A stretch of 64,000 bases of DNA from Nostoc sp. TCL26-01 (GTDB lineage Bacteria > Cyanobacteriota > Cyanobacteriia > Cyanobacteriales > Nostocaceae): the NCBI RefSeq assembly GCF_013393945.1, contig NZ_CP040297.1:372001-436000 (forward strand). The letters are read 5' to 3'. The notes under the pieces were generated by a model that saw only the letters and a program-made list of their open reading frames with translations, was not told where the DNA came from and ran no database searches. The position numbers and the translations under genes were made by a program. Shown here in pieces: positions 1-64,000 of the stretch (its first letter is position 1; the number at the start of each line of letters is the position of its first letter).

Positions 1-426
1 GAAATCATCACAGTAGAATCATGCTTAAAAAGCCTAATTTAAACAAACCTATAATGCCCGGCAGAAATTAAGGTATAAACTATTGCAGAGCTAACGTTAC
101 CGTACATTAGGAATACTCGGAATGTGCCATAAGTTAATAATTTCTTAAAGCAACCCATAATTTTTTGATTGATTGACATTATCTGAGCTAACTGATTGCT
201 GGAGATAAACATCTGTCAAAAGGTGAGAGACATCTATATACATTAACAGTAGTCAGATAAAGCCATATCCTACTGGAGACTTACCTAAAGAGCATCATTT
301 GTAGCAAGTATTACTTAAGTGATCATTCCCTAACATCTAGTTACGTAAGTAAATGACTATAAAATTGTAAAGTTTTGTTGAACTAGCGATTTTTTGTTAG
401 TGGAGTTACACAACCTCAAATATTTA

Positions 427-492
427 ACTTCGTGGCCGAATGGTAACATCACTGACAAACAAAGACCCAGGGGTTCGCACCCCCAATGAAGG
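427..492 (+). tRNA. tRNA-like remnant, possibly Val(GAC)
   Basis: The ends pair as an acceptor stem (six of seven positions, 428-433 with 486-491). The D-arm start GGCCGAATGGTAA and the T-arm GGGG-TTCGCAC-CCCC look tRNA-like, and a loop CT-GAC-AA with U33 sits in the anticodon position. The D and anticodon stems do not pair, so this is more likely a decayed tRNA or a tRNA mimic than a working gene. No CCA is encoded. Confidence 0.25.
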
Positions 493-717
493 TAGAATTA
501 GGACTTACGCACTGAACCAAAAAACCCTTCTGAGGGTGGTCAATAGTCCATAGTCCATAGTCCAAAAATCTTGATTTTAAAACGTCAGTCCGCACAACGG
601 GAAAGCAGTCGGGTGGGCAGGTTTCCCGCGCCACTTGCTACAACTTTGGAAACCAAAGCAACGCAGTGGCTTGACTTGAGTGAACTGCCCTGGAAACCCC
701 CATAGACGGCTGGTTCC

Positions 718-784
718 CTTTGACCATTGACTATTGACTATTGACAAAAAAGCCAGAAAACTTAGTTATACTGCGTAAGTTCTA
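718..784 (-). repeat. Dispersed repeat, copy 1 (inverted relative to 25204)
   Basis: Read on the minus strand this begins AGAACTTACGCAGT, continues with a TAACTAAG-TTTTCTGGC motif and ends in CAATAGT heptamers. The same sequence, with few differences, is at 25204-25274 on the plus strand next to similar heptamers. No coding capacity is seen. Confidence 0.7.
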
Positions 785-1053
785 AGAATTATGTCTCTGT
801 CTTCCGAATTCCCTGGTATAGACAAATTTAAACAGACGCGAGATATTCACGTCTGTCAAATGTTTAGCGGATTATGCGGAGACTAATTGTTCTCTATTGA
901 CATTGCAGCAAAAGAGACAAGAAGAAGTAAAGATGAGAGAGTGATGAGCGATGAGTGTGGGAGTGCTGAGTGGGGAAGTGAGGGAGTAGTGTTCTTACTA
1001 ATTTTGAATTTTGAATTTTGAATTCCCCGTAGGGGTTGACCAATCCCCAATAC

Positions 1054-1452
1054 CTAATCCTCAACATCATCAGCTGGCGGAACATCATCAATAGACGATC
1101 GCTCATACTCCAGTTTGTTCAAAAGCGATAATACTTTAGTTCCCCGTTCTATTGAACGATCTTCGATAAAAATCACTTCTGGAGTGCGGCGTAACCTAAC
1201 TCGCGCCCCTAATTCGCTACGCACAAAACCAGTTGCTGATTTTAACCCAGCCATTGTTTCTGCTTTAGCTTCGTCTGTACCATATATGCTGACATAGATT
1301 TTGGCGTGTTGTAAATCACCAGAAACATCTACATCAGTGACACTAACCATTCCTGTACCAACACGATCATCTTTAATACCGTTGATTAGCATTTGGCTAA
1401 CTTCCCGCTTGATTAGTTCAGCAACACGGGAGACGCGGCGATTTGTAGCCAT
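1054..1452 (-). CDS. rbfA: Ribosome-binding factor A
   Basis: RbfA is a small KH-type protein that binds the 30S subunit and helps 5' maturation of 16S rRNA, important for growth in the cold. The 132-residue protein has the family start ([13 protein letters not shown]), the central [19 protein letters not shown] strand-helix block, and the [16 protein letters not shown] motif before the helix that ends the fold. The acidic tail ([11 protein letters not shown]) is outside the conserved core. ATG at 1452 follows a strong GGAGGT site nine bases upstream. It is the first gene on this strand after the DUF751 gene, about 170 bases away. Assignment is secure. Confidence 0.95.
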
Positions 1453-1620
1453 AAAATCTTTACCTCCTCACAAGAGGTTCGACAACAACATAAATTTGAG
1501 TTAGAAAGGACAGCACTGCTATGCAGTAGTCAAAATTAAACTAGCTCGTTATAATCGGCTTTTTGTTAATTTTGTCAGATGCTGTGGCCTAATTTTGTGG
1601 TGGCTTTACCTGTTTTTAGT

Positions 1621-1827
1621 CTAGACTGTACTCAATCCCAACATTGCTCGTAATGTAAAAGTGATAAACGCCAGCGCACCAACAAACAAACCCACAAGGG
1701 CAATTAAAGTTACTGGGCGCTTTAGAAATGGGAATAGTGGCTCAAAGGTATTCAGGAAAATCCCTAAGACGATAGTAATTAAGTAGCGGGGGTAGCGAAA
1801 AACGTTATCCCAAAATCCGTCAAACAT
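1621..1827 (-). CDS. DUF751 (Ycf33-like) small membrane protein
   Basis: This 68-residue protein begins MFDGFWDNVFRYPRYLI and carries two hydrophobic segments (about residues 15-33 and 41-62), the pattern of the DUF751/Ycf33 family conserved in cyanobacteria and some plastids. The function of that family is not established; membrane location is inferred from the two segments. It lies upstream of rbfA on the same strand and could be cotranscribed. No clear Shine-Dalgarno site precedes the ATG. Confidence 0.85.
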   Translation of the reverse strand: MFDGFWDNVFRYPRYLITIVLGIFLNTFEPLFPFLKRPVTLIALVGLFVGALAFITFTLRAMLGLSTV

Positions 1828-2025
1828 TTTAATTAAGACTACCTTATTATATACTTATTGCTTATTTTGACTTGCTTTATCATCCTCATTGTAATATGAG
1901 ACGCTGGAAAAATACCCAATTAATATATGAAATACCCAGTCTGTAGGTTAGTTGCAAAATTTGCTATTTGCCACAACCCAGATTTAGCAATGCTTTTAAT
2001 TAGAAACTCAGCTAAAAATTTTTAT

Positions 2026-2252
2026 GGTTATAGCCCAATACGGTTCAGTTAAGAAAATAAATGAATTGCTAGACATAAAACAGATCTATTTTTGGAGGGG
2101 GTTTGGGGGACGCAACCGTCCGAAGTTTTGTGGAAGGAAACCTTCCCCACAAACTTCTCCCAATCGGGGGTTTGGGGGAGAATCCCCCAAGTCTTGGTTC
2201 TTCTGAGATCGATAAGGTGACAACCTTAACTGAACCGTATTGGGTTATAGCC
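2026..2252. mobile_element. MITE-like element with 28-bp inverted ends
   Basis: The element begins GGTTATAGCCCAATACGG and ends with the near-exact inverted copy; 20 central bases (the TTCAGTTAAG side) are perfect and the outer eight differ at two positions. The 170-base interior is G/C-skewed, with GGTTTGGGGG words and a small hairpin (GGAAGG-AAA-CCTTCC), and encodes no transposase. This is the organisation of a non-autonomous MITE. It sits in the gap between the DUF751 and RTX genes. Confidence 0.65.
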
Positions 2253-2320
2253 ACTAGACAAGACCCCCGACTTCTGGGAAAAGTCGGAGGTCTAATTTCT
2301 CATGAATTATTTATGCAGTT

Positions 2321-5239
2321 TTAAACAAGCTGAATGTCTAAACTAACTGCAAAATTAGTAGGTTTATTCTCCAGAGTAGCGAATTGAGTACCTTGGAAGA
2401 ACAAGCCACCAGTTACATCGTTGTAACTGAAATTATTGAGGTCACTAACACCAAATCCGAGTTTAGAGATTTGAATCTTATCACTTTCCGAGCGATTAAA
2501 GTCTTTGATGATATCCAAACCTTCCAACCTAGAGTTAATCACAAACTTATCTGCACCAGTACCACCAGTGAGAATATCACTGCCAGCGCCACCGACAAGT
2601 ATATCATCACCAGTACCACCAGTTAAGTTGTCATTACTAGCGCCACCCCGCAGGATATCAGCATATTGTGAACCTGTGATCTCAAAGCGCTCAATATTGT
2701 AGTAGTGTAATACGGAATGAGCCGTCGCACGGCTGAAGACAGCATTTTGTCCATAGGCTCCAACCTCCACACCAGCACCATTATTCCAAGTACTGTAGTC
2801 AGCTATTAATGTATCAGTACCAGTACCACCATCAATATAACCCTCTGTATCAACCAATCTGTCATTGCCATCGCCACCTACTAAATAGTCATAGCCTGCG
2901 CCACCTGCTAAATAGTCATCACCACCATTACCATACAGGTTGTCTGTGCCAGCGCCACCACGTAGAGCATCAGCATATTGTGTACCCAGAATACTGAATT
3001 GCTCAACATTACTGTAAGAAAGTAGGATATTTCCACTAAACCTGTCAAAGATGGCACTTTGTCCAAGATATCCCACATCCACACCAGCATTATTATTGAA
3101 GTTGGTATAGTTAGCTTCTAATGTGTCACTACCTGCACCACCATCGACAACACCAGCTATATCAATCAACCTATCATTGCCATCGCCACCAGCTAAGTTG
3201 TCATAGCCAGCACCACCATCGAGGGAGTCATCGCCAGTACCTCCGGCCATGACATCATCACCAGCACCACCCAAGAGGATATCATTACCAGATCCACCAT
3301 TCAGGTAGTCAGCCTCGTTACCACCATCCAGGTAGTCATTGTCTTCACCACCATAAATGATATCGCTACCGTTACCACCGTAGAGAGTATCTTTGGCAGA
3401 ACCAGAGACAACAACAGTGAGAGAGTCACCGAGAATGGTATCGTTGCCATCACCACCGTCAATATAGTCATCGCCAGCATCACCATATAAGTTGTCATTG
3501 CCAAGACTACCGTATATAGTGTCATTGCCAGCACCACCAGCTAGGTTGTCATTGCCAGCGCCACCCCGCAGCACATCATTATATTGTGTACCTGTGACAT
3601 TGAATTGCTCAATATTGCTGTAATAGAGTATTGGATTACCTGTAAGACGGCTGTAGATAGCATTTTGTCCAAAGGCTCCTACATCTACACCCGCGCCGTT
3701 ATTGAAGGCGCTATAGTTAGCTACTAGTGTGTCAGTACCTGTACCGCCATCAACAGTACCATCTATATCAACTAAGGTATCATTGCCATCGCCACCAGCT
3801 AAATTGTCAGAACCAGCGCCACCACTGAGATAATCATCCCCAGCACCACCAGCTAAATTGTCATTACCACCAGCACCGCGCAGGGTATCAGCATATTGTG
3901 TACCGGTGATGTTCAATTGCTCGATATCGTAGTAGGTGAGTAAAACATTTTGATTTGCTTGGCTGCGGATAACATTTTGTCCATTTAAGCCGAGATTCAC
4001 GCCAGCACCATTATTCAAGGTGCTGTAGTTAGCTACTAATACGTCATAGCCCGCATCACCACTAACCACACCATTTATATCTTCTAAAGTATCATTACCA
4101 GTTCCACCAGCTAGATTGTCATAGCCAGCACCACCAATGATGTAGTCATCACCCATGCCACCAGCTAAAGAGTCGTCACCAGCACCACCACGTAAGACAT
4201 CATTGTATGATGTACCGATAATCGAAAATTTTTCTATATTGCTGTACTGAAGGATTTGATTCCCAGTTTGGCGACTGTAGATGGCACTTTGTCCTAAATA
4301 TCCCACATCTATACCAGCACCATTATTGAAGGTACTGTAGTCAACTGCTAATGTGTCAGTACCTACACCACCATCAACCACACCCTCTGTATCACTTAAG
4401 GTATCATTTCCCTCTAGACCATATAAGTAGTCATTACCTGCGCCACCAAGGAGGTAATCATCACCAGCACCACCGTAAAGAGAGTCATTCCCAGCACCAC
4501 CGTAAAGAGAGTCATTCCCAGCACCACCATCGATGTAGTCGTTATCATTGCCACCATCGAGATAGTCATTATCTTCACCGCCAAAAATTGCATCGTTGCC
4601 GTTACCACCATAGATAGTATCTCTGGCAGAACCAGAAACAGCAGCATTGAAGGCATCACCATAAATTCTGTCGTCGCCATCACCACCTTCAATGTAGTCA
4701 TTACCAGCTTCACCATAGAGATAATCATTTCCCGCACCACCGTATATGCTGTCATTGCCAGCACCACCAATTAGATTGTCATTATAAGCACCACCCCGCA
4801 GCACATCAGCGTATTGTGTGCCGGCAATGTCAAATCGCTCAATATTGCTGTAAGTCAGTAGGGGATTGGGATTACTGGCAAGGCGGCTGTAGATGGCGTT
4901 TTGTCCGTTGGCTCCAACATCAATACCAGCACCATTGTTCAAGGAACTGTAGTTGGCGACTAGGGTATCAAAACCATTACCACCATCGACAGTACCATCT
5001 ATATCTACTAAAGTATCATCACCGTCGTTACCATACAGGTTGTCGTTGCCAGCGCCACCATAGATGATGTCATTACCAGCGCCACCCAGTAAGTTGTCGT
5101 TACCAATACCACCATCAATTACGTCGTTCTTGTCTGCACCAGCTAGGTAGTCATTACCACTATTCCCAGAAAGTGTCCAAGATTCACCATTAGTTCCTGC
5201 GAAGAAGTCATCGTCAATCTTGCCGTTAAATGTTCCCAT
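2321..5239 (-). CDS. RTX-type calcium-binding repeat protein
   Basis: The 972-residue acidic protein consists almost wholly of GGxGxDxLx nonapeptides that bind calcium and fold as parallel beta-rolls. Six long units recur, each with a stretch like DTLVANYSxxNNGAGVDVG, then GQNAIYSR, LxYSNIEQF and GTQYADVLRGG; two copies of a GSARDT(I/L)YGGNG block are inserted. The C-terminus (GADKFVINSRLEGLDIIKDFN, DKIQISKLGF) is the usual end of proteins exported by type I secretion, so an extracellular location is inferred. No enzymatic domain and no secretion genes are seen nearby. AGGA lies eight bases before the ATG at 5239. Other frames over the gene are low-complexity shadows. Confidence 0.9.
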   Translation of the reverse strand: MGTFNGKIDDDFFAGTNGESWTLSGNSGNDYLAGADKNDVIDGGIGNDNLLGGAGNDIIYGGAGNDNLYGNDGDDTLVDIDGTVDGGNGFDTLVANYSSLNNGAGIDVGANGQNAIYSRLASNPNPLLTYSNIERFDIAGTQYADVLRGGAYNDNLIGGAGNDSIYGGAGNDYLYGEAGNDYIEGGDGDDRIYGDAFNAAVSGSARDTIYGGNGNDAIFGGEDNDYLDGGNDNDYIDGGAGNDSLYGGAGNDSLYGGAGDDYLLGGAGNDYLYGLEGNDTLSDTEGVVDGGVGTDTLAVDYSTFNNGAGIDVGYLGQSAIYSRQTGNQILQYSNIEKFSIIGTSYNDVLRGGAGDDSLAGGMGDDYIIGGAGYDNLAGGTGNDTLEDINGVVSGDAGYDVLVANYSTLNNGAGVNLGLNGQNVIRSQANQNVLLTYYDIEQLNITGTQYADTLRGAGGNDNLAGGAGDDYLSGGAGSDNLAGGDGNDTLVDIDGTVDGGTGTDTLVANYSAFNNGAGVDVGAFGQNAIYSRLTGNPILYYSNIEQFNVTGTQYNDVLRGGAGNDNLAGGAGNDTIYGSLGNDNLYGDAGDDYIDGGDGNDTILGDSLTVVVSGSAKDTLYGGNGSDIIYGGEDNDYLDGGNEADYLNGGSGNDILLGGAGDDVMAGGTGDDSLDGGAGYDNLAGGDGNDRLIDIAGVVDGGAGSDTLEANYTNFNNNAGVDVGYLGQSAIFDRFSGNILLSYSNVEQFSILGTQYADALRGGAGTDNLYGNGGDDYLAGGAGYDYLVGGDGNDRLVDTEGYIDGGTGTDTLIADYSTWNNGAGVEVGAYGQNAVFSRATAHSVLHYYNIERFEITGSQYADILRGGASNDNLTGGTGDDILVGGAGSDILTGGTGADKFVINSRLEGLDIIKDFNRSESDKIQISKLGFGVSDLNNFSYNDVTGGLFFQGTQFATLENKPTNFAVSLDIQLV

Positions 5240-5516
5240 ATTAGTGTTCCTATAAACCTTGTGTTTTGTGTTCTTGCTGAGTTACACGTGGGACTTTTAC
5301 GGTTTATGCAGCGAATTGGGAACTAAGGGAAAAAATTTTTGGCGTTTCTCTGTGTCTCTGTGTCTTTGTGGTTAGATATCTGATGGCAACTTTCTTAAAC
5401 ACCCCTAGAGTAACAGCGTTTTTCCTCAGTCTGGATCATCTGAAAACTTCGGTTACAGCTAACCAAGATACAATGGATTCCATCGCCCAGAGAATTCACG
5501 TTGATTACGAATTAGC

Positions 5517-6320
5517 ATGACCCACATTAACAAAGCAGTTATCCTCATCACTGGTGCATCTGGTGGGTTTGGACAGGAACTGACCAAGCAATTATTAGCA
5601 GCTGGTAGTCGGTTGATTTTGACTGATATCAATGAAGTTGTTTTGCGTCAGCGAGTAGCAGAAATTCAAAGTGAAGTGAAGACTGGTGAGATATTAGCCT
5701 GTTTAGCGATCGATATTTCTCATTATCAGGGATGTGAAACTCTCTATCATCAAGTCAAAGCCCTGAATCTACCCATTGATATTTTAATTAATAATGCTGG
5801 TATCGGTCTATTCGGTCGCATGGATGAGATTCCCCCGGAAAAATGGGAATATCTCATGCAAATAAATTTACTGACACCCATGCGATTAAGTGCCTTATTT
5901 GCTGCCGATATGATTGCTAGACAAAAAGGCCATATTGTGAATATATCTTCCTTAGCGGGGTGGTGTGCGATCGCAGGTATGGCTCATTATTCAGCTAGTA
6001 AGTTCGGATTGCGTGGTTTCAGCGAAGGGCTATTCAATGAATTAAAAGACTACAATGTGAAGGTTACAGCTGTTTATCCCTTTTTCAGCCGTACTCCCAT
6101 TCTTCAGTCAGAACGCTATGGAACCTTGGCTAAAACTTTTCGCGGTTTACCAGAACATTTAGTCACAGATCCCGCAGATGTCATGCGTGCCACAATTCAA
6201 GGAATTATTCGCAATCAACTTCATGTATTTCCTGATCCCACAGCTCAAAGACTGCATCTGTTAAAACGATATTTTCCACCGTTAGTGGACTGGATCAATA
6301 ATAGGTTCGGAGGTAATTAA
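5517..6320 (+). CDS. Short-chain dehydrogenase/reductase
   Basis: A classical SDR of 267 residues that should reduce or oxidise a carbonyl/alcohol with NAD(P)H. The cofactor motif TGASGGFG is at residues 12-19, NNAG near 90, serine in NISSLAG near 144, and the catalytic pair Y158-x3-K162 in YSASK. The C-terminus is basic and hydrophobic (LHLLKRYFPPLVDWI), suggesting membrane association. It ends two bases before the flavin monooxygenase gene, whose ribosome-binding site lies inside its 3' end, so the two are surely cotranscribed. The substrate is not deducible; a hydrophobic alcohol, ketone or steroid-like compound fits the pairing. Confidence 0.9.
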   Translation: MTHINKAVILITGASGGFGQELTKQLLAAGSRLILTDINEVVLRQRVAEIQSEVKTGEILACLAIDISHYQGCETLYHQVKALNLPIDILINNAGIGLFGRMDEIPPEKWEYLMQINLLTPMRLSALFAADMIARQKGHIVNISSLAGWCAIAGMAHYSASKFGLRGFSEGLFNELKDYNVKVTAVYPFFSRTPILQSERYGTLAKTFRGLPEHLVTDPADVMRATIQGIIRNQLHVFPDPTAQRLHLLKRYFPPLVDWINNRFGGN

Positions 6321-6322
6321 AG

Positions 6323-7657
6323 ATGGTAACACTGAGTAGCTACAGTACAACTCAAAACATAGTTGATACAACTCATAAACATCTAATTATCGGGGCTGGT
6401 TTTGTCGGATTAGGCATGGCACAAGCACTTCATGCTGCTAATATTCCTTACGATCAAGTCGATGCTAGTGATGATATCGGTGGAAATTGGTATCATGGTG
6501 TGTATGAAACTGCACATATCATCTCATCACGCAAGATTACCCAATTTACCCATTTCCCCATGCCGGCAAATTATCCCGACTTTCCCAGCGCTCAAAATAT
6601 GCGGGATTATTTAAACTCTTTTGCCGATCATTTTGATTTGCGTCGGCAGATTCAACTTAATCATAGCGTTAGTTATTTGCGACCAGTCGAAAAAAATCTG
6701 TGGGAAGTTACCTTTACTCATGGTGAACAGCGCCTCTATAAAGGTGTGCTGATTTGTAATGGTCATCACTGGTGTAAACGGTTTCCCCAATTTCAGGGAG
6801 AATTTAAGGGTGAGATTATCCATACCAAAGATTACAAACACCCTAATCAACTGCGGGGTAAACGAGTTTTAGTCATTGGTGGGGGTAACTCAGCTTGTGA
6901 TGTAGCCGCAGAAGCGGCGCGTGTAGGTGCTAAGTGTGTGCTGAGTATGCGGGAATCAGTTTGGTTCATCCCGAAAACATTTGCCGGAGTTCCAGTTGCC
7001 GATTTAATTAAATGGTGGATGCCAGAATGGTATCAACGTCTCATGACTTACGCCATCATCCGCATGACATTCGGCAAGCATGAAGATTATGGTTTATCTT
7101 TGCCCCAGCATCAAGTGTTTGCCAAACACCCTACTCTTAATAGTGAAGTTCCCTACTACATCAAACATGGACGAATTATCCCTAAACCTGCTATTAGTCA
7201 CTTGGATGGTGAAGAAGTAGAATTTATCGATGGTAGCCGAGAAGCTTTTGATCTGATTGTTTGTGGCACTGGTTACTATGTCACTTATCCATTTCTTGCC
7301 CCAGAACTTCAGCGTGTTGAAGGTGCGGTAGTCAAATGTTATGCAGGTGCGTTTTTAGATGATTATAAGGGAATTTATTATATAGGTTGGGGACAAGCCA
7401 GAGGTGGAGTAGGCTCACTGATTTCTGCTTATGGTTCACTTTTTGCTCGTTATCTCCAACTCCAAGATGAAATTAATGTACCTCTCGGTCTAGTTTTTAA
7501 AGAAATAGGGCAGCGTTTACCAGAAACTCATCTTGGCGATCCTCAGCAAGCATTTAGACAGTTAAAGTTGGTGAAGTTGTTATTTGACCAATTTGCTAAA
7601 AAAGCTCATCAAATTGATGCTAAATATCCTGATTTCCAGAATCATCCTCTTTTGTAA
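6323..7657 (+). CDS. FAD-dependent monooxygenase (FMO/Baeyer-Villiger type)
   Basis: This 444-residue flavoprotein should oxygenate a substrate with NADPH and O2. The FAD Rossmann motif GAGFVGLG is at residues 24-31, GGNWYHGVYE follows, the fingerprint FKGEIIHTKDY matches FxGxxxHxxxY, and a second nucleotide-binding motif GGGNSACD lies near residue 187. ICGTGY-like VCGTGYYVTYPF closes the FAD site. Start ATG follows GGAGGT at 6309-6314. It is coupled to the upstream SDR, which could supply or consume its ketone. The gene ends 26 bases from the convergent TetR gene. The exact substrate is unknown. Confidence 0.88.
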   Translation: MVTLSSYSTTQNIVDTTHKHLIIGAGFVGLGMAQALHAANIPYDQVDASDDIGGNWYHGVYETAHIISSRKITQFTHFPMPANYPDFPSAQNMRDYLNSFADHFDLRRQIQLNHSVSYLRPVEKNLWEVTFTHGEQRLYKGVLICNGHHWCKRFPQFQGEFKGEIIHTKDYKHPNQLRGKRVLVIGGGNSACDVAAEAARVGAKCVLSMRESVWFIPKTFAGVPVADLIKWWMPEWYQRLMTYAIIRMTFGKHEDYGLSLPQHQVFAKHPTLNSEVPYYIKHGRIIPKPAISHLDGEEVEFIDGSREAFDLIVCGTGYYVTYPFLAPELQRVEGAVVKCYAGAFLDDYKGIYYIGWGQARGGVGSLISAYGSLFARYLQLQDEINVPLGLVFKEIGQRLPETHLGDPQQAFRQLKLVKLLFDQFAKKAHQIDAKYPDFQNHPLL

Positions 7658-7683
7658 AAATAGGCAATAGGGAAATTAAGTAA

Positions 7684-8286
7684 TTACGAATTAATAATTC
7701 CCTGCACAAAAATATCTACGCAGGTTTCAATATATTTCTGACAACTATAACTACTTTGCTTCAGCTTGGCGTTGCGGCAAAGCATCCCCGCTAATAACAT
7801 TCCTGTAAACATATCCACTGCTGGTACTGGATCAAAGTCGTTTCTCACAGTACCTTGTTGCTGATGCGATCGCAAATAATCTACCAGTTTTTCTCCTAAA
7901 GGTTGAGCTGCTGCTTCAATAATTTGCTTGGCTGCTTCTGGATGACGTTTGGCTTCTCCAATAAAAGTACGAATCAAATCTTCATGGGCTTCCAACATTG
8001 TATTGTAAAGCTGGGCATATCGTGTTAAGTCAATTCTCAAATCCTGCGTCCATGCTTCGGGACTAGCTAAAACTTCTATCTGAAGTACCAAAGCATTTTC
8101 AATAACTGTTTTTAACAGTTGCTCTTTATTAGCAAAATGGCGAAATAAAGTTACCTCATTTACACCAGCAACACGTGCTATTTCACGGGTAGTTGCTCCT
8201 TGTACACCTAAATTGGCAAATACTTGTGAAGCCGCTTCTATTAATTTTGTCCGGGTAAGGGCAGATGAACGGATAGTTTTAATCAT
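7684..8286 (-). CDS. TetR/AcrR-family transcriptional regulator
   Basis: A helix-turn-helix repressor of about 200 residues. The DNA-binding domain is clear: LIEAASQVFANLGVQGATTREIARVAGVNEVTLFRHFANKEQLL. The C-terminal two thirds are helical, as in ligand-binding domains of the family. The ATG at 8286 is chosen; a GTG at 8298 would add four residues, but a TATAAT box lies at 8307-8312 on this strand, too close for a normal leader with the GTG. It is convergent with the SDR-monooxygenase pair, so it may control that operon, though this cannot be shown from position alone. Confidence 0.88.
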   Translation of the reverse strand: MIKTIRSSALTRTKLIEAASQVFANLGVQGATTREIARVAGVNEVTLFRHFANKEQLLKTVIENALVLQIEVLASPEAWTQDLRIDLTRYAQLYNTMLEAHEDLIRTFIGEAKRHPEAAKQIIEAAAQPLGEKLVDYLRSHQQQGTVRNDFDPVPAVDMFTGMLLAGMLCRNAKLKQSSYSCQKYIETCVDIFVQGIINS

Positions 8287-8450
8287 TCTCGCTGGCACGT
8301 ACTTGCATTATAGGTTTTGAGAAAAACAGGTTTGAAAGTAAGATAAATTATCACAAGACAATATGTAAATGATTTTTAAAAAATCATCAAATTTAAAATG
8401 TATCCCTTGCTACGAAAAATTCCATGTTGGGTGATGCTACACCCCAGCTA

Positions 8451-8602
8451 ATACCAATTCACTAAAAATATGATACAGATCCAAACACGGAAAGCCTTGT
8501 TTTACAAGGGTTTCTTAATTTTGAATTTTGCGGAAAGTTCTGTAGGCGGGTTTCCCGCCGTAGGAAACTTTTCAAGACGAATTTTGAATTTTGAATTGGT
8601 AT
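8451..8602. mobile_element. MITE-like element ending in ATACCAATTCA
   Basis: A 152-base stretch is bounded by perfect 11-base inverted ends (ATACCAATTCA at 8451-8461, TGAATTGGTAT at 8592-8602). Inside are repeated TTTTGAATT words and a GGCGGG-TTT-CCCGCC hairpin at 8545-8559. It encodes nothing and fills most of the gap between the TetR and acetyltransferase genes. The same end sequence recurs inside the element at 62056-62308. Confidence 0.5.
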
Positions 8603-8611
8603 AACCTCAGC

Positions 8612-9112
8612 CTAACTCACTCTAGATTTCTCCAGTTTTTTACTCATCTTAGAAACTGGAACTATTACCCCAGTTCGCAACTGATGAGCTTCTTTCTTGA
8701 TCAGATTAAATCCTAGTCGCAAATAAAATCCCTCAGCATAAAGACTAGCTGTAGTAATTACTTGATCTATCCCTTGCTGACTTGCTTCCTGACAAAAACG
8801 CTCTACTAAAGCTCTGCCAATTCCTCTATTTTGATAATGAGGATGGACATATAAAGTGATTAATTCATCAATAATATAACTAGCAAAACCAACAACACGA
8901 TCGCACTCGATAGCCACCCAGAATGTTTCTGATTTCATTCTCTTGACAATATTAGAACCATCTGGCTTTTCTCGATAATTTCGCCAAGCTAATAGTTCTT
9001 GGTGGTTGTAAAAAGTTGTCGGTAAAGCTTTGATGGCTGCAATATGAATTGCACTCATCACCCAAGCATCTGTTTCTTCTGCCCGACGGAGAAATATTTC
9101 CTCAGCATTCAT
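8612..9112 (-). CDS. GNAT-family N-acetyltransferase
   Basis: The 166-residue protein has the GNAT order: an N-terminal strand (IFLRRAEETDAW), central strand VGFASYIIDELITLYVHPHYQNRG, and the acetyl-CoA-binding loop QNRGIGRALV followed by a helix and the late strand VITTASLYAEGFYLRLGF. It should move an acetyl group from acetyl-CoA to an amine of unknown identity. An in-frame start exists at 9220, but the extra 36 residues (rich in Cys and Ser) do not fit the family, and the ATG at 9112 begins right before the first strand. No strong ribosome-binding site helps the choice. Confidence 0.85.
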   Translation of the reverse strand: MNAEEIFLRRAEETDAWVMSAIHIAAIKALPTTFYNHQELLAWRNYREKPDGSNIVKRMKSETFWVAIECDRVVGFASYIIDELITLYVHPHYQNRGIGRALVERFCQEASQQGIDQVITTASLYAEGFYLRLGFNLIKKEAHQLRTGVIVPVSKMSKKLEKSRVS

Positions 9113-9579
9113 ACACAAATCACTGGTTGCACAATCTGTCTTCTGATTTCTGGAAAATTTTGACTCGCTGCTTGAACACACTAGCACCTCAACGCAATGT
9201 GTTTCTTGAGAGTCTCTCAATAATTCTGCCGCGATCGCTAGTCCAAAATCAATCCCTGCTGAGAGGAATAAACTAAATCGTTACAACTATCACATATCAG
9301 CGTGCAGCATAATCCCTCACAAATTAAGGGACTATAAATAACGGTAAACCTATCGGTAATATGTATATTATATTTTAATCACACATAAGTCTATCGATAA
9401 ACCGTATATTATTAAATAACTAGCAATTAAAGAAATTCACAAAGCAAATTCAGAGCTAATTCAGTTACAGGTTCTGATATTTGTCACATTGCGCTGTGCT
9501 GAGTTGAATAGCTGCTCCAAGCTTGTTCAATAGCGTTTTTACTGAACCAGGAACGATGAGAAAATAACCAGGAGTAAAT
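9113..9579. other. AT-rich gap between divergent genes
   Basis: This is the divergent upstream region of the acetyltransferase and DUF442 genes. It is AT-rich in its middle (9340-9420), with CTATCGGTAATATGTATATT and a related CTATCGATAAACCGTATATT, possibly an imperfect operator pair. Nothing else is recognised. Confidence 0.4.
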
Positions 9580-10050
9580 GTGATCAACGCCATACGGATT
9601 AACGAAAACTTGACAACCACAGGACAAGTCATACCCAGACAGCTAGAGCAAGCTATTCAAGAAGGGTTTAAATCGGTTTTAAATTTGCGATCGCCTGACG
9701 AGTTAGGATTTTCCCTAGATGAGGAGAAAGTGGCACAAGCGTTAGGGTTACATTATATGAACGTGCCACTCAAACTAGAAGCCTTAAACGAAGAACTGAT
9801 TACGAGTATTTTGGCAACCTTAGAGCATTTGCCTAAACCAGCCGTGATACACTGTGCCGCAGGGATGCGATCGACTGGAATAGCCTTACTGAGTGTCGCC
9901 ATCAAAGAAGGATTAACACCAGAGCAAACCCTAGCCAAAGCCAGGAGTCTAGGGTTTAGCTTTCTAGAACACTCTGGCATTAATCCGCGACTCAAGCAAC
10001 TCTTTGTAGACTATGTGAATAAACACACGAATGTAGCGGTATCTTTTTAA
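9580..10050 (+). CDS. DUF442-type protein phosphatase-like domain protein
   Basis: A 156-residue stand-alone domain resembling the phosphatase-like part of beta-lactamase-hydrolase-like (BLH/DUF442) proteins. It opens with the GQVxPxQLEQAIQEGFKSVLNLRSPDE block and has the P-loop-like motif HCAAGMRS with C92 and R97, the shorter C-x4-R spacing of this family rather than C-x5-R of true tyrosine phosphatases. Such domains accompany sulfur-metabolism hydrolases, but no metallo-beta-lactamase domain is fused here. The start is GTG at 9580, preceded by GGAG five bases upstream; the overlapping ATG is out of frame. Confidence 0.8.
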   Translation: MINAIRINENLTTTGQVIPRQLEQAIQEGFKSVLNLRSPDELGFSLDEEKVAQALGLHYMNVPLKLEALNEELITSILATLEHLPKPAVIHCAAGMRSTGIALLSVAIKEGLTPEQTLAKARSLGFSFLEHSGINPRLKQLFVDYVNKHTNVAVSF

Positions 10051-10910
10051 CCCTAACTACAAATACAGGATGTAAGGGACTTCCCACTAAAAGGCAGGGG
10101 AGGCAGGGGAGGAAAAATCCCATGATCATATTTGCTCTCACCCATTGAATATTTTATTTTCTGGAAGTCCCTAAACAGTAGAGACGTAGCAGTGCTACGT
10201 CTCTACTACATTGCTACGTCTTTACAAGGATCAGGATATCGGGTGAATATTTCCCAATCCTTAATCCCCAATCCCCAATTCCCAATCTCATCCAAAAATT
10301 AAAGTGCCAACTATATTTAATATTTAATTTATACACATATGCCAAATATGATGTTAACATCATCGTCATCAAGCTAAATTATTGAGGATGTCCAGAGAAA
10401 CAACTTCAATGCTTTTTTGACGAAGATTTGTTAACATTCACAACTTTGAATCATCGCAGTAAAGATTGTTAATACATTGTTAAAAATTTTACGGTAAAAA
10501 CCTTCACATACCTTTTCAGGTATAGATAGATTTAACGAAAACGTATTAACCTTTACCCTAATCCTTAATTACCAATCAGACTGTTTTTCAGCTTAGTAAA
10601 AATAACTCAACATAAGATTTTCAGCTATGCAAATAATGTATTTAGCTCATGTTTGTGGTGGCTAACAATTTGTGATGAGTTGGCAATGGTATGTGTTTTT
10701 GCAAGTAGCATAGGTGCAGCCAAACGCAGGTATGGCTCTAACTTGTGCTGTTTAGAGTACCAGTTTGCATTAACTATAGCTATTGATTACCAAGCAGCAA
10801 AACATTAACAAACATTGATTGCATCAGTTTGTAACAAACTTATCAAAAAATGCGAAATGCCGCACTTTGATTTGTAGTTCAGAACATCTTGGAAAAAGAG
10901 AGCAACTGCA
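10051..10910. other. Long non-coding gap with repeats
   Basis: This 860-base gap holds a G-rich run (AGGGGAGGCAGGGGAGG near 10097), the GTAGAGACG palindrome at 10178-10206, and CAATCCCCA-type repeats near 10256-10290. The remainder is AT-rich with no plausible reading frame; it probably carries the promoter of the hydrolase gene at 10911. Confidence 0.5.
10178..10206. repeat. GTAGAGACG palindrome
   Basis: Perfect 13-base arms (GTAGAGACGTAGC / GCTACGTCTCTAC) enclose a three-base loop AGT. It belongs to the family also found at 16211, 16276, 44733 and 48634. A partial copy follows (GCTACGTCTTTAC). Confidence 0.85.
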
Positions 10911-11918
10911 ATGGCTTGTGATTATATTGTGTTTATTCATGGTGTGAATACCCGATACGAAGGGGTAAAACCTACCTACGCCAACAAACTTATCGAATTA
11001 ATTCAGCAGCAATTAGGTAATAGCCACAAAATCAAACCCGTAATTCTTTACTGGGGTAATATTGGTGATAAAGGCGATAAATTGCTGTTAAAAGAAGTAC
11101 AAAAATCACCAGTCTGGAACAAACTTTGGTTTCAGCGCTTTCGTTCTCAACAAATGCTTGAGTTTATTGGTGATGCCGCCTTATACGTCAGTCGATACAA
11201 AGCAGCTGAAGTAGTTGAAATCCTGACAAAACAAGCAATGGCAGGACTAAAAGACTACAATCCCCAAGAAGACAGAGTACATTTAGTTAGTCATAGTTTA
11301 GGAACAATTATCTTATTTGATGTCCTCTTTGCTTCTCGTTGGGATGAAGAGGGAATACTTGGATATGAGGCTGTAAAAGAAACACGAAATACTATCTTTG
11401 GGATAGAACCGACTTCCAAAGAAGGGGTACGTTTAACCAGCATTCATACAATGGGTTCTCCAGTAGCCTTGTTTTATCTGATGGATGTTGACGACACTAC
11501 AAAGGAGAGGAAAACTCTGCAAGGTAAAAATATCAATACTCATGACATTACCCCACGTTTAGAGATATTTTTGGATAACTTGCATCGAGAATTAGGAGAA
11601 AAGAAACTACCTTGGAGTAACTTTATTCATCCAGGTGATCCCATAGCTTATCCATTATGCACACTACTTCCTCAACTTGTTGATGGCAGACGTAAGTACA
11701 TAGATATTCAAGATATAGTCACTCAAAACTATAGCTGGCTTTACTTCATCGGTAGCTTATTCAGACGTACACCAATAGCATTGATTCAAGGTGGTGATGC
11801 ACACAATAGTTACTGGAGTAATCCAGAAGTAGCTAAAAAAATTGCAGAAACGTTAAAAATCACAAAAAATAATTCCCTACGCAAAGACTCTATTGGAGAA
11901 TTAAAGACAATAAATTGA
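10911..11918 (+). CDS. Alpha/beta-hydrolase (lipase/esterase-like)
   Basis: The 335-residue protein starts with the hydrolase strand-turn DYIVFIHGVNTR, which holds an oxyanion-hole HG, and has the nucleophile elbow SHSLGT (serine near residue 128) after the strand RVHLV. A late histidine in GGDAHNSYW (near 300) could complete the triad. It lacks a signal peptide. The overall pattern recalls cytoplasmic serine hydrolases acting on lipids or esters. It precedes the SRPBCC and lipoxygenase genes on the same strand, so release of a fatty acid for oxidation is a plausible but unproven role. Confidence 0.75.
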   Translation: MACDYIVFIHGVNTRYEGVKPTYANKLIELIQQQLGNSHKIKPVILYWGNIGDKGDKLLLKEVQKSPVWNKLWFQRFRSQQMLEFIGDAALYVSRYKAAEVVEILTKQAMAGLKDYNPQEDRVHLVSHSLGTIILFDVLFASRWDEEGILGYEAVKETRNTIFGIEPTSKEGVRLTSIHTMGSPVALFYLMDVDDTTKERKTLQGKNINTHDITPRLEIFLDNLHRELGEKKLPWSNFIHPGDPIAYPLCTLLPQLVDGRRKYIDIQDIVTQNYSWLYFIGSLFRRTPIALIQGGDAHNSYWSNPEVAKKIAETLKITKNNSLRKDSIGELKTIN

Positions 11919-12090
11919 AGTCCGTTTTCCATCCCTCATTGGCAACTGAGGTAAATATCACAAAACTTAAATATCAGCAGCGCATAATTTCAGTCGATGG
12001 GACTGATAAGTTAGCAAAATTACGAAACTGGTATTTCAGCAATGAAAACCCGAACTGTGAAATTCCAACTTTGATTTTTGCAATATATGT

Positions 12091-12141
12091 AGGGTGGGCA
12101 ATGCCTACCAAATGATAAGTTTGATGGGCATTGCCCACCCT
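12091..12141. repeat. Inverted repeat AGGGTGGGCAATGCC
   Basis: Fifteen-base perfect arms (12091-12105 and 12127-12141) surround a 21-base loop. The left arm overlaps a spurious frame downstream of the hydrolase gene. No T-run follows, so it is a dispersed palindrome more than a terminator. Confidence 0.8.
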
Positions 12142-12277
12142 GCAATTCAGTCTATATAGAGCAGAGTGTACAAACTTTAAACCTGTAACTCGCTTCTAAA
12201 GAATTGATATTGGGAATTTGTGCGCTTAAGTTTCTTACCTCTCACAAGATTCATTATTTTACTCAGGAGAAATCAAT

Positions 12278-13201
12278 ATGCCTTTAATCTTCAGCCCCGT
12301 TGAAGTTGAATATCTAGCTTCTGGTAAACGCCTCTCACGTACCAGCAATAATCCCACTCCTCTATCACCCAAACAATTCTGGGCTGCATTCGACGACTAT
12401 TTAACAGTCCAACAGGCTTTAAGCGGACACCCTGATGTCAAACTAGAAAGCGACAAACCTGCTAATGGAGTAGGCGCTACTATTTACTTTGAATATAGAG
12501 AATCAGTTACTCGTGAAACTCTAGTTGTCTACGATGAAGAAAAACATATCTGGAAGATTAACCTCCCAGAACCCAATTCTATTTTCGCCTTCTATGAAGC
12601 CACTGCGAGAGTGTTTAAAGCTAGTGAGGGTGATGGTTCTGAAGTTACTCTAACTATCGATTTTGCCCTTCAAGGTAAAGATGCAGAAGAACGTACCGCT
12701 ATTCTGCATACAATGGCTAACTCAGCCCAACCCCAAAGGATCGAAGAACTGAATACTTTCGTTCTCGAACGTGATGGACTCAGAAGCTCATTTGAGATTG
12801 AAGTTCACGCTTCTGCTGATAAATTGTGGTCAGTCATTGGTAACTGGGAAGATGTTTCTTGGGTACAGTATGCGACTGATGTGAGAATGATTCCGGCTGA
12901 TGGCAGAAAGATATTTTTCCCACACAACAATGTAGTGGAAGAAAGACTCGTATATGCGGATGATGCAGACAGAACTTTAGTTTATGAAGTGAGAAAGAGT
13001 TCCTTACCTGTAAGCCTCTACAGAGGTACTGTCCAGCTTGTACCCGTAGATGATAATTTGACTAAAGTCAAGTACAACAACGTCTTCTTACCCAAAGAGA
13101 AAAAAGATCCTCACAAAGTACAAGCCGATATCGAAAAACTGTTCAACGATAGATTTAAGTGGTTCCAATCTGCATTTGACAGTAGAGTTAAGTGCCACTA
13201 A
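12278..13201 (+). CDS. Tandem SRPBCC (START-like) domain protein
   Basis: The 307-residue protein seems to hold two START/Bet v1-like domains that form hydrophobic ligand cavities. Domain 1 (about 15-145) has the LSPKQFWAAFDDYL helix start, as in polyketide-cyclase-like proteins; domain 2 (about 160-300) has FEIEVHASADKLWSVIGNWEDVSWVQYATDVRM, a clear SRPBCC opening, and ends in an amphipathic helix KVQADIEKLFNDRFKWFQSAF. AGGAGA precedes the ATG. It lies between a hydrolase and an SRPBCC-C2-lipoxygenase fusion gene, so binding or presenting a lipid is a reasonable guess. No catalytic residues can be named. Confidence 0.75.
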   Translation: MPLIFSPVEVEYLASGKRLSRTSNNPTPLSPKQFWAAFDDYLTVQQALSGHPDVKLESDKPANGVGATIYFEYRESVTRETLVVYDEEKHIWKINLPEPNSIFAFYEATARVFKASEGDGSEVTLTIDFALQGKDAEERTAILHTMANSAQPQRIEELNTFVLERDGLRSSFEIEVHASADKLWSVIGNWEDVSWVQYATDVRMIPADGRKIFFPHNNVVEERLVYADDADRTLVYEVRKSSLPVSLYRGTVQLVPVDDNLTKVKYNNVFLPKEKKDPHKVQADIEKLFNDRFKWFQSAFDSRVKCH

Positions 13202-13235
13202 CGATTTGATGTCTGGGTTGGGTTTCCTTACGTCA

Positions 13236-13405
13236 ACCCAACACCAAGATATTGGTTAAGCTTTCAGTATCTATCCTTGTTAGGTTGATGCAAAAAACCA
13301 AGCTACATTACCTGAATTTCTCACCAGATTCAGATCAGTAGGTTGGGTTGACGTAAGAAAACCCAACACCGAGATATTGGTTAAGTTTTCAATATCTATG
13401 TTGGG
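13236..13405. repeat. Direct repeat pair containing AACCCAACACC
   Basis: Two roughly 45-base copies (13236-13280 and 13361-13405) share ACCCAACACC(A/G)AGATATTGG and TTAAG-TTTC-A-TATCTAT. Each is preceded by a GGGTTGACGTAAG / CTTACGTCAACCC palindromic part in opposite orientation. They occupy most of the gap before the lipoxygenase gene. Further GGGTTGCGCTGCGCTTAACCC pairing follows at 13405-13428. Confidence 0.7.
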
Positions 13406-13623
13406 TTGCGCTGCGCTTAACCCAACCTACATCTGCGATATCTGTGGCTTGTGAGAAATGCAGGATTAGTAACCCAAGTTACTAGTTATGTAGATATATT
13501 CTCTGGATTTGGTCATTACTAATTGGTAATGGAGATGGAATTCTTACCAATTATTCAGAGCTAAAATTGCGAACTTGTTTAATTTCCAGCAAACTCTATT
13601 CAAACAGTTTTAGAGGTAACTTC

Positions 13624-16152
13624 ATGAGCTACGGTGCAAGTGTTACAGGTGTTGTTCGTGCGCCTATTGAGAAAGTATGGCAAGCATTTCGTCCTTTTGG
13701 TTCCGAGATCAGAAAATGGTGGCCTATTTATGAATCTTTGACATTAGAACCACCAGGAAAAGACGAGGTTGGGGCTGTACGCTCTTTTAAGACAGTCACA
13801 GGTAGAGAATATAAAGAACGTCTAGAAGCCCGTGATGACAAACAATATGTACTGAAATACTCTTTAGTGGAGGCTAAACCGAGCGTTCCTACACTCACGA
13901 GTATTGTTACTACTGTGGAAATGTCTGCTAAAAGTGCCACTGAAACTACAATTCATTGGTCATCGGAAGTGGAAGTGGGAGCAATTGTTTCTGGGCAAGT
14001 TGTGAGCGCTCAACAAAAAGCTTACACAGATGCAATTCAATCTCTGGATAAATATTTTAATCCTAGTTTTGGCACACTAGAAGTTGAACTAATTAGTGGT
14101 AGTAATTTAGTCCAAACAGGCTTTTTTCTACCCGATCCTTATGTTGTAGTTCATTTAGATGAAGGACAACCAAAAGAATCACACGTCTGTTTCCAAACTA
14201 CTAATCCAGTATGGAGACAAAAGCTGACATTAGATGTATTGAGTACTGCTGGCAAATTGAGATTTAGTGTTTGGGATGCTAATTTGGGTCGAGATGATTT
14301 TCTCGGTTCAGCTGAGTTAGACTTACACGAATTAGTCGATGGTCAGATAACACGTAAAAATTTAGTTCTCAATAGTACTAAACACGGACAGATTAGCGTT
14401 TCCTTGTTGCTAGACCTCAGTTCTGGGGAGAAATTACCCCCGACGAAAGAGATGGAGCAAGAAATGGCGATCGCCTTTTTGCATGGTCTCCTAGATGACC
14501 TGAAAACCCAAGTACTACTGATTATGCAGCAAGAAGCTGTGGGTGAAGGTCAAAAGTACGAATATGTCAAGTATCCTCGCCGTACCGATGCGCCAGATTT
14601 ACCACTAGAAGATTTTCCCCCAATGGTGAAGGGATTACCGCCTGGACAGGGTTTACCACCAAAGAAATTTGGCTTAATGTCAGAACGGTTAGCCGAGTAT
14701 GTTTATTCAGAACTAGGGTTTTTAAATAGACTGCAAAAGACAATTCAAGCTGGTGGTGATCCTTGGACAGCCTATTATGCTTACTGGATACCATCGCCAG
14801 ATAAAATTCCCCAGACTTGGAAAGATGATGCTGAATTTTGCCGCCAGCTGATCCAAGGTGTCAACCCGATGATCATTAAACTTTGCACAGATATTAAAGC
14901 GGTTCCACCAGATTTAGCACAACTCACAGCCCAAGGAAAAACTCTTCCCGAACTGATAGCAGAAAAACGGTTATTTATTCTAGACTACGCAGACTTAGAA
15001 GATGTCCCCCAACTACAAGGGAAAGTTTTCTATGCACCAACCGTTTTGGTTTATCGGGAATTATTGGAAAATGGTAAGTCTCGGTTGAATTTGGTGGGTA
15101 TTCAGTTAACCCGTCACAAAGACCGCAAAAATCAAATCTATACTCCTAATTCCCAAACTCCTTACAAGTACTTGCTGGCGAAGATTCATGCAGCTTGTGC
15201 TGATGGTCAATACCATCAGTTTACTTACCATTTGGGTTTAAGTCACTTGGCAATGGAGCCATTTGCAATTAGTCACCATAACGCCTTCCCTAAAGATCAT
15301 CCCATTGGTCAATTGCTCAAACCCCACCTGGAAGACACCATTGGGATTAACTACCTGGCTCGTCAGACCTTGGTTTCTAAAGTCGTTCCCTTTACTGATC
15401 GCACCTTTGCCACCGGCACATCTGGAGGATTAAGATTAATATGGAAAGCTTGGAAAAGATGGGACTTTTTCGGTTCTAGCTTCCCCGAAGACTTGCAGTC
15501 ACGGGGATTTGATGAAAAAGGTTCTGAAGGTGTACAAGACTTCTACTTCCGGGAAGATGGCTTTAAGATTTGGAATGCCTACCTAGAATATACTGGCAAT
15601 GTGGTCAATGATGTGTATAAAGATGATGCCGCAGTGGCAGCAGACCCAGTAATTCAAGCTTGGGCAAAAGAAACAGCAGACCCCGAAAAAGGTGCTGTAC
15701 CTGGATTTCCTAGTGCGATCGCCACAAAAGAACTACTGGTTAAAACTTTAACTAACATTATCTTCCTTGGCAGCGCTCAACATTCAGCCATCAACTTTTC
15801 CCAATATCAAGCTTTGGGATACGTCCCCAACCGTCCCAACGTCATGTTTAAGGGAGTCCCAGAAACCGCAGGCGACATTACAATGGAGTATCTACTCAGC
15901 ACCTTGCAAAGTTTCCCCACTGCCCACTTCCAGATATTTTTCTCCAACTTCCTCTCTACCCCATCTCTGCATCCCCTATCAGTCTTAACCAGACCAGATA
16001 AAATATCCGCAGAAACCCATGCTAAATTCAAGGCGAAACTAGACCAGATAGCCGCCGAAATTGATCAACGGAACGAAAAACTCAAACAAGAAGGTAAGAT
16101 TCCTTATCCTTACTTGTCACCTAAAATGATAGCCTCCAGCATTGATACGTAG
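13624..16152 (+). CDS. SRPBCC-C2-lipoxygenase fusion protein
   Basis: The 842-residue protein joins three parts: a START-like SRPBCC domain (about 1-145), a C2 domain (about 149-265; GTLEVELISGSNL, DPYVVVHLD, VWDANLGRDDFLGSAELDL), and a lipoxygenase domain (about 275-842) that should insert O2 into polyunsaturated fatty acids. The iron site is intact: the H-x4-H-x4-H-x17-H-x8-H pattern falls at residues 531, 536, 541, 559 and 568, and H-x3-N at 720/724 (HSAIN). The last residue, whose carboxylate should be the final iron ligand, is Thr, where most lipoxygenases have Ile. ATG at 13624 follows GAGGTAACTTC; an upstream in-frame TTG at 13567 has no such site. C2 probably replaces the PLAT domain as membrane anchor. 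Confidence 0.92.
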   Translation: MSYGASVTGVVRAPIEKVWQAFRPFGSEIRKWWPIYESLTLEPPGKDEVGAVRSFKTVTGREYKERLEARDDKQYVLKYSLVEAKPSVPTLTSIVTTVEMSAKSATETTIHWSSEVEVGAIVSGQVVSAQQKAYTDAIQSLDKYFNPSFGTLEVELISGSNLVQTGFFLPDPYVVVHLDEGQPKESHVCFQTTNPVWRQKLTLDVLSTAGKLRFSVWDANLGRDDFLGSAELDLHELVDGQITRKNLVLNSTKHGQISVSLLLDLSSGEKLPPTKEMEQEMAIAFLHGLLDDLKTQVLLIMQQEAVGEGQKYEYVKYPRRTDAPDLPLEDFPPMVKGLPPGQGLPPKKFGLMSERLAEYVYSELGFLNRLQKTIQAGGDPWTAYYAYWIPSPDKIPQTWKDDAEFCRQLIQGVNPMIIKLCTDIKAVPPDLAQLTAQGKTLPELIAEKRLFILDYADLEDVPQLQGKVFYAPTVLVYRELLENGKSRLNLVGIQLTRHKDRKNQIYTPNSQTPYKYLLAKIHAACADGQYHQFTYHLGLSHLAMEPFAISHHNAFPKDHPIGQLLKPHLEDTIGINYLARQTLVSKVVPFTDRTFATGTSGGLRLIWKAWKRWDFFGSSFPEDLQSRGFDEKGSEGVQDFYFREDGFKIWNAYLEYTGNVVNDVYKDDAAVAADPVIQAWAKETADPEKGAVPGFPSAIATKELLVKTLTNIIFLGSAQHSAINFSQYQALGYVPNRPNVMFKGVPETAGDITMEYLLSTLQSFPTAHFQIFFSNFLSTPSLHPLSVLTRPDKISAETHAKFKAKLDQIAAEIDQRNEKLKQEGKIPYPYLSPKMIASSIDT

Positions 16153-16210
16153 AGAGTGCTGAGTCATGAGTCATGAGTGCTGAGTGATTAGTATTAAGTC
16201 ATAATGTTTT

Positions 16211-16304
16211 GTAGAGACGTGATTTATTGCGTCTCTACATTTGATTTTTGTATTAGACATCTGGAGAAAATGAATGTAGAGACGTTGCAGTGCAACGTCT
16301 CTAC
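16211..16304. repeat. Two GTAGAGACG palindromes in tandem
   Basis: The first (16211-16238) has nine-base arms GTAGAGACG/CGTCTCTAC around a ten-base loop. The second (16276-16304) has perfect 14-base arms GTAGAGACGTTGCA / TGCAACGTCTCTAC around one base. The second lies in about 65 bases (16256-16320) nearly identical to 48613-48678. Confidence 0.88.
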
Positions 16305-16346
16305 AAGGATTTCGGGCAATGTGTTAAAAAATAATTTAGCCATATT

Positions 16347-17324
16347 ATGAAAAAACGTCAGTTGGGAAACCAGGGTTTGACTGTTTCCGAGATTGGTTTA
16401 GGCTGTATGGGAATGACTTCCGCTTATGGTGATGCGGATGAGGCGGAAGCAATTCGGGTGATTCACAGAGCAATTGACCTGGGTGTTACATTACTAGATA
16501 CAGCTGAACTCTATGGCCCCTATACTAATGAGGAACTAGTAGGTCGAGCTATCAAAGGACGAAGAGATGAAGTAGTTATTGCTACTAAATTTGGATTGGC
16601 TATCAGTAATGGTATGGTATCAGGTACTGATAGTTCACCGGAGAATGTACGCCGGGTTTGTGATGCTTCTCTGTTGAGGCTGGGGGTTGATTATATTGAC
16701 TTATTTTACCAACATCGTGTAGACCAAAATGTGCCAATTGAAGACACTGTTGGGGCATTAGCTGAATTGGTGCAACAGGGTAAAGTTCGTTACTTGGGTT
16801 TATCCGAGGCTGGGGTAGAAACTATTAAACGCGCTCATGCAGTCCATCCCATTAGTGCTTTGCAGACAGAATATTCTCTATGGGAACGCAGTCCCGAAGC
16901 GAGAATTTTACCAGCTTTGCGAGAATTGAAAATTGGCTTTGTCCCTTACAGTCCTATTGGGCGGGGTTTTCTGACTGGGCAAATTCAGAGTTTTGCAGAC
17001 TTAGCAGAAGATGACTATCGACGCTATGATCCCAGATTTCAGGGCGATAACTTTGACAAGAACTTGCAAATTGTGGAAGAGGTAGCACAAATTGCTCAAG
17101 CTAAAGGTGCAACAAAAAGTCAAATTGCGATCGCCTGGTTATTATATCAAGGCGACGACATCGTTCCCATCCCCGGAACTAAGCGTTTACCTTACCTGGA
17201 AGAAAATGTCGGGGCGACTGAAGTTGCCTTGACACCAGAAGATTTAGCCAAATTAGATCAACTCGCATCTGTGACATCAGGCGATCGCTATACACCTGCT
17301 ATGATGGCGAGGGTGGAAAGTTAA
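16347..17324 (+). CDS. Aldo/keto reductase
   Basis: A 325-residue TIM-barrel NADPH oxidoreductase reducing aldehydes or ketones. The catalytic set is present: D51 and Y56 in DTAELYG, K81 in IATKFG and H near 122 in DLFYQHRVD. The late segment [17 protein letters not shown] forms the phosphate-binding part of the cofactor site. It resembles the AKR13/YajO-like group. It follows the lipoxygenase gene after 194 bases of palindromes, so common transcription is uncertain, though an aldehyde-reducing step would fit oxylipin breakdown. No ribosome-binding site is evident before the ATG. Confidence 0.9.
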
Positions 17325-17327
17325 ACC

Positions 17328-17357
17328 AGTTATCAGTTATCAGTTATCAGTTATCAG
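17328..17357. repeat. AGTTATC heptamer tandem repeat
   Basis: Four exact copies of the heptamer AGTTATC plus two bases of a fifth follow directly after the aldo/keto reductase stop codon. This is a short tandem repeat of the kind common between genes of filamentous cyanobacteria. Confidence 0.85.
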
Positions 17358-17481
17358 GTAATGGGTAATTGGTGACGGTGTGCTGCACGACTAAATTTTC
17401 TTAAATGGTTGGAAATATTAACACTGACTTACTTACTTTAGTATTAGTATTTTTTTAATAAAAACAATACTAGTACTAGTA

Positions 17482-20400
17482 ATGATTTTTGTGTTACCAA
17501 AATTTGCTGAGACTGTTAAGAGATTTTTAGGTTTTGGGTTGGTTTTATCAGCCTTTGGGACTGCTTTTGTCGGTGAAAAGCCTGTAATTGCTGAAATTAA
17601 AGAAGACACTACCCTGGGTAATGAAACATCAGTGTTAATACAGGGTGTAGAGGTTAAAGGCGAAATAGGCGATCGCATTGATGGCGGTGCAGTCAGAGGT
17701 AACAATTTGTTTCATAGCTTCCAAGAGTTTAGCATTGATGATGGGCAAAGGGTTTATTTCTCCAATCCCACAGGGGTGGAAAATATTCTCACTCGCATTA
17801 CAGGTCAAAACGGTTCCAATATATTGGGGACGTTGGGTGTTTTAGGCAATGCTAATTTATTTTTAATTAATCCCAATGGGATTGTATTTGGACAGAATGC
17901 TCGGTTAGATGTTGCTGGTTCTTTTATCGCCAGTACAGCAGATAGCTTGGTGTTTGACAATGGATTACTTTTCAGCAGTAAAAATCCCCAACCAGCACCC
18001 CTACTGGCTGTGAATGTACCTTTGGGTTTACAATTAGGCGATCGCCCTAAAGATATTCAGTTACAAGCAGCGTTTCTGCCAGGAGCTGATGGTCAAACTT
18101 TAGGTTTTGTTGGTGGTAATATCGGCTTAGATGGGACATATCTGCTGTCTTTTGGTGGTCGAGTTGAGCTTGGAGGTTTAGCAAACGCAGGGACAGTAGG
18201 GTTAGATTTTAGTAATAATCAATTTAAGTTGCAGTTTCCAGAAGTTGTAGAACGTGCTGATGTGTCGTTGGTGAATCAAGCCAGCATCAATGTAACGACT
18301 GAGAATAGCGGTAGTATCATCATCAACGCCAGAAATTTAGAGCTTTTGCATACTTCCCAAATAAACATATATAATAATACGTCTGCCGATGCTGATGGTA
18401 GTCTGCTAATTAATGCTGCTGATACTGTATTTTTGACTGGCATCAATAGCGCTATTGGTAGCTTAGTAATATCTGAAGATGGCGGTAGAGGAGCTAACCT
18501 GATATTAAATACTCGCTCTTTGGCTTTAGTGAATGGCGGTCAAATATATACAACCACAGTTGGACAGCAAAAAGCAGGTAATCTCATCATTAATGCTAGT
18601 GATTCAGTTGCTCTAGAAGGACTGGGTTACAGTAATAGTGATTTTACAGGGATAGCAACTCAAACCGAGGGAACAGGTGACAGTGGCGATTTCACATTAA
18701 AGACAAATAGACTCTCCCTAACTAATGGCGCTCAAATAGGTAACCTCACGGTAGGGGAGGGAAATGCAGGTAATGTGACGATTATTGCTCAAGATACCAT
18801 ATTTTTGAGTGAAGAAAGTTTGCTGGCTAGTTTAGTAGGAACTAATGGACGAGGTAATGGGGGAAAACTCAGCATCACGACCAAATCCTTGTTGGTGACT
18901 GATGGCGCACAGATACTGACTACGACGGCGGGTAAGGGTAATGCGGGGAATATGACAATCACTGCTAGTGATTCTTTGGTATTTGATGACAAGGGTGGGA
19001 TAAACATAGACACAGGTGCATTCAGTCGGGTAGAACCAGGTGCTGTTGGTGCAGGCGGAAACATCGATATCACGACAAATTCCTTCTCTTTACTCAATAA
19101 TGCCGTAGTTGATGCCTCAACATTTGGCGAAGGGCAGGGTGGTAATGTCTTAATTACGGCAAAAACAGTATTGGTAAATAATGGTTCCCAAATTGGTGCG
19201 GGGACGATAGGTCAAGGAAACGCCGGCAATATTGTAATTAATGCTAGCGATCGCGCTATTTTTGATGGTGTAATTACTTTTGTCGATTTATTCAATAACA
19301 TTAGTATAAATGTATCTAGTGGCGCATTTACCACAGTAGTGGCTGGGGCAGTTGGCAATGGTGGAGACTTAATCATCAATACACCTAATCTGGCATTAAC
19401 TAACGGTGCAATATTTAATAGTTCTACCTTTGGCGAAGGCGATGCTGGGGATATTTATCTTAATGCTAGTAATTCCATCGCCATTACTGGAGCGAGTCGT
19501 ATTGAAAGTTTTGTCAATACTGAAGCCGTGGGTGATGGTGGGACAATTAAACTGACAACTAAAATCTTATCAGTTAGCGATCGCTCTTTCATTGATGGTA
19601 AGACAGACGGATTTGGGGATGCTGGGAATATCGAAGTCATAGCAGATATCTTAGAAGTTACCCGTGGTGGACAACTCCTCACCTCAACTAGCAGTAGCAA
19701 CAAAGCCGGCAATATTAATTTAAGAGTTAGCGATCGCATCACCTTAGCAGATAATGATAGCGGTATTTTTGCCAATACGACTGCCACCTCAACGGGGAAT
19801 AGTGGCAGCATTTTTATCGACCCGAAAATTTTAACCATCCGTGATGGAGCAAAAATAGCCGTTGATAACCAAGGTAGCGGTATAGGCGGGACAATTGATA
19901 TCCAAGCCGACAGATTAATCTTAAATAACCAAGCGGTCATCTCTGCGGAGACAGCAAGTAACACAGGCGGTGATATCAAACTGAACGTCCCAGATACTTT
20001 GTTATTACGACGCAACAGCAGAATATCCACCACAGCCGGCACTACTCAGCAAAGTGGAGACGGAGGCAACATTCAGATTAACACCAAATTTATCGTTGCA
20101 TCCTCCTTAGAAAATAATGATATTACAGCCAACGCCTTTACAGGTAACGGGGGGAGAGTAGATATTACCGCCCAGAGTATATTTGGACTGACACCACGCA
20201 CCCGCACAGATTTAGAGAGATTATTAGGAACTACAGATCCCACATTATTAGATCCGCGATCGCTCTCCACTAGTGATATCACTGCCATTTCCCAAGCCAA
20301 CCCCTCATTTAGCGGTGAAATCACCATCAACACACCCGGCGTAGATCCCAGTAGCGGACTTGTCGCTTTACCAGCCAATGTAGTCGATGCAGCCAACCTC

Positions 20401-20730
20401 ATCGCCCAAACCTGTAGAAATACTGGTGCAACAGCCAGCAAACAAAGTGAATTTGTCGTCACAGGTCGGGGTGGTTTACCTCCCAAACCCAGCGATGCTT
20501 TAAGTCGTGATGCCATCTGGCAAGACTTACAAACCTATACTTTACCCAATGAAAATATCAGTCACACCCAACCACACACACAACTTTCCCAACCCCCCAT
20601 CCCCATAGTCGAAGCCCAAGGTTGGGTAATTAGTGCTAATGGTAAAGTCACCCTGGTAGCCCAAGCACCTAATCCCACACCACATAAATCTGCCCTTACA
20701 CCTGTTAGTTGTCCAGTTGCTCAAAATTAA
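17482..20730 (+). CDS. Two-partner-secretion exoprotein with FHA-type N-terminal domain
   Basis: This 1082-residue protein has a signal peptide (about 1-38, hydrophobic FLGFGLVLSAFGTAFVG) and then the haemagglutination-activity (TPS) domain: VLIQGVEVKGEIGDRIDGGAVRGNNLFHSFQEF, FSNPTGVENILTRITG and NANLFLINPNGIVFGQNARLDVAGSFIAST. The remainder is beta-helix repeat of the type GNAGNxxIxASDSxxFDG. The end has two Cys-containing stretches and RGGLPPKPSDALS, common in cyanobacterial members. Export to the cell surface through a TpsB (FhaC-like) pore is expected; no such gene is in this window. The start is preceded by repeated ACTAGT words, not a clear ribosome-binding site. Confidence 0.9.
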   Translation: MIFVLPKFAETVKRFLGFGLVLSAFGTAFVGEKPVIAEIKEDTTLGNETSVLIQGVEVKGEIGDRIDGGAVRGNNLFHSFQEFSIDDGQRVYFSNPTGVENILTRITGQNGSNILGTLGVLGNANLFLINPNGIVFGQNARLDVAGSFIASTADSLVFDNGLLFSSKNPQPAPLLAVNVPLGLQLGDRPKDIQLQAAFLPGADGQTLGFVGGNIGLDGTYLLSFGGRVELGGLANAGTVGLDFSNNQFKLQFPEVVERADVSLVNQASINVTTENSGSIIINARNLELLHTSQINIYNNTSADADGSLLINAADTVFLTGINSAIGSLVISEDGGRGANLILNTRSLALVNGGQIYTTTVGQQKAGNLIINASDSVALEGLGYSNSDFTGIATQTEGTGDSGDFTLKTNRLSLTNGAQIGNLTVGEGNAGNVTIIAQDTIFLSEESLLASLVGTNGRGNGGKLSITTKSLLVTDGAQILTTTAGKGNAGNMTITASDSLVFDDKGGINIDTGAFSRVEPGAVGAGGNIDITTNSFSLLNNAVVDASTFGEGQGGNVLITAKTVLVNNGSQIGAGTIGQGNAGNIVINASDRAIFDGVITFVDLFNNISINVSSGAFTTVVAGAVGNGGDLIINTPNLALTNGAIFNSSTFGEGDAGDIYLNASNSIAITGASRIESFVNTEAVGDGGTIKLTTKILSVSDRSFIDGKTDGFGDAGNIEVIADILEVTRGGQLLTSTSSSNKAGNINLRVSDRITLADNDSGIFANTTATSTGNSGSIFIDPKILTIRDGAKIAVDNQGSGIGGTIDIQADRLILNNQAVISAETASNTGGDIKLNVPDTLLLRRNSRISTTAGTTQQSGDGGNIQINTKFIVASSLENNDITANAFTGNGGRVDITAQSIFGLTPRTRTDLERLLGTTDPTLLDPRSLSTSDITAISQANPSFSGEITINTPGVDPSSGLVALPANVVDAANLIAQTCRNTGATASKQSEFVVTGRGGLPPKPSDALSRDAIWQDLQTYTLPNENISHTQPHTQLSQPPIPIVEAQGWVISANGKVTLVAQAPNPTPHKSALTPVSCPVAQN

Positions 20731-20748
20731 TTTTTTGTGTGAAATGAT

Positions 20749-21576
20749 TTAAGGGGGAGAAATCAGGGATGCTGTAGCGACATCTTCCTTGATGAGCGGT
20801 TGATACTCTTTACCAGAAAAAGGACGAAAGTCATCCTTGGATAAAGCAGTTATCCTACACAATAGACGGAACTGGAACGGTGTGGGTGGTAAATTTACAC
20901 GCTCTACACGCAGGTCTACTGAACTAGGGTCTTGACAAAGAAGCTCAAAAACTTCACTCCGTAAGTACCGTGGGCAATAACCTACGATATAGTGATCCTC
21001 AGTATGGAGAGTTAATGCCTGGGAATCGTGAGGGTTTTGAAATTCGTGAGCCAGTGCGTTGGACGAGTCTCCCGACTTGCAGCAACTGGCGTGAGCTAAC
21101 CATAACTTCTCTTCTGGCCGCAAGCGATTAATCCGCTCAATTGCAGATTCAGGCAGGTGTCGCAGCCCGTGGGCGAAAAAGTGTAACTGATACTGCCCTG
21201 CTGCATCTGGCTGTGGGCAGGGGAAAACGGTGAGGCTGTCTGTTTCACGTTTCCCACTACTACGGGCTAGAATTGTCAGTGGATCATCTTCATGGTCTGA
21301 AATATTCAGCCATTGAAGGAAATTGGCGTAATCAGGGCGAGAACGGGACATCAACCGATTAGAGAAGACTGGAAATAAATGGGTTGATGTATATACTTTT
21401 TCTAAGTGAGGAAATGAAGATAAAGGTGAAAAACTGCACATCTGTTGTGCCTCTTTTACACCTTGGGTGTAGACAAACTTGTATCTTGCACCATCAAATG
21501 TTAACCGACCAATGGGAAACCAAGAGCGACTCTCCGTGTCTTGCCAAGCTAAAAATAGTGTTTTTTGTGTCTTCAC
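20749..21576 (-). CDS. HIRAN-domain protein with HipA-N-like region, partner of the upstream kinase
   Basis: The 275-residue protein seems to have two parts. Residues 1-90 (FLAWQDTESRSWFPIGRLTFDGARYKFVYTQG, then SFPHLEKVYTSTHLFPVFSNR) resemble the N-terminal subdomain of HipA kinases. Residues about 130-255 match a HIRAN domain: FFAHGLRHLP, EEKLWL, HDSQAL, YIVGYCPRYLRSEVFELL and VNLPPTPFQFRLLCR. Its ATG overlaps the stop of the kinase gene by four bases, so the two are translationally coupled. In HipBST systems a separate HipA-N-like protein acts as antitoxin; whether this protein does so is inference. HIRAN domains elsewhere bind DNA ends. Confidence 0.7.
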   Translation of the reverse strand: MKTQKTLFLAWQDTESRSWFPIGRLTFDGARYKFVYTQGVKEAQQMCSFSPLSSFPHLEKVYTSTHLFPVFSNRLMSRSRPDYANFLQWLNISDHEDDPLTILARSSGKRETDSLTVFPCPQPDAAGQYQLHFFAHGLRHLPESAIERINRLRPEEKLWLAHASCCKSGDSSNALAHEFQNPHDSQALTLHTEDHYIVGYCPRYLRSEVFELLCQDPSSVDLRVERVNLPPTPFQFRLLCRITALSKDDFRPFSGKEYQPLIKEDVATASLISPP

Positions 21577-22493
21577 TGGAGCGATTTCCTTAAATCAAGT
21601 AGCCTGTTTTGATTGACTGACAAAATCTTCTGTGCAAACTCAATGGCAACATTTGAGATACGCGATTTGTCAATGCGATTAAAAATCAAGCGCGTATTCG
21701 CTCTTGAGATGCGTTCAAGACTCGCCAGCCAGATATGGGCAGCTTGGGGATAACGGAAAGCAACTCGGTGAAATACATCAAAAGTTTTTAGGGGCTTTTT
21801 GTTTTCAACACTGTTATAAAAAGCAGAATAACATTTATTTGCATAAGCCTCGACTGAGCGTTTCTGTCTCTGTTCGTCAAAGAGGTCACGTCCCAGACAG
21901 GAGGCATGATCATAGGTGGGTGCTAAGTGTATAGTTTCTGTGGATGCCACCTTCGAGCGCACAAAACCCCAGTTTTCGTGGTGACGATCTCCGTTGCCAA
22001 TCCAAGCATCTAACAGAATGTAGCCAACAAACACTTCTACTGCTTTTTGGATACCGCTCGGTGGTGTCCAAGCTATTGGTAAACCCACATCCAATGCTTC
22101 TATTACTTGCAGAACAATATCTATTGTATGTTGCGATACGCCGTAGGTGGCGAAAGTAGGGTAATTTGGCACAATTGGCGTGAGAATTTCATTGCCATGA
22201 ACAAGTGTCCCTCCTCGTGGTAAAAAGTTGGGTGAAACTACACCCTGATTACCTTCCCAAGTTTCTGCTAGATGATAAGCGGCGTGGGGTAATCCTAGCA
22301 GATCAGACAATTCTGATGCTACTTTCTCTGCCCAATCTTCTCCTAAATTTTGTCGTACTTGTTTATATAGACAACGACCAAGTTGTTCATGCTGAAACCA
22401 AAATTTATACTTGCTGCCCATCGCTTCGTTACTGGAAAGCTCATAATCGGCTTTGGTAACAAAAATAATGGGAAATTCAGGCATAGAATTCAT
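21573..22493 (-). CDS. HipA-like serine/threonine kinase
   Basis: A 306-residue protein with the kinase core of the HipA family. The catalytic loop GNGDRHHENWGF is at about 166-177 (D169, N174) and the metal-binding aspartate is D195 in LAPTYDHASCLG. The helix ELSDLLGLPHAAYHLAE (61-77) matches the E-containing helix after the ATP-binding lysine (GSKYKFWF, 26-33). The HipA N-terminal subdomain is missing and appears in the next gene. The HipA_2-type, split arrangement differs from E. coli HipA, and no HipB-like helix-turn-helix gene is adjacent. The target may be a tRNA synthetase, as for known HipA proteins, but this is not visible here. Confidence 0.78.
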   Translation of the reverse strand: MNSMPEFPIIFVTKADYELSSNEAMGSKYKFWFQHEQLGRCLYKQVRQNLGEDWAEKVASELSDLLGLPHAAYHLAETWEGNQGVVSPNFLPRGGTLVHGNEILTPIVPNYPTFATYGVSQHTIDIVLQVIEALDVGLPIAWTPPSGIQKAVEVFVGYILLDAWIGNGDRHHENWGFVRSKVASTETIHLAPTYDHASCLGRDLFDEQRQKRSVEAYANKCYSAFYNSVENKKPLKTFDVFHRVAFRYPQAAHIWLASLERISRANTRLIFNRIDKSRISNVAIEFAQKILSVNQNRLLDLRKSLQ

Positions 22494-22639
22494 TTAGGTC
22501 ATTGAGACTAGTCATTTTTCACTGGATTAAGCATAGCCCATTGGTAACAGAGAATTTGTCAAAAGTAGTATTTACAGTAGATATTGAAATTATTCAGCCC
22601 TAGTTTCTAACAATCTATCCTTTCCTAATTTGGCCTCAC

Positions 22640-25198
22640 ATGGCAAACAAACAGCCGAGATTTTTTCGTCAAATTCTAGCCTTCATACTTTGTGTCTTCA
22701 TAGGTGCGAGTCTAACCCTGATCCAAGAATCAACTCAAATCCAAGCATCTCCTCCCACACCTTCTACAACAACACAATTAATTCAACAAGGCAAACAACT
22801 CTACCAAGCCGAACGCTTTGCCGAAGCTATAAATACTTGGCAATTAGCACTCAAAGCCGAACCACAAGAATTGTCTCAAGCGATGGTGCTAAATTATCTC
22901 TCCTTAGCCTATCAACAACTTGGTCAATGGCAACAAGCCACCGCAGCCATTACTTCGAGTCTGCAACTAACGCAAAACTTACAAAACCCCACCCCATCAG
23001 CAAAACTGATCTTAGCCCAAGCCCTCAACACTCAAGGCAGCTTACAATTAGCTCAAGGTAAAGCCGAACCAGCGCTCAACACATGGCAACAAGCAACAGC
23101 CATTTATACCACAGCAGGGAATACATCAGGAAGAATTGGTAGCTTAGTTAATCAAGCCCAAGCCCAACAAGCCTTGGGGCTATATCTCCAAGCTCGTAAA
23201 ACCTTAACTGAAGTAGAACAAGCCCTGTTAAATCAACCAGACAAAGAATTGCAGAGTACAGGATTACGTAGTCTGGGCAATGTTCTCAGAGCAGTAGGCG
23301 CTCTTAGTGATTCTCGTAGAGTTTTACAAACCAGTTGGGAAATTGTCAACAGTATAAGTAGTGTATCCAAATCCGAAATCAGTTCCACCTTACTAGATTT
23401 GGGTAATACAACCTACGCCCAAGGTGATACAAAGAATGCCTTAAAATACTATGAACAAGCAGCAACTACCGCATCAGCCAGTAGCATTACCAAAATTCAA
23501 GCTCAAATCAATCAAATTCAGTTATTGATAGGAACTGGACAAAGTAAACAAGCCGAAAATACTTGGTTACAACTCCAACCCCAACTTACCAACCTACCTC
23601 CCAGCCGTTCCGCCATTTATGCTCAGATGAAGCTAGCTAAAAATTTGGTAAATGTGGGAAACGACAGACAAGCCGAGTCAGCTAAATTATTCGCTATAGC
23701 CATCCAGCAAGCGCAGAAATTAAATGATCAACCAGCCGAATCTTATGCTTTAGGATATCTAGGTGGATTGTATGCACAAAATCAACAATGGGCGATCGCA
23801 CAACAATTAACCCAACAAGCCTTACAATTAGCCCAAGCCCTGAATGCACCAGAGATAGCCTATCAATGGCAATGGCAGTTAGGCAGAATCTTTAAAGCTC
23901 AAGGAGAAATTAAACCAGCAACAGCCGCCTATGAAGTAGCCTTCACCACCCTGAAATCTCTACGCAGTGATTTAGTCGCTATTAACAGTGATATCCAATT
24001 TTCTTTCCGGGAAACTGTAGAACCTGTCTATCGTGAATATGTAGAACTACTCTTAAATCCTGGCGCAAACTTAAAACCTAGCCAAACTCAAATCAAACAA
24101 GCCAGGCAGGTAATTGAATCATTACAGCTAGCCGAACTAGATAACTTTTTCCGTTCAGCTTGTCTGCAAGGACAAATAGTCCCCATCGAACAAATTCAAC
24201 AGTCAACCGCCGCCATCATTTATCCCATCATTCTCCCAGATCAACTAGAAGTAATTTTAAGTTTACCCCAACAAGCATTAATACACTATTCTGTCAAGGT
24301 ATCTCAAACTGAAGTCGAAGCAGCTACAGCACAACTCCGACAAAATTTAGAAAAGCCTTACACCACACCAGAAGGAAAAGCTCTATCTGCAAAAGTTTAT
24401 GACTGGTTAATTCGCCCCATCGCAGCAGAATTATCTCAAAGTCAGAGCAAAACATTAGTCTTCGTCTTAGATGGTTCCCTGCGAAATGTGCCAATGGCAG
24501 CTCTCTATGATGGCAAACAGTATTTAGTCGAGAAATATAGTATTGCACTCACACCAGGGTTAGAGTTATTGGGGCCACGTCCTTTACGCCAAAGTAATCT
24601 CAAAACTCTAGTTGCAGGCTTAACAGAAGCACGACATGGCTTTAGTTCTTTACCAAACGTCAATGATGAATTAAAAGCCATTGAGTCAGAAGTACCCAGC
24701 CAAGTTTTATTAAATCAGACATTTACCAGTTCAGCCTTACGAAAACAGATAGATTCTTTACCCTTCTCTGTCGTACACCTAGCAACCCACGGTCAATTCA
24801 GTTCCAATGCAGAGGAGACTTTTATCTTAGCTTGGGATAAACCAGTCAAAGTCAACGAACTAAAAGATTTACTCTATAGTAGAGAACAAACTAGACCAGA
24901 ACCCATAGAATTACTTGTCCTCAGTGCCTGCGAAACTGCCGAAGGAGACAAACGCGCTGCACTAGGGTTAGCGGGAGTAGCCATTCAAGCAGGCGCACGC
25001 AGCACCCTAGCCTCCCTCTGGAGCCTAGACGATGAATCAGGCGCTCGTTTCATCGGTGAATTTTACAAAGAGCTAGCAACTAAGCAAATCACCAAAGCCG
25101 AAGCACTGCGACAAGCTCAACTCTCACTGTTAAAAGATCCCGATTATCGCCATCCTATCTATTGGGCATCTTACGTCTTACTAGGAAATTGGCTCTAA
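22640..25198 (+). CDS. Secreted TPR-CHAT protein
   Basis: The 852-residue protein begins with a signal peptide (about 1-38; ILAFILCVFIGASLTLI), continues with TPR-type helical repeats (about 45-430) and ends with a CHAT domain (about 570-852), a caspase-like cysteine protease fold. The putative catalytic dyad is H717 in VHLATHGQF and C764 in LSACETAEGD; the end YRHPIYWASYVLLGNWL is the family closing motif. In cyanobacteria such proteins often occur beside FHA-type exoproteins, as here at 17482, which suggests processing or anchoring at the envelope; that is inference. The gene is divergent from the HipA-like kinase gene, 146 bases away. Confidence 0.9.
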   Translation: MANKQPRFFRQILAFILCVFIGASLTLIQESTQIQASPPTPSTTTQLIQQGKQLYQAERFAEAINTWQLALKAEPQELSQAMVLNYLSLAYQQLGQWQQATAAITSSLQLTQNLQNPTPSAKLILAQALNTQGSLQLAQGKAEPALNTWQQATAIYTTAGNTSGRIGSLVNQAQAQQALGLYLQARKTLTEVEQALLNQPDKELQSTGLRSLGNVLRAVGALSDSRRVLQTSWEIVNSISSVSKSEISSTLLDLGNTTYAQGDTKNALKYYEQAATTASASSITKIQAQINQIQLLIGTGQSKQAENTWLQLQPQLTNLPPSRSAIYAQMKLAKNLVNVGNDRQAESAKLFAIAIQQAQKLNDQPAESYALGYLGGLYAQNQQWAIAQQLTQQALQLAQALNAPEIAYQWQWQLGRIFKAQGEIKPATAAYEVAFTTLKSLRSDLVAINSDIQFSFRETVEPVYREYVELLLNPGANLKPSQTQIKQARQVIESLQLAELDNFFRSACLQGQIVPIEQIQQSTAAIIYPIILPDQLEVILSLPQQALIHYSVKVSQTEVEAATAQLRQNLEKPYTTPEGKALSAKVYDWLIRPIAAELSQSQSKTLVFVLDGSLRNVPMAALYDGKQYLVEKYSIALTPGLELLGPRPLRQSNLKTLVAGLTEARHGFSSLPNVNDELKAIESEVPSQVLLNQTFTSSALRKQIDSLPFSVVHLATHGQFSSNAEETFILAWDKPVKVNELKDLLYSREQTRPEPIELLVLSACETAEGDKRAALGLAGVAIQAGARSTLASLWSLDDESGARFIGEFYKELATKQITKAEALRQAQLSLLKDPDYRHPIYWASYVLLGNWL

Positions 25199-25203
25199 GT
25201 AAA

Positions 25204-25274
25204 CTAGAACTTACGCAGTGTAACTATGTTTTCTGGCTTTTTTGTCAATAGTCAATGGTCAATGGTCAATGGTC
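25204..25274 (+). repeat. Dispersed repeat, copy 2
   Basis: This begins AGAACTTACGCAGTG, passes through TTTTCTGGCTTTTTTGTC and ends in CAATGGT heptamers. It is the counterpart of 718-784, which lies in the opposite orientation. Confidence 0.75.
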
Positions 25275-25386
25275 AAAGTCCTATAAAGGTGAGTGTCCAA
25301 CAAAGGCTAACTAAATGAATAGCTCCCCACTCCCCAATCGCCATCTGTGAGCATACTATATATATTTGATGCGCTGTGCAAAGAAT

Positions 25387-25623
25387 ATGGCAGAAAAAAT
25401 GATTGCGGCGGTGTTTGATGGTAGAGTCTTTTATCCCACAGAAGCGATCGCTTTACCAGTTAATACTCGTGTCAGGTTAAGTATAGAAATATTGCCACCG
25501 GATACTCAAACAACAGTATCCTTTTTAGCGACAGCGCGATCGCTCCAACTACAAGGGCCATTAGATTGGTCGGCTACCATCGATAATCATCTGTATAGTC
25601 AGGAAATGAAGCATGAAATCTGA
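25387..25623 (+). CDS. Antitoxin-like protein of the PIN pair
   Basis: A small protein (78 residues from the ATG at 25387) with the start MIAAVFDGRVFYPTEAIALPVNTRVRLSIEI, resembling AF2212/DUF104-type antitoxins that form a beta-rich dimer and bind the toxin with the C-terminal tail. Starts at 25366 (TTG), 25369 and 25399 are also possible; none has a good ribosome-binding site. It overlaps the PIN gene by 11 bases. It should neutralise the PIN ribonuclease and repress the operon. Confidence 0.75.
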   Translation: MAEKMIAAVFDGRVFYPTEAIALPVNTRVRLSIEILPPDTQTTVSFLATARSLQLQGPLDWSATIDNHLYSQEMKHEI

Positions 25624-26038
25624 AGTATTTCTTGACACATCTTTTGCTATTGCCTTATCCTCCCCCCGCGATCGCTTACATCAGCGAGCTGTACAATTAG
25701 CTAACTTGCTAGAAGAAGTCGGCACACGCCTAGTCACGACACAAACAGTCATGCTAGAAATTGGCAATGTTCTATCTCAACAACCAAATCGTCATCAAGC
25801 GATCGTCCTCTTAAATTCTCTAGCATCCGACCCCAAAGTAGAAATCATCCCCCTATCCCCAGAATTATACGAAAGAGCTTTCCAGCTATACTGCGACAGC
25901 CCAGAAAAAGAATGGGGTTTTATTGATTGCGTATCTTTTATTGTCATGCAATACAGTGGAATCACAGAAGCCCTAACAGCAAACGAACATTTTCAACAAG
26001 CAGGATTTCGCGCGTTGTTAAGAGAGAGTGCTGAGTGA
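25613..26038 (+). CDS. PIN-domain ribonuclease toxin (VapC-like)
   Basis: The 141-residue protein carries the PIN acidic residues D8 (FLDTS), E49 (VMLEIGN) and D105 (FIDCVSF), with the closing strand TANEHFQQAGF. Such toxins cut RNA in a metal-dependent way when freed from the antitoxin. It overlaps the antitoxin gene by 11 bases. The stop codon lies inside the first unit of a 23-base tandem repeat, so the last residues (ESAE) are repeat-encoded. Confidence 0.88.
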   Translation: MKSEVFLDTSFAIALSSPRDRLHQRAVQLANLLEEVGTRLVTTQTVMLEIGNVLSQQPNRHQAIVLLNSLASDPKVEIIPLSPELYERAFQLYCDSPEKEWGFIDCVSFIVMQYSGITEALTANEHFQQAGFRALLRESAE

Positions 26039-26095
26039 GGGAGTGAGGGAGTGCTGAGTGAGGGAGTGAGGGAGTGCTGAGTGAGGGAGTGAGGG
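26027..26095. repeat. 23-base tandem repeat, three copies
   Basis: Three exact copies of AGTGCTGAGTGAGGGAGTG plus AGGG stand head to tail. The first copy contains the stop codon of the PIN toxin gene. Related GAGTGCTGAG words occur at 950-985, 16155-16185 and 29040-29075. Confidence 0.9.
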
Positions 26096-26104
26096 AGAAG
26101 AAGA

Positions 26105-26161
26105 AATGCTAATGACTAATGACTATTGACCAATGACTAATGACTATTGACTAATGACTAT
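26105..26161. repeat. Heptamer tandem repeat (TAATGAC/TATTGAC)
   Basis: Variants of the heptamer TAATGAC, TATTGAC and CAATGAC run up to the stop codon of the GST gene. Similar runs are at 26877-26930, 29094-29140 and 48567-48612. Confidence 0.85.
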
Positions 26162-26818
26162 TTAACAACGCCGTTCTAAAATCGCTTTGATGTTGGGGAT
26201 AGCGGCCGCAAGAGATGCGAAGTCTGGGGTTGTTTGTTGCCAACTGTCTCTTGCTTCTAGTCTTTCTGCCCATGCTAATAAACGTGGATAGTCATCCAAA
26301 GAAAAACCAAATAAAGGCAGAGAAGGAATGACTGTGCCGGCCACAACTTCTGCTAGGGTAAATTTATCACCTGCAAAGTAAGTCTGCTGTCCTAAAAGAG
26401 TTTCATAAAACTGCAAAACTTTTGTGACACTTTCTTCAGCAGACTGCAATTTTTTCGCATCAGTATCTAGTTCTACCAATGGTCTAGTCAAGATCATAGT
26501 CGCAGGTTGAAGTTCTGTGACTGTGGTCATTTCTATCATACGAACTTTAGCGATCGCATCCACCTCACCAGGCATCAGCGATGGACTAGGATACTTTGCT
26601 TCTAAATAATCCAAAATGGCTAAGGATTCCACCACACGCAAACCATCATCTACCACAACAGGTACACGCTGGAGAGGATTGATTTCTCTAAAGCTATCTT
26701 GAAACTGATCTCCATCCAGATTTAACAACAATGGTTCAAAAGCGATTTGTTTTTCTAGTAAAGCCACCCAAACTCGACGTGCATTGACAGAAATAGGATT
26801 GTAGTAAAACTTCAGCAT
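26162..26818 (-). CDS. Glutathione S-transferase family protein
   Basis: The protein (about 218 residues) has a thioredoxin-like N-domain (MLKFYYNPISVNARRVWVALLEKQIAFE, then cis-Pro motif QRVPVVVDDGLRVVESLAILDYLEAKYP) and a helical C-domain with the FAGDKFTLAEVVAGTVIP N-cap motif. It should conjugate glutathione or reduce with it; the substrate is unknown. ATG at 26818 is preferred over GTG at 26824. The gene ends directly at the heptamer repeat. Glutathione synthesis is represented in this window by gshB at 47591. Confidence 0.9.
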   Translation of the reverse strand: MLKFYYNPISVNARRVWVALLEKQIAFEPLLLNLDGDQFQDSFREINPLQRVPVVVDDGLRVVESLAILDYLEAKYPSPSLMPGEVDAIAKVRMIEMTTVTELQPATMILTRPLVELDTDAKKLQSAEESVTKVLQFYETLLGQQTYFAGDKFTLAEVVAGTVIPSLPLFGFSLDDYPRLLAWAERLEARDSWQQTTPDFASLAAAIPNIKAILERRC

Positions 26819-27303
26819 CGCCACCCTCAGTTCATAACCACGCTTCTAAATATAAGGCTATTGGTGTGTGATTGGTCATTAGTCAATAGTCAATAGTCAA
26901 TGGTCAATGGTCAATGGTCATTAGTCAGCACTCATCACTCAGCATGGGCTAAACGCCCCGCTACCGCTAACAGCACTCTCTCACTCAGCACTCTCTCATT
27001 CCCTCACTTAAATTTTGAATCTTTAGCTAAGATTGCTGGCAATACAGAAATCATTTCCTAAAGTTTGTTATGCTGGTTTCGGTCATACATTTTTTCGCGT
27101 ACATCATAATGGAACGCGGACAAACTGAGCAAGGCCAAGTTCTGAGCAGGTTTTGTTTTGTAACCAAAAATCAACAATTTACGTTGAGTAATTAGACGAT
27201 CGCTCTCAAAAGTTGATATTTTTTTAATGTAGAGGGTCAACGAGCTGTGCAACCAATTGTCTGGCTATGTTGGATCACCAATTAGCTCATTTTCAATTTT
27301 TCT
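26819..27303. other. Repeat-filled gap
   Basis: Heptamer variants (CAATAGT, CAATGGT) run from 26877 to about 26930, followed by the AGCATGGGCTAAACGCCCC repeat (26941-26978) and GCACTCTCTCACTC words. The remainder, to 27303, is AT-rich with no credible gene. Confidence 0.55.
26941..26978. repeat. GGGCTAAACGCCCC dispersed repeat, copy 1
   Basis: A 38-base unit with a GGGC-TAAAC-GCCC hairpin, then GCTACCGCTAACAGCACTC. Close copies are at 29012-29049 (inverted) and 29991-30028. Confidence 0.85.
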
Positions 27304-27756
27304 ATGAGTCATCATCTACCCGACACCAAAGTACCAGCTCCGTGTATTGTTGACACGGGCATCATTGTCAACAAACTCGATATGAAGCGGTTACTAGCTG
27401 ATTTAGGTCGAGTCCGCTACATCTACACCCAAGAAGGTAAGCTACAGAGCGAGGGTGAAGGGGATGTGATGGAAGTCTTTGCTAACCCTCAAAGGTCTAC
27501 TTTAGTTGCCAACAGTGCGCTGTACATCAATGTTGCCAGTTTTGATTACTTACAGTTAAAACAATCACCCCAAAAAGAAACCTACTTTGATTTGATGCAA
27601 GAAAGCACTTGTCTACGACTGATACCCCTCTCCACGCCTTTACAAGAACGTCGGGAAAGAAAATGGAATGTCAGCGCCATTGAAGCCATGATGGAAGAAG
27701 TTCTAGCGGCTAGATGGGATGCAGAAATTGATGATGATTGTTGTGATGGGTTTTAA
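27304..27756 (+). CDS. Conserved-looking protein of unknown function
   Basis: A 150-residue soluble protein I do not recognise. It has a VDTGIIVNKLDMKRLLADLGRVRYIYTQEGK opening, a central strand-rich part (STLVANSALYINVASFDYLQL) and an acidic end with paired cysteines (EIDDDCCDG). Codon use and composition look like a real gene. It lies 138 bases upstream of tgt on the same strand. Confidence 0.65.
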   Translation: MSHHLPDTKVPAPCIVDTGIIVNKLDMKRLLADLGRVRYIYTQEGKLQSEGEGDVMEVFANPQRSTLVANSALYINVASFDYLQLKQSPQKETYFDLMQESTCLRLIPLSTPLQERRERKWNVSAIEAMMEEVLAARWDAEIDDDCCDGF

Positions 27757-27873
27757 GTTTTAAAAAATACCATATACTCAAAACGTTAGAAATTGGTAAT
27801 AGATGGGCAGTAAGGGGTAATGATTAATCAATTACTGTTGATCCATTACCAATTGTTATGTTTGTCCATATAG

Positions 27874-29011
<1,138 letters not shown>

Positions 29012-29013
<2 letters not shown>

Positions 29014-29049
29014 GTGCTGTTAGCGGTAGCGGGGCGTTTAGCCCGTGCT
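29012..29049. repeat. GGGCTAAACGCCCC dispersed repeat, copy 2 (inverted)
   Basis: The unit reads GAGTGCTGTTAGCGGTAGC then GGGGCGTTTAGCCCGTGCT, the inverse of the copies at 26941 and 29991. It starts at the stop codon of tgt. Confidence 0.85.
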
Positions 29050-29201
29050 GAGTAATGAGTGCTGAGTGAGAGAGTCCTGAGTGATTAGTACTGACTATTG
29101 ACCATTGACCATTGACTATTGACCAATGACCAATGACCAAACCATGTTAAGATACATCTCAATTATGAAAGCTGTGTTGGATTAGGTGGATTTAAACAAA
29201 C

Positions 29202-29339
29202 ATGGAAGCAGCACTATTATTAGCAAAATTGCCTGAAGCTTACCAAATCTTCGACCCCCTCGTAGATGTTCTCCCAGTTATTCCCGTTTTCTTTTTATTG
29301 CTTGCTTTTGTTTGGCAAGCTGCTGTGGGATTTAGGTAA
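29202..29339 (+). CDS. psbK: Photosystem II reaction centre protein K
   Basis: A 45-residue precursor that is easy to miss because of its size. After a short leader (MEAALLLA) the mature part begins [20 protein letters not shown] and has one membrane helix ([17 protein letters not shown]), matching the strongly conserved PsbK. PsbK sits at the edge of the photosystem II core near CP43 and helps plastoquinone binding and dimer stability. It lies in the thylakoid membrane. It follows tgt and is closed by a strong terminator. Confidence 0.95.
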
Positions 29340-29360
29340 GTTAAACCGTAACTAATAATT

Positions 29361-29391
29361 GGGACAGATGGTTTATCTGTCCCATTTTTTT
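29361..29391 (+). terminator. Intrinsic terminator of psbK
   Basis: A perfect nine-base stem GGGACAGAT / ATCTGTCCC with a five-base loop GGTTT is followed by A and eight Ts, 21 bases after the psbK stop codon. Confidence 0.92.
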
Positions 29392-29561
29392 GTAATTATT
29401 CTATATTGATAATTCTTAATTTTTTGTAATACATTACGAGCAATTCAGTAAGATAGTGTCAGGAAAAATTCTTTCTCTACTTCCTACTCCCCAGTTTCAC
29501 CCGTCATTTTTGGGTTGACACAGTACTAGTCAGCTTACAGTCAACGAGGAATCAGTCAGTT

Positions 29562-29858
29562 ATGGGCAACATCAAATTTGTCAAAGAAAACAAGGAAGTA
29601 ATAGCAGCAGATGGCGCTAACCTGCGGCTGAAAGCTATGGAAAATGGCGTTGATATCTATAAGTTGTTTGGTAAGCTGACAAACTGTGGCGGCTACGGTC
29701 AGTGTGGTACTTGTATTGTCGAGATAGTTGAGGGTATAGAGAATCTTTCTACTCCTACAGATGTAGAAAATCGAATGTTAAAGAAAAAACCCGCAAATTA
29801 CCGCTTGGCTTGTCAAACCTTAGTTAATGGCCCAGTAAGTGTAGTCACCAAACCCTAA
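29562..29858 (+). CDS. [2Fe-2S] ferredoxin-like protein
   Basis: The 98-residue protein is an electron carrier with four cysteines C42-x5-C48-x2-C51-x32-C84 in [11 protein letters not shown] and RLACQT. The five-residue first gap is that of adrenodoxin-type domains, not the four-residue gap of plant-type PetF. It opens with [26 protein letters not shown], typical of ferredoxin-like domains. GAGGA lies 11 bases before the ATG. No partner gene is adjacent, so its redox partner cannot be named. Confidence 0.88.
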
Positions 29859-29990
29859 GTTTTTGAGTCTGAATTTCATTTGTATTTGCGACTAAGAAAG
29901 ATCGGGTAAGGTTTGAGGGTTGCATCTCGCTCCTCCCCTAAGAACCGTGCGTGACTGTTTCCAATCACACTTGATCATTGGTTATCACTC

Positions 29991-30028
29991 AGCACGGGCT
30001 AAACGCCCCGCTACCGCTAACAGCACTC
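29991..30028. repeat. GGGCTAAACGCCCC dispersed repeat, copy 3
   Basis: Almost identical to 26941-26978 and in the same orientation, followed by CACTCAGCACTCAGCACTCC purine/pyrimidine repeats up to about 30065. Confidence 0.85.
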
Positions 30029-30147
30029 AGCACTCAGCACTCCCTCACTCCCTCACTTCCTCACTCCAGTTTTCCTTATCCTTGTTTTGTTCAATGCTGG
30101 TCAACTTTCGCTAAATTGGAAATAGGTAAACGCAAGGAATCTTTTCA

Positions 30148-30843
30148 ATGTCAGCACAATTGTTACTGGTAGATGATGAACCAGGATTAAGAGAAGCCGT
30201 GAGAGACTATTTACAAGAAAGCGGTTTCGGCGTTCAAGTGGCCAGTAACGCCAATGAGGGTTGGGATTTGATGCAGCAAAATACACCCGACTTGGTGATT
30301 TCTGACATTATGATGCCTCAAGTCGATGGCTATCAGTTTTTAAAGCAATTGCGAGCAGATCCTCGCTTCCAGTCCTTACCTGTGGTATTTTTAACGGCTA
30401 AGGGGATGACAAGCGATCGCATCCAAGGTTATCAAGCTGGTGTTGATGCCTATCTGCCTAAGCCATTTGATCCAGATGAGCTAGTAGCGATAGTTGAAAA
30501 CCTGCTGACTCGTCGTAATACCAAGCCTCAAGCTACAAGCGAAGATGGCGAAACACCAGATATTGCTGAATTAGCGAATCAAATTGCTCAAATTAAAGCA
30601 CTTTTAACACAAAGAAACGCTATTTCTTTGTCTCCGGCTCCTTTTAAAATTGATCTCACTCCCAGAGAACAGAGTGTATTAAATCTGGTAGCCGAAGGAT
30701 TAATGAACAAAGAAATCGCCCGCCGTCTAGAAACCAGCGTGCGGAACGTGGAAAAATATGTTAGCCGTTTATTTAGCAAAACCGGCACCAATAGCCGCAC
30801 GGAGTTAGTTCGTTTTGCCTTGGAACACGGACTAGCAAAGTAA
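30148..30843 (+). CDS. rre1: NarL-type response regulator, Rre1/Ycf29-like
   Basis: A 231-residue two-domain regulator. The receiver (1-120) has the acidic pair D9/D10, phospho-acceptor D53 in VISDIMMPQVDGY and the KP motif in YLPKPFDP. A linker with Glu/Gln-rich helix leads to a LuxR-type helix-turn-helix (LTPREQSVLNLVAEGLMNKEIARRLETSVRNVEKYVSRLFSKTGTNSRTELVRFA). The receiver start SAQLLLVDDEPGLREAV is like the cyanobacterial Rre1/Ycf29 regulator, which works with the sensor Hik2 in stress and redox responses. The symbol is by resemblance only. AAGGA precedes the ATG by eight bases. Confidence 0.85.
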   Translation: MSAQLLLVDDEPGLREAVRDYLQESGFGVQVASNANEGWDLMQQNTPDLVISDIMMPQVDGYQFLKQLRADPRFQSLPVVFLTAKGMTSDRIQGYQAGVDAYLPKPFDPDELVAIVENLLTRRNTKPQATSEDGETPDIAELANQIAQIKALLTQRNAISLSPAPFKIDLTPREQSVLNLVAEGLMNKEIARRLETSVRNVEKYVSRLFSKTGTNSRTELVRFALEHGLAK

Positions 30844-30860
30844 CTTACGTCTACTTCATA

Positions 30861-30905
30861 AATCAAACCAGATTCCTCAGATACAACTCCGGTTTGATTT
30901 TTTTG
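30861..30905 (+). terminator. Intrinsic terminator after the response regulator
   Basis: The arms AATCAAACC (30861-30869) and GGTTTGATT (30891-30899) pair perfectly across a 21-base loop and are followed by a run of Ts. The hairpin starts 18 bases after the stop codon. Confidence 0.8.
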
Positions 30906-31178
30906 GCGTAGCCTGCGCTTGCTCACAAAAAGCTCAACACGCCTTAATTTTCAATAACTCTATTTCCTATTTTCTATTTCCTATTACCCTTGAATTAAAG
31001 TTGCTTGATTGAGCTTTTCTAAGATTAAGGTGAATAGTAGCTCGTATCAAAAGCATTATGTTATACAAGCTAACTCACAATTAAAGGTAAATAGGCAAAT
31101 GAGATAACCTACAAAAAATTCACGTTTTCTGCTCAGTATTTAATTTGCCACTACTCAAATCACAACTTTAATTTATCA

Positions 31179-31460
31179 CTATTGAGTGTTGTCAACAACA
31201 TTACGTAAACGCATCAACTGACGGCGCATTTGCGGTGATGCTTTAAACTCAGACACCTCTTGTGCTTTTACAGATGCTTGGAACATTTCTAAAAAGTCGT
31301 CAGAGCCTTCTGTTAAAGCATCTAGAAGCACCTGTAACAGTTGCTCGCGATCGCCTAGTAAACTCTTCTCCTCAATCAACCGGAACTTGAGATGTATTTC
31401 ACACTCATAAACACCTACTTCAATATTATTTATCTGCCGTGGTAATGCTTTCGAGTTCAT
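31179..31460 (-). CDS. Small conserved-looking protein, function unknown
   Basis: A 93-residue soluble protein I cannot assign. It has a strand-rich start (NNIEVGVYECEIHLKFRLIEEKS) followed by helices (REQLLQVLLDALTEGSDDFLEMFQASV and PQMRRQLMRLRNVV). AAGGA lies some 13 bases before the ATG. It stands alone between two long non-coding regions. Composition is that of a true coding region. Confidence 0.65.
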   Translation of the reverse strand: MNSKALPRQINNIEVGVYECEIHLKFRLIEEKSLLGDREQLLQVLLDALTEGSDDFLEMFQASVKAQEVSEFKASPQMRRQLMRLRNVVDNTQ

Positions 31461-32488
31461 GGTTTTGTTAATTCCTTTAATTGGTAGTCACAAGGGCAAA
31501 GAGATATGTAACCAGCAAAATTTCTTTATAGTTTTTTGACTTCGCTGTACCTGTATTACAAACGTTTTTTCCATCCACAGTACTGAGATTGCATTGGACT
31601 CTCCTGGGTTTTCTAGATAGACTTCACTACTAGAGTTTTTTAGTCTCCTTGTGCCAGATGTTGTTCAGGCAAGCCATAACTATTATTCAGTTTTTGAGAT
31701 TATATACAATAAAGTTTCTGTAAGAAGTTGTTCTAGCTTTTTAAAGGTTTTTACATCAACTTTATCTTAGCGTCAATAACAGTTTGAGTTTTTACTGAAC
31801 TTTTCGTGGTTTCACGTAAGTAATTACCCTGTTTTTTGAGATTTTATGAAAGCTAGAGAAGGTTTTATCGTTCTTCCGTAAATTTACTCAATGTACGTTT
31901 TTTTCATCATTAAATTTGTGCGAAGTAGATGAACAAATTAAGCAAGAGTAAAATCTTGGTTTTAAACAATAACATAGACTCGAAGAGCCGCTAAAGAAAA
32001 TTTAATGACTTTTTTCTTTTAGTTCTTATTACCTACAGAGACAATAAGAGTAATAAAAAAATCAGACCTTAGTCTTAATACATAGACCAGTAAAAATTTC
32101 AGTTAGAGATTACCTATAAGTCAATGATTGTTGAAAACCAATCCAGGCAAGAGAGAAGAGAACTTTTCTAGACATGATCTTCTCACCACAGACTCGTGCA
32201 ATTATTGCTGAAACTTCACAAATAGTTATACTGCGGCATTTCTGTTCAAAGTGAGCAAGACTCAAGGAGGATTATCATCTTTTCATGACAGGGGGGATGG
32301 AGGGATGAGGGGATGAGGGGATGGGGGGAGTGGGAGATGGGGGGAAAGAGTAATTAAGTAATTTTCTCCTTGTCCCCTTCCTTGTCCCCCTGTGATTCCA
32401 TACCTAATTAACTCCGAGAGGATTTAAGCCCAGGCATAGCGTTTACAATAATTTCAGTGTAAATAACTTGAATTCCTACATCCTGACT
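31461..32488. other. One-kilobase non-coding region
   Basis: No frame of note on either strand. It is AT-rich up to about 32270, then has a G-rich run at 32286-32346 made of GGGGATGA / GGGATGG words that could form G-quadruplexes. The region must hold the promoters of the divergent 93-residue protein gene and ndhM. Confidence 0.5.
32286..32346 (+). repeat. G-rich tandem tract
   Basis: Repeats of GGGATGA, GGGGATG and GGGGGGA make at least seven runs of three or more Gs within about 60 bases. A related GGGGAGAT triplet stands at 32869-32894, after ndhM. Confidence 0.75.
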
Positions 32489-32845
32489 ATGGACAATGCA
32501 ACCCTGCTCAAGTCTACAACCCGCCACATCCGTATTTTTGCGGCAGAAATTGACCGGGATGGCGAACTAGTTCCCAGTAATCAAGTCTTAACGTTGGATG
32601 TAGATCCAGACAACGAATTTAACTGGAATGAAGATGCCTTACAAAAGATTTATCAAAAATTTGATGAACTAGTGGAAGCATCAAGTGGTGCAGACCTCAC
32701 GGACTATAACTTACGCCGGATTGGTTCAGATTTGGAGCATTATTTGCGATCGCTCCTGCAAAAAGGCGAAATCAGCTACAATCTCTCTGCTCGTGTCACT
32801 AACTACAGCTTAGGACTCCCACAAGTTGCGGTTGACGACAAATAA
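32489..32845 (+). CDS. ndhM: NAD(P)H-quinone oxidoreductase subunit M
   Basis: NdhM is a cyanobacterial/plastid-specific, cytoplasmic-side subunit of the NDH-1 complex used in respiration and cyclic electron flow. The 118-residue protein shows the family stretches [58 protein letters not shown] and [21 protein letters not shown] almost without change. ATG at 32489 fits the family start; an in-frame TTG at 32468 adds only non-conserved residues. No other ndh genes are near, as usual for ndhM. Confidence 0.95.
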
Positions 32846-33436
32846 GTAGAGTTACGAAACAAGGGAGATGGGGAGATGGGGAGATGGGGGAAAGAACCTA
32901 TATAAATACTCTCTCCCAGTCCCAATCCCCAATCCCCAATCCCCAATCCCCACCTAAGTAAATAATTTCCCAAATCAAAGCCGACTCACATAGCAACTTA
33001 CGTTACTATTTGCTTTGGAATTTTGTACTAGATTTGTCTAACTATCAGCATCTTAATTCTTAATTAAAGTTCATGACTGTTCAGCAACTTATAAACTTAA
33101 AAAACACCATGTTTTTTGTGGCTTTTCAAGGGTAATCTACTAAAAGCCAAAAGCACAGATATCATATGGTGATATTTGCGTGCAAGGATCGAGGTTGTTA
33201 GCTCTCACCAGGGAAGTCATGGAAAGATAGAAGTTATCATGAGGCTGTAGGATTGACAAAGGAGTACTTTGTTTGCCTTAGTCTAATAATTGATTATTAA
33301 TATTTGCTGGTATCTGCCAGCTAAAATCATGATCCTCAGTTGGATACCTTTAATTCAATAAATATTAAGCGGTCTCAATCATTGCCGCTACCCGTGCTGT
33401 TGAAACAATTGCCAATCGCTGATCGGTGCGAACACT
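32846..33436. other. Non-coding region before the PP2C gene
   Basis: The region starts with GGGGAGAT repeats (32869-32894) and CAATCCC-type repeats (32926-32952). The rest is unstructured AT-rich sequence and probably includes the promoter of the PP2C gene. Confidence 0.45.
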
Positions 33437-35683
33437 ATGGAAAATGACGCGGCAACACTCTACTGTCCCAATGAACTTTGTCAGGCGGCTAACCCTCTGA
33501 CACATAAGTTTTGCCAGCAATGCCGCACACCCTTACCCAAGCGTTACTTATGGGCGGTGGGAGAGAGTTTGAGTGTAGGTAGCCCCGGAGAAATATTAGG
33601 CGATCGCTATTTAATTATCACTAAATCTGTTGTGTTCGATACTCGACCTGGTTTGCCACCCCAAGCACCAGAGTTAGACAATGTACATTCCCTCAGACCT
33701 TATTTAAGACTCATTCCCTACCGCTTACATATCCCACAAATTTATGGGGTTGTCACTTTAACTGATGGACGCAGCCATAGTGATATTCTCTTACTAGAAA
33801 AACCGCCTCTATTTACCGATAGTGTGGCGCAGCAAGTGCATTTGTGTAGCGAATTTACCGATGCTTGGCGCTACGCCTCATCCATGCGTCAATTACATTG
33901 GTTGTGGCAAATTGCTCATCTCTGGCAACCTTTAAAAAGTGAAGGAGTAGTTTCTAGCCTCCTCAACCCCCAATTATTAAGGGTAGAAGGGGCATTAATC
34001 CGGTTGTTAGAATTGCATCCTGACTCGGCCACAGCACCAGAGTTAAGGCAACTAGGGGAATTTTGGCAGCATTTACACAATGAAGCCAAACCAGCAGTAT
34101 CGGCATTTGTTCATCAAATTAGTAGTTGGCTCCTCCAAGGTGAAATCACATCACCAGAAGTACTCATCGCCGTTTTAGATCGAGGATTGGCAGAATTAGG
34201 CCAGACGCAAACACCGACGATTCAAATTGTCACCAAAACCGACACTGGCCCCAGTCGCCAGCGTAACGAAGATGCCTGTTATCCTCCCAGTGGTACACTC
34301 CTGAGTAAACCACCCCAACCAAGCGCCCTAGCTATTGTCTGTGATGGAATTGGTGGACATGAAGGGGGTAATGTCGCCTCAAATTTAGCCATTGAAACTA
34401 TCCAGCAGCAGATACAACAACTGACAAAATTACCTATAGATCATCTAGAGCCTTCGCTGTTGATAGCTGATTTGGAAAGGGCTGTCGCTATTGTCAATGA
34501 CAAAATTAGCCAGCGCAATGACAGTGAAAATCGTCAAGGACGTAAACGCATGGGTACAACCCTGGTAATGGCATTACCTGTAGCCCATGAAATGTATATT
34601 ACTCATGTCGGAGATAGTCGTGCCTACTGGATTAACCGTCACGGCTGTTATCAAGTCACTCTCGATGACGATGTAGCTTCTAGAGAGGTGAGGTTGGGTT
34701 ACGCTGTTTATCGAGAAGCTGTACAACAAAGTGGTTCTGGTTCTTTGGTACAAGCACTGGGGATGAGTCCTAGCAATTCCTTACACCCCACAGCCCAGCG
34801 ATTTATCATTGATGAAGACAGCATATTTCTGCTTACATCCGATGGCTTGAGTGATTTTGACAGAGTGGAAGATTACTGGGAAACAGAAATCTTACCAATT
34901 CTCACTGGTGAAGATAATATCGTCAATGTGGCTGATCGCCTAGTAGACATCGCCAACACTAAAAATGGTCACGATAACGTCACCATTGCCTTAGTCAATT
35001 GCCAAGTGCAATACACTGAACCAGAAATCAATCTCCAAGCAGTCATTCCTGATAGTAGTAAGGTCAAAACTGTCAATTTAGCTGCACAAGCTACACCACC
35101 AGCATCATTAGCAGGTAAACCGGAACAGAAACCCAAAGTAATTCCCGATAACCTACCTAGCCCACTCAGCAAATTCCCCTTACAGTTGTTAGTGTTGTTA
35201 CTCTTGGCTACAGCTGCTGGCTTAATTGGCTACTGGATTATGTTATTGCGATCGCCCTCCACTTACAATCCCAGACCAACCAGAACTCAGCCCATCACTA
35301 CCCCATCTCCCCAAATCCCACGCTCATTAAATAATCTCGCCGCTGAATGGGTAATCAAAACCAAGCGGGAAATTACCTTGAATCAAAAGGAAAAATTACC
35401 ACCTGAGAGTTTTTTAAAAGTCATTGACAAAAAAATTAATAACCTACCTAACTCTGGGGGTGACAAGGTGTATCTGAAATTGTGCGCTAATCCAATTCCG
35501 GCGAATATCACAGTCGATAGACCCATCGAAATCGAACTAGCAAAACTAAAACCGTCTGATGTCACCGTTTTACAACCAAATCAAGATAGTCCCTGTGATT
35601 TCGTCTCTCCCTCACCAGAAACCTTACCCCCTGCACCCAATACACCAAACAATACCAGTGCAACTCCAGCAAATAATCGATAG
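33437..35683 (+). CDS. PP2C-type serine/threonine phosphatase, membrane-anchored
   Basis: The 748-residue protein starts with a zinc-ribbon-like knuckle (C10, C15, C26, C29), then a region of about 220 residues with weak protein-kinase-like character (GEILGDRYLIITK start, no kinase catalytic motifs seen). The PP2C domain (about 262-520) has the metal-site motifs RQRNEDA, CDGIGGHEGGNVAS, THVGDSRAYW, LLTSDGLSDFD and GHDNVT. One membrane helix (about 578-603) separates it from a Pro/Thr-rich C-terminal region. It should remove phosphate from Ser/Thr residues. It is followed by CHAT-FHA and other signalling genes; FHA domains bind phosphothreonine, so these products may share a phosphorylation circuit. 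Confidence 0.9.
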   Translation: MENDAATLYCPNELCQAANPLTHKFCQQCRTPLPKRYLWAVGESLSVGSPGEILGDRYLIITKSVVFDTRPGLPPQAPELDNVHSLRPYLRLIPYRLHIPQIYGVVTLTDGRSHSDILLLEKPPLFTDSVAQQVHLCSEFTDAWRYASSMRQLHWLWQIAHLWQPLKSEGVVSSLLNPQLLRVEGALIRLLELHPDSATAPELRQLGEFWQHLHNEAKPAVSAFVHQISSWLLQGEITSPEVLIAVLDRGLAELGQTQTPTIQIVTKTDTGPSRQRNEDACYPPSGTLLSKPPQPSALAIVCDGIGGHEGGNVASNLAIETIQQQIQQLTKLPIDHLEPSLLIADLERAVAIVNDKISQRNDSENRQGRKRMGTTLVMALPVAHEMYITHVGDSRAYWINRHGCYQVTLDDDVASREVRLGYAVYREAVQQSGSGSLVQALGMSPSNSLHPTAQRFIIDEDSIFLLTSDGLSDFDRVEDYWETEILPILTGEDNIVNVADRLVDIANTKNGHDNVTIALVNCQVQYTEPEINLQAVIPDSSKVKTVNLAAQATPPASLAGKPEQKPKVIPDNLPSPLSKFPLQLLVLLLLATAAGLIGYWIMLLRSPSTYNPRPTRTQPITTPSPQIPRSLNNLAAEWVIKTKREITLNQKEKLPPESFLKVIDKKINNLPNSGGDKVYLKLCANPIPANITVDRPIEIELAKLKPSDVTVLQPNQDSPCDFVSPSPETLPPAPNTPNNTSATPANNR

Positions 35684-35728
35684 ACTAGTAAAAATCTGAA
35701 ATAATACAGATAATAAATAAAACTAACA

Positions 35729-35757
35729 TTCATGAAGAAGAAGTTCTTCTTCATGAA
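35729..35757. promoter_or_regulatory. Perfect 14-base-arm palindrome between PP2C and CHAT-FHA genes
   Basis: The arms TTCATGAAGAAGAA and TTCTTCTTCATGAA flank a single G. It lies 45 bases after the PP2C stop and 47 before the CHAT-FHA start. There is no following T-run, so an operator or an RNA stability hairpin is likelier than a terminator. Confidence 0.6.
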
Positions 35758-35804
35758 GACTTTGTGAAAGATTATCTGTTTTTAACTTTTAGTTTTGTGA
35801 ATCC

Positions 35805-37379
35805 ATGCCATCCTTGAACTTGGCGATCGCCCGTCTCATCAACACTGGCAAAGATAGTTTCGCCATTTGGGTGGTAAAAGCTCCCTATCCTAGTGGTTAC
35901 GTTCTGCGTGACTCTGCCTGGCCTCCCGAACTAACTAAAATTTGGCAAGAGTGGCAGCAGATGTTTGCTGGCCACAGTGGTATTTATATTTCCTCTAGCA
36001 ACCCTGATTTAGCTAAACCAGTTCCGTGGAATCTAGTCTCACCTCCATCTGGACAAAACACTGGTTATGGCAGTCGTCTGATGCAGTACTTAGGCTTAAA
36101 TCTGTGGCGTTGGGTATTTGAAGGGTCAATCCTTGGTAGTTTAGAACGCAGTCGTGGTCTAGCTATGGGTCAGCATACACGGCTACGCTTTCGTTTAGAA
36201 GTGCGTGACCCGGATCTCATGGCTCTACCTTGGGAAATTATGCAGCGCGAACCTGGGCAGTCGGCCATATCCCTCTCACCAGATTTGCTCTTTAGCCGCA
36301 CTACCAGCGAAGTCGAGCCTCTACCATCTTTACGTACCGATCAGGCTCTAAAAATTCTCTTAGTTCTGGGACATGATCAAAACCTACAACTGCAAAAAGA
36401 AGCCGCTATCCTAGAACAAACCCTCTTAAATGGTATGCCAGCAAGTATTCACTCCTCAGCATACGCACCATGTACAGTCAAAACACTCCTGCAACCCACT
36501 CCCCAAGAGTTAATCCAAGAGTTAGAAACCAAGGCATACAACGTCTTTTTCTACGCCGGTCATGGTTTGCCAAACCCAGATGGCGGATTACTATTTTTAC
36601 GCCCAAACATGAGCCTTAATGGCATAGAATTAGCCCAAGTTTTAACTCGTAATGCCATCAAATTAGCAGTTTTTAACGCCTGTTGGGGCGCACAACCAGC
36701 AGCAGTGAATCATCAAGCCATCCCAGCTAGTAGTTTGACAGAAGTGTTAATCCGTCATGGTGTGCCAGCAGTGTTGGCCATGCGGGATGAAATTGCTGAT
36801 CATGAAAGTCACAGTTTTATTCAAGCCTTTGCCGAAGCATTGCGATCGCGCAAACCCATCGATGAAGCAGTAGCAGAAGCTAGACAAGAATTGTTAACAC
36901 TATATAAGTACAATCAACCAGCCTGGACTTTACCAGTTCTCTATCTCCATCCGGACTTTGATGGCGAACTGATCAAAAGTTTTGATGAAGGGATCACCGA
37001 AATGCCAGAAACGGCAATCCCCAGCAATGCGGCAGTGCCGATGGCCTGTTTGCGATCGCTTGCCCCTGGGGGACGCAGTTGGTTTTTACGTTCTGGTGTC
37101 ACCCGCATCGGTCGCACCAAGGATAATGATATCGTCATTCCTGAACCCTCGGTTTCTAAACGACACGCCGAAATCATCTGCCGTAATACTTTTACTGGGA
37201 AAATTCCCGCCCGTGCTTATTATCTCCGGGATTTTTCTACCTATGGCACAACTTGGTTTTTAAGCCCTAATGGTTGGCAACAAATCCTCCGTGAGGAAGT
37301 TCCCTTAAAGTCGGGAATGCAATTAAAGTTTGGTAGCTCTAAAGGAGAAATTTGGGAATTTATGATTGAAAACTCTTGA
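35805..37379 (+). CDS. CHAT-FHA fusion protein
   Basis: The 524-residue protein joins an N-terminal region (1-170), a CHAT caspase-like peptidase domain (about 175-400) and a C-terminal FHA domain (about 415-522). The CHAT dyad is H253 (FFYAGHGLP) and C293 (VFNACWGA), with PAWTLPVLYLHPDF as family end. The FHA has TRIGRTKDNDIVIPEPSVSKRHAEI, the phosphothreonine-binding R/S/H set. No signal peptide or membrane helix is present. A peptidase steered by a phosphothreonine reader next to a PP2C phosphatase suggests phospho-controlled proteolysis. Function is inferred. Confidence 0.9.
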   Translation: MPSLNLAIARLINTGKDSFAIWVVKAPYPSGYVLRDSAWPPELTKIWQEWQQMFAGHSGIYISSSNPDLAKPVPWNLVSPPSGQNTGYGSRLMQYLGLNLWRWVFEGSILGSLERSRGLAMGQHTRLRFRLEVRDPDLMALPWEIMQREPGQSAISLSPDLLFSRTTSEVEPLPSLRTDQALKILLVLGHDQNLQLQKEAAILEQTLLNGMPASIHSSAYAPCTVKTLLQPTPQELIQELETKAYNVFFYAGHGLPNPDGGLLFLRPNMSLNGIELAQVLTRNAIKLAVFNACWGAQPAAVNHQAIPASSLTEVLIRHGVPAVLAMRDEIADHESHSFIQAFAEALRSRKPIDEAVAEARQELLTLYKYNQPAWTLPVLYLHPDFDGELIKSFDEGITEMPETAIPSNAAVPMACLRSLAPGGRSWFLRSGVTRIGRTKDNDIVIPEPSVSKRHAEIICRNTFTGKIPARAYYLRDFSTYGTTWFLSPNGWQQILREEVPLKSGMQLKFGSSKGEIWEFMIENS

Positions 37380-37709
37380 TGTAAAAATTTGATTTTGTCA
37401 ATAGTCGGTTGTCAGCAATCAATGGCACGATATGCTTAGACTAGCTCTATAAGATTAATCAGTATTAACCCAGAGATCACACAACCAAAAATTGACACTT
37501 ACAGTACCATGAAATCTCAAGTTACTAAAAAATGTGCAAGAAAACAAATAAAACAGCAAAAATCATTTTATTGATTATTTAGCCATCACCAGGAGCAAAC
37601 TTAAATACTCGCTTTGGGCATTTTAAAAAAACTGTTTTTTTGCGGAAATCTAAATCTGAGCAGTGTAGCTGTCAATGTCAACTAAATTAGTTTAACAGGA
37701 GGCAATCTA
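37380..37709. other. Gap without gene
   Basis: About 330 bases, AT-rich; no repeats or hairpins stood out. A strong AGGAGG site at its end belongs to the next gene. Confidence 0.4.
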
Positions 37710-38357
37710 ATGATTCATCAAATTAACGGTTCAGATGCTTGCCATTCTGTAGGATCGCAAATGGAATTAGAATTATTAGCAGTTTTATTAGAACCAGAGG
37801 ATGCTACCTATCCTTGGAATCCAGCCGATGATGAATCAGCAGTGTATTTTGACGAACTAGAAAGGCAGTTTGCCATCCACGATGTATTGGACGAAGAACT
37901 CACCACTAGATCTGCCACTTTTTATGGGCAGCTAGATACTTTATGGTCAGAAGTTGAAACTTCATCACACTACAATCATACTACAAGTAGTGCAGTTATC
38001 GATCAGCTTCAAGAAAGTTTACCAAAAGCATTTGTATCGAGATTGCCCGAAGGTTGGCTCAATGCCATCGCCAACAAAGCGACGGAGATTTTCACATCAT
38101 CACAATCCCTAGCAGAACAACTAGCCGAGTGTGTCCAAACTGTATTACCCACATGGGCAACAGATGATTTGTCAGTTTTGACTCGACCCTATGCCTACGC
38201 TATGCGTAGCAGCGAACCACAAACCCTAACATCTGTAATTAATAATGTTGAGCATCAAGAATGGGCTAACCTATCAGAAATAGAACAAGCCAAAATTAGT
38301 GTAGCGATCGCCTATTACGTCCTCAGACAACTTGATGACTCCCAACCCGAAGCCTAA
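37710..38357 (+). CDS. Unknown acidic protein of the PP2C/CHAT-FHA cluster
   Basis: A 215-residue acidic, mostly helical protein that I do not recognise. It has an ATG after the strong site AGGAGG. The middle (QLQESLPKAFVSRLPEGWLNAIANKATEIF and LAEQLAECVQTVLPTW) is amphipathic. Near residue 160, RPYAYAMRSSEP is encoded by a short palindromic insert (TACGC-TAT-GCGTA) like dispersed repeats elsewhere. It follows the CHAT-FHA gene on the same strand and ends tail to tail with the FHA-PrsW gene. Confidence 0.7.
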   Translation: MIHQINGSDACHSVGSQMELELLAVLLEPEDATYPWNPADDESAVYFDELERQFAIHDVLDEELTTRSATFYGQLDTLWSEVETSSHYNHTTSSAVIDQLQESLPKAFVSRLPEGWLNAIANKATEIFTSSQSLAEQLAECVQTVLPTWATDDLSVLTRPYAYAMRSSEPQTLTSVINNVEHQEWANLSEIEQAKISVAIAYYVLRQLDDSQPEA

Positions 38358-38631
38358 GTTCTGATCAATTTCCATCTAGTTCAGATAAACAGTGAGTTTT
38401 GCTCACGGTGAATATTTTTATGGGGATTTGACAGAATTTTTATCTCTAACCTTCAAACCTACCCATATCACCATCATCTAACCATAAGTGGATAGCAAAA
38501 TTAACACCATCTATCCTAAGACATAAAAATTACTGAAGAAAGTGATATTGGGGTAACAGTTCATTAGCCTGTGCTGAAATCACAAGTCCATAAAGACTAG
38601 CCTTTAGCGTCTAGCCTCTTCCCCATCCTCT

Positions 38632-39972
38632 TCACTTCGGCCCCAAAAAGCGAGTAGCAAAATTTTGCGATCGCGTTGGTGACAAAGCCCTAGCCTTGAG
38701 AATAGCAGCCATCAAAAAAGCATAAGATAACACCCCAACAACCACCAACAATAAATTATTACTGTGTCCGGCTGTATTCCATAAAGCGTGAAGTGCGGCA
38801 GCGCTGAGATAGCCAACGGCCAAAATCTGCTTGGCATAACGAGGTTTGAGAGCAGCTAACCCGATAAAATATCCCAGATAACCGCTATAAGCCATATGTC
38901 CGGCAGGCAAACCCAAAATCCTGGCAATCAAAACTTGCAAACCTACTTCTGTACCTGCTTGGAGAGATGCAGCTGGTACATATTGTCCTAAAGTTTCCAG
39001 CAAAGTAAAGCCAACAGCCGAAGCCGTCCCCAACAGAATACCGTCCAAAGGTTCCCAAACACCGATTCGTTCTCGCCAAGGAGAAGGTAATCCCAAAGCA
39101 ATCAGATACGCTCCCAATATTGGTAAAGCTTTGAGTAATTCCTCCATCAACCCAGCACCAAAAAAGTATCCCACAAATAATTCTGTGAGGCTGTTGATAG
39201 GCTGATCGATAGGTGGTACGCTACCAGGAAGGACTTCTCGAAAAATATAGATAAATAAATTTAATAGGGGACTGAGCAAAATTAGAGTTGTACACAAAGC
39301 TGCACTCACTAATACCCACCAAGGCTTAGGTTTACCACAAAGTTGGTAAATAAAGTAATATGCAGCTAAGGCTATGTAAGTTGCCACGATCACTTGATTA
39401 ACCTGGGGCTGACCGACGGTGGCAAACATTAGCACCACAAATACTACAGTGAGCATTCCTGGGACAAGGTAAGCTTTGCTAGTTAAATCCTTACCGGTAG
39501 AAATAATCGGGAAAAGTTGAGTGAAGCTGATAGAGTCTGGCTTGGATGGGGTTTGCTGTTTTGCCGAAGTTAAGGGTGTACCTTGGTTAGTAATCACCGT
39601 TGGTTGAGCTGCAACTGCATACTCAAACAGGAACTGTGGCCCATCAGCACCCAAAGAAATGCGATCGCCTGGGTGTAATTCCTGACATCCATATAAACGC
39701 TGCTCATTTAAATAAGTGCCATTAGCACTATTCAAATCACAAAGCACCCAACTAAAAGTGTTATCTACAGATGAAGCGACGGGACGAACCACAGCATGAC
39801 GACGGGATACCATCCGATACATCATGGCATCTAAGACAACTTGACAGCTAGGATCACGACCAATTACTACTTCTTTACTGGTAAGCGAGTAGCGAGATTC
39901 CGACCCAAATGCTGCTCCATTACCAGACACCAGCCGCAGAAAAGCATTATGTCTTGCGTTTTTGCCTGTCAT
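38632..39972 (-). CDS. FHA-PrsW intramembrane protease fusion
   Basis: The 446-residue protein has an N-terminal FHA domain (VVIGRDPSCQVVLDAMMYRMVSRRHAVVRP, then DLNSANGTYLN) and about eight membrane helices that carry the PrsW/CAAX-protease-like motifs: MEELLKALP, VGFTLLETLG, AGHMAYSGYLGYFIG and AALHALWNT. PrsW proteases cut anti-sigma factors and other membrane proteins with conserved glutamates and histidines. Fusion with FHA suggests recruitment of phosphothreonine-tagged substrates or self-control. ATG at 39972 is preferred over the TTG at 39993. It faces the PP2C/CHAT-FHA genes from the opposite strand. Confidence 0.88.
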   Translation of the reverse strand: MTGKNARHNAFLRLVSGNGAAFGSESRYSLTSKEVVIGRDPSCQVVLDAMMYRMVSRRHAVVRPVASSVDNTFSWVLCDLNSANGTYLNEQRLYGCQELHPGDRISLGADGPQFLFEYAVAAQPTVITNQGTPLTSAKQQTPSKPDSISFTQLFPIISTGKDLTSKAYLVPGMLTVVFVVLMFATVGQPQVNQVIVATYIALAAYYFIYQLCGKPKPWWVLVSAALCTTLILLSPLLNLFIYIFREVLPGSVPPIDQPINSLTELFVGYFFGAGLMEELLKALPILGAYLIALGLPSPWRERIGVWEPLDGILLGTASAVGFTLLETLGQYVPAASLQAGTEVGLQVLIARILGLPAGHMAYSGYLGYFIGLAALKPRYAKQILAVGYLSAAALHALWNTAGHSNNLLLVVVGVLSYAFLMAAILKARALSPTRSQNFATRFLGPK

Positions 39973-40326
39973 CGAGTTAGAGTATCTCTCCAAACTAATT
40001 CACAAAATACCTTGCCAGTTGGAACTAACCTCAGCCACACCAACAGCAGCATTAAATACACTATAGCTTCACTTCCTGCGAATAATTTTAAATTTTACTC
40101 ACAGAAAATTTAAATTTGTTTTCTCTAATTGTGACAACTATTCTCACTACAAAAAGTATTCTTTGTACGTTATTTATAAGATATTGCAATTCTCAGCTAA
40201 TGATCATCAATAATATGTACAACAATTGAACAAATTTTTAGTATAAAATCCCTATTGAATTTCTGAAAAACCCAGTACAACTCAAATAACCTTCTTCCCT
40301 ATTGCCTATTGCCTATTGCCTATTGC
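39973..40326. other. AT-rich gap with CCTATTG heptamer repeats
   Basis: The upstream region of the FHA-PrsW gene. From 40295 on, about six CCTATTG heptamers run into the 3' end of the cyclase gene. No gene seen. Confidence 0.55.
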
Positions 40327-40340
40327 CTATTGCCTATTCC
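40295..40340. repeat. CCTATTG heptamer tandem repeat
   Basis: Six to seven copies of the heptamer CCTATTG stand in a row and overlap the last codons of the cyclase gene at 40327, which therefore ends in the repeat-coded residues GNRQ. A degenerate series of the reverse type (CAATAGG) stands after grxC at 47331-47370. Confidence 0.85.
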
Positions 40341-41637
40341 CTTCTCCCCTATTCCCCTTGAGTAAATAAGTCATCATTTCCCCTTTACCCTTGACCTGAA
40401 TCATCCCTCGTTCTTCTAACAGATACTTATCTTGGAGCAAAGCATAGGTTGTTTGACAAACCTGGATACTACCTGCTATCCCGTGTGATTCCATTCTACT
40501 GGCAGTATTGACTGTATCCCCCCAAAGATCATAAGCAAACTTTTTCAGTCCTATCACTCCTGCTACCACTGGCCCTGTACTAATGCCAATGCGGATACGA
40601 AAGTACTGATTATTGGACTGATTGAACTGAGTGAGGGCATTTTGCATATCTAGAGCCATATTGGCAATAGCGATCGCATGATCATCATGGTAGTTAGGTA
40701 AGCCGGCAACTGCCATATAAGCATCCCCAATTGTTTTAATTTTCTCCACACCATGACGTTCTGCTAATTCGTCAAATAAACAGAATATTTTATTTAGTAA
40801 TTCTACTAGTATCGCTGGTGATATCCGAGATGATAGTTCTGTAAAACCAACAATATCGGCAAATAAAACTGTGACTTCATGAAAACTGTTAGCAATAGTA
40901 GTATGTTGCTGTTTTAATTGTTCAGCAATTACCTCAGGGAAGATATTTAATAATAATTTCTCTGATTGTTGTTGGGCAATTTCTAGTTCTTTACTCGCTT
41001 TGAATTCCTGTTTTTTTAGTTGTTCATATAAAAAAACGGAGATTACACAAATAGCACAAGTCCAAAATAAATATAATCCTTGTTCTATATAAAAATTAAT
41101 AGGATATTCTAAAATAGGTCGATAAATCGTAAATAATAATAAATAACAAATAATGGTTCCCACCTGGGATATTAAGTGCATTCGCCACAGCACAGGCATA
41201 ATTGTTGCTTGAGTCAAAAACATGAGACTCCACAGACCGATCCTGGGTTCTAAGTTGTTAAATATCAAGGCTATATCAATTTGTACAGCACAAGTTACAG
41301 ACCAACATAAACTCAGAAAAATTAGGTCAGGAAAACGATAACCTATAGAAGTTTTACATAAAATCCCACAAATTAAAATAAATATTTCTACAATAAAACC
41401 AATTTTCAAAGCTTGCATTTTTCCTTCTGGGTATGGATTAGTCCAGAGAAAATATGCAATGATAGTGACACCAGCTAATAACATAATCAAAGTCTGTAAT
41501 CGCAGACGTTTAAGCATAAAGCGGTGGCGCTGTTCTTTATAAGACTTTTCCTGGTTGTGTTGCTGTTGCCAGTCAGGCTGTCGATGATTGATCAGTGCAT
41601 CTAGTTGAGTTTTGTTAGGCTGATTGAGATGAATCAT
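40327..41637 (-). CDS. Class III adenylate cyclase, membrane-bound
   Basis: The 436-residue protein has about six membrane helices in residues 48-205, a short coiled coil (EFKASKELEIAQQQSEKLLLNIFP) and a class III nucleotide cyclase domain (about 245-430). It shows the metal aspartates (LFADIVGFTELSS and KIKTIGDAYMAVAG), the purine-binding Lys in KIKTIG and Asp in FAYDLWGD, and the NTASRM motif; this set favours ATP, so cAMP is the expected product. Nothing in the membrane part reveals its signal. The last residues are encoded by a heptamer repeat. Confidence 0.92.
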   Translation of the reverse strand: MIHLNQPNKTQLDALINHRQPDWQQQHNQEKSYKEQRHRFMLKRLRLQTLIMLLAGVTIIAYFLWTNPYPEGKMQALKIGFIVEIFILICGILCKTSIGYRFPDLIFLSLCWSVTCAVQIDIALIFNNLEPRIGLWSLMFLTQATIMPVLWRMHLISQVGTIICYLLLFTIYRPILEYPINFYIEQGLYLFWTCAICVISVFLYEQLKKQEFKASKELEIAQQQSEKLLLNIFPEVIAEQLKQQHTTIANSFHEVTVLFADIVGFTELSSRISPAILVELLNKIFCLFDELAERHGVEKIKTIGDAYMAVAGLPNYHDDHAIAIANMALDMQNALTQFNQSNNQYFRIRIGISTGPVVAGVIGLKKFAYDLWGDTVNTASRMESHGIAGSIQVCQTTYALLQDKYLLEERGMIQVKGKGEMMTYLLKGNRGEGNRQ

Positions 41638-41860
41638 GATTCAGAATTGAGCTTTTGCTATTATTTTTTTGCAGCAAGATAAATAGATTCCCCTATCAAA
41701 AATAAGCAGTAACTTGCTACATAGTTGAGTCACTGAAAAACCTGACCATATTAACGAATTATTCTGTTGGGGAAGAACGAAACCTGCCAGAACATTTTCC
41801 ATGTTTAGCACTTTTACCCAGTTTGGCAGCAGTGTAATTACTAGAGAGAGATAAGTTTAC

Positions 41861-42322
41861 TCAGTTAACTAGACTTTTAAGCGGCAAAGTGTCTTCAGGA
41901 AAGGCAAATTTAATTAAGCTGACTAATTGACTCCAATTGTGTAACTCTTCTTCTGAGGACGCTTGCCAAAACTCATTGACAAAAAATTCTGCCCACCATG
42001 ATGGAGCTTGCTGGCGGTAAACACCATCGTGATTTTTACGCCATCGCTTGCGCCACTTGATAAAGTCTCTTGTTGTTGGTGCTTGTACTCCCACAATGGG
42101 CGGAAAATCGGCATAGCTAACAAAGCTACTTACACCCTTGGCGTGGACATAAACTACATATCGCCAACATTCCACGGTGTAGATATCATCAAAAGCAATG
42201 CGGAACATCAAACAAATTGCTTCTTCTGTGACAAATCGTGCTAGTGGGTGAGGAGTAAACGATTTGTGAATAATTTTTGATGCGCGGATGGCAAGCGCTT
42301 TACCCTGGAGTGATGATACCAT
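41861..42322 (-). CDS. Protein of unknown function
   Basis: A 153-residue protein that I cannot assign, Trp-rich and basic in the middle (TTRDFIKWRKRWRKNHDGVYRQQAPSWWAEFFVNEFW). A stretch before it (ICLMFRIAFDDIYTVECWRYVVYVHA) looks like a buried strand/helix core. It is divergent from the XRE regulator gene, with AAAGATGATTCTCGT repeats in the shared upstream region. Confidence 0.6.
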   Translation of the reverse strand: MVSSLQGKALAIRASKIIHKSFTPHPLARFVTEEAICLMFRIAFDDIYTVECWRYVVYVHAKGVSSFVSYADFPPIVGVQAPTTRDFIKWRKRWRKNHDGVYRQQAPSWWAEFFVNEFWQASSEEELHNWSQLVSLIKFAFPEDTLPLKSLVN

Positions 42323-42329
42323 AAAAGAT

Positions 42330-42397
42330 AATTCTCGTGAAAAAAAAGATGATTCTCGTAAAGAAAGATGATTCTTCTAAAAAAAGATGATTTTTGA
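42330..42397. repeat. AAAGATGATT direct repeats
   Basis: Three or four copies of AAAAGATGATTCT(C/T) separated by A-runs stand in the region between the unknown gene and the XRE regulator; the spacing near 20-22 bases could serve protein binding on one DNA face. Confidence 0.6.
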
Positions 42398-42534
42398 ATA
42401 GAGAGGATTCGAGGTTTCTCCGAGATGCCTATTGTAAATTTAGCGATCGCTCTTCAGTTTCCTAGGCCGGGGAGTGATCGTTTTATATGATACAATAAAT
42501 CGACGACTCATACAAGTCATCGATAGTAAAGATT

Positions 42535-42747
42535 ATGGGAATGATTCGCCTCAAGATTCGAGAGTACGCTGCCCAAAAGGGTTGGACGTTGAAAGAAGTA
42601 TCTGACCGTTCTGGTGTAGTTTACAGCACTCTGAGAACCTATGCGCGATCGCCTGGATTGGCAACTGTGGATTTTACGGCGATTCAGAAGCTAGCAAAAA
42701 CCTTTGATGTGATGATTGAAGAGTTAGTTGAGGTTGTCCAGGAATGA
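42535..42747 (+). CDS. XRE-family helix-turn-helix protein
   Basis: A 70-residue single-domain DNA-binding protein of the Cro/CI type: LKIREYAAQKGWTLKEVSDRSGVVYSTLRTYARSPGLATVDFTAIQKLAKTFDVMIEELVE. Such small proteins are often antitoxins or phage-like regulators. No toxin gene is beside it on this strand; the unknown protein at 41861-42322 is divergent. It ends about 50 bases from the convergent YciI gene. Confidence 0.85.
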   Translation: MGMIRLKIREYAAQKGWTLKEVSDRSGVVYSTLRTYARSPGLATVDFTAIQKLAKTFDVMIEELVEVVQE

Positions 42748-42800
42748 ATGATAGTTTGGTGGTAGCGATCGTTTTTAGAGCGCTGAGACACCAAGCTTCG

Positions 42801-43070
42801 TTAAATAGCTTGAATCCACTCTTTCACAGAATACTCAGTCCAGATACCATGTTGCCAGTAGGGGTCATTTTCAATCAATTGTCTGACAATGGCTTCGTCT
42901 TCAGCTTCGTAAATTCCAAAGACTTTGGTGACATCTTTAGTAGGGCCGATGGTAATTAAAACGCCAGATGCTTTTTGATTAGCTAATCCATCTAAATGAG
43001 CTTGGCGATAAGGGACACGTTTTTCTAGTACGTCTTCGCAGTAAGTTCCCCAGAGGATGTATTTAGGCAT
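42801..43070 (-). CDS. YciI-family protein
   Basis: An 89-residue ferredoxin-like-fold protein with the YciI/muconolactone-isomerase pattern: PKYILWGTYCEDVLEKRVPYRQAHLDGL, GVLITIGP and FGIYEAEDEAIVRQLIENDPYWQHGIWTEYSVKEW. The conserved His/Asp pair (RQAHLD, NDPY) is present. The biochemical role of most family members is not known. pheT lies upstream on the same strand of genes, with 76 bases between them. Confidence 0.87.
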   Translation of the reverse strand: MPKYILWGTYCEDVLEKRVPYRQAHLDGLANQKASGVLITIGPTKDVTKVFGIYEAEDEAIVRQLIENDPYWQHGIWTEYSVKEWIQAI

Positions 43071-43146
43071 AGATATTTAATGCAAAATTCAAACCTAATC
43101 ATAATAGTCAGTGATGAGTCACATATCAACTCATCACTGATGATTG

Positions 43147-45630
43147 TTAACTTCTGAGATTAACACCAAACTTTTCTACTAAAGCTTCACGGACTTTGTT
43201 GTGTACTGGTTCGACTTCGGTGTCGGTGAGAGTGCGATCGCTTGCACGATAAACTAGACGAAAAGCTAAACTTCTCTGTCCTTGGGGGACATTTTCACCG
43301 CGATACTCATCAAATAATTCCACAGACTCCAGTAAACCTTTACCCGCGTGAGTAATGGATTTTTCAATTTCGGCAACGGAAACTTTCACGGGTGCAAAGA
43401 AAGCAATGTCGCGATCGCTGGCTGGGTAAGTGGAGTAAGCTTTGAAGGGAGGAACAAGAATATCATCTTGATCCAAGGCATTCAGTAGCACATCTAAATT
43501 CAACTGGAACAAATAGACAGACTCTGGTAAACCCTTGTCTCGTCGCAATTGGGGGTGGAGTTGTCCAAAAAGCCCTAATCTATTACCGCCAATCCACAAA
43601 GAAGCAGTGCGTCCTGGATGCAAGCGCTCATCACGACGATCTGGTTGATATTCTACCAAGATGCCTAGTTGCTGGAAAACACTTTCTAAAATCCCTTTAG
43701 CTTCAAAGAAAGTTAGGGATTGTTCCCGTCCACCTTTAGCCCACTTGCCGATGGTTCTATCACCACCGATGATACCAGCGATCGCATCCGCTTCTTGCAA
43801 ACCATCTTCTTCTTTCCAGAAAATTCGCCCGATTTCAAAACCATTGAGTGAACCGTTACCTTGTTCTAAGTTGTATTGAAAAGCATCAATCAACCCGGCG
43901 ATTAAATCGGTTCGCAATGCTGAATACTCAGCAAATAATGGGTTACTTAAGACTATTTGTCTATCGTCTCCTGGTTTGACTAAAGAGTAGTGCATCAACT
44001 CTGTCAAACCTTCTGCCCGGAGAGAAGCACGCAACTTGCGGGTTAGTTCTTGATCTACAGGTAAATAACCAGCTTCCGCTTTATCTGGCAGGGTGTCGCA
44101 GAAATTATCATAACCGTAGAGACGAGCGACTTCTTCAATTAAGTCAATTTCTCGTTCTAAATCGCGGTAACGATAGGGTGGTACAGCAACATTCCAAGTC
44201 CCTTCCTCAGTTAGAGTTAGCTGACATCCCAATGCAGTCAGGATTCTTTCTACATCTTTGGCTACTAACTCACCCGTGTCTTCACTGACATTAACTGGCC
44301 CCAATATCTCATTCACCCGATCTAAACGTAAGACAATTGAGCGACTCCAAGTACTAGGATGTGGACGAGTATCTGCCATTTCTTGATGGACAATTATCCC
44401 ACCAGCCAATTCACTAATTAAGGATAAAGCACGGCGATTAGCTATTTCTAATTCTGCTCGATTCACACCACGTTCAAACCTGCCAGAGGCTTCACTGCGT
44501 AACCCGACACTGCGAGCAGAACGACGAATGGCGACTGAATCAAATAACGCCGCCTCTAAAACCAAACTTTGCGTCCCGTCATGAACTTCGGTTTCTTCAC
44601 CCCCCATGACTCCCGCCAAAGCTACGGGTTTTTCGTTGGCAGTAATTAATAAATTTTGTGTTGTTAGGTTGCGAGTTTGTCCATCTAAGGTTTTTAAGGT
44701 TTCCCCCGCGTTGGCAAAACGCACCCCAATTTGTAGAGACGTTGCATTTTGTTGTTGTAGAGACGTTGCATTTTGTTGTTGTAGAGACGTTGCATGCAAC
44801 GTCTCTACGAGGCGATCGCCATCAAAGGCGTGTAACGGTTGTCCCCATTCCAACAACACATAATTAGTAATATCCACCACATTATTAATCGGTCGCACCC
44901 CAGCTGAGAGTAAACGCTGGCGTAACCAATCAGGAGAAGGCGCAATCTTAATCTGTTCGATAACAGTACCAATATAAGCAGGGCAAACTTGTGTATCGCC
45001 AATTTTTAAAGATAACTTTCCTGGACTTTGAGATATTTCTACCTCTCTCGGTTCAGGGATACTTAATTTTGCACCAGTCAAAGCTGCTACTTCCCGCGCA
45101 ATCCCCACCATACTCAAAGCATCAGCCCGGTTAGCAGTGGCAGTAACATCTAAAATTACATCATCCAACCCCAACAAAGGCCGGACATCGCTACCTAAGG
45201 AGAGGTTTTCTTGGGGGAAAATATAAATTCCGTCTATGTCACTAGGTAAACCCAGTTCCTTTAAAGAACAAATCATCCCTTGAGAGGGGACACCCCGCAA
45301 TTTTGCTGGTTTAATCTTTAAGTCAATATTTGGTAAATAAGCTCCCACCGTCGCTACTGGGACGTAAATATCTGCCCGGACATTAGGCGCACCACAGACA
45401 ATATTTAATGTCTCATCTGCACCAATATCCACTTGACATACACTCAACTTATCAGCATTGGGGTGGGGTTGACGCTCCAGCACTCTGCCCACCACAACGC
45501 CATTTGCCCAAGTGCGACGATCTTCTATATCTTCGACTTCAAACCCAGCCATTGTCAGGGTTTGGGCTAATTCTTCTGGTTTAAGTTTTATCTCTACTAG
45601 TTCCCGCAGCCAATTAAGAGAAATACGCAT
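43147..45630 (-). CDS. pheT: Phenylalanyl-tRNA synthetase beta subunit
   Basis: PheT pairs with PheS to charge tRNA-Phe. The 827-residue protein shows the N-terminal [14 protein letters not shown], the tRNA-binding EMAP-like domain ([22 protein letters not shown]), the B3/B4 editing region, the catalytic-like core and the C-terminal anticodon-binding domain ([19 protein letters not shown]). ATG at 45630 fits the family; an in-frame start at 45723 adds 31 unrelated residues. Residues 275-300, between GDRL and [10 protein letters not shown], are encoded by an inserted palindromic repeat (44733-44808), giving three ATSLQ units. pheS is not in this window. Confidence 0.95.
44733..44808. repeat. 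GTAGAGACG repeat inserted inside pheT
   Basis: Two direct 24-base units (GTAGAGACGTTGCATTTTG plus TTGTT) are followed by a perfect palindrome with 14-base arms GTAGAGACGTTGCA / TGCAACGTCTCTAC. The whole lies in the pheT frame without a stop codon and belongs to the family found between genes at 10178, 16211, 16276 and 48634. Confidence 0.93.
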
Positions 45631-46134
45631 TGTGCTTGTTTGAGGAATCGTCTTTTGCTTTAATTTTAGGTTGTCTAACTCTAGGCGATCGCCTAAATTC
45701 TCGCTCATCACCAAGATTGACATACCTATTCACCTGAACAATCCTACTACGGTTTGAGAACAGGACTTACGTATACGGGGTGTTAGGGTGTAGGAGTTAG
45801 AGAATTCGCTAGTTGATGAGCGATCGCTCAATTCAGTATTCATACTGTTAATTTGTAAATTTAATGTGAATTTACTCAACCTCTCCTTTACAAATTTTTC
45901 CAAGTGAATCAATAAATAGCTTATTCGTCAAGAGTCACTAGGCATAAGGCTTTCTCTCTCATTTCACACCAGAAAAAGTCTGTAGAGGGGGCAAATTTAC
46001 CTAATCCTGCTTATAGGAAATTTAAAGTTTTTATTGAAGATGTGATGAAAATCTTGTAAACACGTAGACATACAGTACCTTTTGTATTAGATTACGCTTG
46101 GTCTACTTATTGGCGAAATTGGCTTAACTTGCAA
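45631..46134. other. Gap between pheT and the PEP-CTERM-like gene
   Basis: It holds a GGACTTACGTA word near 45772 related to the GGACTTACGCA repeats, a HIP1-type CGATCGC at 45822 and otherwise AT-rich sequence. Short frames here look like chance. It is the common upstream region of two divergent genes. Confidence 0.45.
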
Positions 46135-46920
46135 ATGTTTGTCCAAAAAATCATCTTTAGGTTATCAGCCTTTTACGCATTTGGGATTGGTTTATTTGCT
46201 GTGGTTCCCTCGGCTTCAGCTTTTACTTTTTCCCCAAGCGGAGACAGTGTAACAATCACTGCTGCGGATATCAACAAGTCTTTTAACATTGACTTTAACG
46301 GTAACGTTAGTACACAAAATGTTCAAGGACTCTCATCCACAGCAATTTTTAAATTTCTCGGATTCAATACAGTTGGTAGTGGTGCTAACACCAGAACCGA
46401 AGCAGCGTTTAATATTGACTTAACGAATACATCCAGTAACGGTATTACCTCTAGAACATCTGTTTTAGGTTTTAATACTAGCCTGCCATTGCGGGGAGTT
46501 GGCAGTACCAACACTTCTGGAAACACCAGAACTTCTGGACTGTTTAATCAAGATAGAACTGGTCAACTCCCTAATCAATTTGGCAATCTTGATGTCTGCT
46601 TCCTGAATCGTAATGGTAATGGTGGCAACTGTTCAGGTGGTGGAAATGGTGGTGTCAGTACTGGTGATCCTACTGGTACATTCTCTCCCATCCTCGCCTT
46701 CAATGGTAATATCAACACCTTCACACTAAGTAACTTTGGCGTGCGCTATCAAAGTATTACAGGCACAGGTCTTGGTACTAGCGGTACAGGTAGAGGATTT
46801 TACACACCACCACCACCACCACCCAGAAGAGTATCTGAGCCAGCTACAGTTGCTGCCATCAGTTTATTTGTCTTGGGTGGATTGCAGCTGAAAAAGAAGC
46901 AGCGTTTGTTATCGGTTTAA
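46135..46920 (+). CDS. Secreted PEP-CTERM-like protein
   Basis: The 261-residue protein has a signal peptide (about 1-30, cut after PSASA), a Thr/Asn/Gly-rich beta-type body, a Gly/Asn-rich loop with two Cys (CFLNRNGNGGNC), a run of six prolines and the C-terminal sorting pattern SEPATVAAISLFVLGGLQLKKKQ (SEP motif, membrane helix, basic tail) of PEP-CTERM proteins. These are thought to be cleaved and exported by exosortase-type enzymes. ATG at 46135 is preferred over TTG at 46129. The biological role is unknown; surface or matrix location is inferred. Confidence 0.85.
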   Translation: MFVQKIIFRLSAFYAFGIGLFAVVPSASAFTFSPSGDSVTITAADINKSFNIDFNGNVSTQNVQGLSSTAIFKFLGFNTVGSGANTRTEAAFNIDLTNTSSNGITSRTSVLGFNTSLPLRGVGSTNTSGNTRTSGLFNQDRTGQLPNQFGNLDVCFLNRNGNGGNCSGGGNGGVSTGDPTGTFSPILAFNGNINTFTLSNFGVRYQSITGTGLGTSGTGRGFYTPPPPPPRRVSEPATVAAISLFVLGGLQLKKKQRLLSV

Positions 46921-47058
46921 ATAGAACTATTATTAATTCACAAATCATATGAGGGCGGTAGGAATTCTTTTGCTAATACGAGAGTTCAGCCGTCTTTTTT
47001 ACTAAATTTCTCAAGTAAAGTCTTAAAATTAATAGGTATAAACTAAATTAAAAATCTT

Positions 47059-47331
47059 ATGGCAGCTAAAGTAGAAATTTACACTTGGATGACTTGCCCA
47101 TTTTGCATTCGAGCTAAAGGTTTGCTGAATAAAAAGGGCGTGGAATTTGTGGAGTACAGTATTGATGGTGATGAGGCTGCACGAGCTAAAATGGCCGATA
47201 GAGCTAATGGTAGACGCTCCTTACCACAAATTTTTATCAACGATCGCCATATTGGTGGTTGTGATGATATTCACGCTCTAGAAAGTCAAGGTAAACTGGA
47301 TGAGCTATTAGCAGCTAGCATAAGGGAATAG
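47059..47331 (+). CDS. grxC: Glutaredoxin 3 type
   Basis: A 90-residue dithiol glutaredoxin with the active site C13-P-F-C16, the cis-Pro segment RRSLPQIFIND and the GG-C/D-D motif HIGGCDDIHAL that binds glutathione. It reduces disulfides and mixed glutathione disulfides in the cytoplasm with glutathione. It lies 260 bases upstream of gshB, an arrangement known in other cyanobacteria and functionally sensible. Confidence 0.94.
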   Translation: MAAKVEIYTWMTCPFCIRAKGLLNKKGVEFVEYSIDGDEAARAKMADRANGRRSLPQIFINDRHIGGCDDIHALESQGKLDELLAASIRE

Positions 47332-47461
47332 GCAATAGGCAAATAGACAAATAGGCAATAGGAATAAGGATTGTAGCCTAGTTATTTTTCTTTACATAGT
47401 TTGCTTTTATTGTCCCGACTTACTTTAGATTCCTAGATAAAACTTCTATTTGAGTTTGGAA

Positions 47462-47525
47462 TTTCCCTCTTCCCTGTCCCCTGTCCCCTGTCCCCTGTCC
47501 CTTATCCCCTATCCCCTATTCCCTG
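47462..47525. repeat. CCCCTGT / CCCCTAT heptamer repeat before gshB
   Basis: Heptamers CCCCTGT (four) and CCCCTAT (two or three) run in tandem. They can be read through in frame with gshB, but this gives a low-complexity leader and is not part of the protein. Confidence 0.85.
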
Positions 47526-47590
47526 GTAAATCTGTCAGGATATCAAGCGATAATTTATCTGAGGATTTTCTGGCGATTGAGGCAAAAAGC

Positions 47591-48565
47591 GTGAAACTGG
47601 CTTTTATTATTGATCCTATCCATCAGTTAGACCCAGGTCATGATACTAGTGTGGCACTGATGGAAGCAGCACAAATTCTGGGGCATGAAGTTTGGGTGAC
47701 TCAAGCTAATTGGTTGAGTGTGGTGGAGAGCAAGGCTTGGGCTATTTTACAGCAGGTAAAACTCATACCTGTGGAGTTGGTGGAGAAACGTTGGCAAGCC
47801 GCAAATCCTTGGTATGAATTAAGTCCCCGGTCTTTAAATTCTTTGGAAACAATGGATGCTGTATTCATGCGGACAGATCCACCAGTGAATGATGCTTACC
47901 TTTATGCTACCTATGTTTTGGATTACATTGACCAAAATAAAACCTTGGTGATTAATAATCCTCATGGTATTCGCGGGGCAAATGAAAAAATGTACGCCCT
48001 TCAGTTTACCAAGGCAATTCCCGAAACTATTGTCAGTGCTGATAAACAGTTTATTCGCCAGTTTGTCGAAGCTAAAGGGGCGACAGTGTTAAAACCACTA
48101 GGTAACAAAGCTGGGGAAGGCATTTTATTTCTCCAATCAGGCGATCGCAATTTTAACTCCATAGTCGAACTTAGCACCCAGCAAGGTCGCTTACCAGTGA
48201 TGGTACAAACATATTTACCAGCAGCGAAGGCCGGAGACAAGCGCATTATCTTACTCAATGGTGAACCTATTGGCGCACTCAATCGTTTAGCTAGCAATGA
48301 TGATTTTCGTAACAATATGGCAACTGGTGGTACAGTGGCAACAACGGAAATTACACCACGGGAGATGGAAATCTGTAATCAACTCGCCCAAAAGTTACGC
48401 GAAGACGGGCTAATTTTTGTCGGTATTGATGTGATTGGTGGCTACCTCACGGAAGTCAATGTTACTAGCCCGACGGGAATCCGGGAAATTGACCGACTCA
48501 ATGGTACTCGTCTCGGTCATGATGTTATTAAATGGGTAGAGGAGAAGTTAGTCATTGGTCATTAG
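47591..48565 (+). CDS. gshB: Glutathione synthetase
   Basis: GshB joins glycine to gamma-glutamylcysteine with ATP, the last step of glutathione synthesis. The 324-residue protein starts KLAFIIDPIHQLDPGHDTSVALMEAA and has the family motifs FMRTDPPVNDAYLYATYVLDY, NNPHGIRGANEKMYALQF, KPLGNKAGEGI, DKRIILLNGEPIGALNR and VGIDVIGGYLTEVNVTSPTG of the ATP-grasp fold. GTG at 47591 is preceded by GAGG nine bases upstream; the longer frame from 47450 is a repeat-coded artefact. It follows grxC. Confidence 0.95.
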   Translation: MKLAFIIDPIHQLDPGHDTSVALMEAAQILGHEVWVTQANWLSVVESKAWAILQQVKLIPVELVEKRWQAANPWYELSPRSLNSLETMDAVFMRTDPPVNDAYLYATYVLDYIDQNKTLVINNPHGIRGANEKMYALQFTKAIPETIVSADKQFIRQFVEAKGATVLKPLGNKAGEGILFLQSGDRNFNSIVELSTQQGRLPVMVQTYLPAAKAGDKRIILLNGEPIGALNRLASNDDFRNNMATGGTVATTEITPREMEICNQLAQKLREDGLIFVGIDVIGGYLTEVNVTSPTGIREIDRLNGTRLGHDVIKWVEEKLVIGH

Positions 48566-48978
48566 TCACTGGTCATTGGTCATTGGTCATTGGTCAATAG
48601 TCATTGGTCATTAAACATCTGGTGAAAATGAATGTAGAGACGTTGCAGTGCAACGTCTTTAGAAGGATTTCGGGCAACGCAGAATTAATTTCTACCAGAT
48701 GTCTATTAGTCAAAAATTTTAGGTTGGTTGGTAAGTAGCGCAATTCAATATAGCTCAGGATGTTAGGTTACGCAAAGCCTCCACCCAACCTACAAATACT
48801 ATTGACCATTGACTATTGACCATTCTTGAGCTTTTCCATAGTATCAACTCATAAGGCATACAAATTTTACCGGAGATGACATTTGTATCTCTGGTGAAAC
48901 TTGAAAATTAGCAGTTTTTATACAGCAATTAGCTTGACCTAAGACTATAAATTTAGATAATCTCAAATCTGAAACTGC
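48566..48978. other. Repeat-rich gap between gshB and ftsZ
   Basis: It holds CATTGGT heptamers (48567-48612), the palindromic element at 48613-48704, a GTTAGGTTACGC / CCACCCAACCTAC pair near 48760-48795, more heptamers, and a hairpin ACCGGAGAT / ATCTCTGGT at 48870-48896. The hairpin lacks a T-run. No gene seen. Confidence 0.55.
48613..48704. mobile_element. Palindromic MITE-like element with ACATCTGGT ends
   Basis: Outer inverted repeats ACATCTGGT (48615-48623) and ACCAGATGT (48694-48702) frame the GTAGAGACGTTGCA palindrome (48634-48662). Its left 65 bases are almost the same as 16256-16320. No coding capacity. Confidence 0.65.
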
Positions 48979-50265
48979 TTAATTCTTTGGTGGTCTGCGT
49001 CTTTGGAGAAAGTCAGGAATATCCAATCCAGTTTTTTCCTTGGGTTCTGCAACAGGTGCAGGGGCATTCGTCGGTGGTGTTTGTGGTGTTGAACGTTTGG
49101 GGGGAGGAGTTACCACTCGTGCATTAGCGGCGTTTTGTTGGGGTGCTACTTGCATTTCGCCTGTAAAACCTGTTGCAATCACTGTGATTCTAACTTCACC
49201 TTGTAACCTGTCATCGATGACTGCACCAAAAATAATATTGGCGTTGGGATCAACTACTTCATATATTGTTTCGGCAGCCGCATTTACTTCGTGTAAAGTC
49301 AAATCACTGCCACCAGTAATATTAAAAACAACGCCTCTAGCGCCTTCAATAGAACATTCTAATAGCGGTGAGGAAATAGCAGCGATCGCCGCCTCTCTAG
49401 CTCTCGATTTTCCGGAACTGACACCAATGCCCATCAAAGCTGATCCTGCATCTGCCATCACAGCCCGCACATCAGCAAAATCCACGTTTACCAAGCCAGG
49501 GATTGTAATAATATCAGAAATTCCTTGCACCCCTTGACGTAACACATCATCGGCATAGCGAAACGCTTCTTGCACTGGTGTTTGTTCTGGGATCACTTCC
49601 AGCAACTTATTGTTAGGAATAATGATCAAAGTATCAACTCTACTTTTGAGTCCTTCAATGCCTTGTTCTGCTTGACTGGTACGGCGACGACCTTCAAACA
49701 CAAAAGGGCGTGTTACCACACCAACTGTCAACGCTCCCATTTCTTTGGCTATTTCTGCAACTATGGGGGCTGCACCTGTACCAGTACCACCTCCCATCCC
49801 AGCAGTGATAAATACCAAATCAGCACCTTCTAGGGCTGTAGAAATTTCATCCCGTGATTCTTCTGCTGCTTTTTGTCCAATCGCCGGATTACCACCTGCA
49901 CCTAAACCTCTGGTCAATTTCTGCCCAATTTGCAGACGACTCGGTGCGCCTGCTAAAGTCAACGCTTGCGCATCAGTATTAATCGACCAAAACTCTACTC
50001 CCGAAACATCAGACTCAATCATGCGGTTAACAGCATTACCACCGCCACCACCAACACCAATTACTTTGATATTAGCGACTCGACCAGGCACAATCTCGCC
50101 AATCCGGCTATTTTCCACAGCAATCTTCTTAATATCGTGATTTTGACCAAAGTTTAGCCCTGAGTTATTAAAGGGATTATTTGAGTTTACAGCCAGTGAG
50201 AGACCCGGCTGTCCCAACGATTGAGAATTCTTATAGGTAAGCTCTTGGTTATTATCAAGTGTCAT
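48979..50265 (-). CDS. ftsZ: Cell division GTPase FtsZ
   Basis: FtsZ polymerises into the division ring. The 428-residue protein has a cyanobacterial N-terminal extension (about 60 residues, Asn/Ser-rich), the GTPase core [18 protein letters not shown], tubulin signature [19 protein letters not shown]7-loop region [22 protein letters not shown], and the conserved C-terminal peptide [11 protein letters not shown] that binds partner proteins. The linker is Pro/Thr-rich. ftsQ lies upstream on the same strand with 913 bases between them, which likely contain the ftsZ promoters. Confidence 0.97.
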
Positions 50266-50317
50266 TGGATTCAGAAAGGTAGATAAACGACTTTTTTAGG
50301 TGTTATTCGCCTAGTAG

Positions 50318-50704
50318 TCAACTATAATTTGACGCTGCCACAATTTTTGGCACTTTATTTTTATCACTATTCCCCACCTTAACAGGATTGTTATAGCAAT
50401 ATTTGGCTATGGTATGAGCCATAAATACCCATGATGGAATATTCCCCACCGCAGCTGCTTGCACAGCTAATTCTAGAGAAGTATACCTACATTTACTTAA
50501 AATTGATCTGTATAACTTTCCCAAAATATTAATATTTTCTCCATATAGCGGTTTTTGCCTAGTATACATCTGGCATACCAAATATTTGCCTAATAGTTCT
50601 GTTAATGATTTTGATTGGGTTCTCATCTGGTAAATCAGAGTATTTTTTTTCCCATCGGAGAAATTTAACACTGATAAGATTTTGTATATTTTGATATAAA
50701 GCAT
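50318..50704 (-). CDS. Possible small protein gene between ftsQ and ftsZ
   Basis: An open frame of 128 residues on the division-gene strand ends 52 bases before the ftsZ start. Its later part (SLTELLGKYLVCQMYT, SLELAVQAAAVGNIPSWVFMAHTIAKY) has a protein-like composition, while the first 26 residues do not; an internal ATG at 50626 would give 102 residues. I do not recognise it. It could instead be chance coding within a long ftsZ leader. Confidence 0.35.
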   Translation of the reverse strand: MLYIKIYKILSVLNFSDGKKNTLIYQMRTQSKSLTELLGKYLVCQMYTRQKPLYGENINILGKLYRSILSKCRYTSLELAVQAAAVGNIPSWVFMAHTIAKYCYNNPVKVGNSDKNKVPKIVAASNYS

Positions 50705-51178
50705 AAAATATAATACTGATGTTGTGGTTTATTGACTGCTGGATAGTTAGTTCTAACGACTAACTCTAGGCAATTAAACATACACTTAATCAAAATACAA
50801 CTAATAACATACTAGAAATTCCCCAGCACCTCACTTAATCTGTAAAGATACGCTACAGCCAGTCTTGTCTGCCTTAATAATATAGTTGATAGGTTTCAAA
50901 ATTGGTGGTAATTATAACTTCAGTCACAAAATTAGTCTGATAGTTGTCACTGATCTTGATACTCAGACTTGAGGATGACTGTGCTAATCAGTCATCAAAA
51001 CCTTTATCTAATTTGTTACTTTTTGTGACTTAAGAGCAATATCCCCACCAAGATGAACACTAACGTTTAGCTTAGAGGTGAGATAATAATCAATTATTCT
51101 CATAAATCATAAAGTAAACAATAATATTTATTTGGAAGAATAAAATTAGTTAATATATGATGGTTTTTTGACACATTG
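50705..51178. other. Non-coding part of the ftsQ-ftsZ gap
   Basis: AT-rich, without repeats or convincing hairpins. It probably contains promoter elements for ftsZ on the minus strand; I could not pick a box with confidence. Confidence 0.4.
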
Positions 51179-52021
51179 TTACGGAGTCTTGGATTCATCA
51201 AGGTTTTGCTTTTGGATCATGTGTACTAATGGAGCATCAGGATTTTTTAAGTCAATGTAATCTATTTCTGAGGGATTGAGTTTTTTATCGATGTGTTTTA
51301 GTTGAGCTAGGAGATTGATTTGCTCAGGTAACTGCGATAAGGCAGCACCAAGATAAACTTTTCCTAATTCTGTTTTCAAAATTAAATTAGTTGGGTCTTG
51401 GTAGTCAATTTCTGTAATTTTCACGGAACTTTGGTTGATGTATGGATAAAGTTGACTCCAGTAAGGGCTGTATTGTTCTGGCAATCCGATGACTTTTAAG
51501 GTAGGCAACTTAACTTGAGGATTCACCAAAGTATATTTGTCCAAAGGCATCCATACCCCATTGGCATCCAACAAACCCATAGACATCTTTTTTTGAGAGT
51601 TAGTTGGTTGTGTTTTAGACCTCTGAGCCAGTGCTACAGGTACTCTTTCTTGAATTTCGATAATTAAACCTGGTGGGAAAAGACGACGATTAACAGTTGC
51701 TTGGGCGATTGTGGGTTGTTTCTTCAAGGAATCAGCGATCGCTCCTGGTTGAATTCGCCACAGAGATTGGGGATAAGATAGCACTAACAAAGACTGAATT
51801 GCCTCTTGTGAGAGCAATTGATTTCCAGATTTCATGGATATTTGCTTAGGAGTTTTCAGTACCCACATCGGCTGGAGTGCTACCCACAGCAAACCAGAAG
51901 CTAAACCAGTAATAGCTAAAGTCCGCCAAATAGCTTGTACAATCTTCATCTGACGCTGACGACGTAATTTTTTACGACGTTGAGCTAAATCCTTTTGGGT
52001 GACAGAGACGATCTCAGGCAT
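51179..52021 (-). CDS. ftsQ: Cell division protein FtsQ/DivIB
   Basis: FtsQ is a bitopic divisome protein linking early and late division factors. The 280-residue protein has a basic cytoplasmic start (QKDLAQRRKKLRRQRQMKIV), one membrane helix (about 30-50, TLAITGLASGLLWVALQP), a POTRA domain (SGNQLLSQEAIQSLLVLSYPQSLWRIQP, then QPTIAQATVNRRLFPPGLIIEIQERVPVALA) and the FtsQ beta domain (GVWMPLDKY, EIDYQDPTNLILKTELGKVYLG, LNPSEIDYIDLKNPDAPLV). GAGGT is five bases before the ATG. ftsZ follows on the same strand. Confidence 0.93.
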   Translation of the reverse strand: MPEIVSVTQKDLAQRRKKLRRQRQMKIVQAIWRTLAITGLASGLLWVALQPMWVLKTPKQISMKSGNQLLSQEAIQSLLVLSYPQSLWRIQPGAIADSLKKQPTIAQATVNRRLFPPGLIIEIQERVPVALAQRSKTQPTNSQKKMSMGLLDANGVWMPLDKYTLVNPQVKLPTLKVIGLPEQYSPYWSQLYPYINQSSVKITEIDYQDPTNLILKTELGKVYLGAALSQLPEQINLLAQLKHIDKKLNPSEIDYIDLKNPDAPLVHMIQKQNLDESKTP

Positions 52022-52188
52022 TAATACCTCTTTGTGATTGCAGTTAAATTCCTGAATGGTACAACGCAGTGGAACCCAAGATACCAGATTTTTTTAAATT
52101 CATCTCGTTTTAGTTGGTGGCTTCATTTTCAGAATGTGTGTAAAACTAAGAAGCTACCTCAAGATATTTTTAAACGGGAGGTTAGGCA

Positions 52189-53556
52189 ATGGCGATCGCC
52201 ACCATCAATCCTGCCACTGGGGAAACGCTCAAAACCTTTGAGCCACTTAACGATGTAGAAATTGCTGCTAAATTAGATTTGGCATCTCAGGCTTTTTTAG
52301 AATATAGGAATACGAGTTTTGCCGAGCGATCGCACGCTTTGCAAACGGCAGCAGATATTTTAGAACAAGATAAAGCCGATTTGGCGAAATTAATGACCTT
52401 GGAAATGGGCAAGCCTTACAAAGCAGCCATTGCTGAGGTGGAAAAATGCGCCTTTGTTTGTCGCTACTATGCTGAACACGCCGCCGATTTTTTGGCGGAT
52501 GTGGCAGTTAAAACTGATGCTAGTCATAGCTTTGTTCGCTATCAACCCTTGGGCATAATTCTCGCTGTTATGCCGTGGAATTTTCCCTTTTGGCAAGTTT
52601 TTCGCTTTGCTGCACCGGCGCTGATGGCAGGAAATGTGGGTTTACTTAAACACGCTTCTAACGTACCACAGTGCGCTTTAGCAATCGCAGAGATTATCCA
52701 ACGGGCGGGTTTTCCGGAAGGTGTCTTTCAAACCCTATTAATTGGGGGGGCGAGAGTTGCCGATTTAATGGCTGATGATCGGATTAAAGCTGCAACGTTA
52801 ACTGGTAGCGAACTAGCTGGATCATCTTTAGCGGCGGCGGCGGGTAAGCACATTAAAAAAACTGTCTTGGAATTGGGGGGAAGTGATCCATTCATCGTCC
52901 TGGAAAGTGCGGATGTAGAAGCGGCGGCGACTACAGCCACAACAGCCCGGATGTTAAATAACGGACAATCCTGTATTGCAGCCAAGCGCTTTATTGTCGC
53001 AGAAGCGATCGCTGATCAATTTGAAAAACTACTGCTAGAAAAATTCACGGCACTAAAAATTGGTGATCCTTTTGATCCAGATACGGATATTGGGCCATTA
53101 GCAACCCCGGATATTTTGCAAGATTTACACCAACAAGTACAAACAGCCGTCAAAAGCGGTGGTAGAGTACTCACCGGTGGCCATCCTTTAGCAGATCGTC
53201 CTGGCAATTTTTATCCGCCAACAATTATCATAGATATCCCAGTCGATGCGCCAATTGCCCAAGAAGAATTTTTTGGCCCAGTGGCGTTATTATTCCGTGT
53301 GCCTAATATTGATGCGGCAATTCAACTGGCGAATGCTACACCCTTCGGTTTAGGGGCAAGTGCTTGGACAACGAACAATCAAGAATGCGATCGCCTCACT
53401 TCGGAAATTGAAGCAGGCGCAGTATTTATTAATGGTTTAGTGAAATCAGATCCCCGATTGCCGTTTGGTGGTATCAAGCGTTCTGGCTACGGCCGAGAAT
53501 TGAGCATTCAAGGCATACACGAATTTGTCAATGTTAAAACCGTTTGGGTGAAGTGA
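52189..53556 (+). CDS. Succinate-semialdehyde dehydrogenase
   Basis: The 455-residue aldehyde dehydrogenase has the catalytic cysteine C262 (NNGQSCIAAKRF), general base E228 (LELGGSDPF), the asparagine motif MPWNFPFWQ and the cofactor loop LTGSELAGSSLA. Its short N-terminus and the KRSGYGRELS end match succinic semialdehyde dehydrogenases. GGGAGG precedes the ATG, and the HIP1 site GCGATCGC overlaps codons 2-4. It lies 86 bases upstream of the 2-oxoglutarate decarboxylase gene; together they convert 2-oxoglutarate to succinate and so close the cyanobacterial TCA cycle. Confidence 0.92.
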   Translation: MAIATINPATGETLKTFEPLNDVEIAAKLDLASQAFLEYRNTSFAERSHALQTAADILEQDKADLAKLMTLEMGKPYKAAIAEVEKCAFVCRYYAEHAADFLADVAVKTDASHSFVRYQPLGIILAVMPWNFPFWQVFRFAAPALMAGNVGLLKHASNVPQCALAIAEIIQRAGFPEGVFQTLLIGGARVADLMADDRIKAATLTGSELAGSSLAAAAGKHIKKTVLELGGSDPFIVLESADVEAAATTATTARMLNNGQSCIAAKRFIVAEAIADQFEKLLLEKFTALKIGDPFDPDTDIGPLATPDILQDLHQQVQTAVKSGGRVLTGGHPLADRPGNFYPPTIIIDIPVDAPIAQEEFFGPVALLFRVPNIDAAIQLANATPFGLGASAWTTNNQECDRLTSEIEAGAVFINGLVKSDPRLPFGGIKRSGYGRELSIQGIHEFVNVKTVWVK

Positions 53557-53642
53557 TTGGGGATTGGTAATTGGTAATTTATCAACCGTTCTTGTATTAC
53601 CCATTACCCATTACCCAAAATATTGTTATTAAGGAATTCAAA

Positions 53643-55286
53643 ATGAATACAGCTGAACTTTTGGTACAGTGTTTAGAAAACGAAGGAGTACAATATGTTT
53701 TTGGACTCCCTGGTGAAGAAAACTTACACGTTTTAGAAGCGCTAAAACATTCTTCCATACAATTTATTACGACTCGTCACGAACAGGGTGCAGCTTTCAT
53801 GGCGGATGTCTATGGGCGGCTGACAGGAAAAGCTGGTGTGTGTCTTTCCACCCTTGGCCCTGGGGCGACGAATTTAATGACTGGTGTGGCAGATGCCAAT
53901 CTTGATGGTGCGCCTTTGGTAGCGATTACCGGGCAAGTGGGAACCGATAGAATGCACATCGAATCCCATCAATATTTAGATTTGGTGGCAATGTTTGCGC
54001 CTGTAACTAAGTGGAATAAACAGATAGTTAGACCGAGTATTACACCAGAAGTTGTCCGCAAAGCCTTCAAGCGATCGCAAACCGAAAAACCCGGTGCAGT
54101 CCACATCGACTTACCAGAAAATATTGCCGCTATGCCCGTCGAGGGTAAACCTTTACATAAAGATAATATTGAAAAAACCTACGCTTCGTTCGCTAGTTTG
54201 CGCGCCGCCGCCGCCGCTATTTCTCAAGCAGTTAACCCGTTAATATTAGTCGGCAATGGGGCAATTCGTGCCAAAGCTAGCGATGCTGTCACACAATTTG
54301 CCACCCAAATGAACATCCCAGTTGCTAATACTTTCATGGGTAAAGGTGTGATTCCTTACACTCATCCTTTAGCATTATGGTCAGTCGGATTACAACAAAG
54401 AGATTTTATTACTTGTGGTTTTGATAATACAGATTTAGTCATTGCTATTGGTTATGATTTGATAGAATTCTCCCCCAAAAAATGGAACCCAGATGGGAAA
54501 ATTCCCATCGTACATATTGCGGCTGATGCTGCGGAAATTGATAGTAGTTATATTCCCAATGTAGAAGTCATAGGAGATATTTCTGACTCTCTGATGGAAA
54601 TTTTAAAAGTAGCAGATAGACAAGGTAAAGCAAATCCTTATGCTATCAGCTTGCGGGGCAATATTCGCGCTGATTACGAACAATATGCCAATGATGATTG
54701 TTTCCCCATTAAGCCACAGAAATTAATTTATGATTTGCGTCAGGTAATGGGGCCAGAAGATATCGTGATTTCTGATGTCGGCGCTCATAAAATGTGGATT
54801 GCTCGACATTATCATTGTCATAGTCCTAATACTTGTATTATTTCCAATGGCTTTGCCGCTATGGGGATTGCCATTCCTGGCGCTTTGGCCGCAAAACTCG
54901 TTTATCCTAACCGCAAAGTTGTCGCCGCCACGGGTGATGGTGGCTTTATGATGAATTGCCAAGAATTAGAAACAGCTTTACGAGTCGGGACACCTTTTGT
55001 CACTCTAATTTTTAATGATGGTGGCTACGGTTTAATTGAATGGAAACAAGAAAATCATTTTGGCAAAGGACAGTCAGCTTTTGTCCATTTTGGTAATCCA
55101 GATTTTGTCAAATTAGCCGAAAGTATGGGTTTAAAAGGTTACAGAGTTGAATCTGCACTAGATTTAATTCCTGTTCTCAAAGAAGCCTTAGCACAAGATG
55201 TACCCGCCGTCATCGATTGCCGTGTAGACTACAGAGAAAATCGCCGCTTCACTCAAAAAGCCGGTGAGTTAAATTGTACTTCCTAG
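53643..55286 (+). CDS. Thiamine-diphosphate enzyme, 2-oxoglutarate decarboxylase
   Basis: A 547-residue ThDP enzyme of the acetolactate-synthase superfamily. The catalytic glutamate is E47 (TTRHEQGAAFMADVYGR) and the ThDP-magnesium motif runs from GDGGF (D432) to N458 (IFNDGGYGLIEWKQ). Its direct position after a succinate-semialdehyde dehydrogenase gene is that of the enzyme shown in Synechococcus PCC 7002 to decarboxylate 2-oxoglutarate to succinic semialdehyde; homologues are often misnamed acetolactate synthase. AAGGA lies before the ATG at 53643; an upstream in-frame start at 53571 adds a low-complexity leader. Confidence 0.9.
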   Translation: MNTAELLVQCLENEGVQYVFGLPGEENLHVLEALKHSSIQFITTRHEQGAAFMADVYGRLTGKAGVCLSTLGPGATNLMTGVADANLDGAPLVAITGQVGTDRMHIESHQYLDLVAMFAPVTKWNKQIVRPSITPEVVRKAFKRSQTEKPGAVHIDLPENIAAMPVEGKPLHKDNIEKTYASFASLRAAAAAISQAVNPLILVGNGAIRAKASDAVTQFATQMNIPVANTFMGKGVIPYTHPLALWSVGLQQRDFITCGFDNTDLVIAIGYDLIEFSPKKWNPDGKIPIVHIAADAAEIDSSYIPNVEVIGDISDSLMEILKVADRQGKANPYAISLRGNIRADYEQYANDDCFPIKPQKLIYDLRQVMGPEDIVISDVGAHKMWIARHYHCHSPNTCIISNGFAAMGIAIPGALAAKLVYPNRKVVAATGDGGFMMNCQELETALRVGTPFVTLIFNDGGYGLIEWKQENHFGKGQSAFVHFGNPDFVKLAESMGLKGYRVESALDLIPVLKEALAQDVPAVIDCRVDYRENRRFTQKAGELNCTS

Positions 55287-55592
55287 ATCCTCTAAGCTGA
55301 GGTTTTCTCTTTGTCCAAAGATTGTAGGGGCGGGTTCATTAAGATCATTGTTAATCATTAATCATTTCTGTAAACCCGCCCCTACCGCTTGTGAGAAATG
55401 GAGGTTACGCAAAACAGAACGAAGGTAGCGGTAATACCCTGCGGGAAGCCTTCGGCTACATGAATTACCGCTACGTAATAATACGATTTTCCGCCCAATC
55501 TGGCGATCGCACAAGTTATAGCATGAGGAGAATCTACTTACTGAACTATACTAGTCTTGCGGCAGGGGGGATAATAATAGGAAAATCTGTCA
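55287..55592. other. Gap with two inverted repeats before the HEAT genes
   Basis: An inverted repeat with perfect 13-base arms GTAGGGGCGGGTT / AACCCGCCCCTAC stands at 55324-55336 and 55373-55385. A second, GTAGCGGTAAT / ATTACCGCTAC, at 55425-55435 and 55464-55474, encloses a GCC-TTC-GGC hairpin. No T-runs follow. Short frames over this region are repeat-derived. Confidence 0.7.
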
Positions 55593-57590
55593 ATGTCCTT
55601 GAAAGGAGCAGAAATTGCGAGGATCATAAAATTTGCTAATGAGAAGCAGCCGAGTCTGTTGTTAGCAATTTCCGGGGTGGCAATTATGACAACTTTACCA
55701 ATTGTGTTGCTGGCCTCTACTCCTGAAGTTGCTCATACTCGTTCACTAGCGGTTGATCACGCAGAGGTCACTGTAATAAAGGCTTCTGCACTGATTAATA
55801 AACAAGCGTGTAGCTCTCTCAAAATTTCTCAGGCTATTGAACGGTGGCAATCTCAAATTGTTGAATCCACTCAAATTTTAGTAGAGTGTGGCACTGAAGC
55901 AACTGCACCTCTGATTCGACTGCTGGAAGATGAAAGCAAAGATACCCTTAGCCGTCGTGCTGCGGCTAGGGTTTTGAGTCAGATTGGTTCTCCGAAGGCG
56001 ATCGCTGCACTAATTAGGATCGCTCAACAGCATCGCTCAGGTATTCGTGATAGCGCATTCAGGGCGATCGCCGATATTAATCCCCAAGCCAGAGATACCG
56101 TTCCTATTCTGATTGTGGCTGTCGCCGATCAGGATCTAGAAGTCAGCAGAGTGGGAATGGCAGCATTACGCCGCATCGATCCAGCTGTGCCAAATCAAGT
56201 GATCAGTTTTCTTCAAGAAGCCTTAAGAAGCAACAATACTGAAAGACGCAACACAGTTCGTTCCCTACTGAATCAACTTAGTTCCCATTCGCAAGCCAAT
56301 ATTTCATTGTTAACTCAGGCACTTGAGAGCCAACAAGAGCCAACAAGAGCGATCGCCGCCTATGTTCTGCTTCAGCTAGGACGCAAAGCCCAAGTTGCAA
56401 TTCCAGTTCTGACGAAAGCTATGCTTGATACAAGTAGCTCTGTTCGAGACACGGTTGCTTGTGCATTAGGGCGAATCGGTTCCAGGGAAGCTATTACTGT
56501 TTTAATTACGCAGTTAAAAACAGGAAATGAAGCAACTCAAGCCAGTGCAGCGATCGGACTCAGTTCTCTGACGGCTGAAGCAAGAGAAGCACTTCCCGTC
56601 TTAATTGCAGCCCTCCGAGACAACAATGAACAGGTTCGTAGCATGGCTGCCTATGCGTTGGGGCAGATGCAGAAACACGCACGTCGAGCAATTCCTGCAT
56701 TACTGGGAAGGTTAAGCGATCGCAGTGCTAATGTACGCATAAGTGCTGCTTATTCATTAGCACAGATTGCTCCAGACGATCCTAGAATAATTCGCCTTCT
56801 CGTCAGGCAAGCAGTTTCAGATGTCGATCCAACAGTTCGAGACAGTGCTACCGAATCTTTAGGACAAATTACCCCAGAGGCAGCTTCAACCCTACTGGAA
56901 ATTTTTGCCAGTCAAAACGAGAATGAGGCAGAGGCAGCTGCCCAACTCTTGCTAAATTTAGGCTCAACGGTTGACTCGTATTTGACCACTGAGAATCTTC
57001 CTAAAATACTACAAGGCATTTCCCATGTTCGGTTGAGTTTTCCGTCTAACTCTCACAGAATCGTGTTTGCGAATTATGCCCTTCGGCAACTCGGCTCTAA
57101 CATTGTTCCAACTCTCATTTCATCTTTAAATAGCCCAAATGAAGATATCCGAGTGGGAGCAACCTTAGCTCTATTGATCGGTTATTCAGAAAAATATTTC
57201 AATCGCCAATCCATTGAACCCGCTATTCCAACATTGACTCAAACGTTTCGCAACAGCCGATTACATACATTGTGGAAAAGTAAAAATCAAGCTCTAGTTA
57301 TGGCAGCAACTCAGGGTGATCAGGAAGCTTACTCATGGGTTGCAGAAATCGTGTTTGGCGATCGCCTTGGATTATCTACTTTAGCATTGCTGATTTGGTT
57401 AGATGAATCGTTTCTGGATGACCTCAAACGTGAAAATGCGATCGCTACTAACTTCGTGCGAGAAGAGGTTTTTGGTATAAGTGCAGCAGGAGGAGGAGAA
57501 TTAGTAGCGGCACTTCCACTCAAGAACAACCGTCCTGCTATTTGTCGTATAATTTTTATGCAAAAATTTCTTTGGAGATGTCGTCAATAA
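55593..57590 (+). CDS. HEAT-repeat protein 1 of the trio, exported or membrane-anchored
   Basis: The 665-residue protein starts with a hydrophobic segment (about 20-42, SLLLAISGVAIMTTLPIVLLAS), then has C73 and C99 on a helical cap and about a dozen HEAT/PBS-type repeats (for example DTLSRRAAARVLSQIGSPKAI, SSVRDTVACALGRIGSREAI). The end is GGGELVAALP followed by the tail RPAICRIIFMQKFLWRC-RQ, with C651 and C663. The same N-terminal Cys pair and tail recur in the next two genes. HEAT repeats form curved solenoids for protein binding; a periplasmic scaffold with disulfides is inferred. The next gene starts 17 bases later. Confidence 0.85.
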   Translation: MSLKGAEIARIIKFANEKQPSLLLAISGVAIMTTLPIVLLASTPEVAHTRSLAVDHAEVTVIKASALINKQACSSLKISQAIERWQSQIVESTQILVECGTEATAPLIRLLEDESKDTLSRRAAARVLSQIGSPKAIAALIRIAQQHRSGIRDSAFRAIADINPQARDTVPILIVAVADQDLEVSRVGMAALRRIDPAVPNQVISFLQEALRSNNTERRNTVRSLLNQLSSHSQANISLLTQALESQQEPTRAIAAYVLLQLGRKAQVAIPVLTKAMLDTSSSVRDTVACALGRIGSREAITVLITQLKTGNEATQASAAIGLSSLTAEAREALPVLIAALRDNNEQVRSMAAYALGQMQKHARRAIPALLGRLSDRSANVRISAAYSLAQIAPDDPRIIRLLVRQAVSDVDPTVRDSATESLGQITPEAASTLLEIFASQNENEAEAAAQLLLNLGSTVDSYLTTENLPKILQGISHVRLSFPSNSHRIVFANYALRQLGSNIVPTLISSLNSPNEDIRVGATLALLIGYSEKYFNRQSIEPAIPTLTQTFRNSRLHTLWKSKNQALVMAATQGDQEAYSWVAEIVFGDRLGLSTLALLIWLDESFLDDLKRENAIATNFVREEVFGISAAGGGELVAALPLKNNRPAICRIIFMQKFLWRCRQ

Positions 57591-57607
57591 TTTAAAATTA
57601 GTTATTT

Positions 57608-58690
57608 ATGATTAATATTGTAATTCAATTGAGTGTAAGTTTAATTATTTTACTTCCCTATTTCACTTTTAGCGGTTTGTTGAAAAGTAATTTTAATAAC
57701 TCACTAATCAACTTAACTAATTATAAAAAAGCACAGGAAGTAAGTACAAAGATATGTACAAACACAAGAATTGAGGATTTAATTAGTCAATTACAAACTT
57801 TAAAAGGCTCATCAGTTGAGATCACTTTTATCCTTAACGAGTTGGTTAGTTGTGATTCACAGGCTGTTCCTGCTTTGATTAAAGTCTTTGAAAATGAACA
57901 AGAAAAAGTAATGGTTCGTCGGATTGTAGCTAGAGCATTAGGAAAAATTGGCTCCCAAGAAGCTATCTCTGTATTAGTTAAAGTCGCTATAAATAAAAAA
58001 TCACCTGTTTATGACAGCGCTATTAGAGCTTTAGATGATTCTGCTTTAGGACTCATATTCTTAGTTACTGCTGACCCTTTACAGCAAATGCCTATTGACA
58101 GACAAAAAGCTATTCCACTGCTTGTTCAAGCGTTAAGTCATGAGGATGAAAATATTCGATCTGCTGCTGCTGAAGCTTTAGGCAAAATTGGTCTAGATGC
58201 CCAAATTGCGATTCCAAACTTAATTGGACTTGTTGAAGATAAAAGCAGAACTGTTCGGGCTGAAGCTATTAACGCATTAGCACAAACAGGAAAGGCAGGA
58301 ATTAATGCTTTAATAGAAGCCATTAAAAACAAAAAAATAAGTTTTAGTTCTGGAGCTATAGCTCTCGTTCAATTAGAAGATAATTCAAACGTTAGGGATG
58401 TGGTAAAGAGAGCTACTCCATATTTACTTGATGCCTTTCATAATAATAAAATAGCTGGTCAAGATAGATGGATTTTAGTTCAGCTTCTAAATGCTACTGG
58501 TCAAACAAAGGCAGCAGATGAAGTATTTTCTGCATTAATTAACAGTGAAGAATCTCGTCCTATTTTGCAAAGATTGCAACCAGGTGGTGCAGAACTTGCC
58601 CTAGAAGCAGCGACTTCACGAGGAATCGCCAGAGAACCTGCTATATGCCGATTTAGCTTCATGCGTCGAATTTTATGGAGATGTCGTTGA
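57608..58690 (+). CDS. HEAT-repeat protein 2 of the trio
   Basis: A 360-residue relative of the preceding protein. It has a hydrophobic N-terminus (about 1-25, IVIQLSVSLIILLPYFTF), cysteines C50 and C82 around the first helices, five to six HEAT repeats (MVRRIVARALGKIGSQEAI, ENIRSAAAEALGKIGLDAQ, RTVRAEAINALAQTGKAG) and the tail GGAELALEAA then EPAICRFSFMRRILWRC-R with C347 and C359. Its stop codon overlaps the next start in TGATG, so the three HEAT genes form one operon. AT content is higher than in gene 1. Confidence 0.85.
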   Translation: MINIVIQLSVSLIILLPYFTFSGLLKSNFNNSLINLTNYKKAQEVSTKICTNTRIEDLISQLQTLKGSSVEITFILNELVSCDSQAVPALIKVFENEQEKVMVRRIVARALGKIGSQEAISVLVKVAINKKSPVYDSAIRALDDSALGLIFLVTADPLQQMPIDRQKAIPLLVQALSHEDENIRSAAAEALGKIGLDAQIAIPNLIGLVEDKSRTVRAEAINALAQTGKAGINALIEAIKNKKISFSSGAIALVQLEDNSNVRDVVKRATPYLLDAFHNNKIAGQDRWILVQLLNATGQTKAADEVFSALINSEESRPILQRLQPGGAELALEAATSRGIAREPAICRFSFMRRILWRCR

Positions 58691-59688
58691 TGTTTTTTTA
58701 TTACCAACAACTCTTGAAGCTAACTTTGCAAATTTTTCTGGGATTTTCATCGGGTCTGGCTGCTTATTTTTTATATTCTTCACCAGTCTTTCCACAAATT
58801 GCTCAATCAACCAATGAACATAATTCAGAATTTCTACTCAAAGATGTCCTAATTCCTGCATCACGAATCTGTTCTAATTCTGAGATTCAAACCTACATTA
58901 AACAGCTAGATTTGCCTTCAGAAATTGCTATTTCTAAAGCGTCTTATTATGCCTTAGTATCTCAATGTAAAGCATCAGCCGTGCCAGCATTGATTCAGGC
59001 ATTAAAGAGTCAACAGGAAAATATCCGAGCAAATGCGGCTTTAGCAATTGGCGAAATTGGCACAAAAGCGATCGCTGCAATTCCAGCTTTAATAGAGGCG
59101 TTAGACGATGAAAGTAACGCTATCCAAATAAATGCTGCCTATGCACTTGGACAAATGGGATGGGCTGCTGAACCTGCTATTCCTAGCTTAAGTCAACAAT
59201 TAAAGGATGAAAATCGAGCAGTAATTACCAGTGCTGCTTATGCGATTGGTCAAATTGGCTCATCACTTCTGAATGAAAGGTATTTCCAGATTTACGGAGT
59301 AGTTACTCAAGAGAATGGTCGTCGCCGTGTCAGCTTATCAAAAGAAGGTAGCGAACAACAAAAAGCACTTGCGATCAAACTATACATCACTTTATTTAAT
59401 GCCTTCAATGAACTTTACACTGCCCGTATCGGTAATCGTGAAGCTTGGAATCAGGATGTTAATGCTGAGACTGCCTTTCTTAGTATTGTTGATGCAATAG
59501 ACGCAATTCGTATGATTAATAATTTGTATGCCGATATTAATCCTCATCATGGAGGAACACCATATACTAATCAAGGTGGAGTAGAACTGCTTGCGACAGT
59601 ACAAACCGATATAGATAGTAAACGTCCTGCTATTTGTAAAGTTCGTTTGCTGAACCGAGTGATACCGAGATGTAAAAATAAAGCATAA
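58690..59688 (+). CDS. HEAT-repeat protein 3 of the trio
   Basis: A 332-residue protein (from the ATG inside TGATG at 58690; an in-frame start at 58675 adds five residues). It has an N-terminal membrane or signal segment (LQIFLGFSSGLAAYFLYSS), the Cys pair in RICSNSEI and VSQCKASAVP, and three or four HEAT repeats (ENIRANAALAIGEIGTKAI, NAIQINAAYALGQMG, AVITSAAYAIGQIG). A non-repeat region of about 110 residues follows, then GGVELLATVQ and the tail RPAICKVRLLNRVIPRC-KNKA with the same C-x11-C spacing. Translation is coupled to gene 2. Confidence 0.83.
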   Translation: MFFYYQQLLKLTLQIFLGFSSGLAAYFLYSSPVFPQIAQSTNEHNSEFLLKDVLIPASRICSNSEIQTYIKQLDLPSEIAISKASYYALVSQCKASAVPALIQALKSQQENIRANAALAIGEIGTKAIAAIPALIEALDDESNAIQINAAYALGQMGWAAEPAIPSLSQQLKDENRAVITSAAYAIGQIGSSLLNERYFQIYGVVTQENGRRRVSLSKEGSEQQKALAIKLYITLFNAFNELYTARIGNREAWNQDVNAETAFLSIVDAIDAIRMINNLYADINPHHGGTPYTNQGGVELLATVQTDIDSKRPAICKVRLLNRVIPRCKNKA

Positions 59689-59739
59689 TCAGTCCACCTA
59701 AAATGTAGACTGTATTTAGGCAATAGTTTGTACTAAAAG

Positions 59740-61905
59740 ATGCAGCCAACTACGTTCAAGGATCGGAATCTCCGGGGGCGTTCCTTCAAAGGACAGGATT
59801 TGTTTGGGCAAGACTTTAGCGGTGCTGATATTCGAGGTGCAAACTTTACTAATGCTACATTAATTGGGGCTAATTTCAGCCAAACGAAAGCAGGTTTACG
59901 ACGACGAGAGGCGATCGCTCTTGTTACTCTCGCATTTTTTTTAGCAATCCTCTCAGGTTTCATGACGGGTTATGGCGCAGGAGTGATCGCCAGCCTGATT
60001 GCTTTAGGAAACCAGATCAACCCCCACTCGTTTCTCTCTGGAGTCGTAGCTGTGACTCTCCTGGGAATATTTACTGGCATCACTTTTCGTAAGGGGTTAG
60101 CCTCAGCTGGAGGTACAGCCGTTTCTATTGCGATCATTGCGGCGCTATTTGCGGCGATCGCTTCTCAGGAAGTTGCTGTTGTTGCCCTCGTGCAAACTAT
60201 TGGGATTGTCAGTGCTGTCGCCGGGGTGATGGTGGGAGCCTTAGCAGTGGCTCTGATGCTAGTGATGATGGGAACCAGAGCCTTAGCAGTTATGGCTATT
60301 TTAGCTGTTCTCAGTACCTCTGTAGGCACTCAATTTGGGATTGCTGGAATTGAGTCTGACCAAATCTTTGTAATTGCCTGTGTAATTGCAGGAGCGATCG
60401 CGCTGGTGATGCTCTGCCTCAGTGGTTATACTGGGTGGCGTGCTGGGAAAGGCAGCAGGCGTTATATGCTAATTCGCAGTCTGGCGGTAGCGATCTCGAC
60501 TCAGGGAACAACTTTTCGCAAGGCTAACCTCACCGATGCCGATTTTACAGCAGCGATTCTCAAAAATACAGATTTTCGCGGGACAACACTAACTCGCACC
60601 TGTTGGCTTCAAGCCAAGCAACTAGAACAAGGGCGGTTAGAAGGCACTTATCTCAATGATGCTGCAATTCGGCAACTGGTAATCAGTAAAGATGGCCGAG
60701 AACAAAATTTTGATGACTGCAATCTGCGGGGAGTAAATCTGCAAGATGCAAATTTGACAGATATCAGCTTGATTGGGGCTGATTTGAGCGAAGCGACTCT
60801 ACAAAATGCTGACATCTCTAGAGGTAAATTGGTACAAACTCAGCTTTACCGAGCTAATTTAACCTGTGCCTGCTTGACGGGAGCCTACATTCAAGATTGG
60901 GGTATTTCCACTGATACTTGTTTAGATGAGGTGAAGTGTGAATACATTTATATGCGACTACCGACTAAAGACGATCCCGATCCTTGTCGCAAACCGGACA
61001 ATCGTCAAGAAACCTTTAAAGACGGTGACTTTTCAGATTTCATGGCTCCCATTTTGAAAACACTAGGATTATACCGCCAGCAAAATGTCGATCCCCGGGC
61101 GATCGCTCACACATTTAAAACTCTCGACCTGTATCACCATCAGGGCATCGATCCGGCGGCGGCGGCGATCGCCCTGAAGCAACTTTCAGAGCAGTATCCA
61201 GAAGCAGGGCTAGAAGTAGTTGCTTTGGAGGGAAGGGGACGAGAGAAGATTCGCCTCCAGGCAGTTGTCACGGATGCAGTCGATCGCTCCCAACTTAGCG
61301 CCCGTTACTTTGCAACTTACGATGAGATTAAAGAGTTATCATATCGTGATATGCAAACTCTATTGACAGAAATCGCCCAAAAAGATGAGCGAATTCGCAG
61401 TTTAGAGCAAATGGTGAAGACAGCAATTGATAGTAACAAATTTTACGTAGAAACTTATTATCATCTGGGGGATACCGTGTCTGAAAAAAGCTCAATCAAC
61501 ATCGAAGGCAGCACCGTTAGCGGTTTAGTACAAGGTAATATTAGCGATGTCAGTGGTGTGTTGAATTTAGGGGCAATTAGTGGCGATGTCACGAATGCGA
61601 TCGGACAACTACCCAGTGCTGATGAACCAGATAAACTAGGACTCAAGGAATTGCTGACTCAATTGCAAGGGGCAATTGAAGCTGAAACCGAGTTAAGTCA
61701 AGAAGATAAAGCGGAAGCATTAGAGCAAGTTAAGGTCTTAGCAGAAGCTGGTCAAAAGCCTCAAGATGGGCCACTAAAGAAAATGGCAAATACGGCAGTT
61801 AAGGTTATCAAGGGAACAGTTGCAAGTTTGCCACAAGCGACAACGCTGGTTGAAACTTGTAGCAAATTATTACCAATTATTACCAAACTTCTAGGAGTAC
61901 CGTAA
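59740..61905 (+). CDS. Membrane pentapeptide-repeat protein
   Basis: The 721-residue protein has a first pentapeptide block (about 6-48, NLRGRSFKGQDLFGQDFSGADIRGANF), then six or so membrane helices (about 57-235), a short block (TTFRKANLTDADFTAAILKNTDFRG, about 252-278), a longer one (about 320-390, NLRGVNLQDANLTDISLIGADL) and a cytoplasmic-type C-terminal part. That part has a beta-rich segment with SINIEGSTVSGLVQGNISDVSG (near 585-605) and a helical end (LKELLTQLQGAIEAETELSQEDKAEALEQ). It lies 51 bases after the HEAT trio on the same strand. Its function is unknown; an anchoring or sensing role with the HEAT proteins is inferred from position only. Confidence 0.85.
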   Translation: MQPTTFKDRNLRGRSFKGQDLFGQDFSGADIRGANFTNATLIGANFSQTKAGLRRREAIALVTLAFFLAILSGFMTGYGAGVIASLIALGNQINPHSFLSGVVAVTLLGIFTGITFRKGLASAGGTAVSIAIIAALFAAIASQEVAVVALVQTIGIVSAVAGVMVGALAVALMLVMMGTRALAVMAILAVLSTSVGTQFGIAGIESDQIFVIACVIAGAIALVMLCLSGYTGWRAGKGSRRYMLIRSLAVAISTQGTTFRKANLTDADFTAAILKNTDFRGTTLTRTCWLQAKQLEQGRLEGTYLNDAAIRQLVISKDGREQNFDDCNLRGVNLQDANLTDISLIGADLSEATLQNADISRGKLVQTQLYRANLTCACLTGAYIQDWGISTDTCLDEVKCEYIYMRLPTKDDPDPCRKPDNRQETFKDGDFSDFMAPILKTLGLYRQQNVDPRAIAHTFKTLDLYHHQGIDPAAAAIALKQLSEQYPEAGLEVVALEGRGREKIRLQAVVTDAVDRSQLSARYFATYDEIKELSYRDMQTLLTEIAQKDERIRSLEQMVKTAIDSNKFYVETYYHLGDTVSEKSSINIEGSTVSGLVQGNISDVSGVLNLGAISGDVTNAIGQLPSADEPDKLGLKELLTQLQGAIEAETELSQEDKAEALEQVKVLAEAGQKPQDGPLKKMANTAVKVIKGTVASLPQATTLVETCSKLLPIITKLLGVP

Positions 61906-62543
61906 AGTTTCGTAGCAGTCTGGGCATCATTTCTAAGTTTCTGCAAGGCAGTGACAATGGCTACCGAATAGGTTTTAAAATTCAATTTCTGATATAGGAA
62001 TCCGATTTGATTTCTGTTGGCGTAGCCTGTGCTTACACAAAAAATATAAGTATGTGTAGGGTGTGTTATACCATTTCACTTTAATAATGATACAAATACG
62101 TGAGTCCGTCAGTCCGTCAGGGATTGTAAATCCCTGTCTCATAGCTAAAGTCCTCTCAAGAGGACTGAATATCAGAGTCCATTTTAATGGACTTAAGCTA
62201 TGAGACCACCGTTTTAACCGTTTTAACGGTGGGCGGACAATACCCAACGAGTAAGCTATATGTATCAGGATTTTTGTGAATTGGTATTACTTCGTTAACG
62301 CACCCTACAAAAATAAAAATCTATCGCCACATTTAAAGCTTGCCACGCCACTACGTATCTGTTCAAAAATCAAGTAGTCATCCTATAGTCACGGAGCAAA
62401 CAAATAGGTACAGGCAACTAAACCAGCTACCAAGTTAGAGGAATTCATCATTGGCTTAAATCAAGAAGTAGCAACTTACTTGATGAGGATTATTCGTTAT
62501 AATTAGTAACATAACAATAGTAAACCATCTTAAAAACTCCACT
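61906..62543. other. Non-coding region with structured element
   Basis: This 638-base gap is dominated by the element at 62056-62308. Near 62018 is GGCGTAGCCTGTGCTTAC, a relative of GGCGTAGCCTGCGCTTGC at 30905. The last 230 bases are unremarkable and should hold the promoter of the next gene. Confidence 0.5.
62056..62308. mobile_element. Composite palindromic element with multi-branched core
   Basis: Outer 13-base ends GTAGGGTGTGTTA and TAACGCACCCTAC pair with one mismatch, and inner ATACCA-TTCAC ends follow. The core (62104-62238) folds on itself: CAGGGATT/AATCCCTG, a nine-base stem CTCATAGCT/AGCTATGAG enclosing the two hairpins AGTCCTCT/AGAGGACT and AGTCCATT/AATGGACT, then CCACCGTT/AACGGTGG, all closed by GTCCG/CGGAC. 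No protein is encoded. It may be a MITE or the remnant of a transposon end. Confidence 0.7.
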
Positions 62544-62858
62544 ATGAATCGTCTCACTCAAATTCTGCAAAACACATTTATCCGTGTTGAAGGTTTATTT
62601 TCGGTAATTTTCGGCAGCATTTTTAGCTTTTTCGGCAACATATTTGGCACTTTTGCTAGAGTCGCTGGTTTAAATCTAAATCAGTCTAGTTATTATTTAG
62701 AATCTGAACCAACACAAAATACTCAACAGTCATTAGAAAAACCGTCAACTAAACCTACACAAAATCCCACTGTTGAAAGCTCAAGTTCTCAGCGTCGTCG
62801 TCCCAATACCACAATGGATTACTACCGCAAAATGGCTAATGAGATAAATAAAAAGTAA
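62544..62858 (+). CDS. Small conserved-looking protein with hydrophobic N-terminus
   Basis: A 104-residue protein, not recognised by name. The first part is Phe-rich and amphipathic/hydrophobic (GLFSVIFGSIFSFFGNIFGTFARVAGL), likely membrane-associated; the rest is Ser/Thr/Pro/Gln-rich and probably disordered, ending in a short basic helix (TTMDYYRKMANEINKK). A hairpin with nine-base arms follows 20 bases after the stop codon. Confidence 0.7.
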   Translation: MNRLTQILQNTFIRVEGLFSVIFGSIFSFFGNIFGTFARVAGLNLNQSSYYLESEPTQNTQQSLEKPSTKPTQNPTVESSSSQRRRPNTTMDYYRKMANEINKK

Positions 62859-62877
62859 CTCAATTTTTAAAGGTTAA

Positions 62878-62904
62878 AGTAGGGTGCATAACTCACACCC
62901 TACT
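62878..62904 (+). terminator. Hairpin after the small protein gene
   Basis: The arms AGTAGGGTG (62878-62886) and CACCCTACT (62896-62904) pair perfectly over a nine-base loop. No T-run follows, so it may act as an RNA end-protecting hairpin or be another GTAGGGTG dispersed palindrome rather than a strict terminator. Confidence 0.45.
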
Positions 62905-63318
62905 CAATAATAAAATTATTGAAAAACTTAAATTTTATTCATATAGAAATAACCTTTTAATTCTGACAAATTAATTTGATGCTTATAGGTAATATAAATA
63001 TATATCTTTTAACAAATTGATAGATTCTACCTCTATCATTAGGTGGAAATTGCTGTGTTCAATGCTGTCTGTGCTTATAGGTCAATCTTGAGGCATAGAG
63101 TATTGATTAAGACTTTAGGTTACGAATAATGAATAGGTTGCTTGAAAACCCAAAATCAATTTTTTTTTGTTATGGTGATCCCAAAGGAATTATTAAACAC
63201 ACATTGCCAGCAAAAGCACGATACATCGTGTTTATTTAGTTGTGAATTTTCAAATAACATAAGTCGCAAAAAGAACTAAAGCTCAATAACCAGAGCATCA
63301 ACAGGGGAGGTAACACTG
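62905..63318. other. Upstream region of ppsA
   Basis: AT-rich, no gene or strong repeat. The end carries GGGGAGG at 63304-63310, the ribosome-binding site of ppsA, so this stretch must include its promoter and leader. Confidence 0.5.
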
Positions 63319-64000
63319 ATGGTGATAGTATCTCAGCAGACTTTGGCACAATTTTCTCAAGAGAAATCACTTGTTCTCTGGTTTGATGAAGTGGGAATTG
63401 GTGATATCGCTTTAGTCGGTGGAAAGAATGCTTCATTGGGAGAAATGATTCAGCAGTTAACACCCAAAGGCGTGAATGTACCTGGAGGATTTGCCACCAC
63501 TGCTTATGCTTATCGCTATTTTATCCAATCGGCAGGGTTAGAAGTTCAGTTACGAGAACTGTTTGCTGACTTGGATGTAGAGGATGTGAAAAACTTACAA
63601 GAACGGGGACTAAAAGCCAGATCGCTGTTAATGCACACCCCCTTTCCGCTAGAATTGCAACAGGCGATCGCCAAAGCATACACCAGTCTGTGTGAACAGT
63701 ATCATCCCGACACAGACGTAGCTGTCCGTTCTAGCGCTACTGCTGAAGACCTCCCCGATGCTAGTTTTGCTGGACAGCAAGAAACCTACCTGAACGTGGT
63801 GGGTGTGGAAGAAGTCTTAATGGCCTGTCATAAATGTTTTGCTTCCCTATTTACCGATAGGGCAATTTCCTATCGCCAGACTAAAGGCTTCGATCACTTT
63901 AGCATTGCTTTAGCCGTCGGTGTGCAGAAAATGGTACGTGCAGATTTAGCCACCTCTGGGGTGATGTTTTCCATTGATACAGAAACAGGTTTTAAAGATG
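63319..64000 (+). CDS. ppsA: Phosphoenolpyruvate synthase, 5' part
   Basis: PpsA makes phosphoenolpyruvate from pyruvate and ATP for gluconeogenesis. The visible 227 residues are the N-terminal nucleotide-binding domain: LVLWFDEVGIGDIALVGGKNASLGEMIQ, GVNVPGGFATTAYAY, AVRSSATAEDLPDASFAGQQETYLNV and ALAVGVQKMVRADLATSGVMFSID are typical. ATG at 63319 follows GGGGAGG by eight bases; a GTG follows it at once. The gene runs off the right window edge, so the phosphohistidine and pyruvate-binding domains are not seen. Confidence 0.93.
   Translation, partial: MVIVSQQTLAQFSQEKSLVLWFDEVGIGDIALVGGKNASLGEMIQQLTPKGVNVPGGFATTAYAYRYFIQSAGLEVQLRELFADLDVEDVKNLQERGLKARSLLMHTPFPLELQQAIAKAYTSLCEQYHPDTDVAVRSSATAEDLPDASFAGQQETYLNVVGVEEVLMACHKCFASLFTDRAISYRQTKGFDHFSIALAVGVQKMVRADLATSGVMFSIDTETGFKD

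What the first reader, a model, noticed from the sequence alone, without database searches (positions are those of the whole stretch)
55593..59688. Three-gene family of exported HEAT proteins with a shared two-cysteine tail
Seen: three consecutive genes encode proteins of 665, 360 and about 332 residues, each with a hydrophobic N-terminus, a cysteine pair 26 or 32 residues apart around the first helices, HEAT repeats, then GG-x-EL and a tail of the form PAIC-x8-(W/P)RC at or very near the C-terminus. The C-x11-C spacing is identical in all three (C651/C663, C347/C359, and the same in gene 3) although repeat number differs. Genes 2 and 3 overlap by TGATG. Inference: a conserved terminal tag with paired cysteines suggests disulfides, metal binding, covalent anchoring or processing. 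I know of no named family with this tail.
Basis: partly seen in the sequence, partly recalled or inferred. Interest (0 to 1): 0.82.

Follow-up and report, generated by a model that had tools for sequence, protein, structure and literature searches.

The report
Exported HEAT proteins with cystine-loop tail
Three neighbouring cyanobacterial genes make exported repeat proteins that all end in the same short, positively charged, two-cysteine tail; the tail recurs in about 20 other cyanobacteria, always beside a gene for one kind of membrane protein, which points to an undescribed two-part cell-envelope sensing system.

Summary
Profile searches show the tail belongs to a wider, patchy cyanobacterial family (36 carriers in 22 genomes, about 8% of sampled Nostocaceae plus three other families of the order). 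The usual form is PPxMC[KR]IPxI[RK]xxL[RK]WKC (C-x12-C). It is strongly cationic: one acidic residue in 466. The tail is a module: it also ends short secreted proteins without HEAT repeats, some with no other mature cysteines, and one ricin-lectin/HEAT protein. In 21 of 21 assessable loci a carrier lies next to a ~720-residue protein with pentapeptide repeats around about six predicted membrane segments (window 59740-61905). These partners form a well-supported clade; some relatives are fused to CHAT caspase-like domains. Carriers evolve fast (dN/dS 0.4-0.6), the partner slowly (0.11). Best explanation: interchangeable extracytoplasmic sensor arms that dock through a disulfide-closed tail to a membrane transducer. 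Interaction, disulfides and function are inferred. No Pfam, NCBIfam, PHROGs or PADLOC family, nor any paper found, describes the tail.

The parts
55593..57590 (+). Gene 1: exported HEAT protein, 665 aa; N-cap C73/C99; tail C651/C663
   Evidence: orthologue L060 4030-6123 (57% identity)
57530..57587 (+). Tail of gene 1, RPAICRIIFMQKFLWRCRQ
   Evidence: tail profile E 6e-9
57608..58690 (+). Gene 2: exported HEAT protein, 360 aa; N-cap C50/C82; tail C347/C359
   Evidence: orthologue L060 6126-7202 (70%)
58637..58687 (+). Tail of gene 2, PAICRFSFMRRILWRCR
   Evidence: tail profile E 3e-9
58690..59688 (+). Gene 3: exported HEAT protein, 332 aa (337 aa from ATG 58675); N-cap Cys pair 32 apart; tail C-x11-C
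   Evidence: orthologue L060 7202-8194 (70%)
59623..59685 (+). Tail of gene 3, RPAICKVRLLNRVIPRCKNKA
   Evidence: tail profile E 2e-7
59740..61905 (+). PpTM: 721-aa protein, pentapeptide repeats, about six predicted membrane segments (roughly 55-232), second pentapeptide domain, C-terminal helical region; constant partner of tail proteins
   Evidence: Pfam; hydropathy; adjacency in 21 of 21 loci; tree; dN/dS 0.11

Best explanation
The cassette is a two-part envelope system. The tail-bearing proteins are exported. Their N-terminal parts (HEAT solenoids of 0 to about 25 repeats, a ricin-type lectin, or only a linker) are interchangeable, fast-evolving arms that bind something outside the cytoplasmic membrane. 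Their C-terminal 13-14 residues close into a disulfide loop carrying a short amphipathic, cationic sequence, which is the common plug that docks each arm to the outer face of the PpTM membrane protein, or to the membrane beside it. PpTM is the constant transducer: about six membrane segments place both pentapeptide domains and the C-terminal region in the cytoplasm. In some relatives that region is fused to, or beside, a CHAT caspase-like protease, so the output is probably an assembly or proteolytic (conflict or stress type) response. Shown: export-type N-termini, tail conservation and modularity, strict linkage to one PpTM clade, contrasting evolutionary rates. Inferred: disulfide formation, docking, ligand binding, topology, output.
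For: Linkage: in 21 of 21 loci with assessable context a PpTM gene is the immediate neighbour, in different chromosomal contexts, on a conjugative plasmid (pMIC7113.01, NC_019739.1: WP_015186200.1 + WP_015186201.1) and once in convergent orientation. No tail hit at E<1e-5 in 212 Nostocaceae genomes lies outside such a locus, apart from one at a contig edge. Specificity: PpTM paralogues are in 164 of 204 genomes, but the tail-linked ones fall on one side of a branch with 100% SH-aLRT; the window and N. foliaceum PpTM form their own deep lineage, matching their own C-x11-C tail. Modularity: the same tail ends short secreted non-HEAT proteins (L118 6223-6585, L119 7566-7925, L115 409-735 and 757-1158, L117 4723-5190) and a ricin-B/HEAT protein (L120). 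In L118, L119 and L115 409-735 the two tail cysteines are the only ones in the mature chain, so any intramolecular disulfide must be within the tail. Chemistry: mean net charge +3.5, one acidic residue in 466, W-K-C invariant in all 26 C-x12-C tails. Variable arm, constant partner: window versus N. foliaceum dN/dS about 0.47, 0.58, 0.41 for carriers against 0.11 for PpTM; gene 1 residues 430-640 are only 27% identical while the tail is kept. Context: CHAT domain fused to PpTM in L119, L187, L198 and at threshold in L189, or adjacent (L107); NACHT proteins next to other PpTM paralogues.
Against: No physical interaction, disulfide or phenotype has been shown. Linkage would also arise from co-inheritance as a mobile cassette. 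PpTM extracytoplasmic loops look short. A few PpTM of the same clade lack a tail gene (L185, L186, L187). AlphaFold gave no confident tail (pLDDT below 50) and no usable PpTM model (pLDDT 33), so docking could not be modelled. The window's own PpTM has no CHAT fusion.
Confidence: 0.42

Rival explanations
1. The tail is an envelope-sorting or anchoring signal: a C-terminal tag recognised (perhaps by PpTM itself or an export machine) to place or attach the proteins in the wall, sheath or outer layer, without signalling.
For: Common tag on otherwise different exported proteins; constant membrane partner next door; amidase genes flank several loci.
Against: No sorting motif plus hydrophobic segment; up to 46 residues follow the tail in some members; no protease, sortase or ligase is consistently linked; PpTM resembles a signalling scaffold with CHAT fusions rather than a transpeptidase.
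Confidence: 0.2
2. The two Cys pairs are only structural caps that stabilise the ends of an extracytoplasmic solenoid.
For: N-cap cysteines flank a predicted helical hairpin (C50 before helix 52-64, C82 after helix 69-81, pLDDT about 75-90); HEAT carriers with intact ends have both Cys pairs.
Against: The tail also ends short secreted proteins with no HEAT repeats; W, K and basic positions are as conserved as the cysteines; strict linkage to PpTM is unexplained. This remains the likely role of the N-cap pair alone.
Confidence: 0.15
3. The carriers are secreted weapons: a cationic cystine-loop peptide that acts on membranes, delivered by HEAT or lectin arms, with PpTM as the immunity protein.
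For: Small SP-linker-tail proteins look like peptide precursors; strong cationic amphipathic character; patchy distribution, a plasmid location and fast-evolving arms.
Against: In polymorphic weapons the terminal toxic part diversifies, here it is the constant part; no dedicated exporter or maturation peptidase; several carriers stand beside a single PpTM; CHAT fusions suit signalling better than immunity.
Confidence: 0.1
4. The proteins are bilin lyases or other photosystem assembly factors of the EZ-HEAT class with an unusual tail.
For: Weak NCBIfam similarity to CpcE, CpcF and NblB.
Against: All scores are far below the curated cut-offs (at most 55 against 200-600 bits), limited to generic HEAT repeats; exported; linked to PpTM, not to phycobilisome genes.
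Confidence: 0.03

Closest known systems
Cyanobacterial EZ-HEAT proteins (CpcE/CpcF bilin lyases, NblB; PF13646, PF03130)
   Same: Same HEAT repeat type.
   Different: Exported, N- and C-terminal Cys pairs, no phycobilisome linkage; scores far below the family cut-offs.
Pentapeptide repeat proteins (PF00805)
   Same: PpTM has two pentapeptide domains.
   Different: Membrane segments between them, extra C-terminal region, dedicated exported tail partners.
Constant/variable conflict systems of multicellular bacteria (TRADD-N, VMAP/STAND; PMC7159879, PMC8195603)
   Same: Constant module combined with fast-varying HEAT or pentapeptide modules and CHAT/caspase or NACHT proteins; accessory, cyanobacterium-rich.
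   Different: Here the variable part is exported and joined by a cystine-loop tail; no TRADD-N, EAD or STAND domain was detected in the cassette.
PADLOC candidates chat, SAVED_CHAT, PDC-M14B
   Same: CHAT parts of L107 and L119 match 'chat' (E about 1e-14); last ~85 aa of PpTM weakly match PDC-M14B (1e-4).
   Different: Partial domain matches only; no complete defence system is called.
Single-disulfide cationic peptides such as bactenecin (recalled, not tested)
   Same: Short cationic hydrophobic loop closed by two cysteines.
   Different: Here a constant tail of larger exported proteins.

Membership tests
CpcE/CpcF/CpeY/NblB HEAT family | Score above NCBIfam curated cut-off | tested here: not met
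   Best 54.6 bits (CpcF, cut-off 220), 46.1 (NblB, cut-off 300), 24.8 (CpeY, cut-off 600)
Pentapeptide repeat protein superfamily (for PpTM) | Pfam pentapeptide repeats above gathering score | tested here: met
   PF00805 94.2 bits against 20.2
Exported cystine-tail family proposed here | Tail profile match with C-x8-13-C near the C-terminus, basic and lacking acidic residues | tested here: met
   E 3e-9, 6e-9 and 2e-7 for the three genes; table; charges
Exported cystine-tail family proposed here | N-cap Cys pair 26-32 residues apart in HEAT members | tested here: met
Exported cystine-tail family proposed here | PpTM gene adjacent | tested here: met
   21 of 21 assessable loci; L115 is at a contig edge and unresolved
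Exported cystine-tail family proposed here | Tail cysteines form an intramolecular disulfide | not testable with these tools
   Only inferred from short carriers with two mature cysteines
TRADD-N / VMAP / STAND conflict systems | TRADD-N, EAD or STAND NTPase domain in the cassette | tested here: not met
   No such Pfam match in genes 1-3 or PpTM; NACHT occurs only beside other PpTM paralogues
Known anti-phage defence system (PADLOC) | Complete system components | tested here: not met
   Only generic HEAT hits and a partial PDC-M14B match
Sortase or PEP-CTERM type C-terminal sorting signal | Motif, hydrophobic helix and basic end at the C-terminus | tested here: not met
   Tails end the protein or are followed by polar residues
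Cationic disulfide-loop antimicrobial peptides | Membrane activity of the cyclised peptide | not testable with these tools
   Composition only

The most novel reading that the evidence does not exclude
A previously undescribed bacterial transmembrane recognition system in which any exported arm (HEAT solenoid, lectin or linker) becomes an input to a pentapeptide membrane transducer, sometimes with a caspase-like output, simply by carrying a 14-residue cystine-loop plug: a plug-in receptor system of filamentous cyanobacteria.
Probability: 0.27. Interest if true: 0.85.

Novelty: new variant of a known kind. Interest (0 to 1): 0.62.

Why it matters
It gives a family of unannotated exported cyanobacterial proteins a diagnostic signature and a specific partner, and turns a vague 'HEAT protein next to a pentapeptide protein' into a testable two-part system. 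If the tail docks to PpTM, it would show how pentapeptide membrane proteins, present in several copies in most Nostocaceae and mostly without known function, receive signals from outside, and would link them to caspase-like CHAT proteases and so to programmed responses in multicellular bacteria.

Tried and rejected
Exact PAIC DNA pattern in 386 genomes: the candidates outside the own genome that I inspected (L014, L018, L025, L061) were out-of-frame or non-ORF chance matches. First tail profile from three sequences was too narrow. First scan with P0002 alone in genome contigs found nothing; the tail alignment then found Nostoc foliaceum. Bilin lyase reading rejected on scores. Phage origin: no match in phages, no PHROGs match for the HEAT proteins. 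Class-wide tail search added no further family beyond the order. Empty-site comparison in 12 same-genus genomes: flanks present but not contiguous, so no clean empty site. AlphaFold of PpTM was unusable. Foldseek of gene 2 found only generic HEAT/ARM and designed repeat proteins. Literature searches found no description.
Full report
What is there. Window genes 1-3 encode HEAT-repeat proteins with hydrophobic N-termini, an N-terminal Cys pair and the tail PAIC-x9-[WP]RC. A tail profile finds only these three places in the 7.4-Mb genome. The window lies in a genome of the same family as Nostoc foliaceum.

Conservation. The complete four-gene cassette (three HEAT genes plus pentapeptide gene) occurs in Nostoc foliaceum FACHB-393 (L060), a different genus, with different flanking genes. 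The HEAT proteins are 57-70% identical and the pentapeptide protein 91%. In gene 1, residues 70-430 are 82% identical, residues 430-640 only 27%, yet the tail is kept. Counting synonymous and non-synonymous changes gives dN/dS near 0.47, 0.58 and 0.41 for the three carriers and 0.11 for the pentapeptide protein.

A wider family. A profile of the N-terminal Cys region found strong relatives in many Nostocaceae, and their proteins end in a related tail with one more residue: PPxMC[KR]IPxI[RK]xxL[RK]WKC (C-x12-C). A tail profile then found carriers in 18 of 212 sampled Nostocaceae genomes after setting aside weak matches in non-gene frames; a further member with C-x8-C (L120) came from the N-cap search. 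Three more families of the order have carriers (G593, G624, G701); a class-wide sample added none. In all 36 carriers were tabulated. HEAT carriers with complete ends have both Cys pairs; N-cap matches lacking a tail are truncated by contig ends or lie in a degraded locus (L190), apart from the divergent L120. One further locus (L206) has its tail in another frame from its HEAT gene, a frameshift or a sequencing error.

The tail is a module. Five carriers are short secreted proteins without HEAT repeats (108-155 aa; L115 twice, L117, L118, L119), and L120 has ricin-type lectin repeats before the N-cap and HEAT part. In L118, L119 and the 108-aa L115 protein the tail cysteines are the only ones after the signal peptide, so an intramolecular disulfide would have to close the tail on itself. 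The tails have a mean net charge of +3.5 and one acidic residue in 466; 3% of background 14-mers from the same proteins have net charge 3 or more and no acidic residue. W, K and the second C are invariant in all 26 C-x12-C tails.

The partner. In all 21 loci whose context can be read, a carrier is the direct neighbour of a ~720-aa protein here called PpTM: pentapeptide repeats, about six predicted membrane segments, pentapeptide repeats, a C-terminal region (Pfam; hydropathy). The order is mostly carrier then PpTM; in L109 and L110 two carriers flank it, in L205 it is convergent. A named example is the conjugative plasmid pMIC7113.01 of Allocoleopsis franciscana PCC 7113, WP_015186200.1 and WP_015186201.1. 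PpTM paralogues occur in 164 of 204 Nostocaceae genomes, but the tail-linked ones are on one side of a fully supported branch together with three that lack a tail gene (L185, L186, L187). The window lineage is deep and separate in this tree, as is its C-x11-C tail.

Hints of output. CHAT (caspase-like) domains are fused to the C-terminus of PpTM in L119, L187 and L198 and, at threshold, L189, and lie beside PpTM in L107; NACHT proteins lie beside unlinked PpTM paralogues in L195 and L197. PADLOC gives 'chat' for these domains and a weak PDC-M14B match for the end of PpTM. Papers on cyanobacterial conflict systems and metacaspases describe constant and variable module architectures that include pentapeptide, HEAT, caspase and STAND parts (PMC7159879, PMC8195603, PMC2853523), but I found no description of this tail or cassette.

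Structure. AlphaFold for gene 2 gives a confident HEAT core; C50 lies just before the first helix of a hairpin and C82 just after the second, a plausible place for a disulfide, but distances were not available. The tail is not confidently placed. The PpTM model is unusable. Fold search of gene 2 returns generic HEAT/ARM solenoids.

Interpretation. The pattern of a constant tail on changing arms, strict linkage to one clade of a membrane protein and slow evolution of that partner is best explained by docking of exported arms to a membrane transducer through a disulfide-closed cationic loop. This is an inference (0.42). Rivals are a sorting or anchoring tag, simple structural caps, and secreted cationic weapons with PpTM as immunity. 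Co-inheritance on a mobile cassette could explain linkage without direct contact, and the presence of PpTM without tail genes shows that the dependence, if any, is one-way: tail proteins need PpTM, not the reverse.

Noticed in passing
window 62055-62309: About 255-bp element with 14-bp terminal inverted repeats (TGTAGGGTGTGTTA / TAACGCACCCTACA) and an internal hairpin; its middle has roughly 25 or more near-identical copies (about 95%) in the genome: a MITE-like repeat just downstream of PpTM.
   Followed up: partly
window 55324-55490: Upstream of gene 1 lies another short dispersed repeat (26-bp imperfect palindrome GTAGGGGCGGGTT..AACCCGCCCCTAC) with pieces in other genomes of the genus; the cassette is thus bracketed by repeats.
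   Followed up: partly
L106 11006-11692, L107 4260-4943, L111 3641-4327: A second, short Amidase_3 gene (228 aa) follows PpTM, while a full-length amidase paralogue of about 610 aa precedes the cassette beside CTP synthase; in this copy the DPGHGG motif reads NAGHGG.
   Followed up: partly
L187 5373-9656: A PpTM fused to a CHAT domain next to a HEAT protein with an N-cap-like Cys pair but no signal peptide or cationic tail: possibly a cytoplasmic variant of the system.
   Followed up: no
L206 7469-7753: The tail (CRIAAIRRILRWKC) lies in another frame directly after the 981-aa HEAT gene: frameshift or assembly error.
   Followed up: no
L062 (Scytonema sp. NIES-4073 plasmid3) 8124-10004: HEAT-repeat protein on a transposase-rich plasmid near a pentapeptide gene; no tail checked.
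   Followed up: no
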